NCBI GenBank assembly: GCA_005879535.1
Contig: VBKI01000072.1
Span: 1-50,886, forward strand
Source: Deltaproteobacteria bacterium
GTDB taxonomy: Bacteria > Myxococcota > Myxococcia > Myxococcales > 40CM-4-68-19
Length of the DNA: 50,886 nt
Direction: 5' to 3'
The notes below the pieces were generated by a model. The model ran no database searches. It saw only the letters and a program-made list of their open reading frames with translations, and was not told the DNA's origin. A program made the translations under genes and the position numbers. Below, one piece after another: positions 1 through 50,886 of the stretch (the stretch's first letter is position 1; each line of letters starts with the position of its first letter).

Positions 1-624
1 CAACGTCGTCCGCGCCTCTTGCCAGAGCGGCACGGCGGTGTTCGCGAGCAGCACGCCGGTGTAGCTGGTGAGCGGCAAGCCGACGACTCCGGAGGCCAGC
101 GCTGCCGCATCGCCGATCCGCCCGGGAAGCAGCGCCGCCGCGGCGCAGCCGCCAAAGGCCGAGAGCAGCCATGTCCCCAGGTTCATCGGCGAGGTCGGGC
201 GGAAGACCCGCAACATGTAGATGAACCGCTTGCGCATCCCCAGGTCCTCGATGAGCAGGCCGGCGCTGGCCACTGCGCCGGCCGCCGCGATGAAGCGTGC
301 ACGCCGCGCAATGCGGGGAAGCTTTCCTCGACCGAACAGCGAAGCGGCGGCGCCCAAGGCCGCCGATGCGCCCGCCAGCCCGCCGACGTAGAAATAGGTC
401 GGAACGGGCCACTTCCACACCGACTCCTTCAACAGCGGCAGGCCGTAGTACGAATCGTCATCTGCCGTCGCTTCACGCCGCCACGGTCGCCGCTCGAACG
501 GCCGCGCCTCGTCGACGTGTCCGATGCGCTGGAGCGCACCCTCGCCGCGCAGCGCTCCAAGATGCTGGTCGATGTTCCGCCCATCCAACGGAACGCTGCG
601 AGCGGGATCCGTCGCATCGCTCAT
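1..624 (-). CDS. NrfD/PsrC-type membrane subunit of formate dehydrogenase (partial, runs off left edge)
   Basis: Translating the minus strand from the ATG at 624 gives 208 residues with no stop before the window edge, so the C-terminus is missing. After a hydrophilic N-terminus of about 55 residues comes a YYGLPLLKESVWKWPVPTYF segment, then hydrophobic helices and an RVFRPTSPMNLGTW motif. All of these are typical of the NrfD/PsrC/polysulfide-reductase membrane family, which passes electrons to or from quinone. The ATG overlaps the TGA of the upstream FeS subunit (ATGA), so it is translationally coupled. By position it is the quinone-reactive anchor of the formate dehydrogenase. NrfD proteins usually have 8-10 helices and only about four fit in this fragment. 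Confidence 0.88.
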   Translation of the reverse strand, partial: MSDATDPARSVPLDGRNIDQHLGALRGEGALQRIGHVDEARPFERRPWRREATADDDSYYGLPLLKESVWKWPVPTYFYVGGLAGASAALGAAASLFGRGKLPRIARRARFIAAAGAVASAGLLIEDLGMRKRFIYMLRVFRPTSPMNLGTWLLSAFGGCAAAALLPGRIGDAAALASGVVGLPLTSYTGVLLANTAVPLWQEARTTL

Positions 625-1388
625 GGCGTCACCACCGCTGCGAGCGTGAGCGCGGCGAGCCCGACCGCCGCGGCTCCCATCGACAGCCAGCTGCGCCGCA
701 CCTTCTTCGTCGGCACCACCGGATCAGGAGGCAGGTTGTACTTCTCGGGGCGATCGCAGAGCAGGAAGAAGGCGTTCAAACCGCCGGTCCCGGGCTGGCT
801 TTCCGGATCGGCTCCGTAGAGGTACGCCTCGCCCATTCCCTGCGCGTGCAGCTCCTCGACGCGGGAGCGAGCCTTGACGCGCAGCTCGACGAGATCCCCG
901 TACTGGATCGATCCGGTGGGGCAGTGTTTCGCGCAGGCCGGCGTCAGGTCCGCCTTCAGGCGGTCGTAGCAGAGCGTGCACTTCCAGGCCCGGCCGTCGT
1001 CGCCGCGCCGATCGACGACGCCGAAGGGACAGGCAGAGACGCAGTAGCCGCAGCCGTTGCAGATGTCCGGCTGCACGTAGACGCTGCCGAACTCCGTGCG
1101 GACGATGGCCCCGGTGGGACAAGCCTCGAGGCATCCCGCACGCGCGCAGTGCTTGCACACGTCGGACATCATCAGCCAGGAGAAGCTCGAGAGCGTTCCG
1201 CCGAGCGGGACCGGGCGCTCGACGAAGGAGACGTGGCGCCAGGTCGACGATCCGAGATGCCCGGTGTTGTCGTACGAAAGGCCCGTGAAGTTGAAGCCGT
1301 CGTCGGGGAGCTGGTTCCACTGCTTGCAAGCGACCTCGCAGGCCTTGCATCCGATGCAGAGCGTGGTGTCGGTGAAGAAGCCCTTCAT
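621..1388 (-). CDS. Formate dehydrogenase 4Fe-4S ferredoxin-like (beta) subunit
   Basis: This 255-residue protein is an electron-transfer subunit of the FdnH/HybA/DmsB type. It has four cysteine clusters in order: CIGCKACEVACK near residue 11, CKHCARAGCLEACP, CNGCGYCVSACPFGVV, and CTLCYDRL with a later CAKHCP. This is the arrangement that binds four [4Fe-4S] clusters. A hydrophobic segment near the C-terminus (WLSMGAAAVGLAALTLAAVV) suggests a single membrane anchor, as in FdnH. A GAAGGAG ribosome site overlaps the stop of the catalytic-subunit gene and lies about 6 bases before the ATG. The gene sits between the catalytic and NrfD subunits, so it should carry electrons from the molybdenum or tungsten site to the membrane. 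Confidence 0.93.
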   Translation of the reverse strand: MKGFFTDTTLCIGCKACEVACKQWNQLPDDGFNFTGLSYDNTGHLGSSTWRHVSFVERPVPLGGTLSSFSWLMMSDVCKHCARAGCLEACPTGAIVRTEFGSVYVQPDICNGCGYCVSACPFGVVDRRGDDGRAWKCTLCYDRLKADLTPACAKHCPTGSIQYGDLVELRVKARSRVEELHAQGMGEAYLYGADPESQPGTGGLNAFFLLCDRPEKYNLPPDPVVPTKKVRRSWLSMGAAAVGLAALTLAAVVTP

Positions 1389-1390
1389 CG

Positions 1391-4300
1391 CTACTCCTTC
1401 GCGGGGTCGTGCTGCAGCGGCTGCTGCTTGAACGGCCGCAGCCCGACGATGTCGCGCGGCGGCCCCAGCTCCGGCCGCGCGGGGAACCCGTGGACCGCCG
1501 CCCGCCGCACGCGACCGCGCCGCCCAGGGCGGATGTCGGCGGTCAGGGCCTTCGATTCCTGGATGTGCACGTTCGGGTCGGCGACGAAGGCGAGGAGGTC
1601 ATTCGAGGAGTCGCCGCGGACGCGGCCGGTATAGCCCCAGTGATATGGCACCCCGATCTGGTGCACGGTGCGGCCGCGGACGCGCAGGGGCGAGAGGCGG
1701 CGCGTCACCAGTACGCGGCATTCGATGTCGCCGCGGGCGGTGGAGATCGTCGCCCAGCCGCCGTGCACGAGCCCGCGCTTGCCGGCGAGCTCGGGCGATA
1801 CTTCGCAGAACATCTCGGGCATCAGCTCGGAGAGCCAGGAGAGCCAGCGGCTCATGCCGCCGGCCGTGTGGTGCTCGGTGACCCGGTACGTGGTGAGGAC
1901 GCACGAGAACCGCGGATCGGCGAAGGCGCGATGATACGGGTTGCTGCTGGTGTGCCACTCCAGGCGGCGCGGATTGCATTGCTGCCGATAGAGCAGGTTC
2001 TCGACCACCGACTCTTCGGGTTCGTAGTGTGTCGGAAGCGGACCGTCGAGCAGGCCCGCCGGCGCGTACAGCCAGCCCTTCCCGTCGATCTGGAGGATGA
2101 ACGGATCGACGCCGGAGATCGCGTCCAGGCCGGTGGCGCCGAGGATGGGCCGGTACGCAGGAGGCCGATCGGCGATGAAGTCCGGGTTGTCGTAGCCGGT
2201 CCACTTCTGCGCCTCCTCGTCCCACCAGACGTATCTCTTGCGTTCGCTCCAGGGCTTTCCGTCCGGGGCCGCGGAAGCGCGGTTGTAGAGGATCCGGCGG
2301 TTGTCGGGCCATGCCCATCCCCAGTCGGGCGCGACCCAGTGTTGCTCGCGCGCTGGCTTGCGACGCGCCGCCTGGTTGACGCCATTCGCGTACACGCCGG
2401 CGTAGATCCAGCAGCCGCAGGCGGTGCTGCCGTCGCGCTTGAGCTGCGCGTATTTCTGCAACGGCTTGCCGGTGACCAGGTCGCGGCCGTTGATCTCCGC
2501 GAGGACCGCCTCCGCGTCGGGCTCGCCGGGCTTCAGCTCGGGATAGTCCCACGTCAGCGCCCGAATCGGCCGGTCGCGATCGATGGTCGAATCCGCGTAC
2601 AGCTCGCGCAGCCGCTTGCCGAGCTCGTAGGTGAACTGCAGGTCGGAACGGCAGTCGCCGGGCGGCTCGACCGCCTTGTGGTGCCATTGCAGCATGCGCT
2701 GCGTATTCGTGAACGAGCCGTCCTTCTCGGTATGCGTCGCCGCCGGGAAGAAGAAGACCTCGGTGCCGATCTCTTCCGGCCGGATCTCGCCGCTCGCGAT
2801 CTCGGGCGCGGTGCGCCAGAACTCCGCTGTTTCGGTGAGCGCAAAGTCGCGGACCACCAGCCACTCCAGCTTGCGCAGCCCTTCCCGGTGGTATGCCCCG
2901 TTGCTGGATCCGACGACCGGGTTCTCGCCGATGACGAAGTAGCCGCGGAGCTTGCCCTGCGCCATGTCGGCGACCGTCGTCATGTGCGAATGGTCGCCGG
3001 AGATCGCCGGCAACCAGCGGAATCCCCAGTCCGTCTCCTCGGTCGCCGCCTCGCCGAACCACGATTTCATCAGCGACACGAAGTACGCCGGATACTCCGA
3101 CCAGAACCCCGCGCCGGCGGAATTGATCCGGAGGTATTCGCTCAGGTTGTCGTGGTTCGCATGTGGCATCGGCAGGTAGCCGGGCAGCAGATTGAACAGC
3201 GTGGGGATGTCCGTCGACCCCTGGATGCTCGCGTGGCCGCGCAGCGCCATGATGCCGCCGCCGGGCCGGCCGATGTTGCCGAGCAGCAGCTGGATGATGG
3301 CGGCGCTGCGGATGTATTGGACGCCGACGGTGTGCTGCGTCCATCCCACCGCGTAACAGAAGGCGCCGGTACGATCGGGCCCGGAGTTCTCGCAGAGCCA
3401 CTCGCAAACCTTGAGGAACTTCTCCGGGGAAACGCCGCAGATGTCCGCTACCGCCTCGGGCGTATAGCGCGCGAAGTGCTTGCGGAGGATCTGGTAGACG
3501 CAGCGCGGGTGCTGCAGCGACGGGTCGGATTTCCGATGCGTGATGTCGAGCCCGCGGACCTTCGGAGGAACACCTTTGGGGACGACCTCCTTGTGGCCCG
3601 CGGCGGGCATGTCGCCGACGTCCGCGTATTTCCACGTCTCGGTGTCGTATTCGCCGGACGCGGCGTCCCAGCCGCTGAAGAACCCTTCCAGGTCCTCGGG
3701 ATCCGCATAGTCGTCGGAGACGATGACCGGCGCGTTGGTGTAGTTGACGACGTATTCCTTGAACGCGCGGTCGTTCTCGAGGATGTACCGGATGATGCCG
3801 CCGAGAAACGCGATGTCGGTACCGGCGCGCAGCGGCACGTACAGATCCGCCATGGCGCTGGTGCGGGTGAACCGCGGATCGACGTGGACGATCTTCGCCC
3901 CGCGCGCCTTCGCCTCCATCACCCATTGGAACCCGACCGGATGGCACTCGGCCATGTTCGAGCCCTGGATGACGATGACGTCGGCATTCTTCAGATCCTG
4001 CTGGAACGTCGTCGCCCCGCCCCGTCCGAACGAGATGCCCAGACCGGGCACCGTGGAGCTGTGTCAGATCCGGGCCTGGTTCTCGACCTGGATGACGCCG
4101 AGCGCGGTGTAAAGCTTCTTGAGCAGGTAGTTCTCTTCGTTGTCGAGCGTGGCGCCGCCGAGGTGCGCGATCCCGAGCGTGCGCTGCACGCCGTTTCCCT
4201 TCGGGTCCTTGTCCTCCCAGGTCTGATCGCGCGCGCTCTTCACGCGCTGCGCGACCATCTCCATCGCCTGGGCGAGCGGGATCCCTTCCCAATGCGTCCC

Positions 4301-4633
4301 GAACGGACGGCGATGAAGGACGCGATCGATGCGATGCGAGCCGGTGACGAGCTGGAAGGTTGCCGCCCCCTTCGGACAGAGGCGGCCGCGGGAGACCGGC
4401 GAATCCTCGTCGCCTTCGATGTCGAGGATGCGTCCGTCCTTGACGTAGACGTTCTGACCGCACCCGACGGCGCAGTACGGACACACGGACTTGTGGACTT
4501 CCGCGCCATCGATGCGCGGGCGCAACCCGGCGCTGCGCTCCGTCCAGGCGGACGGGCCCAGGGCCGTGAGATCGCCGTGGAGCGCCTGGCGGGCGACCGG
4601 CCACACGCTCGACAAGACCTTGAAGAGGCCCAC
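1391..4633 (-). CDS. Selenocysteine-containing formate dehydrogenase, catalytic (alpha) subunit
   Basis: Formate oxidation subunit of the FdnG/FdhF molybdopterin family, about 1080 residues. The frame is interrupted by one TGA at 4066-4064 (codon 190), inside VENQARI-U-HSSTVPGLG, exactly where E. coli FdnG has its catalytic selenocysteine. Homology continues on both sides and a SECIS hairpin follows, so this is read-through, not a pseudogene. A [4Fe-4S] site is formed by Cys51, Cys54, Cys58 and Cys86. Downstream, the residues NMAECHPVGFQWVMEA and IGENPVVGSSNGAYH are typical of the family. The start chosen is GTG at 4633; no ATG lies before the FeS motif and no strong ribosome site is visible. 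I see no twin-arginine signal, unlike E. coli FdnG. It is the first gene of an operon with the FeS and NrfD subunits. Confidence 0.94.
4034..4066 (-). promoter_or_regulatory. Bacterial SECIS element with the selenocysteine UGA codon
   Basis: On the transcript, the UGA (4066-4064) is followed after 18 bases by a GGUCU loop (4045-4041). The loop is closed by a 7-bp stem formed by GGUGCCC (4052-4046) and GGGCAUC (4040-4034), with one G-U pair. The loop sequence and the spacing from UGA match the E. coli fdhF SECIS as I remember it. The bulged U seen in the E. coli stem is not obvious here. This element would recruit SelB and Sec-tRNA. Confidence 0.87.
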
Positions 4634-4668
4634 GCAGGGAAGGTATGGCGCGGCTGGGGCGCGCGCAT

Positions 4669-4688
4669 ATCGTTTGTGCTCAAACGAT
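4669..4688. repeat. Perfect 8-bp inverted repeat between the PEBP gene and the formate dehydrogenase operon
   Basis: The arms ATCGTTTG (4669-4676) and CAAACGAT (4681-4688) flank a 4-base spacer. The repeat starts directly at the stop codon of the upstream PEBP gene and lies 36 bases before the GTG of the catalytic formate dehydrogenase subunit. No T-run follows on the minus strand, so a standard intrinsic terminator is unlikely. An operator for the formate dehydrogenase operon or a transcript-end hairpin are both possible. Confidence 0.5.
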
Positions 4689-5165
4689 CTACTTCCCGCG
4701 CTTCTGATACGTCCCCATCAGCTCTGCTTTCCCCAGCAGGTGGCCGGCGAAAGCGCGCTCGAGCTGCTGTCGCGTGGGCTTCTTCAGATCGTCGAGCACC
4801 ATGTCGAGCGCGGTGAGGACGAAGAAATAGCGGTGGCGTCCGACGGGTGGACATGGGCCGCCGTAGCCGATCCGTTTCCAGTCGTTGAGCCCCGGCAGCG
4901 CCCGGCCCGGCAGCGCCGTCTCGGCGACGCCCCGAGGCAGTCCTTTGCAGTCCGGTGGCAGGTTGTAGAGGACCCAGTGCACGTAGTCCATGCGCGGAGC
5001 GGCGGGATCGGGCGCGTCGGGATCGTGGACCACCAGCGCCAGGCTCTTCGCGCCCTGGGGAGCTCCGGCGAACTCCAGCGCGGGAGAGACGTCCTTTCCC
5101 TCGCAGGTATGGAGCTGCGGAATCTCGCCTCCGTTCTCGAAGTCGGGGGAGCGGATGGTCAGCAT
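4689..5165 (-). CDS. YbhB/YbcL family (PEBP-like, Raf-kinase-inhibitor-like) protein
   Basis: This 158-residue protein matches the bacterial phosphatidylethanolamine-binding-protein fold family in length and motifs. It begins LTIRSPDFENGGEIPQLHTC, has the ligand-site motif VVHDPDAPDP (about residues 45-54), the YVHWVLYNLP strand, and the second conserved motif GGPCPPVGRHRYFF near residue 105. The biochemical role of bacterial members is poorly known; they are soluble and bind small anionic ligands in the crystal structures available. It has its own ATG and lies on the same strand as the formate dehydrogenase operon, separated from it by the dyad repeat. A functional link is not implied. The divergent hydroxyacid dehydrogenase gene starts 57 bases away. 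Confidence 0.92.
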   Translation of the reverse strand: MLTIRSPDFENGGEIPQLHTCEGKDVSPALEFAGAPQGAKSLALVVHDPDAPDPAAPRMDYVHWVLYNLPPDCKGLPRGVAETALPGRALPGLNDWKRIGYGGPCPPVGRHRYFFVLTALDMVLDDLKKPTRQQLERAFAGHLLGKAELMGTYQKRGK

Positions 5166-5222
5166 GCGCGCACTCTGCTCCGCCGTCCGGCCTCGTCAAG
5201 AGGCTCGTGATAGAGAGGGCCG

Positions 5223-6164
5223 GTGGAGAAGCCGCGCGTCCTGATCACCCGCAGGCTGGCGCTCGCGCCGGACAGCGTGTTGGGAGCGGGCATCGAGATC
5301 GATCAGCACGACTCCGAGGAGGCGCTCGAGCGCCGCGAGCTGTTGCGCCGCGTGCGCGAGGTGTCGGCGCTGCTCGCGGTGCTCGGCGATCGCGTCGACC
5401 GCGAGCTCCTGGATGCCGCTCCCCGTTTGCGCATCGTCGCCAACCACGCGGTCGGTTACGACAACGTCGACGTCCCGGCGTGCACCGCCCGCGGCGTCTG
5501 GGTCACCAACACGCCCGACGTCCTCACCGACGCGACTGCGGACCTGACCTGGGCGCTGATCCTCGCGCTGGCTCGCCGCGTCCGCGAAGGAGAAAGGCTG
5601 ATTCGCGCAGGCGCGTTCCGCGGCTGGGCGCCGACGATGCTCCTCGGGCGCGAGCTGCGCGGCCGGACGCTCGGCGTCCTCGGCTATGGCCGCATCGGGC
5701 GCGCGGTGGCGCGGCGCGCGGAAGGGTTCGGAATGCGCGTCTTCTTCACCGCCCGGGGCGGCGGCGTGCCCTTCGACGAGCTCCTGCAGGAGTCCGACGT
5801 CCTTTCCATTCACTGCCCGCTGAATGCGCAGACGCGCCATCTGATCGGCGCCGCCGAGCTGCTGCGGATGAAGCGCGGCGGGATGCTCGTGAACACCGCG
5901 CGCGGCCCCATCGTCGACGAGGCGGCATTGGTCGCCGCGCTCGAGTCCGGATACCTGGGAGGGGCGGGACTGGACGTCTTCGAGAACGAGCCCGCAGTCC
6001 ACCCCGGGCTGCTCAACCGCGACGACGTGGTCCTGCTCCCTCACCTGGGAAGCGCTACGCAGGAAACCCGCCAGAGCATGGCCCGGATTGCGCTGGAGCA
6101 GGTCGAGCGGGTGCTGCGGGGAGAACGCCCTACCAGCGCGGTGAACGAGGTCGCCGCGCAATGA
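5223..6164 (+). CDS. D-isomer-specific 2-hydroxyacid dehydrogenase (glyoxylate/hydroxypyruvate reductase-like)
   Basis: NAD(P)-dependent oxidoreductase of 313 residues, the usual family length. The nucleotide-binding glycine motif is GYGRIG (residues 154-159). The catalytic triad is visible as Arg227 (NTARGPIVDE), Glu256 (ENEP) and His274 (LLPHLGSAT). An N-terminal NHAVGYDNVDV motif precedes the catalytic/NAD domain boundary. The WAPTMLLGRELRGRTLGVLG region resembles glyoxylate reductases (GyaR) more than serine-pathway SerA, and there is no ACT domain. Translation starts at GTG 5223 after a purine-rich GATAGAGAGG. It is monocistronic, divergent from the PEBP gene and convergent with a BNR-repeat gene. 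The substrate cannot be fixed from sequence. Confidence 0.92.
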   Translation: MEKPRVLITRRLALAPDSVLGAGIEIDQHDSEEALERRELLRRVREVSALLAVLGDRVDRELLDAAPRLRIVANHAVGYDNVDVPACTARGVWVTNTPDVLTDATADLTWALILALARRVREGERLIRAGAFRGWAPTMLLGRELRGRTLGVLGYGRIGRAVARRAEGFGMRVFFTARGGGVPFDELLQESDVLSIHCPLNAQTRHLIGAAELLRMKRGGMLVNTARGPIVDEAALVAALESGYLGGAGLDVFENEPAVHPGLLNRDDVVLLPHLGSATQETRQSMARIALEQVERVLRGERPTSAVNEVAAQ

Positions 6165-6206
6165 AGTCGTTCGACGGGCGCCGCGACAAGCGCGTGCTCA
6201 TCAAGG

Positions 6207-7218
6207 TCATCGGCGAGTAGTGCGAATCAGGAGGTAACCGAGCCCGCCCGGCTCGAACCCTGCCGCGTTGCGCACGTTGATTACCAACTCTCCGGAGGGA
6301 AGCTCCCAGTAGACGTCCGCGCGGACGTCCTGTTTCGCGTCGAGTTGGGGGACGTCGAGAAGCTTTTCCCAGTGGACCCCATCCGCGCTTCCCCAGAGCG
6401 AAGCCTGCCTCCAGCCCGCCGGAGAGACGTCGGCGTCGAGCTCGTAGGTGGCGCCGACCACGTAACCGCCCGCGCGGATGGCGTGCGTGGAGTAACTCGC
6501 GGACGGCAACGTCTGGTAGCGCGTCACGCTTCCGTCGAGGCCGATCCGGGCGATCCCCGGACGCGGTGGAAGGTAGCTGATGTCCTGGCCGCACAGCAGC
6601 GAGCCGTCGGGCAGGAGGGTGGCGTCGACGATGTCGCCGTCCTGCGACCCCGCGACAATTGCGGTCCAGGTGGCTCCTCCATCCGTGGACCTGTACACGC
6701 CCGACTGCAAGTCCGTGTCGCCGAAGAAGGCCCAGAGCGCGTGTCGGGCCGGGTCGGCGATCAGCCCATGGCCGTGGCGATGACCCTGGAACAGGCGACG
6801 GACGGCCCAGGTCGCGCCTCCGTCCACCGATTGCCAGAGGCGGATGAGGGCATTGCCCGCGGTGAAGACCTGGTACTCGAGGAAGTACGCCGCCTCGTCC
6901 AACTCGGCGAAGGTGTGCGGCGTCAGCGATCTGTACGCTCCGAGCGGGAGCACTTCCGTCCAGGTCGCGCCACGGTCCGTGGAGCGGGCGATGGCATGGC
7001 CAGCGCCTGTCGCCACGTCGGCGAGCAGCGTGCCGTCCGAGAGCGGCTGAAGCATCCAGAACGAGGCCCCGCCAGTGGTCGCTCCGCGTTTCGACCAGGC
7101 GCGGCCGTCGGCGCTGGACCACAGCTCCGCGTCCGAGGCGGCGAGGTTGACGCCATACGCGGTGCCCGCGCGATCGACGGCGAGCAGATTGAAGCCCGTC
7201 TCCGTGTAGGTGATCTCG
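6207..7218 (-). repeat. Tandem duplication, copy 1 of the BNR C-terminal domain
   Basis: The stretch is a diverged direct repeat of about 1 kb whose partner is 7467-8490. The protein ends match almost residue by residue: ITYTETGFNLLAVDR here, VTYTETGFDLMAVDR in the partner, and a shared FQGHRHxHGL segment. The stop codons are 1260 bases apart, with small indels inside the unit. Confidence 0.85.
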
Positions 7219-7373
7219 GCGGCCAGGCGCGAGCCGGCGTCGCGGGGGTCCCCAGGCGGCAGCGCTGGACCGCCTGCGTCTGTGGAGTCCGTAGTGGAGT
7301 GCGCGGCCGGCGGGACAGAGCCACCGCAAGCGACCAGGGCGAGCGCCGCCACTGCGGCCGTGGCACGTGTCAT
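6207..7373 (-). CDS. BNR/Asp-box repeat lipoprotein (sialidase-like beta-propeller fold)
   Basis: This 388-residue protein starts with a lipoprotein signal ending in the lipobox LVAC (residues 13-16, Cys16), then a low-complexity spacer rich in Ser, Asp, Pro and Gly. The rest is a beta-propeller-type domain with Asp-boxes STDRGATW, SVDGGATW and STDGGATW. Such boxes occur in sialidases and in many non-enzymatic surface proteins, and I see no assignable sialidase catalytic set, so an enzyme function is not claimed. The domain from about residue 50 onward is closely similar to the C-terminal domain of the neighbouring 1231-residue protein, so the pair arose by tandem duplication. It is probably anchored in the outer membrane facing outward or the periplasm. 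Confidence 0.85.
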   Translation of the reverse strand: MTRATAAVAALALVACGGSVPPAAHSTTDSTDAGGPALPPGDPRDAGSRLAAEITYTETGFNLLAVDRAGTAYGVNLAASDAELWSSADGRAWSKRGATTGGASFWMLQPLSDGTLLADVATGAGHAIARSTDRGATWTEVLPLGAYRSLTPHTFAELDEAAYFLEYQVFTAGNALIRLWQSVDGGATWAVRRLFQGHRHGHGLIADPARHALWAFFGDTDLQSGVYRSTDGGATWTAIVAGSQDGDIVDATLLPDGSLLCGQDISYLPPRPGIARIGLDGSVTRYQTLPSASYSTHAIRAGGYVVGATYELDADVSPAGWRQASLWGSADGVHWEKLLDVPQLDAKQDVRADVYWELPSGELVINVRNAAGFEPGGLGYLLIRTTRR

Positions 7374-7442
7374 CGCCGCAAAGGTGAGGCGGCGGCGGCC
7401 GGGACTAAGGCCTGGCGATGCGGGTGCTGCTCAGTTCAAGAC

Positions 7443-7456
7443 GGACGGGGCCGTCC
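7443..7456 (-). terminator. Possible weak hairpin downstream of the large BNR gene
   Basis: The arms GGACGG and CCGTCC are separated by two G residues, 11 bases past the stop of the 1231-residue protein on the minus strand. Only a poor T-containing run follows, and such short GC arms arise easily by chance in this genome. Confidence 0.25.
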
Positions 7457-7466
7457 TCCAGGCCGA

Positions 7467-8490
7467 TCACTGTCGCGTGGTGTGCAGGAGCATGTACCCG
7501 CGGCCGCCGGGGCCGAAGCCGGAGGCATTGCGGACGCTCACGACCAGCTCTCCGGTGGCGAGCTCCCAGTAGACGTCGGTGCGGACGTCGTCGTTCGGGT
7601 CGAGCTGTGGGACGTCCAGCAGCTTTTGCCAGCGGATGGCGTCGCCACTTCCCCAGAGCGAACCGCGGGTCCAACCCGGCGGGGAAATGTCGTTGCTCGT
7701 TTCGTACGTCGCCCCCACGACGTAACCGCCGGCGCTGATTGCGTGGGTCGAGTAGCTGGCTGTTGGAAGCTGCTGATAGTCGGTCTCGGTGCCGTCGAGG
7801 GCGACCCGGGCAATCTGCGGAGTATCGGGAATCGACCCACGGTAGCTGATGTCCTGGCCGCAGAGGAACGAGCCGTCGGAAAGCACGACGCCATCCACGA
7901 TGTCTCCGGCCTGCGTGTTGCCGATGATCATCCTCCAACTGGCGCCTCCATCCGTGGAACGGAAGAGGCCCGACTGGTTGTCGAAGTCGCCGAAGAACGC
8001 GAACAGCGCGTGGCGCGCCGGATCGGGCATCAGGCCGTGGGCGTGCCGGTGACCCTGGAAGGTGAACTGCACGGACCAGGTAGCGCCGCGGTCGAGCGAC
8101 TTCCACAGCCGGATCGGCGTCGAGGCGGTGGTGAAGACCTGGTACTCGATGAAGAAGACGACGCCGTCCAGCTCGGCGAAGCTGTGCGGCGTGAGCGTGC
8201 GATACACGCCGGTGTTGAGGACCTGCGTCCAGGTCACGCCGTGATCCGTCGAGCGCGCGAGCGCATGGCCCGAGCTCGTCACCACGTCGGCGATCAGCGT
8301 GTTGTCGGACAGAGGGGTCATCATCCAGAATGACGCGCCATTTGCGGTGCCGCCGCGCCGCGTCCAGCTACGGCCGTCCACCGTGGTCCAGACCTGCGAT
8401 TCGGGTGCGTTGAGGTTCACGCCGTACGCCGTTCCGGAGCGATCGACGGCCATCAGATCGAAGCCGGTCTCGGTGTACGTGACGGTCGCG
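7467..8490 (-). repeat. Tandem duplication, copy 2 of the BNR C-terminal domain
   Basis: This is the partner of 6207-7218, forming the last domain of the 1231-residue protein. Shared segments include SLTPHxFAELD, EYQVFT and LLCGQDISY. Because copy 2 is attached to a longer mosaic protein and copy 1 is a stand-alone lipoprotein, the direction of duplication cannot be decided here. Confidence 0.85.
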
Positions 8491-11162
8491 GAGAGCGTCC
8501 CGCCACCGTCGGCCGGTCCGGCATCGGCCGGTCCCGCGTCGGGTGGACCCGCATCGGGAGACCCGGCGTCGGGTGGACCCGCATCGGGAGGCCCGGCATC
8601 GGGCGTACCGCCGTCGGTACCGCCCGCGGCTCTGCTCCCGCTGACCGTGAAGTCGCGGAACCAGATGCCCGCCAGGTCCGTCCACATCCCCGCTGTTCCC
8701 GCCGCCGTGACGGCTGAGGCCGAGGAATCGTTCACGATCACTTTCGCTATGCCGTTCGCCGAGCCCACCAGCTTCACCGGGTTCGACCCGGTCACGGACA
8801 AACCGATGGTCGCCCACCATCCCAGGTCCGCAATCCCGCTCGGCGCTTGTCCGAGCACGGTCACGGTCGCGCCGTTGTGGCGCCTGACTTGCAGCGAGCC
8901 GTTTGCAAGCAGCGCGACGTCGTAGCGGTCGTTCGAGGACTGCTGGCGCAGGTCGAGCTCCGCTACCCCCGCCGAGAAATTGATGACCTGTGCAGACACG
9001 GTGCAGTCGGCGCAGGAGAGATTCTGCACCACCGCCTGGTCGCTGCCGTCCAGGTCCGATTCGGCCCGGGGAGTGGTCGCGCTGGTGTGCCACGATCCGG
9101 AAACGACACGCCAGTTGGACCCGAGGCCCGTAGCTCGGTTGAAGCCGTCGGAGAACAGGACTCCGGAACCGGCGTCGGGCGAGCCGGCATCGGGCGGGCC
9201 GGCATCGGGCGAGCCGGCATCGGGAGGTCCTGCATCGGGCGGCCCGGCGTCGGGAAGTCCTGCATCGGGCGTACCCGCATCGGGGGAACCGGCATCGGGC
9301 GTTCCGGCATCGGGGGAACCGGCATCGGGCGTTCCGCCGTCGGTCCCGCCAGCTGGCGCTCCCGTCACCGTGAATTTGACAAACCAGATTCCCGCGAGGT
9401 TGGTCCAGATCCCCGCCGTACCCGCCACGCGTATGGCGGATGGCGACGAATCGTTGACCACCAGCTTCGTCACGCCGTCCACCGACGCGACGAGGTTCAC
9501 CGGATTCGAGCCGGTCGCCGAGAGCGCGATGGTCGCCCACCAACCCAGATCCGGGATCCCGCTCGGCGCCTCGCCCAGCACGGTGACCGTTGCGCCGTTG
9601 TGCCGGCGGATCTGGAGGTTGCCGTTCGCCAGCAGCGCGACGTCGTATCGATCGTTCGAGGACTGCTGGCGCAGGTCGAGCTCCGCTACCCCCGCCGAGA
9701 AATTGATGACCTGCGCGGACACGCTGCAGTCGGCGCAGGAGAGACTCTGCACTACCGCCTGGTCGCTGCCGTCCAGGTCCGATTCGGCCCGCGGAGTGGT
9801 CGCGCTGGTGTGCCACGATCCGGAAACGACACGCCAGTTCGGGCCGAGCCCGGTGGTTCGCTTGAAGTCGTCGCTGAAGAGAATGCCGGATTGCGCAGGA
9901 GGAGGTCCCGCATCGGGAGTTCCGGCATCAGGCGCTCCGGCATCGGGCGTTCCGGCGTCGGGCGTCCCGGCGTCGGGGGCGGGGGGCGCGGCATTCGGCG
10001 TGGGTGCAAACGCGAGCGCGACGTTGCCGCTGCTGCTCGCGTCGGGTGTCTTCCCGTAAAAGCAGGGGATCCGGGGAACGGTATTCGGCAGGGTCTCGGC
10101 CGACGCCGGATATCCCTGGAAGCCGCCACTACCGTCCAGCAGGACGGGGCTCCCGAACGACCCGTTCGCAAGCACCCGGTAGAAGAACTGGTAGTTCGTG
10201 TTCGTGGACAGTACGCGGTTCCAGAAGATCACCAGGCTGCCGCCCACCCGCGTGATCGCGGGCTGCAGCGCCCAGTCCGCGGCGCTCTCCACCTGCGTCC
10301 GCCCGCTCCAGCTTCCGCTCCAGCGGCGATACCAGAGCTGACCGTTGACGTCCTTGTAGAGGAGGTACACGCCGCCGCCGCCGTCGCCGGCGGCGCTCAG
10401 CGCCGCGCCATGGTAGATGCCCTCGGGAAACACGGCCTGGCGCGCGCCCCAGGTCGAGACGGGATCGGTGTCCGTGCGCAGGCGCATGTAACCGGCCTCG
10501 ACCCCGTGCGTGCCGTAGATCAGCATGAGCTGATTTCCGGCTACCGGCAGGATGCGCCCACCGGGCCGGTCGGCGAAGGTATCGAGCGAAGGCTGCGCCT
10601 GGAACGTCGCGCCCCCGTCGCTGCTGACCGCCATCACCATCGTGAACGTGCCGTCGGCGTTCAGCCGCTGCGCCCAGACCCAGAGCCGTCCCAAGGAATC
10701 GCGCGCGAGCTCCGCGCGCAGATACGCCGTTGCGCTGGAGGTCGAGTCGAAGACCTTGACCGCCGTCTGCGACCCCCAGTCCGCGTTGCCGTTCCATCGC
10801 CACCACTGGAAGTACACGTCGTGCGCCGTCGAGCCCGAGAGCGTCGGCCCTTCCCAGGAATAGACCAGCGCGACGTCCATCCCGACGGCGAGCAGATCCG
10901 GCGTATCGCGCTCGCAGCAAACGTCCTGGACCGGGGCGTACCAGCGCCAGGTCTGCGCTTCGTCCGTGCTCCGGTACATCGAGAGCCAGTGCCCACTTGC
11001 GCCGTCCTGCTGCACGGCCAGGAGCCAGGTGGCGGGGGCGCCGTTCTGAGGATCGAGCCGCACCAGGTGTCGCTGGGCCGGCAGCGTCAGGGCGTTTCCA
11101 CCGCCGGCGGCCAGGACGTTTTGCGGCGCCGCAATCAACAGCGCCGCCGCTAGTGCGACCAT
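7467..11162 (-). CDS. Large secreted multidomain BNR-repeat protein with PDAG linkers
   Basis: Secreted protein of 1231 residues with an N-terminal signal peptide (hydrophobic MVALAAALLIAAPQNVLAAG). The first 390 residues form a sialidase-like BNR region with Asp-boxes (YRSTDEAQTW, SSDGGATF). Next come two closely similar domains of about 180 residues, each opening with GxLFSDxFxRxTGLGxNWR, as in laminin-G/concanavalin-like modules. The C-terminal 340 residues are a BNR domain paralogous to the whole neighbouring lipoprotein. The domains are joined by PDAG-repeat linkers (SPDAGTPDAG type), which are common in Myxococcota surface proteins. The ATG at 11162 follows a GGAGGGGGGA ribosome site. 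Expected location is extracellular or cell-surface; a glycan-binding role is possible but not shown by sequence. Confidence 0.86.
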   Translation of the reverse strand: MVALAAALLIAAPQNVLAAGGGNALTLPAQRHLVRLDPQNGAPATWLLAVQQDGASGHWLSMYRSTDEAQTWRWYAPVQDVCCERDTPDLLAVGMDVALVYSWEGPTLSGSTAHDVYFQWWRWNGNADWGSQTAVKVFDSTSSATAYLRAELARDSLGRLWVWAQRLNADGTFTMVMAVSSDGGATFQAQPSLDTFADRPGGRILPVAGNQLMLIYGTHGVEAGYMRLRTDTDPVSTWGARQAVFPEGIYHGAALSAAGDGGGGVYLLYKDVNGQLWYRRWSGSWSGRTQVESAADWALQPAITRVGGSLVIFWNRVLSTNTNYQFFYRVLANGSFGSPVLLDGSGGFQGYPASAETLPNTVPRIPCFYGKTPDASSSGNVALAFAPTPNAAPPAPDAGTPDAGTPDAGAPDAGTPDAGPPPAQSGILFSDDFKRTTGLGPNWRVVSGSWHTSATTPRAESDLDGSDQAVVQSLSCADCSVSAQVINFSAGVAELDLRQQSSNDRYDVALLANGNLQIRRHNGATVTVLGEAPSGIPDLGWWATIALSATGSNPVNLVASVDGVTKLVVNDSSPSAIRVAGTAGIWTNLAGIWFVKFTVTGAPAGGTDGGTPDAGSPDAGTPDAGSPDAGTPDAGLPDAGPPDAGPPDAGSPDAGPPDAGSPDAGSGVLFSDGFNRATGLGSNWRVVSGSWHTSATTPRAESDLDGSDQAVVQNLSCADCTVSAQVINFSAGVAELDLRQQSSNDRYDVALLANGSLQVRRHNGATVTVLGQAPSGIADLGWWATIGLSVTGSNPVKLVGSANGIAKVIVNDSSASAVTAAGTAGMWTDLAGIWFRDFTVSGSRAAGGTDGGTPDAGPPDAGPPDAGSPDAGPPDAGPADAGPADGGGTLSATVTYTETGFDLMAVDRSGTAYGVNLNAPESQVWTTVDGRSWTRRGGTANGASFWMMTPLSDNTLIADVVTSSGHALARSTDHGVTWTQVLNTGVYRTLTPHSFAELDGVVFFIEYQVFTTASTPIRLWKSLDRGATWSVQFTFQGHRHAHGLMPDPARHALFAFFGDFDNQSGLFRSTDGGASWRMIIGNTQAGDIVDGVVLSDGSFLCGQDISYRGSIPDTPQIARVALDGTETDYQQLPTASYSTHAISAGGYVVGATYETSNDISPPGWTRGSLWGSGDAIRWQKLLDVPQLDPNDDVRTDVYWELATGELVVSVRNASGFGPGGRGYMLLHTTRQ
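8505..8625 (-). repeat. PDAG-encoding minisatellite, linker before the C-terminal BNR domain
   Basis: Short direct repeats with a 9/18-base rhythm (on the plus strand, GCATCGGG units alternating with GGACCC, GACCC or GGCCC variants) encode repeated PDAGxPDAG on the minus strand. Confidence 0.8.
8640..9164 (-). repeat. Internal direct repeat, copy B of the LamG-like domain
   Basis: This matches 9363-9887 at a constant offset of 723 bases, with long identical runs, for example GTTCGAGGACTGCTGGCG at 8931 and 9654. The high DNA identity points to a recent duplication or to gene conversion. Confidence 0.88.
9165..9345 (-). repeat. PDAG-encoding minisatellite, linker between the duplicated domains
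   Basis: About twenty tandem 9-base-rhythm units built around GCATCGGGC encode alternating SPDAG, TPDAG, PPDAG and LPDAG in the minus-strand protein. The number of units is likely to vary between strains by slippage. Confidence 0.85.
9363..9887 (-). repeat. Internal direct repeat, copy A of the LamG-like domain
   Basis: This is the partner of 8640-9164 at a 723-base offset. It encodes the first of the two near-identical modules of the large BNR protein. Confidence 0.88.
9908..9988 (-). repeat. PDAG-encoding minisatellite, linker after the N-terminal BNR domain
   Basis: A shorter run of the same 9-base-rhythm repeat encodes PDAGTPDAGAPDAGTPDAG in the minus-strand protein, between the N-terminal domain and the first duplicated module. 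Confidence 0.8.
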
Positions 11163-11248
11163 TCCCCCCTCCAGTGCCGAGGGAAATGTAGGGATTCGAA
11201 CGGAAACTGCAGCGGCCGCACGGAGGGCGACCGACTCCCGGCGCCTGG

Positions 11249-13750
<2,502 letters not shown>

Positions 13751-13795
13751 GGCTATGCCTCCACTGGCAAAGCTGTACACCGGTGCTGCAGCGCG

Positions 13796-15070
13796 CTATC
13801 GCGGGGAGGCCATCGCGGACTGAACGAGGTGTTCGATTCTGGTCAGCGCTTCCTCGAGCTGCGACTGGGGGGCGCCGAACGAGAAGCGCGTGTAACTGCG
13901 GAACCTCGAGGCGCGCCGGCTGCGGCGCTTTCCCGGGTTCACGTCGAAGAACTCGCCGGGCACCGTGATCACTTTCCTCTCCAGCGACGCTCTGAAGAAG
14001 CCCATGCCGTCATTGAGCGGCGCCGGGAGCCCGGCGAGGTTGCCCCACACGTAGAAGGTGCCGTCCGGCGCCCGATCGGCCCGGATGCCCATGCGCTCGA
14101 GGCGCTGGATCATGCGGTCGCGCTTCTCGCGGAACGTGGCGTTGATCGCGAGCGTCTCTTTCTGCACCACCTCTTCGCTGAGCAGCGGGATGGCCGCGCG
14201 CTGGAGCGGCCGCGATCCGCCCCCGTCGAGGAATGAGCCGGCGCTGGCGACCGCTTCGATCACCTTCTCCGGACCGACCGTCCAGGTGACGCGCCAGCCC
14301 GGATACCGCCAGTTCTTCGTCAGCCCGTCGAAGATGATCACCGGGTCCCGATTGACGTCCTCGACGTAACGGGCGGCGCTCTCGATGGGGAGCTGGCCGG
14401 GCCGTCCCGTCCACACGTAGTGGGAGTAGAACTCGTCGATCAAGAGGGAGCAGTCCAGCTCGCGCGCCGTTCGCACCCAGCGTGACAGCTCGTCGCCTTG
14501 CACGAGCTTGCCGGTGGGATTGCACGGATTGCTCATCAGCAGCGCCGAGAGGCCGCGACCCTGGATCTCCTTGCGCAGGTCGTCCGCGGTGAACGCGTAC
14601 CCGCGCTCGCCTTCGAGGAGGATGGGAATGGCGGTGAACGCCTTGAAGACGTCCAGCAGCTCCTCGTACGCCGTGTAATCGGGCAGGAAGTGGCCGAGGT
14701 TCACGTGGCCGAGCGATGCCGCGGCCCGGGTGAGAGCGGCGCGGCCGCCGCCACAGATGCTCACGTTCTCGGCGCTGTACTGCGAGCCCATCCCTTTGCG
14801 AAACAGGCGGTTGTAGAGCGCTGCGACCGACTCGCGCAGTTCCCAGATGCCCGGGACCGGGGCGTATTCCTGATCGTCGACGCGCACGCCGACTTCCTTC
14901 ACCCGGGGCGGCGCGCCGGGCAGCGGGCCGGTCTCCGGTTGCCCCTGGCCGAGGTTGCACCAGGAAGGGTCCGCGCTGCGGTACCCGAGCTTGTGCGCCT
15001 CGGAGGTGACGTAGATGACGCCGGTGCGTGGCACCGCGCGAAACGCGGGGATGACGACTTCGTCGCTCAC
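13796..15070 (-). CDS. Class I/II (fold type I) PLP-dependent aminotransferase
   Basis: A 424-residue aminotransferase of the aspartate-aminotransferase superfamily. Visible PLP-site residues are Asn181 (SNPCNPTGK), Asp212 (LIDEFYSHY), the Schiff-base Lys252 (DGLTKNWRYPGWR) and the substrate-carboxylate Arg of the C-terminal part. The N-terminus contains NLGQGQPETG, as in the AspC/AlaT-like group. The exact amino donor is not predictable. The likely start is GTG 15070 (MSDEVVIPAF); a TTG further upstream would add 15 residues that look non-homologous. No clear ribosome site is visible. It is followed by the PEP synthase gene on the same strand after 45 bases. Confidence 0.9.
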   Translation of the reverse strand: MSDEVVIPAFRAVPRTGVIYVTSEAHKLGYRSADPSWCNLGQGQPETGPLPGAPPRVKEVGVRVDDQEYAPVPGIWELRESVAALYNRLFRKGMGSQYSAENVSICGGGRAALTRAAASLGHVNLGHFLPDYTAYEELLDVFKAFTAIPILLEGERGYAFTADDLRKEIQGRGLSALLMSNPCNPTGKLVQGDELSRWVRTARELDCSLLIDEFYSHYVWTGRPGQLPIESAARYVEDVNRDPVIIFDGLTKNWRYPGWRVTWTVGPEKVIEAVASAGSFLDGGGSRPLQRAAIPLLSEEVVQKETLAINATFREKRDRMIQRLERMGIRADRAPDGTFYVWGNLAGLPAPLNDGMGFFRASLERKVITVPGEFFDVNPGKRRSRRASRFRSYTRFSFGAPQSQLEEALTRIEHLVQSAMASPR

Positions 15071-15116
15071 GCCGTGAGCGTAACACGCCAACCGGAGACA
15101 TCGACTTTGGTGCAAA

Positions 15117-17633
15117 TCACCGCTTGTAACGGGGGAGTCGCAGGCCTTGCGTCAGCGCGGGCGCGAACAAGTCGCCCATTTCCCGCAGACGCGACGGCAT
15201 CGTCCTCAGATTGAACTGCTTCGGATCGAGGCCCGGCTTGACCTCGCTCCAAAGCAGCGGTGTGGAGACGGCCGCGCCCGCCACTCCGCGCAAGGAGTAC
15301 GCCGCCACCACCGTCTTGCCGTACGCGTTCTGCATGCAGTCGAAGTAGAGCCGCCCGCGCCGCGCGGCGAGGGACCGCTCGAGGGTGACGTTCTTCAGCT
15401 GCCTCGCCACCGTATCCCCCACCTGCAGCGCGAACGACTCGGCGTCTTCGTACGTGTGCCCCTTCGCCAGGGGGACGAAGATGTGCAGCCCGCGCTTTCC
15501 GGTGGTCTTGGGGATGCTCGGAAGTCCAAGCCGCTCGAACATTCCGTGCAAGACCTGCGCAACCTCGACCGCCTGCTCGATCGTCTCCCCTTCCGCCGGA
15601 TCGAGGTCGAACACGACCCAGTCCGGCTGGGTCAGGCTCTGCGCGCGGGAATGCCAGGCGTGGATCTCGAGCACGGAATTCTGCGCCAGCCAGCGCAGCG
15701 CGCGTGGGCTGTCCACGACGAGATGGCGGACCGCCCCTTTCTTCGTACGCGCGGGAGTCTCGACGGTGTGCATCCAGTCTTCGGCCATCGCGCCGACGTC
15801 CTGCTGGAACCAGCTCGCTTTCTCGATGCCCTGGTTCCAGTGGACGAGCGTCAGCGGACGGTCCTCGACAGCCGCCAGCAGCACCGGAGAGACCGCTTCG
15901 TAGTACGCGGCCACGTCCGCCTTCGTGATCCGGTCCTTCGGGTAGAGCAGGCGGTCGGGATTCGTCAGCTTCTGCTCGGGTTGCGCCGCAGGAGGCGGGA
16001 CCTTTCTCGGAGCGTCGATCTTTCGCTTCGGCGCCTCCGGCACCGGCGCCGGTTTTTCGCGGATGCACTCCTCCGGCTTCTTGTCCGCACGAAGGCCCTG
16101 GAACGCCGGATGGCGCAGCTTCCCGTCGTGCGTCCATTCGGTGAAGCGCACTTGCGCGACCAGGCGCGGCTCGACCCAATGCGCGTCTCGCAGCCGCGGA
16201 GCGCCCCGCGCCGGCGAGGTCTGCCGCTCGTCGCCGGCGAGCTGCTTCTGCAACTCCCTCCGCTGCTTCGAGGAGAAGCCGGTTCCCACTTTGCCGGCGA
16301 ACTCGTACCCACCCTTCCCGTCCGCGACCGCCAGCAAGAGTGCGCCCAGCGACCCCGACGCGTTGCCCTTGCCCGGCGTCCATCCCACGATCGCCAGCTC
16401 TTGCGTCGCCTGCGCCTTGAGCTTCAGCCATTCGCGCGAGCGGCCCTTTTCATAGACGGAGCGACGCGCCTTGAGGATCAGCCCTTCCAGCCCGCGCTCC
16501 CGCATCCGCTCCAGCGCTTCGTTGACGTCGCCCGGCACCTCTTCAGCCAGCCGCACCTCGGGCGGAGCGTTGGAGAGGACGCTGCGCAGCAGGTCTCGCC
16601 GTTCCTCCAATGGGCGGCCGCGCAAGTCCTCTCCGTCGAGCCGCAGCAGGTCGAAAGCGAACAGCACGGCCTCGTCCACACGGCCCTGCTGGATGAGCTC
16701 GAACCGCGGTACGCCCTGCGGGTCGAGAACGCAGACCTCGCCGTCGATCACGGCGTCGCCGACGACGATGCGCGCGAGCGCCCGCGCGATCCGCGGGAAC
16801 CGCTCGCTCAGATCGAGAGCGTTGCGCGTCCACATCGCCACCCGGCCGTTCGACAGCGCGCAGAGCGCCCGATAGCCGTCGTACTTCACCTCCGCGTGCC
16901 AATCGCCCGCCGGCGCCGCATCGACGAGCGTCGCGAGCATCGGCGGCAGGTACCCGCGCAGGATCGCGTCGGGCGCCGCTCGCGGCGCGCGCAGCTTCCC
17001 GCTCCGTTCGGGACCGCGCGTGGCAACCCGGCCGCTCACCACCGACTCCGGCCGCTCCGCCACGACGTCATACGCCGGGTTCTCCTTGCCATCCTTCGCC
17101 TTGAACATCAGCCACTGCGCCTTGCCGGGTGCGTCGCCGTGGGTGCGCACCAGGTGCCACTGTCCCTGCAGCTTCTTGCCGTGGAACTCGACGACGATGT
17201 GGCCTTTCTTCCGCTGCTCGGAAAGCTTTCCTGGCGGAACCGAGTCGCAGGTGCCGTTGTCCCAGATCAGCGAATCGCCGGCCCCGTATTCGCCGTCCGG
17301 GATCCGCCCTTCGAAGCTGCCGTACTCGAGGGGATGATCCTCGGTCTGGATGGCAAGGCGCTTGATCGCCGGGTCGTAGCTGGGCCCCTTCGGCACCGAC
17401 CACGATGCGAGCGCGCCGTCCATCTCCAGGCGGACGTCGTAGTGGAGCCGCGTGGCGTCATGCTTGTGCACGACGAAGGTGGGCTCGGGGTGCGGGACGA
17501 CCGCGCCCGGCGGGGGCTCCGGCGTCACGGCGAAGTCGCGCCTCGCCTCGTATTCGGGGAGCTTCTTTCTCAACGCAGCGCCCCGCGGGCGTGCCGCCGT
17601 GCGCTTGCCGGACGAGCTGCGTGCGCGAGGCAT
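15117..17633 (-). CDS. ligD: Multifunctional DNA ligase D (NHEJ), order PE-LIG-POL
   Basis: Non-homologous end-joining enzyme of 838 residues. The 3'-phosphoesterase domain comes first (about residues 40-190; HKHDATRLHYDVRLE and HPLEYGSFEGRIPDGEYG). It is followed by the ATP-dependent ligase domain with nucleotidyl Lys250 in EVKYDGYRA and later EGLILKARRSVYEKGR. The polymerase/primase domain is last (about 545-838; LTNPDRLLYP, metal-binding FDLDP, TTGKRGLHIFVPL). The start is the ATG at 17633 (MPRARSSSGK), giving a basic Arg-rich N-terminal tail. LigD normally acts with Ku, but no ku gene lies in this window. The domain order differs from the mycobacterial POL-PE-LIG arrangement and resembles the Pseudomonas-like set with PE first. 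Confidence 0.95.
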   Translation of the reverse strand: MPRARSSSGKRTAARPRGAALRKKLPEYEARRDFAVTPEPPPGAVVPHPEPTFVVHKHDATRLHYDVRLEMDGALASWSVPKGPSYDPAIKRLAIQTEDHPLEYGSFEGRIPDGEYGAGDSLIWDNGTCDSVPPGKLSEQRKKGHIVVEFHGKKLQGQWHLVRTHGDAPGKAQWLMFKAKDGKENPAYDVVAERPESVVSGRVATRGPERSGKLRAPRAAPDAILRGYLPPMLATLVDAAPAGDWHAEVKYDGYRALCALSNGRVAMWTRNALDLSERFPRIARALARIVVGDAVIDGEVCVLDPQGVPRFELIQQGRVDEAVLFAFDLLRLDGEDLRGRPLEERRDLLRSVLSNAPPEVRLAEEVPGDVNEALERMRERGLEGLILKARRSVYEKGRSREWLKLKAQATQELAIVGWTPGKGNASGSLGALLLAVADGKGGYEFAGKVGTGFSSKQRRELQKQLAGDERQTSPARGAPRLRDAHWVEPRLVAQVRFTEWTHDGKLRHPAFQGLRADKKPEECIREKPAPVPEAPKRKIDAPRKVPPPAAQPEQKLTNPDRLLYPKDRITKADVAAYYEAVSPVLLAAVEDRPLTLVHWNQGIEKASWFQQDVGAMAEDWMHTVETPARTKKGAVRHLVVDSPRALRWLAQNSVLEIHAWHSRAQSLTQPDWVVFDLDPAEGETIEQAVEVAQVLHGMFERLGLPSIPKTTGKRGLHIFVPLAKGHTYEDAESFALQVGDTVARQLKNVTLERSLAARRGRLYFDCMQNAYGKTVVAAYSLRGVAGAAVSTPLLWSEVKPGLDPKQFNLRTMPSRLREMGDLFAPALTQGLRLPRYKR

Positions 17634-17653
17634 GTGCGTACGGTCGGCATGGG

Positions 17654-17977
17654 TCAGCGCGGCGGGTAGTCCAGCTCGACGTCGAGTTGCTCGTCGCCGC
17701 GGGCGCCGTCGATGCGCATTTCCACTCGCGCGGTCTCGCGCGGCCGCAGCGTCGCCTTCTCGCCTCGCAGCAACGGGGCCCCGCCCCCTCGTGGCCGCAG
17801 GCGGAAATTCACCTGGATCGCGCCTTCGCCCCAGCCGATATTGCGGATCGTCGCCTCGGCCACTGGTCCGCGCATGCGCGCCGACAGGAGCTGCGGCCGC
17901 GGACCCGAGCAGCCGCGCACCCAAGCCAATCCGGCGACGAGGACGACCGTCAACGACGTGAAGAGCGCGCGCTTCAT
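17654..17977 (-). CDS. Small exported or membrane-anchored protein of unknown function
   Basis: A 107-residue protein starting at the ATG 17977, which overlaps the stop of the upstream membrane-protein gene (ATGA). Residues 1-20 form a hydrophobic signal or anchor (MKRALFTSLTVVLVAGLAW) followed by RGCSG. The rest is Arg-rich with alternating hydrophobic strands (EATIRNIGWGEGAIQVNFRL, LDVELDYP), suggesting a small beta-sandwich such as an Ig-like or CARDB-like module in the periplasm. I do not recognise a family. It is probably co-translated with the 314-residue membrane protein. The GC sequence does not offer a better start. Confidence 0.7.
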   Translation of the reverse strand: MKRALFTSLTVVLVAGLAWVRGCSGPRPQLLSARMRGPVAEATIRNIGWGEGAIQVNFRLRPRGGGAPLLRGEKATLRPRETARVEMRIDGARGDEQLDVELDYPPR

Positions 17978-18918
17978 CCCGGGACCCACGGTTTGTCGAG
18001 GACGAAGAGGACGATCACCGCCAGCGTCAGGAGCACCATCAGCGTCGCGAAGCCCATCGTGGCCACCGGATCCGCCCGCTTCGCGGAGCGTCCCAGGCTG
18101 ACGAAGCCGAGAGGCTCGGGGATCACCGGCAGCTTGTGCTCGGCTTGATACTCCCAGTCGGGGAGCAGCGCCTCGTCGAGGAGCGCGGGGGTGATCTTCG
18201 CGAGCCGGCGCGCGACTTCCTCGCAGTGCTCGGCAGTGAGCATCACGCAGGGCCAGAGCGGAGGCGCGCCGAGCTGCCGCTGGAGCGCGCGCGCGAATCC
18301 CACCTGGGCGAGGAATTTCTCACCCTCGTCGTCGTCGAGCTGTCCCCAGACGACGATGGGGATCTCTTCGCCGGTGACTTCCTCGATCTGCCGGACGAAA
18401 TAGGCGATCAGGTCGGCCGAGCCCGACGCGGTCTCGATGTGACGCACGCGCGCTCCGTCGATCTCCAGGGCGCCGTAGTATCCCGCCTCGTCGGACAGGT
18501 CGAAGCGCAACGGCGCTCCATCAGTGCGGTCCAACACCTTCGCCAGCGCAGCCCAGGGTCCGTCTGCCCTGGCGTCCAGCTTGCCGAGTTGCCGGCGTCG
18601 CTCGGCGACGGGTTCGCGCGCAGACCGGCGGCGCAAAGCGTAGAAGCCGAGCCGCGCCGCCCCGAGCGCGCCGCTCGCGCTGATCGTCGCCAGGTACGCG
18701 TACAGGACGAGCAGGAAGAGAATGGTCAGCGTCTCGACGTTGCTGCGCTGCGCGAGCGTGACGAAGAGCTTGCCGTAGATCGCGAGCACGACGACGCCGG
18801 CCACCGAGGCGCAGAAGAGCACGGCATACGTCGCCGCCAGGATCTGGACGCGGCGCGCGTAGTCCTCGGCGGAATCGGCGCCCGGCTCCGTGATGAGCCG
18901 CTTCAACAACCCCCGCAC
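17974..18918 (-). CDS. Uncharacterised membrane protein with two N-terminal and one C-terminal helix
   Basis: A 314-residue protein with hydrophobic helices at about residues 28-50 (ATYAVLFCASVAGVVVLAIYG) and 62-90 (LTILFLLVLYAYLATISASG), a soluble middle of about 190 residues, and a C-terminal helix (ATMGFATLMVLLTLAVIVLF). This resembles a GIDE/BAM-E3-like or general M48-flanking topology, but I cannot assign a family. The middle holds GEEIPIVVWGQLDDDEGEKF and an acidic LSDEAGYYGALEI. The ATG at 18918 lies 10 bases from the start region of nothing else on this strand; the downstream gene begins inside its stop. It and the 107-residue protein probably act together at the inner membrane. Confidence 0.75.
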   Translation of the reverse strand: MRGLLKRLITEPGADSAEDYARRVQILAATYAVLFCASVAGVVVLAIYGKLFVTLAQRSNVETLTILFLLVLYAYLATISASGALGAARLGFYALRRRSAREPVAERRRQLGKLDARADGPWAALAKVLDRTDGAPLRFDLSDEAGYYGALEIDGARVRHIETASGSADLIAYFVRQIEEVTGEEIPIVVWGQLDDDEGEKFLAQVGFARALQRQLGAPPLWPCVMLTAEHCEEVARRLAKITPALLDEALLPDWEYQAEHKLPVIPEPLGFVSLGRSAKRADPVATMGFATLMVLLTLAVIVLFVLDKPWVPG

Positions 18919-18928
18919 CGGGGAACAT

Positions 18929-19768
18929 CTACCCTAGAAAGGAGACGAGGAGCTCATTCACCCTCTCGGGAGCGTCCGCTTGTACCCAGTGGGTCGCCGA
19001 CGCAATCCGCTCCAGCCGGAAGCGCGGAACCCAGCGCCGGTCCGGCTCCGCAAGCTCGCTTCCCAGCCAGCGATCGCGATCGCCCCAGATGATCAGCGTT
19101 TCCGCGGCGACGGGTCTCCAGCGCGGGCTGCGGTACCGCGCCGCGGCCCGGTAGTAATCGATCGGCCCGGTGCGATCTCCGACCGCAGCAATCATCGTTT
19201 CGATGTCCGCGGCGTCGTAGGCGTCCCTGCGCGCGGGCGTGTACCGGAACAGCGACCGCAGGCGCCGCGGCGTCATGAATCGCTCGGGCAGCAACGGAAG
19301 CTGGAAGAAGTACATGTACCAGCTCTTCCGCAGCTGCCTTGCCGTGCGCAAGCCCCGACTCATCTGCTGCGGGTGCGGGACGTTGAGGATGGCGAGCTTG
19401 CGCACGCGGTCCGGCTCCGACATCGCGACGTGCCAGGCGATGTGGCCTCCCCAGTCGTGACCCACCAGATCGGCGCGCTCGCGTCCAAGGCTGGAGAGCA
19501 ACCCCGTCACGTCGCGCGCGAGCCGCTCGACGCGGTAGGCGCCGACGGCGCGCGGCTTGTCCGAGCCGCCATATCCGCGCAGGTCCGGAGCGACGGCGCG
19601 GAATCCCGCGGCCGCAAGAGCGGGGAGCTGATGCCGCCAGGAGATCCAGCATTCGGGAAATCCGTGCAACAGAACGACCAGGGGGCCGTCGCGCGGTCCG
19701 GTGGCCGCGCAGTGCAACCGCACCTCTCCGGCGTTCGCGGTGAAGTGCTCGACGCCCGAAGGAGGCAC
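18929..19768 (-). CDS. Alpha/beta hydrolase, epoxide-hydrolase-like
   Basis: A 279-residue hydrolase with the full catalytic machinery: oxyanion motif HGFPE (residues 35-39), nucleophile Asp105 in GHDWGG, acid Asp232 (or Asp230) in IIWGDRD, and catalytic His260 in ATHW. Asp rather than Ser as nucleophile, the lid tyrosines (SWYMYFFQLPLLPE near 149-162, DYYR near 204-207) and the WISWRHQLPAL segment are the pattern of soluble epoxide hydrolases and haloalkane dehalogenases. The HGFP and lid Tyr favour epoxide hydrolase. It is cytoplasmic by appearance with no signal peptide. It lies just after the 74-residue coupled gene of the molybdenum oxidoreductase operon, so a shared operon is possible. 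Confidence 0.88.
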   Translation of the reverse strand: MPPSGVEHFTANAGEVRLHCAATGPRDGPLVVLLHGFPECWISWRHQLPALAAAGFRAVAPDLRGYGGSDKPRAVGAYRVERLARDVTGLLSSLGRERADLVGHDWGGHIAWHVAMSEPDRVRKLAILNVPHPQQMSRGLRTARQLRKSWYMYFFQLPLLPERFMTPRRLRSLFRYTPARRDAYDAADIETMIAAVGDRTGPIDYYRAAARYRSPRWRPVAAETLIIWGDRDRWLGSELAEPDRRWVPRFRLERIASATHWVQADAPERVNELLVSFLG

Positions 19769-19776
19769 GGCCCCGA

Positions 19777-20001
19777 TCAGGCGACGTCCGGCTCCGCGGC
19801 GGGCGTGCAGCAGACGCGACCGGCCCCACAGCGGCTCGCGTGCGCGAGACCGTCATCGGGTCCGGCCGGCGACATGGTGAGAAGGCACCAGTAGACAGTG
19901 GTGGCTTCCTGGCGCAGGGCGAAGAGCGCCCGCCGATCGTTGTGCGAGGCGCCCGAGACCTTCGCGCGCAGGTAGGTACAGAGCTGCTCGTGCTCGTTCA
20001 C
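19777..20001 (-). CDS. Small coupled protein (74 residues) with C-terminal Cys-rich tail
   Basis: The GTG at 20001 overlaps the TGA of the FAD-subunit gene (GTGA), giving 74 residues starting MNEHEQLCTYLRAKVSG. The N-terminal half looks helical and charged (NDRRALFALRQEATTVYWC) and the tail holds CGAGRVCCTP. I do not recognise the family. The overlap with the molybdenum hydroxylase gene, the plausible codon usage and the 8-base gap to the epoxide-hydrolase gene argue for a real gene. A metal or cofactor role is only a guess from the five cysteines. No XdhC/PaoD-type maturation protein is present in the window, and this protein is much too short to be one. Confidence 0.6.
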   Translation of the reverse strand: MNEHEQLCTYLRAKVSGASHNDRRALFALRQEATTVYWCLLTMSPAGPDDGLAHASRCGAGRVCCTPAAEPDVA

Positions 20002-20948
20002 GACAAGCCTCCCGCCGCCAGCAGCGCGCGCCTGACGGCGGCCTGCAAGAGCGGCACTTTGTACCCGTTGTGCTGGAGCGGCCTCGCGCCCTGCACCGCG
20101 GCTTCCGCGGCTTGCGCCGCGAGGGCCTCGTCCACGCGCTTGCCGCGGATCAACGCCTCCGCCGCCTTCGCGCGCCAGGGAACCGGAGCGGCGGCGCCGA
20201 GCACGACGCGCGGATCGTCTCCGAGCGTCACCGCCGCCTCCGCCAGCGGCCAGTCGAAGGACTGCTTCTCCATCAGCTTCACGTAGCCGGACTTGCGTCC
20301 GGCGGGTACGCGCACCTCCACGATGAGCTCGCCGGGCCGCAGCACGGTCTCGCGCGTCACGTCGGTTTCGGGTCTGACGAAGAACTCCTCGATCGGAACC
20401 GTCCTCTCGCCCTCGGGCCCCTTCAGCGCGAGCGAAGCCCCGAGCGCCGTCAGGGCGGTGCCGGTCGCGCTGGGATGCACGATCGGGCAGAGGTCGTTGT
20501 CGAACACCGCGTGCATCTCGTTCTGGCCGTCGATGGCGAAGCACTCGGTGCCGCCCTTGCGCTTGCAACGGAACTCCTCCTTGCGGAAGTACCAGCAGCG
20601 CGGCCTTTGCGCGAGGTTGCCACCCAGCGTCGCGGCATTGCGGATCTGGGGCGTCGCGGCCGCCGTTGCCGCGTCGGCCAGGGCCGGCGCCTGCTTCCGG
20701 ATGCGCGCATCCGAGGAGAGCGTCGCCAGCGTGACCAGCGGACCGAGGCGCAGCATGCCGTTCTCGGCGCGTACGAAATCGAGCTCGCGCAGCCTGCGGA
20801 TGTTCACCAGCACGGTCGGCTCGTCGAGATGCTCCTTCAGGCGGTCTGCGACGTCGATCCCGCCCGCCTTGAATAGCGCTCCTTGCTGCGCGCCCGCGGC
20901 CATCGCACCGGCCAGGTCTCCGGGCTCGATCCAGGCGAAAGCCTTCAT
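19998..20948 (-). CDS. Aldehyde oxidoreductase FAD subunit (PaoB/YagS-like)
   Basis: The 316-residue FAD-binding subunit of a xanthine-dehydrogenase-family enzyme. Visible are FKAGGIDVADRLKEHL near residue 26 for FAD binding, the PQIRNAATLGGNLAQRPRCW motif at 100-119, and a four-cysteine insertion (Cys118, Cys128, Cys136, Cys154). In E. coli PaoB and 4-hydroxybenzoyl-CoA reductase an equivalent insert binds an extra [4Fe-4S] cluster. It therefore passes electrons from the [2Fe-2S] clusters of the partner to FAD. It overlaps the fused FeS/Mo subunit gene by ATGA and precedes the 74-residue gene. The physiological acceptor is not visible. Confidence 0.92.
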   Translation of the reverse strand: MKAFAWIEPGDLAGAMAAGAQQGALFKAGGIDVADRLKEHLDEPTVLVNIRRLRELDFVRAENGMLRLGPLVTLATLSSDARIRKQAPALADAATAAATPQIRNAATLGGNLAQRPRCWYFRKEEFRCKRKGGTECFAIDGQNEMHAVFDNDLCPIVHPSATGTALTALGASLALKGPEGERTVPIEEFFVRPETDVTRETVLRPGELIVEVRVPAGRKSGYVKLMEKQSFDWPLAEAAVTLGDDPRVVLGAAAPVPWRAKAAEALIRGKRVDEALAAQAAEAAVQGARPLQHNGYKVPLLQAAVRRALLAAGGLS

Positions 20949-23932
20949 GACCGCACCCCCTTCGCGGCGGCGAGCACCCGCGCGGGCGTGATCGGCAGGC
21001 TGCGAACGCGCGTACCTGTCGCATGCGCCACCGCGTTCGCGATGGCCGCACAGGTCGGCACGGTGGCGGGCTCGCCGATCCCGCTCGCGTCCGTATTGCT
21101 GCGCCCTCGGAAGTGATCGAGGACGATCGCCTCGATCCTGGGAGCGTCCTTCGCGCCGGCGATCCGGTAATGCTCGAGGTCGGCGTTGACCATCCTCCCC
21201 GTGCGCAGATCGACGACGCGGCGCTCGTGCAGGGCGTACGACACCCCCTGGATGATGCCGCCGTTGATCTGGGACTCGATCGCGAGCCGGTTCACCGGCC
21301 GTCCGCAGTCATGCACGGCGAGGGCGCGGAGCACGCGCACGATCCCCGTCTCCATGTCCGCTTCCACCTCGACGAACTGCGCGCCGCCAATGGTGGCGGT
21401 GTGGCGGTCGCCGTCCTGCCATCCGGCGTAGTCCCGCACGCGCGAGGCAAACCCGCGGACCGTCTTTCCCAGCCTCTTCGCCGCCGAGCGGACGTCGCCT
21501 CGCGCGCCTGCGGCCATCAGCTCCGCCTTCGCACGCTCGGCGGCGAGGCGCACCGCGGGCGTGAGCAGCTGCGTGGTCATGCTGCCGCCCGAAGGCGGTC
21601 CCTCGGGCAGCGCCGTGTCGCCGATGTGGACGATCACGTCTTGCGGCCGGACGCCTAGAACTTCGGCGACGACCTGCGCGCAGGCGGTCCGGATCCCGCC
21701 GCCGATGTCGGCGACGCCGCTGCGGCATTCGATGCTGCCGTCGTCGTGGATCAGCACTTCCGCGTTGGAAGGCGGGCCGTCGAAGTTGTACCAGAGGCCC
21801 TGGGCGAATCCGACGCCGCGCCGCACCTTGCCCGTGTCGCGCCGCTTGCGCAGCTCGTCCCAGCCGAATTTCTCCCGCCCGATCCGGCGCTCCTCCCGCC
21901 GCGCGGGATGCGCGTCGTTGCGATCGCGCAGGGCGATGGGATCCATCCCGAGCTTCTCCGCCAGCTCGTCGATGGCCTGCTCGAGCGCGAACGCGCCCTG
22001 CGGATGCCCCGGAGCGCGGAAGGCCGCTGCCGGTCCGGTGTGGAGGAAGACGTCGTTCTCCTCGCTGCGCACCGCTTTGGCGGGATACAGGTTCTTCACC
22101 GGCCCCGCGCATCCCGCGCCAGCGGCGCAGCCGGCGCTGCCGAACGCCTTCAGCTCGATCGCCTGGAACGTCCCGTCTTTCGCCGCGCCGAGGCGCAGCC
22201 GCTGGATCGAGCTGGGCCGGTTGCCCACCGCGAGGTGCTCGGCGCGGCGATCGAGGAAGAGGCGCACGGGTCGCTTCGCCTTGCGGGAGAGATGGAGCGC
22301 GATGACGCCGTGGTTGCCCGCGCCGAACTTGGCGCCGAAGCCGCCGCCGGTGAACTCGCAGATCACGCGCACCTTGCTCTTCGGCAGCTTGAACAGCGTG
22401 GCGATCTCGTCCTGCACGCTGTGGATCCCCTGCGTGCTGGCGTAGAGCGTCGCACCGTCCTCGCGCCAGTCGGCGACGACGCCGTGCGTCTCAATGGCGG
22501 AATGCGTCTGCACTTCGGTCCGGTATTCCTGCTCGAGTCGGACCTCGCTGCCGGCGAGCGCCTTCTCCACGTCGCCGTCATTGCCGCCGACCACCGGGCC
22601 ACGCACGTTTCCCTGCTGCGGAACGTCCTTCGCGGCGCCACCACCGCCGGCCGAGCCCTTCTGTTCGACCGGGCTCTCGAAAACGAGCGGTGCGCCGGGC
22701 TTGCGGGCGTCGTCGATATCGGCCACGTGCGGAAGCACCTCGTACTCGACGCGCACGGCGCGTGCCGCATCCTCCGCCTGCGCCGCGGTGGCTGCAGCCA
22801 CGGCGGCAACGGGCGCACCCTCGTACCGGATGTGCGGGTACTTGTCGGGTGTCGCCGGCTTCAGCTTCAGCTCCGCCGGGCCAAGGAGCTGCTCGACGAC
22901 GTACGTGGCGTGGACGCCGGGCATCCGCTCGGCAGCGCTGACGTCGACGTTGCGGATGCGCGCGTGCGCGTAGGGACTGCGCACCACCGCGGCGTGCAGC
23001 ATTCCAGGCAGCTGCACGTCGAAGCAGTATCGCGCGCGGCCGGTCACCTTCTCCGGCCCGTCGATGCGCGGCACCTTCTGGCCGACGATCTGGAGCTGCG
23101 CGCTCCCGTCCCACGCAGGCGGCTCGGAACCGGGGACCTTGCGCTCTTTCGCCTGCAGCGCGCCAGGCAGCCCCACCTGGAACGTCCGCGAGGCCTCCCC
23201 GCTACCCTTGTCCTGCGCCTTCGCTGCGTCCGTCTCTGCCGTGCCACCCTCGACCAGCGAGGTGTTCCCGAACGCCGTGGCGCCGGAAGCGGCGCGCGCG
23301 GTCGCGGGCAGATCGCCCTGCGGTGGGCCGGCTTTCGCGGGCGCGGTGCCGGCTGCCGCCAGCGCGGCCTCGAACACCTTGGGATATGTCCCGCAACGGC
23401 AGGTGTTCCCTGCAACGGCCTGCCGCACGTCGTCCTCGGTGGGGTGCGGGTTCCGCTGCAGCAAGGCATGGCAGGACATCACCATCCCCGGCGTGCAGAA
23501 GCCGCACTGCAGGGCGTCGTGCGCGACGAACGCCGCCTGGATGGGCGCAAGCTGCTCGCCGCGCGCGAGTCCTTCGATCGTCGTGACCGGCTTTCCCACC
23601 GCGTCGAGCGCGAACGTCAGGCAGGAAGGAACGGCCGCGTCGCCGAGCATGACCGTGCACGCGCCGCACGCGCCGCGATCGCAGCCGATCTTGGTTCCGG
23701 TCAGGTGCAGCCGATCGCGCAGCACGGAGGCGAGCGTCTGCCGCGGCTCCACCGAAATGCGACGGTCGACGCCGTTCACGCGCAGCGAGATCTCTACCTC
23801 CCCCGGGCCGAGCTTCCTCGCCTTTCCCCGCGGCTGCTTCCCTCCTGCTCCTTCCAGCAGCGCCGCGGCCGAAGCCGCGAGCCCCGCTCCCTTGACAAAT
23901 CCGCGCCGGGTCAGCTTCGTCTCGTCGGACAT
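20945..23932 (-). CDS. Tat-exported aldehyde oxidoreductase with fused [2Fe-2S] and molybdenum subunits (PaoA-PaoC fusion)
   Basis: A 995-residue fusion starting MSDETKLTRRGFVKG, which carries a twin-arginine signal (Arg9-Arg10). Residues 45-190 are the PaoA-like ferredoxin part with plant-type Cys84, Cys89, Cys92, Cys104 and the second cluster Cys143, Cys146, Cys178, Cys180. An Ala/Gly/Pro-rich linker follows to about 260. The rest is the molybdopterin cytosine dinucleotide domain, with motifs EFTGGGFGAKFGAG, AFRAPGHPQGAFALEQ and catalytic-Glu GIGEPATVP. E. coli has separate PaoA and PaoC; here they are one chain. Substrates are probably aromatic aldehydes in the periplasm. It is transcribed first, followed by the FAD subunit. 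The ATG at 23932 faces the divergent PfpI gene 57 bases away. Confidence 0.92.
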   Translation of the reverse strand: MSDETKLTRRGFVKGAGLAASAAALLEGAGGKQPRGKARKLGPGEVEISLRVNGVDRRISVEPRQTLASVLRDRLHLTGTKIGCDRGACGACTVMLGDAAVPSCLTFALDAVGKPVTTIEGLARGEQLAPIQAAFVAHDALQCGFCTPGMVMSCHALLQRNPHPTEDDVRQAVAGNTCRCGTYPKVFEAALAAAGTAPAKAGPPQGDLPATARAASGATAFGNTSLVEGGTAETDAAKAQDKGSGEASRTFQVGLPGALQAKERKVPGSEPPAWDGSAQLQIVGQKVPRIDGPEKVTGRARYCFDVQLPGMLHAAVVRSPYAHARIRNVDVSAAERMPGVHATYVVEQLLGPAELKLKPATPDKYPHIRYEGAPVAAVAAATAAQAEDAARAVRVEYEVLPHVADIDDARKPGAPLVFESPVEQKGSAGGGGAAKDVPQQGNVRGPVVGGNDGDVEKALAGSEVRLEQEYRTEVQTHSAIETHGVVADWREDGATLYASTQGIHSVQDEIATLFKLPKSKVRVICEFTGGGFGAKFGAGNHGVIALHLSRKAKRPVRLFLDRRAEHLAVGNRPSSIQRLRLGAAKDGTFQAIELKAFGSAGCAAGAGCAGPVKNLYPAKAVRSEENDVFLHTGPAAAFRAPGHPQGAFALEQAIDELAEKLGMDPIALRDRNDAHPARREERRIGREKFGWDELRKRRDTGKVRRGVGFAQGLWYNFDGPPSNAEVLIHDDGSIECRSGVADIGGGIRTACAQVVAEVLGVRPQDVIVHIGDTALPEGPPSGGSMTTQLLTPAVRLAAERAKAELMAAGARGDVRSAAKRLGKTVRGFASRVRDYAGWQDGDRHTATIGGAQFVEVEADMETGIVRVLRALAVHDCGRPVNRLAIESQINGGIIQGVSYALHERRVVDLRTGRMVNADLEHYRIAGAKDAPRIEAIVLDHFRGRSNTDASGIGEPATVPTCAAIANAVAHATGTRVRSLPITPARVLAAAKGVRS

Positions 23933-23989
23933 GCGCGCGCCTCCGCGAAGCGGGGATCGCATACACCGGAGCGCGCAGAAGGGAAAGAC

Positions 23990-24502
23990 GTGCCTGCGAT
24001 CCTGATGCTGGTCGGGCCGGAGTACGAGGATCTCGAGGTCTGGTATCCGAAGCTGCGTCTGGAGGAGGCCGGCTTCGAGGTCAAGCTGGCCGGCCTGGGC
24101 GAGCGCGAGTACCGCGGAAAGCACGGATACCCGTGCAAGGTGGACGGGCGCGTCGCTGACTTCCCCGCGACCTCGCTCGCCGGAATCGTGGCGCCCGGCG
24201 GCTGGGCGCCGGACAAGATCCGCCGCGACGCGGAAGCGCTGCGCCGCGTGCGCGAGATCCACCAGGCGGGAAAGATGGTCGCCACCATCTGCCATGGGCC
24301 GTGGGTCCTCATCTCTGCGGGAATCGTCCGCGGGCGACGGCTGACCAGCACCGCCGGGATCCGCGACGACGTGGTCAACGCCGGCGCCGAATGGGTGGAC
24401 GCGCCGTCGGTGATCGATGGCAATATCGTTTCCTCTCGCGTGCCGGGCGATCTGCCTGCGTTCGGCAAGGCCATGCTCGAGGTCCTGGCAAAGCAGAAGT
24501 GA
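23990..24502 (+). CDS. DJ-1/PfpI family protein (glyoxalase/deglycase- or peptidase-like)
   Basis: A 170-residue single-domain protein starting at GTG 23990 (MPAILMLVGPEYEDLEVWYP) after AGAAGGGAAAGAC. The nucleophile-elbow ATICHGPW (Cys101-His102) and an acidic residue in YEDLE (residues 12-16) are the hallmarks of the DJ-1/PfpI superfamily. The SLAGIVAPGGWAPDKIR and VVNAGAEWVD segments place it with the YhbO/PfpI type. Members act as protease-like, chaperone or deglycase proteins against methylglyoxal damage; I cannot choose between them. Its TGA overlaps the GTG of the peptidase gene (GTGA), so the two are co-translated. It is divergent from the molybdenum oxidoreductase operon. Confidence 0.92.
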   Translation: MPAILMLVGPEYEDLEVWYPKLRLEEAGFEVKLAGLGEREYRGKHGYPCKVDGRVADFPATSLAGIVAPGGWAPDKIRRDAEALRRVREIHQAGKMVATICHGPWVLISAGIVRGRRLTSTAGIRDDVVNAGAEWVDAPSVIDGNIVSSRVPGDLPAFGKAMLEVLAKQK

Positions 24503-25410
24503 AGGTCGTCCTCGCGCTCCTGGTGCTCGTCGGCGCGACCCTCGCCGCCCTGGTGGTCGTGGTGGTGCAGCCGGTCTTCCGCAAGGGGCCAGCCTGGCGC
24601 GGTTCGCGCGCGGATGCCGGCCGGCTCGGCGGGCTCGTCCGCGCTTTGGTGGCGCTGGGCCCACGGAACGACGCGGCAGGACAGTCGCGCGCCGCCGACT
24701 GGATCCGCGGACAACTCGGCGAGCGCGCCATCGAAGAGCAACGTTATTCCGCGCACGGGGAGATCTTCCGCAACCTGATCGTCCGGCTGGGCCCGGAAAC
24801 GGAAGATCGCATCGTCATCGGCGCTCACTACGACGTCCGCGGGCCGTACCCGGGAGCGGACGACAACGCCAGCGGAACGGCCGCGCTGCTGGAGCTCGCG
24901 CGCGTGCTCCGCGGATCGGAGCTGCGTCAGCGCGTGGAGCTGGCCTTCTACTCGAACGAGGAATACGGGCTCCTCGGCAGCGCCGTTCACGCGGAGAGCT
25001 CCCGCAAAGTCCGCGCGATGCTGTCCCTGGAGATGCTCGGCTGCTTCGATCAGCCGCAGCAGTTTCCCTTTGGCGCCCTGCGCCTGCTCTATCCGCAGCG
25101 CGGCGACTACATCGTGGTGGTCGGCAGGCTCGAAGACTTCCCGCTGGTGCGCGCCGTCAAGGCTGCCCTGCGCGCGAACGGGGCCGGCGTCCGGTCGATC
25201 GACGCGCCCGATCTCATTCCCGGGATCGCCGACTCCGATCATTCCAGCTTCTGGCGTCGAGGCGTGCGCGCAGCGATGGTGACCGACACCGCCTGGTACC
25301 GCAATCCGCGCTACCACACCGCTCGCGACACGCCGGACACGCTCGATTATGCGCGGATGGCGCGGATCGTGGACGGCCTCGCCGCCTGGGCTTCAACGGT
25401 CCCACGCTGA
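24499..25410 (+). CDS. M28-family zinc aminopeptidase with N-terminal membrane anchor
   Basis: A 303-residue protein whose first 25 residues are an uncleaved-looking hydrophobic helix (MKVVLALLVLVGATLAALVV). The rest is an M28 (aminopeptidase S/Y type) catalytic domain. Zinc ligands and catalytic residues visible are His110-x-Asp112 (GAHYD), Asp121 (GADDNASG), Glu154-Glu155 (SNEEYGLLGS), and C-terminal SDHSSFW and YHTARDTPDTL with the last His. It is probably membrane-tethered facing the periplasm. The start GTG is coupled to the PfpI gene. The 3' end overlaps the helicase gene on the other strand by 18 bases. Confidence 0.92.
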   Translation: MKVVLALLVLVGATLAALVVVVVQPVFRKGPAWRGSRADAGRLGGLVRALVALGPRNDAAGQSRAADWIRGQLGERAIEEQRYSAHGEIFRNLIVRLGPETEDRIVIGAHYDVRGPYPGADDNASGTAALLELARVLRGSELRQRVELAFYSNEEYGLLGSAVHAESSRKVRAMLSLEMLGCFDQPQQFPFGALRLLYPQRGDYIVVVGRLEDFPLVRAVKAALRANGAGVRSIDAPDLIPGIADSDHSSFWRRGVRAAMVTDTAWYRNPRYHTARDTPDTLDYARMARIVDGLAAWASTVPR

Positions 25411-27219
25411 GCGCCAGGCTCCGCAGCGCTCGGCGTACATGACGAAGCCCTCGTGGAAGGGGTGCCGCGCGATGGTCGCGCTGTCGCCGATCACGATCAG
25501 CTTCTTGCGCGCGCGGGTGAGCGCCACGTTGATGCGCCGGATGTCGGCGACGAATCCGAGCTCTCCTTCAGGGTTCGAGCGGACCAGGGAGACGACCACC
25601 GCTTCCTTCTCCCGCCCCTGGAAGCCATCGACGGTGTCGATCTCCAGCTCGCCTGCGTCATGAAGGAGCTGGCGCAGGCGCTGGACCTGCGCGTCGTAGG
25701 GGGAGATCACGGCGACGTCCTTTGGCGCGAGCCGCTCGAGCAGCTTGCGCACCTCGGCGGCGACGAGCTGGGCTTCGCCCTCGTTCAGCCTGGAATCGCT
25801 CTCCTCCGGCGTCTCGTCGTCGAATCCGCGGCCGGCGGTGTCGATGAACTCGAGCGGCGCATCGTCGATGGCGTGCTCCGCGACCGCCGGATGGGCACGG
25901 AGCTTGCCTTGATAGAGCGCATCAGAGGGGTAGCGCATGATCCGCTCGTTCATCCGGTGCTGCTCGGCCAGCGTCACCGTCGCTTCAGGTCGCGCCTTCG
26001 CCAGCCGCTCGAACAGCGAGAGCGAGAGCTCCTGCGCGTCGGCGGCCAGCACCGTGGGCGGAAGCTGCAGGTGGTCGCCCGCGAGCACTGCGCGATCCGC
26101 CCTCAGCAGCGCAAGGTACGCGGCGGGCTCGACGGCCTGCGTCGCCTCGTCGATCACCGACAGCGCGAAGCGGCGACCCTCCAGCGCGCGCGATTCCACT
26201 CCAGTCAGCGTGGCCAACACGACCTGCGCCTTCTCCAGGACGGCGAGCTCCGCCCGATCCTCGAGCTCGCGGGCCTCCGCGAGCAGCTCTCGCGCCTCGC
26301 GCTCCTGCGCCCTCGCTTCCGAGAAGCGGCCCGGGCCGCGCCGCTGTTTCCGTTTGCGGGAATCGGCGCGCAGGCGGATGGCCTGCTCGACCAGCTCGGC
26401 GGCGATCCGGGCCTGCGGATGGACCCTCGTCCTCTCGTCGAGGGTGTGCTCGACGACGGCGGGAAGGACGCGGGCAGGATGGCCCACGCGGACCACGTCG
26501 ACCCCGATCTCGACGAGGCGCTCCACCAGGTTGTCCACTGCCAGATTCGAGGGAGCGGCGGCGAGGACCTTCTGCCCGCGAGCCGCCGCGCGCCGGATCA
26601 GCTCGACGAGGACGGTCGTCTTTCCCGTGCCCGGAGGACCGTGCACGAGCATGAAATCTTCGGCGCGCTCCGCCAGATCGAGCGCGGCCTGCTGCTCTGG
26701 ATTGAGGTGCGATGCGATTCCCGGCTCGCTCCGGGGCAATTGCTGGAACCGCGGCGGCTCCCCACGGAGCGCCGAATGCCAGCGGCGGACCTCGCGCATC
26801 CGCCGGATGCCGCCGCAAAGCCGGTCGTACGTCGCCGAGGACGGTAGCAGCTCGACGTTCACGCGGCCTTCGGTCGCCCAGTCCGGCGGCGGCTCGTCGA
26901 ACGCGACGGCAAAGCGCGCGCGCTGGCGGCGCGCCACGATCCCGCTCGGCGCGTCGTCGCCAGGCTCCCGGCGGGGAAGCACCCGGACGATCGATCCGAC
27001 GCCGATCTGTTGCGCTCCCAGCTCTCCGCCGCCCGGTCTTGCGTACGTGACGAGGGAGCGGCCAGCGAGACCAGCTTCTTCCACAGCCTCTACGTCGGTG
27101 AGCGCCAACCCGCGCCGGACCCGCTCGACGAACGGCAATTGCGCGAAGCGCTCCTTCTCGGCGGCGCGCTCCCTGTCGAGCAGCGCACCGAGCCGATCGA
27201 GGTGCTGTTCGAGGTCCAC
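25393..27219 (-). CDS. Upf1/SMUBP-2-like superfamily 1 DNA/RNA helicase
   Basis: A 608-residue helicase with the Upf1-like (SF1B) motif order: Walker A GPPGTGKT (residues 194-201), motif Ia APSNLAVDNL, motif II DEATQ (VIDEATQAVEP), motif III GDHLQLPPTV, motif IV SPYDAQV, motif V VDGFQGREKE and motif VI NVALTRARKKL. The first 180 residues carry a beta-rich domain with an Arg-rich section, as in IGHMBP2 relatives. It probably unwinds nucleic acid in repair or RNA turnover; the exact role is unknown. Its 5' end faces the CBS gene with only 35 bases between the starts, and it is convergent with the M28 peptidase gene. Confidence 0.93.
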   Translation of the reverse strand: MDLEQHLDRLGALLDRERAAEKERFAQLPFVERVRRGLALTDVEAVEEAGLAGRSLVTYARPGGGELGAQQIGVGSIVRVLPRREPGDDAPSGIVARRQRARFAVAFDEPPPDWATEGRVNVELLPSSATYDRLCGGIRRMREVRRWHSALRGEPPRFQQLPRSEPGIASHLNPEQQAALDLAERAEDFMLVHGPPGTGKTTVLVELIRRAAARGQKVLAAAPSNLAVDNLVERLVEIGVDVVRVGHPARVLPAVVEHTLDERTRVHPQARIAAELVEQAIRLRADSRKRKQRRGPGRFSEARAQEREARELLAEARELEDRAELAVLEKAQVVLATLTGVESRALEGRRFALSVIDEATQAVEPAAYLALLRADRAVLAGDHLQLPPTVLAADAQELSLSLFERLAKARPEATVTLAEQHRMNERIMRYPSDALYQGKLRAHPAVAEHAIDDAPLEFIDTAGRGFDDETPEESDSRLNEGEAQLVAAEVRKLLERLAPKDVAVISPYDAQVQRLRQLLHDAGELEIDTVDGFQGREKEAVVVSLVRSNPEGELGFVADIRRINVALTRARKKLIVIGDSATIARHPFHEGFVMYAERCGAWRSAWDR

Positions 27220-27254
27220 TCCCTTCTCCTATACTCGGCGTACCGGAGGCGCGC

Positions 27255-27674
27255 ATGGCCACCATCGAAAGACACGTCACCAACGCGCTCGTCGCGCTCG
27301 ATGCGATGACGCCCTGCCGCGAGGCGGCGAAGGTGATGCGGGACAAGAAAATCGGATCGGTCGCCGTGCGCGAGGGCGGGAAGGTGGTCGGGATCGTCAC
27401 CGAGCGCGACCTGGTCGCGCGGGTCCTGGCGGCGGGCGACAGCGGAGCGATGCCCATCGGCGAGGCGATGCGGACGGATCTGCCGAGCGTCCCTCCCGTC
27501 ACCAGCGAGGCGGAGACCGCCGAGCTGATGCGGACGCATTACACCCGTCACCTCCTGGTCGAGGAGAAAGGCCAGGTGGTCGGGATCATCTCGATGCGCG
27601 ACGTCATCCAGCTCATGCTCGACGACAAGCAGTTCCTGATCGAGCAGCTGCAGACCTACATCGACGGCCGCTGA
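27255..27674 (+). CDS. Stand-alone CBS-domain-pair protein
   Basis: A 139-residue protein made of two CBS motifs (about residues 6-62 and 70-125). Core strands are KIGSVAVREGGKVVGIVTER and RHLLVEEKGQVVGIISMRD, with the typical GIVTERD and GIISMRD endings. CBS pairs bind adenine nucleotides such as AMP, ATP or SAM and act as energy sensors. The rest contributes nothing else, so the partner is unknown. The ATG at 27255 is close to the divergent helicase start. The ketopantoate reductase gene follows 8 bases later, so a two- or three-gene operon is likely. Confidence 0.93.
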   Translation: MATIERHVTNALVALDAMTPCREAAKVMRDKKIGSVAVREGGKVVGIVTERDLVARVLAAGDSGAMPIGEAMRTDLPSVPPVTSEAETAELMRTHYTRHLLVEEKGQVVGIISMRDVIQLMLDDKQFLIEQLQTYIDGR

Positions 27675-27682
27675 GCTTCCGC

Positions 27683-28585
27683 ATGAAGTTCGTGATGATG
27701 GGCAGCGGCGGGGTGGGCGGATATTACGGCGCCCGTCTGCAGCAGGCGGGGCACCAGGTCGCCTTCGTCGCCCGCGGCGCCCACGCCGAGGCGATGCGCA
27801 AGAATGGGCTGCGGATCCGAAGCGAGCTGGGCGATGCGGCGCTGCCGGCGAACGTGATTGACGACCCTGCCAAGGCCGGGCCCGCGGATCTGGTGGTGGT
27901 TGCGGTGAAGCTTTGGGACACCGAGAGCGCCGCCCGCGCGGTCGCGAGCGTCCCCGACGCCGCGGTGGTCTCCTTCCAGAACGGAGTCGACAAGGACGAC
28001 GTTCTCGCGGGCGCAGTGGGTCCTGCCCGCGTGCTGGGCGGGGTCACCCACATCGGTGCCGTCATCGCCGAACCGGGCACCATCGCGCACACCGGCAAGC
28101 TCCAGCGCGTGACCCTGGGCGAGCTCGACGGCTCGCGCACGGCGCGGCTGCAAGCCGCAGTCGAAGCGTTCCGCTCGGCGGGCGTGGAGACTGTCGCCAG
28201 CGACGACATCCGCCGCGTCACCTGGGAGAAGTTCGTCTTCCTCACCGCGCTCAGCGGCATGACCGCGCTGACCCGCAAATCCATCGGCGAAGTCCGCGCC
28301 CATCCGGCGACGCGCGCGATGCTGCTCGACGCCTTGCGCGAGACCGTCGCGGTCGCCCGCGCGGAGGGCGCGCGCGTCGACGACGCGTTCGCGCAGAAGC
28401 AGCTCGAGATGGTGGACACGCTGCCCGCCGGCATGCTCGCCTCGATGGCACAGGACGTGCTGCGCGGACGCCGCCTCGAGCTGCCGTGGCTCAGCGGTGC
28501 CGTGGTCCGGCGCGCCGAGCGACACGGGCTGGCGGTTCCCGCACATCGCGCCATCTACGCAGGGCTCGTGCTTCACGCCGGATAA
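27683..28585 (+). CDS. 2-dehydropantoate 2-reductase (ketopantoate reductase) family protein
   Basis: A 300-residue NADPH-dependent reductase of the PanE/ApbA family. The N-terminus MKFVMMGSGGVGGYYGARL has the glycine-rich nucleotide loop (GSGGVGGYYG). FQNGVDKDD is the family's conserved QNG motif, and KFVFLTALSGMTALTRK holds the catalytic lysine of the KFxxN/T region. It would reduce 2-dehydropantoate to pantoate for coenzyme A synthesis. The family includes relatives with other substrates, so the panE name is not assigned. It sits after the CBS gene and before the cyclic-nucleotide-binding protein on the same strand. Confidence 0.9.
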   Translation: MKFVMMGSGGVGGYYGARLQQAGHQVAFVARGAHAEAMRKNGLRIRSELGDAALPANVIDDPAKAGPADLVVVAVKLWDTESAARAVASVPDAAVVSFQNGVDKDDVLAGAVGPARVLGGVTHIGAVIAEPGTIAHTGKLQRVTLGELDGSRTARLQAAVEAFRSAGVETVASDDIRRVTWEKFVFLTALSGMTALTRKSIGEVRAHPATRAMLLDALRETVAVARAEGARVDDAFAQKQLEMVDTLPAGMLASMAQDVLRGRRLELPWLSGAVVRRAERHGLAVPAHRAIYAGLVLHAG

Positions 28586-28622
28586 CTTGCGGTCCTCTCG
28601 AAGTCCGTGCGATGCACGATGA

Positions 28623-29288
28623 GTGGCCGAGGAAGGAAAGCTGAACCGCTGGCGCCTGTTCGCCGAGCTGACCTCCGAGGACGCCGACGTGGTCCTGAAG
28701 GCTTGCGAAGAGCGGAACCTCGTCGGGGGCGAGGAGCTCTTTCGCGAGAACGATCCGGGGGACTCGCTGTTCATCGTCCAGAGCGGGCGAGTCGACATCT
28801 TCAAGAACATCCGCGGCGACGTCGATCGCTCGCTGGCTTCGTTCGGACCCGGCGACGTGATCGGCGAGATGAGCTTCATCGACGGGGCCAGGCGGAGCGC
28901 CACCGCGCGCACCACCGAGAAGAGCGAGTTCCTGGTGCTCTCGCGGCAGAGCTTCGCGAAGGTGCAGCGCGACCGGCCCGACATCGCCGCGGCGTTCTTC
29001 CGGAACATGGCCGGGATCGTCGCTTCCCGGCTGCGCACCACCAACGAGCTCTACCGCGAGGCGGTCGCGTTCAGCATCGAGGCGACCGGCGCGCACACGC
29101 TCAATCTGAAAGCGCTGGCCGACGAGCTGAGGCCGGTGACGCTGCACCTTGGGGGCGGGCAATCGATCGCCGGGCGGATCCTGCAGATGGATCACCACGC
29201 CGCCGGCTACACCGTGGTCCTGAAGCTGAGCAACGACCAGCTCACGATCATTCCGTACCACGCCATCCAGCGCATCGATCTCGCCTGA
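28623..29288 (+). CDS. Cyclic-nucleotide-binding domain protein with Sm/Hfq-like C-terminal domain
   Basis: A 221-residue cytoplasmic protein starting at GTG 28623. Residues 8-135 form a CRP-type cyclic-nucleotide-binding domain. Its phosphate-binding cassette is readable as FGPGDVIGEMSF and GARRSATA, with Glu82 and Arg91-Ser92 at ligand positions. There is no helix-turn-helix. Instead residues 160-221 read like an Sm fold: PVTLHLGGGQSIAGRILQMD fits the Sm1 pattern and PYHAIQRIDL resembles the Hfq YKHAI Sm2 strand, with Asp190 at the expected place. This would link a cAMP/cGMP or related signal to RNA binding; that link is inference. The domain is not noted in the flanking genes and may be mistaken for a PilZ or unannotated tail. 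Confidence 0.85.
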   Translation: MAEEGKLNRWRLFAELTSEDADVVLKACEERNLVGGEELFRENDPGDSLFIVQSGRVDIFKNIRGDVDRSLASFGPGDVIGEMSFIDGARRSATARTTEKSEFLVLSRQSFAKVQRDRPDIAAAFFRNMAGIVASRLRTTNELYREAVAFSIEATGAHTLNLKALADELRPVTLHLGGGQSIAGRILQMDHHAAGYTVVLKLSNDQLTIIPYHAIQRIDLA

Positions 29289-29314
29289 AAGACCACCGGG
29301 CTGGCAGGCCATGA

Positions 29315-29329
29315 AAGCCTCGAAGGCTT
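29315..29329 (+). repeat. Short inverted repeat after the CNBD-Sm gene
   Basis: AAGCCT and AGGCTT are separated by CGA. The repeat starts 27 bases after the stop of the cyclic-nucleotide-binding protein and 26 bases before the small membrane gene, so it could be a weak transcription end or an attenuating hairpin. No strong T-run follows it. Confidence 0.35.
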
Positions 29330-29355
29330 ACCTTCCGTGCTGGAGGTGTCCAAGC

Positions 29356-29511
29356 ATGCTCTGGTTCCTCGGCGCGCTGCTGATCGTCGTCTGGGTGATC
29401 GGTGTCGCCTTCAAGGTCACGACCGGTCTCATCCATGTCGCCCTGATCGCAGGGCTCATCCTCTTCATCCTCGGCTTCTTCCGCGGACGCCGCACGACCG
29501 CTACCCCCTAG
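29356..29511 (+). CDS. Lmo0937-family small membrane protein
   Basis: A 51-residue protein, essentially two hydrophobic helices (MLWFLGALLIVVWVIGVAF and LIHVALIAGLILFILGFF) with a basic tail (RGRRTTATP). This length, the two-helix pattern and the GxxFK-TG-IHV motif fit the lmo0937/DUF5670 family of unknown function, often induced by stress. The start is the ATG at 29356 because a GGAGGT ribosome site lies 8 bases upstream; longer starts lack such support. Its 3' end overlaps the HDAC-family gene on the opposite strand by 11 bases. It is easily missed because it is so short. Confidence 0.88.
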   Translation: MLWFLGALLIVVWVIGVAFKVTTGLIHVALIAGLILFILGFFRGRRTTATP

Positions 29512-31234
29512 CGAGGGTGAAGCGGCAGCCGGCTTTTGCGGCGTCGATCGCTGCTCGATCGTCGGGCCGCGGCTCCAGCCACTTCACCATCTCGTCGGTC
29601 TCCCAGACATACGGCTCGCCGTTCAAGCGGATGCGACCCTCGGCGACGGCCCGCGTCGCTTCGGCCAGGGACACCTCCTTCAACAGATCGACCAGCGCCT
29701 CGAAGCGCCCTTGCCGGGCCGGATCGACGAAGCGCAGGAACTCGCGCCCTCGAAACGCGAGGTGATACGCGGCCGGACGGAAGGCGAGCCCCTCCAGACC
29801 GAGCCGCGCGGCCATCCTGGAGATCAGCTCCAGCACTTCGCGCGAGAGGCCCAGGCCAGGAACCTCCTGACCCGGAAGCTGTGGGCGCTCCGCCGAGAAT
29901 CGTGCGCGCGGATTGCGCAGTGCGATCCAGTGCACGTACAGCATGCGCGCACCTGCGATCTCGCGACGTTCGAAGACGGCCTCGATCAAGGCCTGTCCGC
30001 TGGGAACGTCGATGAGCCTCGCGCTCTGACCCACGCCTTCGTCGTGCACCTCGACGCGGAACGGACCGTAACCCATCCGGCGCAGAGCGCCGAGGATGCC
30101 GTAACGGTGGAGCGCGTGCTCCAGGCCCTCCGCGGTGTAGAACCCGAGGAGCAGGCGGCGCCTGGGCGTGGCGATGCCGAGGTCCTCCGCAATGTCGTCC
30201 ATCCCGGCCGCCGGCTCCCCCAGATCCTCCGGAGCGAGGCTGCGCGCAATCGCCGAGAACCGCGCGACCAGCGGATCGTAGTCGCGGGGAATGGGCGCGC
30301 GACTGCGGATTCCGAGCGCAAGGCCGGTGCCGGCGAGGACCCGCCAGGCATCGGGCGAGTAACCGCCTCCGGGAAGCCAGACGGAGGGAATGCGGGAGAG
30401 CGCATCGGCGACGCGGAGATCGCGCTCGCGGCATCCATCGAGCGAAAGACCGAGCCGCCCGATGGGGTCTCCCGCAAGCACGTCACCGCCGGCGAGCACG
30501 AAGGCCAACTCGGCCTCGGGCAGGCGTTGGAGCAGCGCCTCCAGCGCCGAAAGATAAGCGGCGTCGCCGGTGCGCTCGGGTAGAACCGTCTCGTCGGCGC
30601 CCTCGACGCGGCCCCAGTCGGATCCGGAGATCGATCCGAGGAAGGCTGCCGGATCCCGCGCCAAACACGCCGCAATCCCGTCCGGTGGATGAGCGTCGAG
30701 ATCGAGGACGAGCACGCGGCCGCGAAATCCGTCGGCGCGCACCGCGGCGATGGCCACTGCCACGTCGTTGACGGGGCAGAAACCTCCCGCGACGTCCGGC
30801 GCGGCGTGGTGGAATCCGCCCAGGAGATTGAGGGCGCGCCGTCCCACCCTGCGCGGATTCGGTTGGAAGACCATTTCCCGCGCGGCGTCGATGACCGCCC
30901 CGCAGACGAGGCGCACCGTGTTCATCATCTCGTCGACGGGCACGTCGCTGGGATCGATCCCGAAGATCTGCGCCAGGGTCTCCGCCCGCCCCAGCGAATC
31001 GAGCAGCTCCGGAGTATGCACCCGCGCCAGCTCGTCGTAGCCGGCGCGCCGCGGGAGGCGAAGATTGCTCCGCCGGAGGGCCCGCCGCTCGAGCAGGAAC
31101 CAGAGGGCGAAGTCCGCGCGCCGCGCCTGGAAGCCGGTACGTGCCTCGAGCGCGCTGAGCGGCCACCGATACTCGGGGGCGTACCAGACGGCGAGGTCGC
31201 GGCCGTAGAGCCAGCGGCGCACACGGTTTTCCAT
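29501..31234 (-). CDS. Histone-deacetylase-family protein with large C-terminal extension
   Basis: A 577-residue protein starting at ATG 31234 (MENRVRRWLY). Residues 15-315 are an HDAC/AcuC-type amidohydrolase domain: His142-His143 (GGFHHAAPD), GFCPVNDVA, Asp180 and His182 (DLDAH), Asp251 (LAGGDVLAGDPIG) and Tyr292 (LPGGGYS), which together form the expected zinc-dependent site. The stretch after DLDAH has PP instead of the usual HG, so the active-site loop is altered. Residues 350-577 are an extra domain without a recognised family, with a YGILGALRRMGYGPFRVEVHD segment. The substrate is unknown; acuC, polyamine and peptidyl-lysine enzymes are alternatives. It is divergent from dinB with 37 bases between. 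Confidence 0.85.
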   Translation of the reverse strand: MENRVRRWLYGRDLAVWYAPEYRWPLSALEARTGFQARRADFALWFLLERRALRRSNLRLPRRAGYDELARVHTPELLDSLGRAETLAQIFGIDPSDVPVDEMMNTVRLVCGAVIDAAREMVFQPNPRRVGRRALNLLGGFHHAAPDVAGGFCPVNDVAVAIAAVRADGFRGRVLVLDLDAHPPDGIAACLARDPAAFLGSISGSDWGRVEGADETVLPERTGDAAYLSALEALLQRLPEAELAFVLAGGDVLAGDPIGRLGLSLDGCRERDLRVADALSRIPSVWLPGGGYSPDAWRVLAGTGLALGIRSRAPIPRDYDPLVARFSAIARSLAPEDLGEPAAGMDDIAEDLGIATPRRRLLLGFYTAEGLEHALHRYGILGALRRMGYGPFRVEVHDEGVGQSARLIDVPSGQALIEAVFERREIAGARMLYVHWIALRNPRARFSAERPQLPGQEVPGLGLSREVLELISRMAARLGLEGLAFRPAAYHLAFRGREFLRFVDPARQGRFEALVDLLKEVSLAEATRAVAEGRIRLNGEPYVWETDEMVKWLEPRPDDRAAIDAAKAGCRFTLARG

Positions 31235-31271
31235 GCTCGCCAGCATCCGGCGGGCATACTATGCGGCGCCG

Positions 31272-32426
31272 ATGCAGCGGGCCATCCTGCACGTCGACAT
31301 GGACGCGTTCTACGCGTCGGTCGAGCAGCGCGACGACCCGCGGCTGCGTGGCAAGCCCGTGGCGGTCGGAGGCGCCTCCCGCCGCGGCGTGGTCTGCGCG
31401 GCAAGCTATGAAGCGCGTCCCTTCGGCGTGCGCTCGGCGATGCCGATGGCGCGGGCGCTGCGCCTCTGCCCGCAGCTGATCGTCGTTCCGCCGGACTTCT
31501 CCAAATACTCGACCGTCAGCGACCAGGTCTTCGAGGTGTTCCACTCCTTCACGCCGGAGGTGGAAGGGCTGTCGCTGGACGAGGCGTTCCTCGACGTGAC
31601 CCGGTCGCAGGCGCTGCTCGGATTGCCGCGGCAGCAGGCAGAGGCGATCAAGTCGCGCATCCGCGAGCGCACCAGCCTCACGGCCAGCGTCGGAATCGCC
31701 GAGGTGAAGTTCGCGGCCAAGATCGCTTCCGACCTCTGCAAGCCGGACGGCCTGTTGGAGGTTCCCGTCGGGCAGGTTCGGGAGTTTCTCGCGCCCCTTC
31801 CCGCCTCCCGCCTGTGGGGAGTCGGGCCGCGCACGGACGAGCAGCTGCAGCGGATGGGGCTGCGCAGGATCGGCGACGTGGCCGCCGCCGACGCGGCATA
31901 CCTGGAGGCGCAGCTCGGCTCGATGGGCCCCTGGCTGCACGATCTCGCCAACGGCATCGATGCGCGCGCGGTGGAGCCGGACGCCGAGGCGAAGAGCATC
32001 GGCGCCGAGGAGACGTTCGACGACGATCTCGAGGGCGACGACCTGCTTCCCTTCATCCACGAGCAGGCGCTGCGGGTGGGTGCCCGGCTGCGCAGGGCCG
32101 GAATCCGCGCCCGGTCGGTGCACCTCAAGATCAAGTACGCCGACTTCCACGTGGTGACGCGCCAGGAGACGCTGGCCCTTCCGACCGACGATTCCGCGGA
32201 AATCTTCCGCGTGGCCGTGCACCTCCTCGGTAAGGTGGATGCGCACCCGGTGCGCCTCACCGGCGTCCACGCCGCAGACTTGAGCACAGCCGCGCCGCAG
32301 CTCGGTCTCTTCGACGCCGATCGGAAGAAGCGCGAACGGCTCAACCGTTCCCTCGATGCCATCGAGGAAAAATTCGGCGCCGGCGCGATCGTCCCGGCCG
32401 ATCTCCTCCCCACGCGAAAGAAGTAG
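31272..32426 (+). CDS. dinB: DNA polymerase IV (Y family)
   Basis: Error-prone translesion DNA polymerase of 384 residues. The palm active-site motifs are visible as HVDMDAFYASVE (residues 7-18, with the metal-binding Asps) and SLDEAFLDVT (about residues 100-109). The fingers motif YEARPFGVRSAM, the thumb segment with SVGIAEVKFAAKIASDLCKP, and the little-finger domain with VHLKIKYADFHVVTRQETL follow in order. The ATG at 31272 is preferred to an upstream in-frame start because it lies at the conserved MxxRxILHVDMD start. It is probably SOS-inducible in general, but no LexA site is visible in the 37-base gap to the divergent HDAC-family gene. Confidence 0.97.
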   Translation: MQRAILHVDMDAFYASVEQRDDPRLRGKPVAVGGASRRGVVCAASYEARPFGVRSAMPMARALRLCPQLIVVPPDFSKYSTVSDQVFEVFHSFTPEVEGLSLDEAFLDVTRSQALLGLPRQQAEAIKSRIRERTSLTASVGIAEVKFAAKIASDLCKPDGLLEVPVGQVREFLAPLPASRLWGVGPRTDEQLQRMGLRRIGDVAAADAAYLEAQLGSMGPWLHDLANGIDARAVEPDAEAKSIGAEETFDDDLEGDDLLPFIHEQALRVGARLRRAGIRARSVHLKIKYADFHVVTRQETLALPTDDSAEIFRVAVHLLGKVDAHPVRLTGVHAADLSTAAPQLGLFDADRKKRERLNRSLDAIEEKFGAGAIVPADLLPTRKK

Positions 32427-32485
32427 GCGCGGGTAGGTGGACAGGGATGTTGCGCCCCCTGCGATCCGCGGCACACAATCCTGGC

Positions 32486-33025
32486 ATGGAACGGAATGTT
32501 CGCCCGCATCGCGGATTCACGATGGTCGAGCTGATGATCGTCGTCGGGCTCATCGGCATCCTCTCGAGCATCGCCATTCCGGGATACCAGCGGATTACGG
32601 CCCGCGGCCATCGCTCCGAAGTGCCTACGGTGATGAGCAAGTTCCGTCTCTACTTCAAGACGACGCACGACAACCAGGGCACGTTCTCGACTCCGCAGAC
32701 CCTCGCTCCGGGCACTACCAGCGCGGTGAACCCCTCGGCGGCGGTACTGCCCGGTCAGCCTTCGGCCTGGGTAACGAATGCGGCGGGCTGGGTCGACCTG
32801 CCCTTCCCGCCGGAGGGCCCGATCCGCCTGCGCTATTGGTACACGATCGGTTCCGCGACCGACGACGGCAGGGTGCACGATGTGACGATGCAGGCCTGCG
32901 GCTCGTTCCCCGGCTTCGGCCCGGACACGATCCCCTGCATCGGGGGAATGTCCGGCAACTACCTCTATACCGAGCTGCTACACGGCAACGGCACGTACGA
33001 AGTGGTCGAGCTGCCCGACTTCTGA
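32486..33025 (+). CDS. Type IV pilin-like prepilin (PilA/pseudopilin class)
   Basis: A 179-residue prepilin. After a short leader MERNVRPHRG comes the prepilin-peptidase site G|FTMVEL with Glu at position +5, followed by a hydrophobic stalk (MIVVGLIGILSSIAIPGYQ) and a Gly/Thr/Pro-rich globular domain with two cysteines (QACGSFPGFGPDTIPC). These features are those of type IV pilins or minor pilins and pseudopilins. No assembly genes lie in the window, so whether it builds pili or a secretion pseudopilus is open. The ATG at 32486 was chosen because it gives the normal short leader; an upstream start would give a long one. Convergent with the next gene by only 4 bases. Confidence 0.9.
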   Translation: MERNVRPHRGFTMVELMIVVGLIGILSSIAIPGYQRITARGHRSEVPTVMSKFRLYFKTTHDNQGTFSTPQTLAPGTTSAVNPSAAVLPGQPSAWVTNAAGWVDLPFPPEGPIRLRYWYTIGSATDDGRVHDVTMQACGSFPGFGPDTIPCIGGMSGNYLYTELLHGNGTYEVVELPDF

Positions 33026-33029
33026 TTGA

Positions 33030-34964
33030 TCACTGCGGTGCCGCGGGCATTCCCGAGGTCTTGCCGGTTGCGACGTCCAGGATTCCTGCAGCCGTCCCGT
33101 TCTGCATCCTGAGGATGCCTTTCTTCACCTGGTGCTGGCGAAGGACCTGTATGAGCCTCGGCATGTTCGCCTGGCGTGTTGCAAGCCATTGCTGCGTGAC
33201 CGTGACCAGCGCTGCCTCGCCCTTGAGGTCGATGCGCTGCACGCCGGGGCCCGCGGAGTCGGCGGCGAGAGTGACCTGGTGCGGCGTGCCGAAGTAGAAC
33301 CCGTACGCGACGGCCACGATGCTGGAAACGAGCAGGAGGACGGCGAAGAACGGCTTCGCCCGGCCGCGCTTCTCCTCCAGGCCACGGAAATCGCGCAACT
33401 CGGTCTTGATCGCGGGCTGCGCCTGCTGGGCCGCAGGCGGCCTCGGCCGGGGCTGCTGACCCGGCAACACGACCTCGGGATCCAGCGCGCCAGTTCCAAG
33501 CCGCGGCGCCGCTCCGACGCCACGCAGGCGGTCGGCGGTCTCCTTCAAGTTGAGCAGGTCGCGGCTGAGCGCTGCGCTGGCCGCGGTGACGATCTGAAGG
33601 TTTTCGACCTCGCCCTTGCCGATGGCGGCGTTCGCTTCCTTCTGCAGCCGCGCGGCAGCCTCGTCGACGAGCTTGGTGAGCGCCGCGAGAGCCTCGCCGT
33701 CGACGTTGGGAGCAACGTTCGCGGAGGCCAGCCGCGTGCCCTCGGCGGTCGCCACCTCCAAAGCCATCCTCACCGCCAGCGTTTCGACGAAATGCGATTC
33801 CGGTCCCGCATTCTCGATCGACACCCTCTCGCCCACGCTGAGCAAGGCGGCGATCTTCCGCGCGGACGCCACCACATTGCGCGGAATCGCGGGACCGACG
33901 TCCCCGCCCTTGAGAAGATCCATCGCCGCCTCCTTGCAGACGGCGACTGCGGCCGGGACGGGCCAGCGAGGGCCCTTCAGCGCAGGCGGTTGCGGCGCGG
34001 GCCGTTGCGGCACGGTCGGACCGGGAGCTGCGCCGTCGCCCTCGAAAAGCCCGGACAAGGCGCCCGCGCCGTTCTTGGGTTTCGGTACAGGGGCCGGCCC
34101 AGCAGACGGAAGTGACGACGGCACCACGCGTGGCGCCGCGGGGACCGACCCAACTGCGACATCCGCGCCGGCCGATGCTGAACGTGTCTGGGGACCCGCC
34201 GGTTTCCGATCGCTGAATCCCGGGGGCCGCCCCGCCACCGGCGCCGCGCGTCCGGACGCCGCCGGCGGCGTCGGATGGGGCGGGGAGGAACGGACGGGTG
34301 CCGCGGGCTGCGCGGCCACCGGCTGCCTCGCGCTGGACCTGATCCATTCGTGGATGCGCCCTTCTTCGTCGGGTGCGAGTCCGGCGAAGCGGATCTGCGC
34401 CGTCGGCCCCCGGCGGACGACGACGCCCCAGATCTGGAAGGAATCCCAGGAAAGGCGGACCGTATCGCCGCTCTTGAACGGGAGCTGCCCCGCGGCTTCG
34501 ACGCCAATGGGCGACACTTTGGCGTTGTCGATGCGGGAGGAGGAGCTGCGCGTCGCGACGGCCACTGCCGCCGTTGCACCTGGCTCCGCTGGAAACGCCA
34601 GGAAGACGGCCGCGGCGAGGCGCGCGACGAACTGGTCCTTCGGGATCGGCATGAACAGCAGGTCGCTGGCGCCGGCGCGAAAGCATTCATCGCGTTGCGC
34701 GGCCTGCTCGCGCTGCAGGACCGCAATGACGCGGGCCCCGCGGTCGCGGACCTTGGGCGCGAGGACCTGCAGCGCCGCCGGGAGCGGCGCACCCGGACCG
34801 CCGTAGAAGACGGCGATGGCATCGGCGTTGGCCGCAGCAGCCTGCGCCGCTGCGGCGTCCGCCAGGGAAACCGCCACGACCTCGAACTTGCCAGCCTCGC
34901 GAAGCCCGCCGGCGAGCGCAGGAAGCATCTTCGGATCGGCGACGACGAGCAGGCGCGCGGTCAC
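33030..34964 (-). CDS. Pseudo-receiver / PilZ-like membrane protein with Pro-rich linker
   Basis: A 644-residue protein with no single described family. Residues 1-120 look like a receiver domain (LLVVADPKMLPAL start, PIPKDQF lysine near 109) but the phospho-Asp strand reads FYGGPG, so it is probably unphosphorylatable. Residues 130-215 carry PilZ-like features (IDNAKVSPIGVEAAGQL then IRFAGLAPDEEGRIHEWI). A Pro/Ala-rich disordered segment follows to about 330, then a helical domain (about 340-480), then a second Pro-rich stretch. One transmembrane helix (FFAVLLLVSSIVAVAYGF near residue 540-558) leads to an 85-residue tail. Together this suggests c-di-GMP or signal input coupled to a membrane. 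Convergent with the pilin-like gene, so a role in motility is possible. Confidence 0.75.
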   Translation of the reverse strand: MTARLLVVADPKMLPALAGGLREAGKFEVVAVSLADAAAAQAAAANADAIAVFYGGPGAPLPAALQVLAPKVRDRGARVIAVLQREQAAQRDECFRAGASDLLFMPIPKDQFVARLAAAVFLAFPAEPGATAAVAVATRSSSSRIDNAKVSPIGVEAAGQLPFKSGDTVRLSWDSFQIWGVVVRRGPTAQIRFAGLAPDEEGRIHEWIRSSARQPVAAQPAAPVRSSPPHPTPPAASGRAAPVAGRPPGFSDRKPAGPQTRSASAGADVAVGSVPAAPRVVPSSLPSAGPAPVPKPKNGAGALSGLFEGDGAAPGPTVPQRPAPQPPALKGPRWPVPAAVAVCKEAAMDLLKGGDVGPAIPRNVVASARKIAALLSVGERVSIENAGPESHFVETLAVRMALEVATAEGTRLASANVAPNVDGEALAALTKLVDEAAARLQKEANAAIGKGEVENLQIVTAASAALSRDLLNLKETADRLRGVGAAPRLGTGALDPEVVLPGQQPRPRPPAAQQAQPAIKTELRDFRGLEEKRGRAKPFFAVLLLVSSIVAVAYGFYFGTPHQVTLAADSAGPGVQRIDLKGEAALVTVTQQWLATRQANMPRLIQVLRQHQVKKGILRMQNGTAAGILDVATGKTSGMPAAPQ

Positions 34965-35002
34965 GTTTCTCCTCTCGTAAACCCTACCCTACCGTTGGTC
35001 GG

Positions 35003-35016
35003 ATGAGAATTTTCAT
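35003..35016. promoter_or_regulatory. AT-rich imperfect dyad between divergent genes
   Basis: ATGAGAATTTTCAT is a near-palindrome (12 of 14 bases symmetrical) in an otherwise GC-rich 94-base divergent interval between the pseudo-receiver/PilZ gene and the DUF488 gene. With its flanks it shares part of the E. coli Fur-box pattern, but the match is incomplete, so the regulator is not assigned. Confidence 0.3.
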
Positions 35017-35039
35017 TCGCTGCGGCAACTCGAAGCGGG

Positions 35040-35058
35040 CGGCGGTACAACACCGCCG
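35040..35058 (+). promoter_or_regulatory. GC-rich hairpin abutting the DUF488 start codon
   Basis: CGGCGGT (35040-35046) and ACCGCCG (35052-35058) pair perfectly around a 5-base ACAAC loop, ending on the base before the ATG at 35059. In the transcript this 7-bp stem would occupy the place of a ribosome site; none is otherwise visible. It could mask initiation or serve as an operator. Confidence 0.5.
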
Positions 35059-35433
35059 ATGCCGATTCGGACCCGCCGCTGGAACGACCGCAAGCTGCCG
35101 GGCGACAGCCTGCGTCTCTTGGTGTGCCGGTATCGTCCGCGGGGGGTGCGGAAGGCGGAGGAGACGTGGGACGAGTGGGATCCGGATCTCGGGCCGAGCC
35201 GCGCGCTACATGCCGACGCTTACGGGAAGAACGGGCCTCCGATCTCCTGGGAGGAGTATCGGGAACGCTTTCTCGGCGAGATCGCGGGACAGCGCGGGCG
35301 CATCGAGGAGCTGGCAGCGCGGGTGCGCGCCGGTGAGACGATCACCCTGCTCTGCTCCAATTCCTGCGTGAACGACGAAACGTGCCACCGGTCCCTCCTC
35401 CGCGAGTTGATCGAGAACGCTGTCGGTCGCTGA
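35059..35433 (+). CDS. DUF488-family protein with extra cysteines
   Basis: A 124-residue protein of the DUF488 type: LLVCRYRPRGVRK near residue 20, DEWDPDLGPSRAL (the LAPS equivalent), ISWEEYRERFLGEI and a final TITLLCSNSCVNDETCHRSL. The usual DUF488 end is a LLYAAKD-like strand; here it is replaced by a Cys-rich version (Cys20, then three cysteines near residues 99-110), as in the DUF488 subgroup where the end resembles a thiol site. The function of DUF488 is not known. It starts directly after a GC hairpin and has no clear ribosome site. The next gene is on the same strand after a 38-base gap. Confidence 0.85.
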   Translation: MPIRTRRWNDRKLPGDSLRLLVCRYRPRGVRKAEETWDEWDPDLGPSRALHADAYGKNGPPISWEEYRERFLGEIAGQRGRIEELAARVRAGETITLLCSNSCVNDETCHRSLLRELIENAVGR

Positions 35434-35471
35434 ACAGGCTTTGATGGTTTTCGCGAGCGAGGCGGGCTCGC

Positions 35472-35915
35472 GTGTTACGGAGGATCATGTCGCGAAGGAC
35501 GCTGTGGTTCTTCCAGCGCACGGCGCCCGGCGAGATCCGCCGGATCCCGAACCCTTCGATGCAGCGGTTCCTGGTGGGCGAGCGCGCGCTCCGGCATGAC
35601 GGCGACGGATTCGTGCGCTGCATCGGCATGTCGCTGGAGCTTCACGACCGCAAACCCGCGCACGTGGCGCGGGTGTGGTTCTCGAAAATCCGCGTCAACG
35701 ACGAAGGCCGCGTCGATCCGCATCACCGGCACGAGACCGCGAAGCTCGCCCGTACGGAGACCCAGCACGTCCATTCGGGATCTTCGGTCGTGGCCGCCGG
35801 TCACCGCTTTGCGAGCCGGCGCCTCTCGCACCTGGCCGAATGGCACCCCGAGGAGCGCGATCTGGCCGCGCTCCGCGCGGTCGTGAATACGAAGGCCGGA
35901 AAGCAAATGCTGTAG
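35472..35915 (+). CDS. Hypothetical protein, His- and Arg-rich, 142-147 residues
   Basis: I do not recognise this protein. It has no signal peptide or membrane segment. The sequence is basic and aromatic (RRTLWFFQRTAPGEIRRIPN) with a conserved-looking HxxHETAKLARTETQHVHSG stretch rich in His, which could bind metal. Start is either GTG 35472 (147 residues) or ATG 35487 (142 residues, MSRRTLWFF); GGAGG is just 3 bases before the ATG, which is short, so the GTG is possible. It follows the DUF488 gene and precedes the enoyl-reductase-like gene; all three are on the plus strand. An opposite-strand frame over the same bases is judged a shadow. Confidence 0.6.
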   Translation: MLRRIMSRRTLWFFQRTAPGEIRRIPNPSMQRFLVGERALRHDGDGFVRCIGMSLELHDRKPAHVARVWFSKIRVNDEGRVDPHHRHETAKLARTETQHVHSGSSVVAAGHRFASRRLSHLAEWHPEERDLAALRAVVNTKAGKQML

Positions 35916-35970
35916 GCGCTCCCGCACCGAAGGTGTGGGTGTGCGCCTATGTTTTGGAGTGCCCGTGCCT

Positions 35971-36999
35971 ATGGCCTGGATGATCTACGGCGCGAACGGC
36001 TACACGGGACAACTGATCGCCGAGCTTGCCAACGCCCGCGGCGAAAAGCCCATCCTCGCCGGTCGCAACGCCGCGAAGGTCCGCGCGCTCGCCGAAAAAC
36101 TCGGATTGCCCTGGCGGGCGTTCGCGCTCGATCGTCCCGACCTGCGCGACGTCCAGCTCGTCCTCCACTGCGCCGGACCGTTCTCCGCGACCAGCCGCCC
36201 GATGGTGGACGCCTGCCTCGCTGCGCGCGCGCATTATCTCGACATCACCGGCGAGGTCGAGGTCTTCGAATCGGTCTTCGCTCGGGACGCGGAAGCACGG
36301 GAGCGCGACGTCGTGCTGTTGCCCGGGACCGGGTTCGACGTGGTCCCGAGCGACTGTCTCGCTGCCTCCCTCAAGCAGCGCCTGCCCTCGGCGACGACGC
36401 TCGAGCTCGCCTTCGCCTCGCTGGGACGCGCCAGCCCGGGCACGCTGAAGACGTCGATCGAGGCGGTCCCGCGGGGCGGCCTGGTTCGTCGCGGCGGCAA
36501 GCTCGTGCGCGTCGCTCCGGCGTTCGAGGTGCGCGAGATCCCCTTCGCCGACAAGCGGCGCACGGCCATGTCGATCCCCTGGGGCGACCTGGCCACTGCA
36601 TGGCGAAGCACGAAGATCCCCGACATCACCGTCTTCGTCGCCGCGAAGCCGTCGGCGATCCGCGCCGCCCGCCTGACGCGGTTCACCGCTCCGCTCCTCG
36701 GCCTTGCTCCAGTGCAGCTCTTTCTCAAGTCGCGCATCGAGCGGAACGTGAAGGGTCCCGGTGCGGAAGAACGCGCACGGGGAGGCGCGCAGTTCTGGGG
36801 ATCCGCCAGCGACGGGTCCCGTTCGGTCGAGATGACGATGTCGATCCCCGAGGGGTACACCTTCACCGCGACGGCGGCGCTGGAGTGCGCGAAACGCGTC
36901 CTCGGTTCCGGCATCCATCCGGGAGCGTGGACGCCTTCACTGGCATTCGGGGCCGGTTTCGCAGCTTTCTTGCCGGGTGTGCGAGTCGGCGTTCGCTGA
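35971..36999 (+). CDS. Saccharopine-dehydrogenase-like / trans-acting enoyl reductase family protein
   Basis: A 342-residue protein starting at ATG 35971 (MAWMIYGANGYTGQLIAELA), whose GANGYTG nucleotide-binding motif and later HCAGPFS and HYLDITGE segments mark the saccharopine-dehydrogenase-like superfamily. In mycobacteria, relatives act as trans-acting enoyl reductases on polyketide-lipid intermediates; in other organisms the role is unknown. It has no signal peptide. A few internal start codons exist upstream in frame; 35971 is chosen as the first Met directly before the Rossmann fold. The type III polyketide synthase gene starts 45 bases downstream on the same strand, which supports, but does not prove, a role in the same pathway. 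Confidence 0.82.
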   Translation: MAWMIYGANGYTGQLIAELANARGEKPILAGRNAAKVRALAEKLGLPWRAFALDRPDLRDVQLVLHCAGPFSATSRPMVDACLAARAHYLDITGEVEVFESVFARDAEARERDVVLLPGTGFDVVPSDCLAASLKQRLPSATTLELAFASLGRASPGTLKTSIEAVPRGGLVRRGGKLVRVAPAFEVREIPFADKRRTAMSIPWGDLATAWRSTKIPDITVFVAAKPSAIRAARLTRFTAPLLGLAPVQLFLKSRIERNVKGPGAEERARGGAQFWGSASDGSRSVEMTMSIPEGYTFTATAALECAKRVLGSGIHPGAWTPSLAFGAGFAAFLPGVRVGVR

Positions 37000-37044
37000 C
37001 GCGCAGGCTTGCGACGTCGGTGGCCTTGTGCGCGAGTACGCGCC

Positions 37045-38139
37045 GTGCGTGATCCGACTTTCGACGCGGTGGGGCGAGCTAGCGCCGCCGGCGCGCGCAT
37101 CCTCTCCGTGGCGCAGGCGTTGCCGCCGCACTTCGTCGATCAGGAGACGCTGCTGGCCGCCTTCCGCACGCTGTGGGGCGAGAAGCACTTCAACGTCGAC
37201 CGCCTCGAACAGCTGCACCGCGCCGTCCGGGTGGGGGGTAGGCACCTGGCATTGCCCCTCGAGGAGTATCGCCGCCTCGAGAGCTTCACCGCGCGCAACG
37301 CGGCATGGACACGCGTAGCAGTCGACGTGGGGGCTGACGCGATCCGGAGCGCGCTCCTCGCCGCCGACGTCGCGCCCGCCCAGGTCGACCATCTCTACTT
37401 CGTCACCGTGACCGGTATCGCGACCCCCTCCATCGATGCGCGCCTGGTGGAGCGGCTCGGCTTGCGGGCAGACCTGAAACGGATCCCCATCTTCGGCCTC
37501 GGCTGCGTCGCCGGCGCCGCGGGGCTGGCGCGCGTTGCGGACGTGCTCCGGGGCGCCCGCAACGAGGTTGCCGTGCTCCTCGCGGTGGAGCTGTGCTCGC
37601 TCACGCTGCAGCGCGACGACCTCTCGATCCAGAACATCGTCGCCAGCGGCCTCTTCGGCGATGGTGCTGCCGCGGCGGTCGTCGACGGGGGCGCTCGCAA
37701 CCAGGGGCCGCGCGTCGCCGCCACCCGCTCGGTCTTCTATCCGGGCACCGAGCGGGTGATGGGCTGGGACGTTGTGGACTCCGGATTCAAGGTGGTGCTC
37801 TCGCCCGGCGTCCCGCAGCTGGTCCGGGAGAAGCTGCGCTCCGACGTCGACGGCTTCCTCGGGGCGCAAGGCCTGCGGCGCTCTGACATTGCTCATTTCA
37901 TCTGCCACACCGGCGGTCCCAGGGTGCTGGAGGCGGTCGAGGACGCGCTGGAGCTTTCCCGCCCTGCCATGCAGCGGAGCTGGGACTCCCTGCAGAGCGT
38001 CGGGAACCTCTCCTCGGCTTCCGTTCTCTTCGTGCTCTCCGATCTGCTCGGCTCGGGCGAGGCGCGCCCTGGCGACCGCGGGCTTCTCCTCGCCATGGGC
38101 CCCGGCTTCTGCTCGGAGATGGTGCTGCTCGAATGGTGA
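37045..38139 (+). CDS. Type III polyketide synthase (chalcone/stilbene-synthase family)
   Basis: A 364-residue homodimer-type condensing enzyme. The catalytic triad is visible: Cys154 in FGLGCVAGAAGL, His288 in ICHTGGPRVLEA and Asn321 in SVGNLSSASVLF. The C-terminal MGPGFCSEMVLLEW matches the GFGPG loop. It is closer to bacterial alkylpyrone/alkylresorcinol synthases (BpsA, SrsA, ArsB/C type) than to plant chalcone synthase, judging from its neighbours. It would extend a long acyl starter with malonyl-CoA and cyclise it. The start is GTG 37045 (MRDPTFDAVG), with other GTGs nearby and no strong ribosome site. Its end overlaps the methyltransferase start by 7 bases, opening a five-gene overlapping operon. 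Confidence 0.93.
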   Translation: MRDPTFDAVGRASAAGARILSVAQALPPHFVDQETLLAAFRTLWGEKHFNVDRLEQLHRAVRVGGRHLALPLEEYRRLESFTARNAAWTRVAVDVGADAIRSALLAADVAPAQVDHLYFVTVTGIATPSIDARLVERLGLRADLKRIPIFGLGCVAGAAGLARVADVLRGARNEVAVLLAVELCSLTLQRDDLSIQNIVASGLFGDGAAAAVVDGGARNQGPRVAATRSVFYPGTERVMGWDVVDSGFKVVLSPGVPQLVREKLRSDVDGFLGAQGLRRSDIAHFICHTGGPRVLEAVEDALELSRPAMQRSWDSLQSVGNLSSASVLFVLSDLLGSGEARPGDRGLLLAMGPGFCSEMVLLEW

Positions 38140-38687
38140 CGGCTTACCTCGTCTTCCTGGCGCTGTTCGGTGCAGAGCGCGTCGCGGAGCTCGTGCTTTC
38201 GCGCCGCAATGCGCGCATTGCTCTCTCGCGCTCGGGCGTCGAGAGCGGCGCCGCGCATTTCCGCTGGATGGCCGCGGTGCACGCGCTGTTCCTTCCTGCC
38301 TGCGCGGCGGAAGTGCTGCTGCTCCGCCGGCCGTTTCCCGGTGCCCTGGGCTGGGCCTGCGCCGCCGCGGCGGTCTGCGCGCAGATCCTTCGCTGGTGGG
38401 CGATCCGCAGCCTGGGCTGGCGCTGGAACGTGCGCGTGATCGTCGTCCCCGGCGAACCTCCCGTGCGCAGAGGCCCTTACCGGTTCCTGCGCCACCCGAA
38501 CTACCTGGCCGTCGCCGTCGAGATGCTCTGCGTCCCGCTTGCCCACGGCGCCTTCCTCTGCGCCCTCGCGTTCTCGCTCGTCAACCTGGCGCTGTTGCGC
38601 GTGCGGGTGCGCATCGAGGAGCAAGCGCTCGGGCCTTCGTGGGAGCGCGAGTTCTCGGGCGTGCCGAGGTTCGTTCCGCATGGATGA
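38133..38687 (+). CDS. Isoprenylcysteine-carboxyl-methyltransferase-family membrane methyltransferase (SrsB/BpsB-like)
   Basis: A 184-residue polytopic membrane protein with about four or five helices (for example VTAYLVFLALFGAERVAELV and FPGALGWACAAAAVCAQILR) and the ICMT SAM-binding C-terminal region, seen as RGPYRFLRHPNYLAV followed by EEQALGPSWEREF. In Bacillus (BpsA/BpsB) and Streptomyces (SrsA/SrsB) such proteins sit next to type III polyketide synthases and O-methylate the alkylpyrone or phenolic lipid. The gene overlaps both neighbours (7 bases with the synthase, 8 with the acyl carrier protein), so coupled translation is expected. The product would be methylated at the membrane. Confidence 0.92.
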   Translation: MVTAYLVFLALFGAERVAELVLSRRNARIALSRSGVESGAAHFRWMAAVHALFLPACAAEVLLLRRPFPGALGWACAAAAVCAQILRWWAIRSLGWRWNVRVIVVPGEPPVRRGPYRFLRHPNYLAVAVEMLCVPLAHGAFLCALAFSLVNLALLRVRVRIEEQALGPSWEREFSGVPRFVPHG

Positions 38688-38928
38688 GGTGCTGGGCGAG
38701 ATCGCCCGCGTGCTGCGCGAGGAGCTCGGCCTTTCGCGGGAGCCGAGACCGTCCGACGATCTCGTCGTCGATCTGCAGCTCGACTCTGTCGGCCTGCTCA
38801 CGCTGGTGGTCGGTCTCGAGGACCGGTTCCGGGTCGCGCTCAAGGAAGAGGACGCCGCCGCGGTCCGCACCGTCGCCGATCTGGCGGCGCTGGTGCTCCG
38901 GCGGCGGGAGGAGGCCCGCGCGTGCTGA
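38680..38928 (+). CDS. Acyl carrier protein of the type III PKS operon
   Basis: An 82-residue acyl carrier protein of normal size. The 4'-phosphopantetheine attachment Ser36 is in LQLDSVGLLTLVVGLE, the DSxxLL motif. The acidic helix 2 and the following ELGLSREPRPSDDLVVDL match the carrier-protein fold. It overlaps the methyltransferase stop by 8 bases and the ligase start by 7, so is tightly linked to the fatty acyl-AMP ligase. A dedicated carrier next to a type III synthase is unusual, since most type III synthases use free acyl-CoA; here it probably receives a fatty acyl chain from the adenylating enzyme. Confidence 0.93.
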   Translation: MDEVLGEIARVLREELGLSREPRPSDDLVVDLQLDSVGLLTLVVGLEDRFRVALKEEDAAAVRTVADLAALVLRRREEARAC

Positions 38929-40556
38929 GCGGCGGTCCCGCGGCTCCGGTGCGGCATGGCACGGTACACGCCGCGCTCGAGTCAGCGGCGCGCTCGCGCT
39001 GGGGCCTTTCGTTCCTCGATGCCCAGGAGCGCGAAACCCGGCTGTCGTTCGCGGAAATGTACGAGCGTGCGCGGCGCGCGGCGGGAGCGCTGCGCGACCT
39101 GGGCATCGAACGTGGCGACCGCGTCGCCATCGTCCTTCCCACCGGCCCTGAATTCATGGACGCGTTCTTCGGCTCGGTGCTGGCGGGCGCGGTGCCCGTG
39201 CCGCTCTATCCTCCCGTTCGCCTCGGGCGCATGGACGAGTTCCACCGGCGCACCGCGCGCATGCTGCGGATCTGCGGCGCGCGCCTAGTGCTCAGCGACG
39301 CGCGCATTTCGCGGCTGCTCGGCGTCTCCGTCGCAGAGGCGCGTCCCGCGCTGGGGCTTCGCCGGCTGGGCTCCGGTGCGCCGTTCACCGCCGATGCCGA
39401 TCCGGCCGACCTGCTCCTGATCCAGTTCTCCAGTGGGACGACCGTGGATCCGAAGCCGGTTGCGCTGACGCACCAGAACGTGCTCGCCAACGTGGCGGCC
39501 ATCGAGACCATCGTCCCGGCGGACGATGCGCAAGCCGGCGTCTCATGGTTGCCGCTCTACCACGACATGGGGCTCATCGGCTGTCTGCTGCTCGCGCTGT
39601 ATCGGCCGGGACCGTTGACGTTGATTCCGCCGGAGGCGTTCCTCGCGCGCCCCGCAATCTGGCTGCGCGCCATTTCGCGCAAGCGAGCGACGATCTCCGT
39701 GGCCCCGAATTTCGCCTACGGCCTCTGCGTGCGCCGGATCCGCGATGCGGAGCTGGAGGGCGTCGATCTGTCTTCCTGGCGCTTTGCCCTGAACGGCGCC
39801 GAACCGGTTGCGCCGGCGGTGCTGCGCCGCTTTTCGGACCGCTTCCGACCTCACGGTTTCGACTCGCGCGCCCTGATGCCCGTCTACGGACTCTCGGAAG
39901 CGTCGCTGGCGGTCACGTTCACGCCGGCGGGGAGAGGTCCACGCGCGGTTGCAGCGGGCGCGCGCGAGGTCGCGTCCGTAGGAGCGCCGCTCCCGGGCGT
40001 GGACGTCGACGTGCGAGAGGGGCGCATCTTCGTTCGCGGACCCTCGGTGATGCGCGAGTACTTCGGAAATCGCACGGCGACGGAGATGGCGCTGCGCGAA
40101 GGATGGCTCGATACCGGCGACCTCGGCTTCATCGACGGCGAAGAGCTGTTCGTCTCCGGGCGGGACAAGGAGATCGTCATCCTCCGTGGCGCGAACCATG
40201 CGCCGCAGGAGTTCGAGGAAGCGCTGGACGCGGTTGCGGGAGTGCGCCCCGGCTGCGCTGCCGCCGTCGGTATCCCGACGGCCGAAGGAGAGGTGCTGGC
40301 GTTGCTCGTGGAGGCGGACGGCACCGCCGATCCCGAGCAGATCCGTTCCCGCGTGACCGAGCGGACAGGGATCAGGCCGGAGCAGGTCCATCTTCTGCCG
40401 CCCGGGACCTTGCCGCGCACCTCGAGCGGCAAGCTGCGCCGCCGCGAAGCGCTCCGACAGCTCCAGTCCGGCGAGCTGCGGCCGCCCGACCCGGTCACCG
40501 TCCTTCATGTCGCCCGCGAAGCGGCACGCTCGCTCCTGGCGAGGATCCGCCGCTGA
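38922..40556 (+). CDS. Fatty acyl-AMP ligase (FAAL-like adenylating enzyme)
   Basis: A 544-residue member of the acyl-adenylate-forming family. Core motifs are SSGTTVDPKPVALTH (P-loop), LPLYHDMGLIG, NGAEPV, VYGLSEASLAVTF, DTGDLGFIDGEELFV and the late GRDKEIVILRGANHAPQEFE, with the GKLRR lysine near the C-terminus. RGxNHxPQxxE is characteristic of fatty acyl-AMP ligases, as opposed to acyl-CoA ligases. It should activate a fatty acid as acyl-AMP and load it on the neighbouring acyl carrier protein. GTG 38922 overlaps the ACP stop; the 3' end overlaps the flavoprotein start by one base (TGATG). AMP-ligase versus CoA-ligase needs a structure check of the insertion motif. Confidence 0.9.
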   Translation: MLSGGPAAPVRHGTVHAALESAARSRWGLSFLDAQERETRLSFAEMYERARRAAGALRDLGIERGDRVAIVLPTGPEFMDAFFGSVLAGAVPVPLYPPVRLGRMDEFHRRTARMLRICGARLVLSDARISRLLGVSVAEARPALGLRRLGSGAPFTADADPADLLLIQFSSGTTVDPKPVALTHQNVLANVAAIETIVPADDAQAGVSWLPLYHDMGLIGCLLLALYRPGPLTLIPPEAFLARPAIWLRAISRKRATISVAPNFAYGLCVRRIRDAELEGVDLSSWRFALNGAEPVAPAVLRRFSDRFRPHGFDSRALMPVYGLSEASLAVTFTPAGRGPRAVAAGAREVASVGAPLPGVDVDVREGRIFVRGPSVMREYFGNRTATEMALREGWLDTGDLGFIDGEELFVSGRDKEIVILRGANHAPQEFEEALDAVAGVRPGCAAAVGIPTAEGEVLALLVEADGTADPEQIRSRVTERTGIRPEQVHLLPPGTLPRTSSGKLRRREALRQLQSGELRPPDPVTVLHVAREAARSLLARIRR

Positions 40557-41632
40557 TGCACGACGTGGTGATCGCCGGCGGAGGCCCGGCGGGGCTCGCC
40601 GCGGCGATCCAGTCGGCCCGCCGCGGATTTCGCACCCTCGTGCTCGAGCGGAGTGAAGGAATCCCCGACAAGGCCTGCGGCGAGGGTTTGATGCCCCGCG
40701 GGGCGGGGGAGCTGGACCGGCTCGGCGTGCGAGTGCCCGACGATCGATGCGCGCCGTTCCGCGGCATCCGGTACTTGCAGGAGGACGGCACGATCCTCGA
40801 GGCGCGCTTCCGCGGGCGCCCGGGGGTGGGGATCCGCCGCACGGCCCTGGTGGAAGCATTGCGCAAAGCTGCCGACGCCGCCGGAGCGGAGGTGTGGCGG
40901 CGCTCCGTCGTCTCCGCACGTGCCCGCGGCGACGTCGTCGACGTCGAAACCGACGCCGGACACATCGAAGCCCGCCTCGTGATCGCCGCCGACGGCCTTC
41001 ACTCACCGCTGCGCCGCGCCGCGGGCCTCGAGGGTGTTTGCGGATCCGGCTCCATGCGCTTCGGCGTGCGGCGGCATTTCGCGCTCGCTCCCTGGACAGA
41101 CCTGGTCGAAGTCCATTGGGCGCCGGGTATCGAGGCGTATGTGACCCCGGTGGGCCCCCGGACGGTCAACGTCGCGCTGCTGCGCGACCGCGACGCCCCG
41201 GGCGAGTTCGCCGATCTGCTGGCTTCCTTTCCTCGGCTCAGCGCCCGGCTCGAGGGTGCACCGTTCGAGTCCGCGGTGCGGGGCGCCGGACCTCTGCTGC
41301 AGCGTGCGCGGGCGAGGTGGGCGGCGCGCCTGGCGCTGGTTGGAGACGCGGGGGGATACGTCGACGCGATCACGGGCCAGGGGCTGTCGCTGGCCTTCGC
41401 GGCGTCCGCTGTCCTGATGGAGACGCTTCCCGACGATCTGTCCGCCGACCTTTCGCCCTTTCTGCGGCGCTACGACGAACGGCTGCGGGTCCGTTGGCTG
41501 GCTTACTCGCTTCCGGCAGCGGCGCTCGTCGCACTCTCGCGACGTCCAGGGCTGCGGCGCTCGGCGCTCCGGGCGCTCCGTGCGGTTCCCGGCGGTTTTT
41601 CCACCTTGGTCCGCGCGGTGGCGATGAGCTGA
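40556..41632 (+). CDS. FAD-dependent oxidoreductase (geranylgeranyl-reductase/monooxygenase-like)
   Basis: A 358-residue flavoprotein starting MHDVVIAGGGPAGLAAAIQS, the GxGxxG Rossmann motif for FAD. The next conserved segment DKACGEGLMPRGAGELDRLG is typical of geranylgeranyl-reductase-like and related halogenase or hydroxylase flavoproteins. LALVGDAGGYVDAITGQGLSLAF is the second FAD-binding GD motif. Together with the type III synthase and methyltransferase it parallels SrsC of Streptomyces griseus, a flavoprotein hydroxylase that turns phenolic lipids into quinones, but the CGEGL motif also allows a reductase. It has the last position in the five-gene operon. A 56-base gap separates the DUF3014 gene. 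Confidence 0.87.
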   Translation: MHDVVIAGGGPAGLAAAIQSARRGFRTLVLERSEGIPDKACGEGLMPRGAGELDRLGVRVPDDRCAPFRGIRYLQEDGTILEARFRGRPGVGIRRTALVEALRKAADAAGAEVWRRSVVSARARGDVVDVETDAGHIEARLVIAADGLHSPLRRAAGLEGVCGSGSMRFGVRRHFALAPWTDLVEVHWAPGIEAYVTPVGPRTVNVALLRDRDAPGEFADLLASFPRLSARLEGAPFESAVRGAGPLLQRARARWAARLALVGDAGGYVDAITGQGLSLAFAASAVLMETLPDDLSADLSPFLRRYDERLRVRWLAYSLPAAALVALSRRPGLRRSALRALRAVPGGFSTLVRAVAMS

Positions 41633-41688
41633 GCGTCGCGTCGAATGGTGAACCGAAATGCCCGCGGATATGCGAGTGTTCGGCGGTC

Positions 41689-42414
41689 ATGGAGAACAAG
41701 CGCGCGCTATGGATTCCGATCGCCGTGCTCGCGGTGGCCGTCGCGGCGGTCGCCGTATGGTTCTTGCGGAGGAAGCCGGAGGCTCCCGTCCCGGTTGCTC
41801 AGGCGCCTTCCGCGGTGCAAAAGCCAGCCGACGCCCCGCTTCCGCCGCCGGAGAAGAGCGACGTCCAGGTGCGCAAGGACCTGGGCGCGCTCTCGTCGCG
41901 GCCGGAGTGGGCCCAGTGGCTCGGCGTCTCCGATCTGCTCGACCGCTTCGTCGTGATCGTCGACAACGTGGCCGAGGACGTGAACCCGCGCAAGCAGCTC
42001 GACTTCGTGAAGGTGACGCCGCTCCAGTCCGAGAAGCTGGATACGTCGCGGTACGACCGGATCGCGGACGTGCTCGCTTCCATCGACGCCAAAGGCGCTG
42101 CGCAGGTGGTGCGGGATCTCCACCCGCTGCTCGAGAGCGCGTACCACAAGCTCGGGTATCCGGACCGCAGCTTCGATCAGGTAGCGACGAAGGCGCTGAA
42201 GCGCATCATCGACACGCCGGTGTTCGACAAGCCGCCGCGGCTGGTGCCGAAGGGAGCGAACTTTGCGTACGCCGACGACAAGCTGGAAGCGCTGGGGCCG
42301 GTGGAGAAGCTCCTGCTGAGGATGGGATCGCGGAATACGCGGCTCATCCAGGGGAAGGCGCGCGAGCTCGCCGCCGCCCTCGACCTCCGCGTCGCCAGTC
42401 AGAAGGTCCGGTAG
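41689..42414 (+). CDS. DUF3014 family membrane-anchored protein
   Basis: A 241-residue protein starting at ATG 41689 (MENKRALWIPIAVLAVAVAA), with an N-terminal helix (residues 7-25), then a Pro/Ala-rich linker (PEAPVPVAQAPSAVQKPADA) and the DUF3014 domain. The conserved LPPPEKSDVQVRKDLGAL and RFVVIVDNVAEDVNP segments are readable, followed by a helical portion (LLESAYHKLGYPDRSFDQVA). DUF3014 has no known function but occurs in proteobacterial membrane-anchored proteins. It may belong transcriptionally to the preceding lipid operon because only 56 bases separate them. The last base is 3 bases from the end of the convergent outer-membrane protein gene. Confidence 0.87.
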   Translation: MENKRALWIPIAVLAVAVAAVAVWFLRRKPEAPVPVAQAPSAVQKPADAPLPPPEKSDVQVRKDLGALSSRPEWAQWLGVSDLLDRFVVIVDNVAEDVNPRKQLDFVKVTPLQSEKLDTSRYDRIADVLASIDAKGAAQVVRDLHPLLESAYHKLGYPDRSFDQVATKALKRIIDTPVFDKPPRLVPKGANFAYADDKLEALGPVEKLLLRMGSRNTRLIQGKARELAAALDLRVASQKVR

Positions 42415-42416
42415 CC

Positions 42417-43946
42417 TCAGAAGGCCTGCCGGATGGCGAGGGCTGCTCCCTGGTCGAACGTCTTCTTCGTCGACCACCCAACGCCGAACCAGGCGTCGAG
42501 CTGGAACTCGTCGATGATCAAGGCGTGGATGCCCAGACCGACCGCGTTCGCGCCCGTGAGCTTGTCCTTGTTGGTGACGCGGTCGATCGCGCCGTAGCCC
42601 ACGGCGTTGTGGAAGATGCCGAGCTTGAACACGTCGCGCAGCAACGAGTACCGGAACTCGAGCTGCAGCCCGCCGTACCGGCGCGCGTATTCGTTCCCGA
42701 ATGGGCCGCGCAGAACGTCGCCGCCGATCGACGCTTCCTCGGGAAAGAGGACGAATCCGGTGCGCGACATGCCGTGCACCTCGACCCATAGCTCGTTCCA
42801 GCCGAAGGGAAACATCTTCTGGTACCAGCCTCCGACGTGGAGCGCGCTCTCCTCTCCCGTATGCGGCGGCCCGTACACGCGCGCATCGATGCCAAACCGG
42901 TGGTGACGGTCGCGGCGGATGTTGTCCGGGTCGAACGTCAGCTCCAGCGCCGCCTCCGCGTACTGCCGCGTGTGCGCGATGTCATACGATGACGTGAACA
43001 TCGAGCCGCTCACCGGCTCGACGGAGAAGAGGAGCCGACGCTGTACGCCCCCGCCCAGCGAAGTGCGGACGTACGCGACGGGCGCGAACACCAGGTGGAC
43101 ACCCGCCTCCAGGGTCGTGAACAGGAAGCTCTCGAGGCGAAGATCGGGACGCTGCCGGTCCGTCAGCTCCGCGCGCGCCCGCACCGCGGGCCGCAGCACG
43201 CCGGTGATCGAAGGCGCCTCGTAGCGGAAGTCGCCGGTCGCCCGCGTGAAGGTGAACGTCGAACCTGGCTCGGCGAGCTTCTGGCGCAAGGCGCCGGCGA
43301 CCCGCCCGCCCACCTCCCAGCGATCGTCCGGGAGCAGCAGGCGGCCGGAATGCCAGGTGGCGCCGATGGCGCCTCCTTCCACTGAGTCGATCTCCAGCTC
43401 CGGAGAAAGCCCAGCCCGGAATTTGCCCGGCTGGACCAGGATGTGCAGCTCGTACGGGCGACCGGGGCGGACCAGGCCGAAGGACATCCTCTCGATGGGA
43501 TCGATCTCGTCGAGCTGCACCCGTGGCGCGCTCACGCTGGGGACGGGGACGATCTCGTACGCGAACTCGCCGAGGCCGAGGCGTTTGGCCATCGCGCGGA
43601 GCTGTCGCTCCAGGTCGGGCTGGTTGAAGACGTCGTGCTCGATGTTCAGGTCGAGCCGGAGCCGCAGCGTCTCGAATGCGCCTCCCCCGAGGAAGATCAC
43701 CTTGTCGAGCCGTCCCTCGTCGATGTCGACGACGATCTGTTCTCCCTGCGGACGAGCGCGCACGGTGGCAAGCGCGTATCCAGCCCTGTGCAGGAAGCCG
43801 GCGAGCTTAGTCGCCACCAGGCGCGCGTTCGACGGCGTTGCCGTCATGTTGGCCGGCAGATCGAGCGCGCTGCGGTAGACGTCCTCGAGCAGCGCCACGT
43901 TGCCGTGGAACACCAGCAGCGGCGCGAGCAGCAGGGCGGCGAACAT
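42417..43946 (-). CDS. Omp85/ShlB-like outer-membrane protein with POTRA-like and beta-barrel domains
   Basis: A 509-residue protein starting MFAALLLAPLLVFHGN, a signal peptide. Residues 15-170 contain POTRA-like repeats (VVDIDEGRLDKVIFLGGGAF and QPDLERQLRAMAKRLG), followed by a 16-strand-type beta barrel with alternating aromatic and glycine residues and a final AIRQAF ending in Phe, the outer-membrane insertion signal. This is the organisation of BamA/ShlB/TamA surface-antigen proteins, but it is shorter than BamA, with about one or two POTRA domains. Function is unknown: transport of a surface protein is the natural guess. It follows the DUF3052 gene directly on the same strand (TGA then ATG). 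Confidence 0.85.
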   Translation of the reverse strand: MFAALLLAPLLVFHGNVALLEDVYRSALDLPANMTATPSNARLVATKLAGFLHRAGYALATVRARPQGEQIVVDIDEGRLDKVIFLGGGAFETLRLRLDLNIEHDVFNQPDLERQLRAMAKRLGLGEFAYEIVPVPSVSAPRVQLDEIDPIERMSFGLVRPGRPYELHILVQPGKFRAGLSPELEIDSVEGGAIGATWHSGRLLLPDDRWEVGGRVAGALRQKLAEPGSTFTFTRATGDFRYEAPSITGVLRPAVRARAELTDRQRPDLRLESFLFTTLEAGVHLVFAPVAYVRTSLGGGVQRRLLFSVEPVSGSMFTSSYDIAHTRQYAEAALELTFDPDNIRRDRHHRFGIDARVYGPPHTGEESALHVGGWYQKMFPFGWNELWVEVHGMSRTGFVLFPEEASIGGDVLRGPFGNEYARRYGGLQLEFRYSLLRDVFKLGIFHNAVGYGAIDRVTNKDKLTGANAVGLGIHALIIDEFQLDAWFGVGWSTKKTFDQGAALAIRQAF

Positions 43947-44162
43947 TCAGCGGCGGTCCGAAAGGCGGACGACGAAGCGCAGGCCGAACCACGTCTCGTC
44001 GATGGCGCAGACCCTGTTGTCGACCAGTCCCAGCGAAAGACCGTAACGGCGCACGGCGCCCGGGCTGCAAGCGAATCCCTCCGGCGCGTCCGCGAGGAGC
44101 ACACGCGAGCCGTCCTTGATCCCGAGCTTCTGCGGAAGCGGCGTTCCGGAATAACCGGCCAC
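43947..44162 (-). CDS. DUF3052-like protein, internally shortened
   Basis: A 71-residue protein starting at GTG 44162. The first 31 residues (MAGYSGTPLPQKLGIKDGSR and ADAPEGFA) and the last 27 (GLVDNRVCAIDETWFGLRFV) match the two ends of DUF3052 proteins, which are normally about 130-150 residues. The central block of about 60-80 residues is absent, and the two parts are joined in frame at ACSPGAVRRYG. The reading frame is uninterrupted, so it could be a real short variant or a decayed gene. The stop is immediately followed by the start of the outer-membrane protein gene. No known function for the family. Confidence 0.68.
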   Translation of the reverse strand: MAGYSGTPLPQKLGIKDGSRVLLADAPEGFACSPGAVRRYGLSLGLVDNRVCAIDETWFGLRFVVRLSDRR

Positions 44163-44201
44163 GACGGAGTGGTACCACAGCCCCGGCGGTGAACGCTGCG
44201 C

Positions 44202-44417
44202 CTACCGGCGTCGCGAGCGAGACCGGGAACGGCCGCGGCTGCTGCTGCGGCGGCGCGACCGGCTGCTTCCCTTGGTCTCGCCCTTGCGGCGGCGGGTCTT
44301 GTTCACGGTGGCGGCGGCGATCCGCTTCGCGGTGCCGGTGCTGCGGCCGCGACCCTTCGCGGACCTCTTGATCTTCTCGTACTGCCTCTCGCGCTTGTTG
44401 CTCCAGGATTTCGGCAT
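44202..44417 (-). CDS. Small basic protein of the ATVNK (plasmid-stabilisation-annotated) family
   Basis: A 71-residue strongly basic protein. It starts at ATG 44417 (MPKSWSNKRERQYEKIKRSA), chosen because GGAGGA lies 6 bases before it. The segment GRGRSTGTAKRIAAATVNKT resembles small proteins often annotated as plasmid stabilisation or unknown, with the conserved RGRS and ATVNK. The C-terminus is an Arg/Ser-rich tail (SRSRRRSSSRGRSRSRSRRR), which suggests nucleic acid binding. Function is not known. It is encoded after the MFS gene with a 52-base gap and before the DUF3052 gene, all on the minus strand. Confidence 0.75.
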   Translation of the reverse strand: MPKSWSNKRERQYEKIKRSAKGRGRSTGTAKRIAAATVNKTRRRKGETKGSSRSRRRSSSRGRSRSRSRRR

Positions 44418-44469
44418 TCGCTTTCCTCCGGCGCCAAAAGCGGACGCAGTGCCCCCGCTCGCGCGCAAG

Positions 44470-45624
44470 CTATGCACTCGATTCCTCGGGAGAAAGGGGG
44501 AGGAGCAGGAGAAGCAGCGGCAGCAGCTCCACCGCGGCTGCGTAAGTGTAGAGCGGGGCGGCGCTGTGGAAACGATCGTAGCCTGCGCCCGAGAGCGCGT
44601 ATCCGGCGGCGTTGCCGGCGCCGAAGACGACGGCGGAGAAGACCGCTTGCCCCGTTGCGCGCAGGCGCGCCGGCACGATCCGTTGCATCGCCTCCACGGC
44701 GCAGCCCCAGAAGAGACCGAAGCTCAGCGCGTGCAGGAGCTGAAGCGCCACCAGTTCGGGGGCGCTCCGGGCATGCGCGACGAGCGCCCAGCGAACCGCG
44801 GTGCCGGCGAAAGCGACGCCAAAGAGGATGCGCAGCGACAGGCGGCGGAGAAGCGGCGGAAAGGCGAGCAGCGCGAACACCTCGGCGAGCACGCCGACCG
44901 CCAGTCCAGCGCCGGTCACGCTGGAGGACAGGCCGAGGTCCCGCACCAGCACCCCGAACAATAGATGATACGGAGCACACGCCGCCCAATGGATTGCGCA
45001 TACCGCCAGCACGAACAGCAGCCGCGGATTGCGCAGCAGCACTGACGCGTCGCGCCAGCGGGGCCGGTCCGGATGCGCCTCGACCGGCGGAAGCGTCTGC
45101 GCGAGAAGGGCATATCCCCCGACGCAAGCGAGATATGCGAACGGCATCGCGCGATCGGCGGGCCGGTCGCCGCGCATCGCGAGCAGCAGGCCGAGGCCCT
45201 GCGCAGTCACCACGAACCCGATCGATCCCCACAGGCGAGTCCGCGCGTAGCTGTGGCCCTCGAGACGCCGCACCGCCTCGACGGTCGTGGAATCGAGAAG
45301 CGGAACGACCGCGCCAGAGAACATCGCGGAGAGCACCAGCACGACGCCCACCTGCGCCGGCGTGCGCGCGAACGGCAGTCCACAGATGGCGAACAGCATG
45401 CCGGCGGTGCACACCGAGAGCGCACGCGCCGGCGCGCCGAGCCGGTCGGCGATTCCACCCCAGATCAGCGCGGCCGGAGCCGCCACGGCTTGCTGCGCGA
45501 ACGTGACCGCGCCGATCTGCTCGCCGGAGAACCCCAGCCCGCGCAGGTACGGTGCGAAGTAGGAAAGGAAGGTTCCGACGCCCGCGTAATGAAGGAAGTA
45601 GAGCCAGCGCAGCCGCCCGATCAT
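44470..45624 (-). CDS. MFS transporter, 3-phenylpropionate/LacY-like (MFS_1_like) family
   Basis: A 384-residue protein with about 12 hydrophobic helices, for example LYFLHYAGVGTFLSYFAPYL near the start and LYTYAAAVELLPLLLLLLPL at the end. WGGIADRLGAPARAL is the inter-helix motif A region of the major facilitator family, and the YARTRLWGSIGFV segment resembles the PF12832-type group (3-phenylpropionate, sugar transporters). The substrate is unknown. The start is ATG 45624 (MIGRLRW), overlapping the ClpS stop by ATGA, so it is co-translated with clpS and the GNAT gene upstream. Confidence 0.9.
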   Translation of the reverse strand: MIGRLRWLYFLHYAGVGTFLSYFAPYLRGLGFSGEQIGAVTFAQQAVAAPAALIWGGIADRLGAPARALSVCTAGMLFAICGLPFARTPAQVGVVLVLSAMFSGAVVPLLDSTTVEAVRRLEGHSYARTRLWGSIGFVVTAQGLGLLLAMRGDRPADRAMPFAYLACVGGYALLAQTLPPVEAHPDRPRWRDASVLLRNPRLLFVLAVCAIHWAACAPYHLLFGVLVRDLGLSSSVTGAGLAVGVLAEVFALLAFPPLLRRLSLRILFGVAFAGTAVRWALVAHARSAPELVALQLLHALSFGLFWGCAVEAMQRIVPARLRATGQAVFSAVVFGAGNAAGYALSGAGYDRFHSAAPLYTYAAAVELLPLLLLLLPLSPEESSA

Positions 45625-45959
45625 CCCGGCGCGTCTTCCGGCTCCATCGTGCACAGCAGCGGGAACGCCGCCTTCTCCGCGAGCGCCAGGGTCTCTTGCA
45701 CCTTGGTCTCGGCGATCTCGAAGGTATAGACGCCGGCCACCGCCATGCCGTGCGTGTGCGCGTGCAGCATGATTGCCGTAGCGTCGGCATCGGACTTGGC
45801 GAAGACCTCCCGCAGGACCAGGACCACGAACTCCATCGGCGTGTAGTCGTCGTTGTGCAGGAGCACCTTGTAGAGGCGCGGCCGGTCGAGCTTGGGCTTC
45901 GCCTTGGCCTTCGGCTCGGCGACGCCCACGTCGCCCTGCTGCTTGCGGGAGGGGCTCAT
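45621..45959 (-). CDS. clpS: ATP-dependent Clp protease adaptor ClpS
   Basis: A 112-residue adaptor that hands N-end-rule substrates to ClpAP. After a flexible Lys/Pro-rich extension (MSPSRKQQGDVGVAEPKAKA), the core starts LYKVLLHNDDYTPMEFVV and continues with the HAHTHGMAVAGVYTFEIAET segment; these carry the usual ClpS residues for binding the substrate N-terminus and ClpA. The start is ATG 45959, overlapping the stop of the GNAT gene (ATGA). ClpA is usually near clpS but no clpA is visible here. Downstream is an MFS transporter, again overlapping. Confidence 0.95.
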   Translation of the reverse strand: MSPSRKQQGDVGVAEPKAKAKPKLDRPRLYKVLLHNDDYTPMEFVVLVLREVFAKSDADATAIMLHAHTHGMAVAGVYTFEIAETKVQETLALAEKAAFPLLCTMEPEDAPG

Positions 45960-47115
45960 GAGGCCGCCTTGAATATAGGCGACTCGCGCATCGAGCGCTC
46001 GACGCTGGCCGCGCGCGCCGGCGTCTCGCGCGCCAGGTGCTCGCGGACGGCGCGATCGAGCTTCGCGTCGGTGAAGCCGTGCGCCGAGTACGTCAGCGCG
46101 GGCAGGAACCCGCGCGGGAGCTTGTGCTCGCCTCCCGCGCCTCCTTCGAAGACTTGCAGATTGCGTGCGATGCAGTCGGCGATGGAGTGGTAGTAGCAGA
46201 CGTTGAAGTGCAGGAAGGGGTGCTCCTCGAAGCAGCCCCAGTAGCGGCCATAAAGGCGCGTCGGCGAGGCGACGTTGAACGCCCCCGCGATGAGCTCGCC
46301 TCCGCGGAATGCCCCCACCACCTCGACGGCGTCGGGCATGCCCGCGAATGCCGCCAGATAGAATTTCTCGTTCAACCAGCGCCGCCCCCACATCAGCTTG
46401 TCAACCGTGCTGCGGTGGAGTGCGCCGCCTTTGCCCAGCGCGCGGGATCGCGCCGCAGCTCCTCGCCTCGAATGGTACGGATCGCGATGCCCTGCTCGGC
46501 GGGCGCCGCCATCTCGCGGCGCAGCATGTGCCGCCGCTTGGAATTGAAGCGCCCGAGAAAGTCGTCGATCGAGCGATACCCCTCGTTGCGCCAGTGGAAT
46601 TGCCAGGAGACGCGGAGCGCCATGCCCGCCTGCTCCAGCTCGCGCGCGCCGACCTCGTCGGGGAACAGGACCTGCCAGGTCGGGTACGCTTCGGCAGCGC
46701 ACAGTCTCCGCGCGGCATCGATGATGCGCGCCGTGCAGTCGGCGCGGTCCTCTCCGGCCGTCACGAGGATGCGCTCGCCGGTACACGGCGTGAACGGTAC
46801 CGTGAGCGCCAGCTTCGGGTAGTACGCGATCCTTCCCCGGGACAGCGAGGCAGCGAGGTCCCAATCGCGGGAGAAATCGCCGTCGCTGTCGTCCTTCAAC
46901 CAAGCCGGTGCAGCAGCAATCAGCCGGGATCCTCGCCAGAGAGTGAGATGCCGTGGATCCCAGCCGGCGCGGGCGGAGACGCTCGCGGACCGCTCCAGCG
47001 CGTGCAGCCATGCATGGCGCATGAACGGTGTTGAGCGGGGAGAGAGGAGACCGTCCCAATCCTCGGGACGGACTTCGTTTACCGCCGTCAAAACGCGTAC
47101 ATCGAACGCCCGCAT
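45956..47115 (-). pseudogene. GNAT/peptidogalycan-biosynthesis-type (DUF482) acyltransferase with apparent -1 frameshift
   Basis: The reading frame starts at ATG 47115 (MRAFDVRVLTAVNEVRPEDW) behind a GGAGG ribosome site and runs to a TGA at 46393. The matching C-terminal half continues in another frame from about 46437 to 45956. The N-half has FLGRFNSKRRHMLRREM and the C-half has STVDKLMWGRRWLNEKFYLA and EGGAGGEHKLPRGFLPALTY, all of the DUF482 family, which normally is one chain of about 380 residues. Joining them at WAKA/LHRST with one base restored gives a 386-residue protein. A true inactivating mutation and a sequencing error are both possible. It is the first gene before clpS and MFS, and their translation coupling would be affected. 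Confidence 0.82.
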
Positions 47116-47343
47116 GACGATCCTCCGTAGCGTGCGTCCGCTGCGGGCGCAATCGTGACGCGCTGCTGTAGGGGCGGATGCGAACCTTGCGCACTTGTCA
47201 TCACCCTGTAGTCCAAAGTAGATCGCTCGTTGGACGATCGGCCGGGGGGCGCGCTCCTCCTGCACCGTCCAACCGGAGCACGGCCGTCCGACAGCGCGCT
47301 GGGGGACCACGAGGCCTGCGGCGTCCGGTTGAGGGGGAGTTCG
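47116..47343. other. Divergent intergenic region between GNAT and PEGA genes
   Basis: This 228-base interval separates two divergently transcribed starts. Near the left end is the GGAGG of the GNAT gene; near the right end is GAGGGGGAG for the PEGA gene. Promoters for both must lie here, but I see no convincing -35/-10 pair and no clear operator. Confidence 0.6.
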
Positions 47344-50300
47344 ATGATCGTCGCGGTCGTTCTGCTCGCCGCTTCCGCGGCTGCCGAGCCTCGTCCGCCC
47401 TCCGACTGGCGCGCCGATACCCTGCTCGCGGTCAATGAGGAGGCCTCAGCGACGGCCGCGGAACCCTCCGCCGAGGTCCTGCGTGTCGGCAAGATCACGC
47501 ACACGCCGGTGGAGAAGTCGCCGCGCGGAGAGGCGGTGGTGATCCGCGCCCGTGTGCAGGATCCGTCGCGGCTCTTCCACCCGTTCGTGTTCGCGCGCAA
47601 GTCGGGGAACGCCCGCTACGAGGCGTTCACGATGCGAGACCGTGGAACGCGCCGTGGTTTCGAGGCGCGGCTCCCCTCGAGCATGTTGTCCGAAGGGTCG
47701 TTCGAGTACTTCATCGAGGCGCAGCACGACGAAGGGGCGCCCAGCCGCGTCGGCTCGCCGCGAAAGCCGATCGCTTGCGCCGCGTTCGACCCGCCGCCCG
47801 AGCCGATCAAGGTGACGGTGCGAACGCCGGAGCCGGGCGCCGCCGTCCGCATCGACGACAAGGACTCCGGAACTACTCCGCTCACTGTCCGCCTGTTGCC
47901 CGGACGCCACACCGTCTCCATCACCGGTCCCGACGGCCGCAGCGCGGAGCAGCAGATCGACGTGAAAGGCCGGAGGATGGATCTGGCGGTGGACCTGCCG
48001 CGCCAATCCGGCGGCCCCGCGACTCTCGCCGTACAGAGCGACCCGCCCGATGCCAACGTGCTCCTCGACGGCACGGTGGTTGGACGGACCCCGTATCACG
48101 GCGCTTTGCAGACCGGGGAGCACACCGTGACCGTCGAGATGGAAGGTCACCTGAGGCAGCAGCGGAAGGTCTTCGCGCGCGAGGGGCGCGACGCCACCGT
48201 GTCGTTCGCGCTCATGCCGCTTCCCAAGGCGCCCGCGCTGTCCGTCGAGTCGGATCCGGTAGGAGCGATCGTTCTCGTCGATGGCAAGGAGCGCGGCCGA
48301 ACGCCGCTGATCGCAGCGATGCCGCCGGGGCATCACCAGCTCGTGCTGCAATACGAAGGCCGCCGCGAAGTGAGCACCGACTTCGAGATGCCGAAGGACG
48401 GCGACTTCTCCGTGCGCCTCGATCTGCCGTTCGCCGATCGCAGCGGCTCGCGACTGACGGTGAGCTCGATGCCGGCCGGCGCCAACGTCACCGTCGATGG
48501 CAGCGGGGTCGGGGTCACGCCCTGGTCCGCCGAGACGCGGCCCGGCGTTCACAAGGTGGCGGTGTCCGGCGCCGGATTCGTCAAGGAAGAGCGGACGGTG
48601 CAGGTCTATCCCAACCGCGACACCGATCTGGCGTTCGCGCTCCAGCGCGCCGGACCCGCCCGCCTCCACGTCGAGGCCCAGCCGGCGGCGATGGTGCGCG
48701 TCGACGGCAAGGAGGTCGGTCGATCGCCGCTGACCGCCGAGGTCCAACCGGGAGAGCACCAGCTGGAGGTCGCGGCCGACGGCTACAAGACGGTGGCGCA
48801 GCAGGTGACGGTGGACGCGGGCCAGGGACTCTCGGTCCGGATTCCCCTGCAGAGAGCGGTCTCGCAGGAGCCGCCCCTCATCGCGGTCTCTTCGGACCCG
48901 TCGGGCGCGCAGATCTTCCTCGATCAGAAGCTCGTCGGCGCGACCCCGCTGAAGATCCGGACCACGCCCGGGCCCCACGAGGTCCGGCTCTCGCTCGAGG
49001 GGTACGTGCCGCGCGTCACTCGCCCGGTGCTGCCCAACGACCGCGATTTCGAGCTCCGCGTCGCCGTCGTCCTGACCCCCGTCCGCGGCGGCGAGCAGCG
49101 GCAACGCGCCCCCACGGCCGACGAGCTCTTCGACGCACAGATCGCGGCGGCGCACGCCTGCTCCGTGCGCGGAGATCTCGAGTGCGCGCTTTCCGGTTAT
49201 CGCGCCGCGTATCAGCAGCGCGCCAATCCGCGCCTGCTCTTCAACGTCGCGCAGATGAGGCGGAAGCTCGGCCGGTACGATGAAGCCGCTTCCACCTATC
49301 GCGAGTTCCTCACGCTCGCGGAAAAGCAGAAGGGAGCAAAGCTCCAGAAGGAGCTCGTCGCAGAGGCGCGGATCCAGCTCAAGGCCTGCGAGGGCAAGCT
49401 GGTGCCCGCGCTCGCGTCCGCCCCGTCGGCAGCCGCTGCGGCGCCGCCTCCGTTGTCGGAGGCGCCGAGCGCGGGTCAGGCGCCGGAAGACACAGTCCCG
49501 CCGCGGCTCAGCCACGATCCCGTCCGCAGCACGATGCGGGGACGTCCGTTGCAGTTGCTGGCGGACATTTCCGACGACCGCAGCGGCGTCGCATCCGCAC
49601 AGGCCTGCTGGCGCAATGCGTATGGGCGCGACTTCGAATGCCACGCGCTTGGGAACGTCGGCGGCGATCGGTACGGCATCGAAGTTCCCGCGCGCGCCGT
49701 CACCGACGGCTTCGCCTACTACCTGGAAGCCTGGGACAACGCCGAGAACGGGCCGGCGCGCAGCGGAGCGCCCGAGCTGCCGCATGCCGTCGTCATCGAC
49801 GATCCGGCTCCCGCGGCGGTCAGCGCCGGGATGGGAGTGGCGGTGGTCGAGCCGCGACCTGGACCGGTGGTAGAGGCGGCGTTCCAGAGCGGCGGACCCG
49901 CGGGTAATGCTTCCATGCTTCCGCCCGCGCTGACGGGTGCTGGAGCGCGAGTGGTCGCGCAGCCGCGGATTGCGACGCCCTGGACGGTGGCTGCAATCCT
50001 CGGGGGCGAGCGGAGCAGCGAGAAGTCGTACACGGATTCAGCCCTCCTCGGCCGCATCGGCATAGAGGCGACGCGCCGATTCGACGAGAACTGGTTCACG
50101 GCGGTCACCGCCGACTGGCGGTCGTCCCGCCAACAGTACGCGCCCTTCGATGGGCCGCCTGCTGCGCGGGTGACGGTCGACGAGAACCGGTTCGACTTCT
50201 CCGCTGCCGCAGGGTTCGACCTCGGCGCGCTGCTGGTGTCGAACGGCCGGCTGGAGCTGACGCCGCTCGGGGGCCTGCAGTTCCTGACTGCCAGGAACAC

Positions 50301-50592
50301 GGGCTTTCCGTTCGATCTGCTTGGACCCAGCGCCGGGCTGCGGGCCTCCTGGTCTTTGCCGCCGTTCGCGCTGCGCGCGGTGGGCTCGTACGCGTTCAAC
50401 CTGAACAAGGATTCGAGCGGCCCCAACGCATTCCTGTCGCCTGTCTCCGCCCTCGCCATCCGGGCCGGTCTCCAGTTCCGGGTCAGCCCCGCGTACGCGA
50501 TCGAACTCGATTACGTCGGTGACGCGATCAAGTTCGAGCACGTCTGGCGAATCGGGCACGGAGCAGTTCTCGGCTTCAGCAGGTCTTTCTAG
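47344..50592 (+). CDS. Giant surface protein with six PEGA repeats, TPR-like region and C-terminal beta barrel
   Basis: A 1082-residue exported protein starting at ATG 47344 after GAGGGGGAGTTCG. The signal is MIVAVVLLAASAAA. Residues 45-155 are a beta-sandwich domain. Six PEGA repeats fill residues 155-575; examples are VRIDDKDSGTTPLTVRLLPG, LLDGTVVGRTPYHGALQTGE and VRVDGKEVGRSPLTAEVQPG. Residues about 592-665 are TPR-like (HACSVRGDLECALSGYRAAY). A second Ig-like module (720-830) is followed by a beta barrel ending in SRSF (last Phe), as in outer-membrane proteins. PEGA domains are thought to bind extracellular polymers or tie proteins to the wall. This looks like an outer-membrane protein exposing periplasmic or surface repeats. 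The PKD lipoprotein gene follows 18 bases later. Confidence 0.88.
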   Translation: MIVAVVLLAASAAAEPRPPSDWRADTLLAVNEEASATAAEPSAEVLRVGKITHTPVEKSPRGEAVVIRARVQDPSRLFHPFVFARKSGNARYEAFTMRDRGTRRGFEARLPSSMLSEGSFEYFIEAQHDEGAPSRVGSPRKPIACAAFDPPPEPIKVTVRTPEPGAAVRIDDKDSGTTPLTVRLLPGRHTVSITGPDGRSAEQQIDVKGRRMDLAVDLPRQSGGPATLAVQSDPPDANVLLDGTVVGRTPYHGALQTGEHTVTVEMEGHLRQQRKVFAREGRDATVSFALMPLPKAPALSVESDPVGAIVLVDGKERGRTPLIAAMPPGHHQLVLQYEGRREVSTDFEMPKDGDFSVRLDLPFADRSGSRLTVSSMPAGANVTVDGSGVGVTPWSAETRPGVHKVAVSGAGFVKEERTVQVYPNRDTDLAFALQRAGPARLHVEAQPAAMVRVDGKEVGRSPLTAEVQPGEHQLEVAADGYKTVAQQVTVDAGQGLSVRIPLQRAVSQEPPLIAVSSDPSGAQIFLDQKLVGATPLKIRTTPGPHEVRLSLEGYVPRVTRPVLPNDRDFELRVAVVLTPVRGGEQRQRAPTADELFDAQIAAAHACSVRGDLECALSGYRAAYQQRANPRLLFNVAQMRRKLGRYDEAASTYREFLTLAEKQKGAKLQKELVAEARIQLKACEGKLVPALASAPSAAAAAPPPLSEAPSAGQAPEDTVPPRLSHDPVRSTMRGRPLQLLADISDDRSGVASAQACWRNAYGRDFECHALGNVGGDRYGIEVPARAVTDGFAYYLEAWDNAENGPARSGAPELPHAVVIDDPAPAAVSAGMGVAVVEPRPGPVVEAAFQSGGPAGNASMLPPALTGAGARVVAQPRIATPWTVAAILGGERSSEKSYTDSALLGRIGIEATRRFDENWFTAVTADWRSSRQQYAPFDGPPAARVTVDENRFDFSAAAGFDLGALLVSNGRLELTPLGGLQFLTARNTGFPFDLLGPSAGLRASWSLPPFALRAVGSYAFNLNKDSSGPNAFLSPVSALAIRAGLQFRVSPAYAIELDYVGDAIKFEHVWRIGHGAVLGFSRSF

Positions 50593-50610
50593 GCACCTCG
50601 AGGGGATTCC

Positions 50611-50886
50611 ATGCGGCTGCATACCTCTGCAATCGGCAAGCTGTTTCCACTCCTGGGCACGTTCGCGCTCGCCGCTTGCGGAGGCAGTGTGAGCCCGCCC
50701 GACGTGATCCCGGGTGACGAACAAACGGTCAACACCGGTGCATTCGTCCAGCTGGACGCGAGCCGCACCTCGGATCCGCAGAACAGGCTGCTGACGTTCG
50801 GATGGTCGTTTCTGAGCCGGCCGCTGGGAAGCGAGACGACGCTCGTGGACGCGGGCTCGGCGAAAGCGTCGTTCCTGGCGGACATG
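50611..50886 (+). CDS. PKD-domain lipoprotein (partial, runs off right edge)
   Basis: The ATG at 50611 follows GAGGGG and opens 92 residues with no stop before the window end. A lipoprotein signal MRLHTSAIGKLFPLLGTFAL is followed by the lipobox LAAC (Cys23). A PKD-type beta-sandwich then begins with QTVNTGAFVQLDASRTSDPQ, having the typical V-x-LDAS-x-SxDP pattern, and goes on with LLTFGWSFLSRPLGSE. PKD domains are common in Myxococcota surface proteins. It is co-directional with the PEGA protein, with an 18-base gap, so they probably form an operon. The rest of the protein lies outside the window. Confidence 0.83.
   Translation, partial: MRLHTSAIGKLFPLLGTFALAACGGSVSPPDVIPGDEQTVNTGAFVQLDASRTSDPQNRLLTFGWSFLSRPLGSETTLVDAGSAKASFLADM

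Follow-up and report, generated by a model that had tools for sequence, protein, structure and literature searches.

Introduction

In the decoding of selenocysteine by bacteria, SelB binds the SECIS hairpin and delivers Sec-tRNA. The best-known users of this system are the formate dehydrogenases; FdhA and SelD have been described as the most widespread of the bacterial selenoproteins, FdhA being present in 67 of 75 selenocysteine-using organisms (PMC1794560), and the selenocysteine form of FdhA has been counted in 822 organisms (PMC5029168). Our literature searches returned no match on a selenoprotein formate dehydrogenase with a SECIS from the Myxococc group, nor on a Streptomyces selenocysteine formate dehydrogenase with an NrfD subunit. 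Here, we examine such a locus at the end of a myxobacterial contig (VBKI01000072.1 of assembly GCA_005879535.1); the 50,886-nucleotide stretch that was analysed is referred to below as the window. The locus had been singled out in an earlier note for an in-frame TGA at the catalytic selenocysteine site of FdnG/FdhF followed by a GGUCU-loop hairpin. That observation is exact, and its interpretation is supported as right in substance and as mostly right in detail.

Results

The alpha-subunit gene and its UGA codon

Five features at the beginning of the window are needed for what follows:

1391..4633, minus strand: alpha subunit of formate dehydrogenase (1080 residues, the UGA counted as selenocysteine), GTG start at 4631-4633
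4064..4066, minus strand: in-frame TGA, the predicted selenocysteine codon (residue 190), aligned to the non-standard residue X of 1h0h_A; TGA in 101 of 109 homologues
4034..4052, minus strand: SECIS hairpin of the bacterial type, with a stem of 7 bp and its GGUCU loop (4041-4045) beginning 18 nt past the TGA
621..1388, minus strand: iron-sulphur beta subunit, 255 residues, Pfam Fer4_11 and others above cut-off
1..624, minus strand: first 208 residues of an NrfD-type membrane subunit (Pfam NrfD, 44 bits against a cut-off of 25.8), the contig ending within the gene

The frame around the TGA is open on both sides: a 189-codon ORF at 4064-4633 on the minus strand is terminated by this codon, and the same frame then continues without interruption down to 1391. 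When the UGA is read through, the product scores 1808 bits against NF041513 (cut-off 1400) and 971.3 bits against TIGR01553 (cut-off 814.2) in the NCBIfam search, and the Pfam domains Molybdop_Fe4S4, Molybdopterin and Molydop_binding are all above their cut-offs. The codon lies in the context NQARI-U-HSSTVPGLG, with a histidine as the next residue (the UH motif), and in the alignment it falls opposite the non-standard residue of a solved formate dehydrogenase (1h0h_A), so that its placement at the catalytic site was correct. The interval originally assigned to the feature, 4034-4633, takes in the hairpin and the 5' part of the gene but stops well short of the gene's end at 1391. The predicted selenocysteine-containing alpha subunit belongs, as an ordinary example, to the best known of the bacterial selenoprotein families.

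It had also been expected that automated annotation would split such a gene in two or call it a pseudogene, and according to a 2026 review (PMC13188914) truncation of selenoprotein genes by pipelines is still frequent. For current NCBI annotation this fails: in the four plasmid records L141-L144 the homologue, with its TGA at the site, is entered as a single full-length gene, and E. coli fdhF and fdnG are likewise one CDS each; a fifth record (L145) has no annotation at the locus. The remark is out of date for NCBI's pipeline.

The SECIS hairpin

The hairpin, GGUGCCC-GGUCU-GGGCAUC, has seven pairs and in 24 nt folds at -12.2 kcal/mol (z -3.0). Between the end of the TGA and GGTCT lie 18 nt, as many as in E. 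coli fdhF (NC_000913.3), in agreement with the spacing given in the earlier note. Such an arrangement is rare by chance. We scanned for an [AG]GT[CT]T loop with at least 5 closing pairs, 10-26 nt downstream of a TGA. The window holds 803 TGA trinucleotides, 419 on one strand and 384 on the other, and of these only the one at 4064-4066 qualified; in 30 order-1 Markov copies of the window the mean was 0.17 sites per copy, and no copy had a site at exactly 18 nt.

Thermodynamic prediction in longer contexts is less favorable. Rfam at the gathering threshold and ARAGORN found no match in the window, an absence to which we attach no meaning for the SECIS. A 43-nt stretch that includes the hairpin is no more stable than its shuffles (z -0.35), and neither the 43-nt nor the 50-nt folds of the region favor the SECIS. 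These folds count against the SECIS, and we have given them less weight than the comparative evidence below. In a 60-nt context the computed pairing probability of the window's SECIS stem is 0.0, because a downstream hairpin wins. In the same context the loop-adjacent pairs reach 0.2 in L032, 0.41 in L033 and 0.98-1.0 in L037, L040 and L043; the competing downstream hairpin is thus not a conserved feature. We attribute the competing fold to the effect of high G+C on the thermodynamic model. That the GC-rich downstream hairpin might instead be a cis-acting switch, which would delay selenocysteine insertion until the ribosome or some factor opened it, is a model that we consider very unlikely.

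Synonymous covariation in the selenocysteine copies and loss of the stem in the cysteine copies

The comparative evidence on the hairpin comes from 109 sequences, made up of the window, every one of the 80 loci from the homologue search, and 28 class loci (the 29 of L112-L140 without L114, whose contig begins at the TGA). A tighter motif removed chance matches on the minus strands of L064 and L097 and one in L065. At the selenocysteine site the codon is TGA in 101 sequences, TGC in 6 and TAG in 2. Where it is TGA, one pair of the SECIS stem joins the third base of a valine codon to the third base of a glycine codon four codons on. The codon combinations in the 101 copies are GTC/GGG (37), GTT/GGA (27), GTG/GGC (22) and GTT/GGG (14), with a single unpaired GTG/GGG. 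The same organism may occur twice among the records (L032 and L112 are identical here), and for this reason the test was made on distinct sequences: the pair is kept in 52 of 53, whereas 20,000 shuffles, which take no account of relatedness, averaged 34.0 and never exceeded 44. Changes at both third bases are synonymous, and the covariation is therefore not due to the protein.

The six cysteine copies, all actinobacterial (L074, L080, L087, L094, L102 and L110), carry TGC and have lost the stem in every case; the Val/Gly pair is found in one of them, its loop-side neighbor in none, and their SECIS pairing probabilities are at most 0.12. Taken together, the synonymous covariation in the selenocysteine copies and the loss of pairing in the cysteine copies offer what we regard, on comparative grounds, as a clean demonstration of selection on the hairpin at the RNA level. 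Two of the six cysteine-copy genomes (those of L087 and L094) retain a selA above cut-off and a UCA tRNA-Sec, so that something else in them probably still uses selenocysteine; the other four had no selA above cut-off, and their best tRNA matches were Cys or Ser tRNAs.

In the two TAG copies, at position 6565 of L070 (Geodermatophilus sp. TF02-6) and 6562 of L093 (Klenkia marina), stem and GGUCU loop are both retained. Each of these genomes has a selA above cut-off and a tRNA that scores above the tRNA-Sec cut-off with the anticodon CTA, which ARAGORN labels tRNA-Pyl. The use of UAG for selenocysteine with a CUA tRNA in Geodermatophilaceae has been reported (PMC5330540, citing Mukai 2016), and these copies are thus instances of a known phenomenon.

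Selenocysteine machinery in the genome and in the class

The genome (5.16 Mb, 118 contigs) was scored as 100% complete and 1.11% contaminated. A gene for each part of the selenocysteine pathway is present in it above cut-off, as had been anticipated from the UGA and the hairpin: selA on C77 (500 bits, cut-off 267.9), selB on C67 (269.8 bits for its best piece and 302.7 with the in-frame neighbor, cut-off 242.25), tRNA-Sec (selC) on C38 (70.2 bits, gathering 47; ARAGORN anticodon tca) and selD on C33 (355.4 bits, cut-off 125). These four contigs are all other than the window's. The absence of selA, selB and tRNA-Sec from the genome had been proposed as grounds for rejecting the claim, and all three are there. 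The selD gene (L018 1501-2433) is itself a selenoprotein gene, with an in-frame TGA in the motif GSG-U-ACK.

A second formate dehydrogenase is encoded on C58 (L023 1501-4503); it is 43% identical to that of the window, scores 1349.7 bits against TIGR01553 and has a single TGA with a SECIS-like hairpin behind it. A genome that carries genes for selenoproteins and for formate oxidation suggests that its owner, probably an uncultured myxobacterium, should need selenium; neither this need nor the demonstration that the hairpin is maintained as RNA alters what is already known.

Within the class, 77 of 147 genomes have a formate dehydrogenase match at E<=1e-100. All 56 matches of at least 64% identity that cover the site have exactly one TGA, and three further matches at this level of identity start downstream of the site; for one of these (G005) the match begins at the contig end and its first codon is this TGA. 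The selA gene occurs in 132 of the 147 genomes. It accompanies the formate dehydrogenase match in 76 of the 77, the exception being G002, a genome only 61% complete, and it is also found in 56 of the 70 genomes that have no such match (above cut-off in 54). Given how common selA is without a formate dehydrogenase, co-occurrence alone is weak evidence.

Operon partners, export and neighboring ORFs

The beta gene starts two bases past the alpha stop and overlaps the NrfD-type gene by four bases. Its best NCBIfam match is TIGR01582, FDH-beta, at 181.2 bits, which is below the cut-off of 334.7. L032, the named record that matches best (72% identity), has the same order of alpha, beta (257 residues) and NrfD (348 residues). 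The best matches that carry names are a Deltaproteobacteria MAG, Hyalangium and Myxococcus, and they point to a myxobacterial genome.

No RR pair was seen in the window enzyme in the 70 residues printed upstream of the first cluster motif. A twin-arginine motif is present in FdnG (SRRQFF), and a signal is evident in the C58 enzyme also. A strict twin-arginine pattern applied to 112 sequences matched 1 and failed to match 106, with 5 unreadable; it was too strict, having missed the evident C58 signal, and we have set its count aside and used only the printed segments. The C58 enzyme is probably of the exported FDH-N type, and from these segments we infer that the genome encodes one cytoplasmic formate dehydrogenase, that of the window, and one exported.

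Further into the window, two neighboring ORFs on the minus strand, 7467-11162 and 6207-7373, resemble each other in the C-terminal region (YTETGFDL...), and 7467-11162, which is the longer, has PDAG repeat runs between two near-identical domains.

Discussion

Reading the locus

The locus is almost certainly a standard selenocysteine formate dehydrogenase operon, composed of alpha, iron-sulphur beta and NrfD-type anchor, in which the UGA would be read as selenocysteine. During translation SelB, carrying Sec-tRNA(UCA), would bind the hairpin immediately 3' to the UGA, and the codon would be decoded as selenocysteine instead of as a stop. The selenocysteine would then ligate an active-site Mo or W, where formate would be oxidised to CO2; insertion, catalysis and the identity of the metal are all predicted from the genes. 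Electrons would presumably pass through the beta and NrfD subunits to quinone, with alpha on the cytoplasmic side of the membrane.

Each of the other ways of reading the TGA must account for the same body of evidence. A stop codon does break the frame, as it would if a formate dehydrogenase gene were decaying and the TGA were a nonsense mutation in it; but the remainder of the 1080-codon frame is open, the identical TGA recurs in 101 of 109 homologues, the hairpin is maintained by synonymous covariation and the genome has the machinery to decode it, which together make a pseudogene exceedingly unlikely. Both halves of the gene are listed as table 11 ORFs, and one could imagine two genes with a 189-residue product up to the UGA and an 886-residue product downstream of it. 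A break at this point, however, would hit the active-site motif NQARI-U-HSSTV, which is unbroken in the alignment to the solved enzymes, and would leave the conserved hairpin without a role; we regard this arrangement as next to impossible.

The existence of apparently working cysteine copies (6 of the 109 carry TGC there) lends some plausibility to near-cognate readthrough, in which the UGA would be decoded as cysteine or tryptophan. This would explain neither a SECIS conserved as RNA alongside a cognate UCA tRNA-Sec nor the loss of the hairpin in the cysteine copies, and we judge it as improbable as the pseudogene.

Comparison with known systems

The nearest described arrangements are the NF041513 operons of Arthrobacter (L141), Tsukamurella (L142) and Thermomicrobium (L143), which have the gene order of the window (fdh, 4Fe4S, nrfD) and a TGA followed, at the window's spacing, by a G/AGUC/UU-loop hairpin. 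In L141 and L142 nrfD is followed directly by selD, tRNA-Sec, selA and selB, whereas in the window's genome these are on the four other contigs; the window contig, unlike these two records, ends within nrfD.

Against formate dehydrogenase N of E. coli (FdnGHI), the window's alpha subunit is alike in its TIGR01553 score above cut-off and in the position of its selenocysteine codon and SECIS. It differs in having no RR pair ahead of the cluster motif, where FdnG has SRRQFF, and in its membrane partner, which is of the NrfD type, as in L032, and not of the FdnI type. FdnI is a cytochrome b. The likeness to FdnG drawn in the earlier note therefore holds for the family match and the selenocysteine site; with no visible twin-arginine signal and an NrfD-type anchor, the operon is not a full copy of FdnGHI. 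With fdhF, which encodes formate dehydrogenase H, the window shares the 18-nt spacing and the GGUCU of the loop, but FdhF is a shorter protein (715 residues, 1aa6_A) and gives a partial match to the window's alpha subunit, at 169.3 bits versus 745.9 for FdnG.

Among the myxobacterial relatives, Anaeromyxobacter dehalogenans has FdhA (3) and SelD among its selenoproteins (Zhang et al. 2006, PMC1794560). The total given there for this organism is 11 selenoproteins (PMC1794560); in the window's genome the check covered formate dehydrogenase and SelD. The selenocysteine formate dehydrogenase described here is of an already known kind, and it is ordinary for bacteria of this group.
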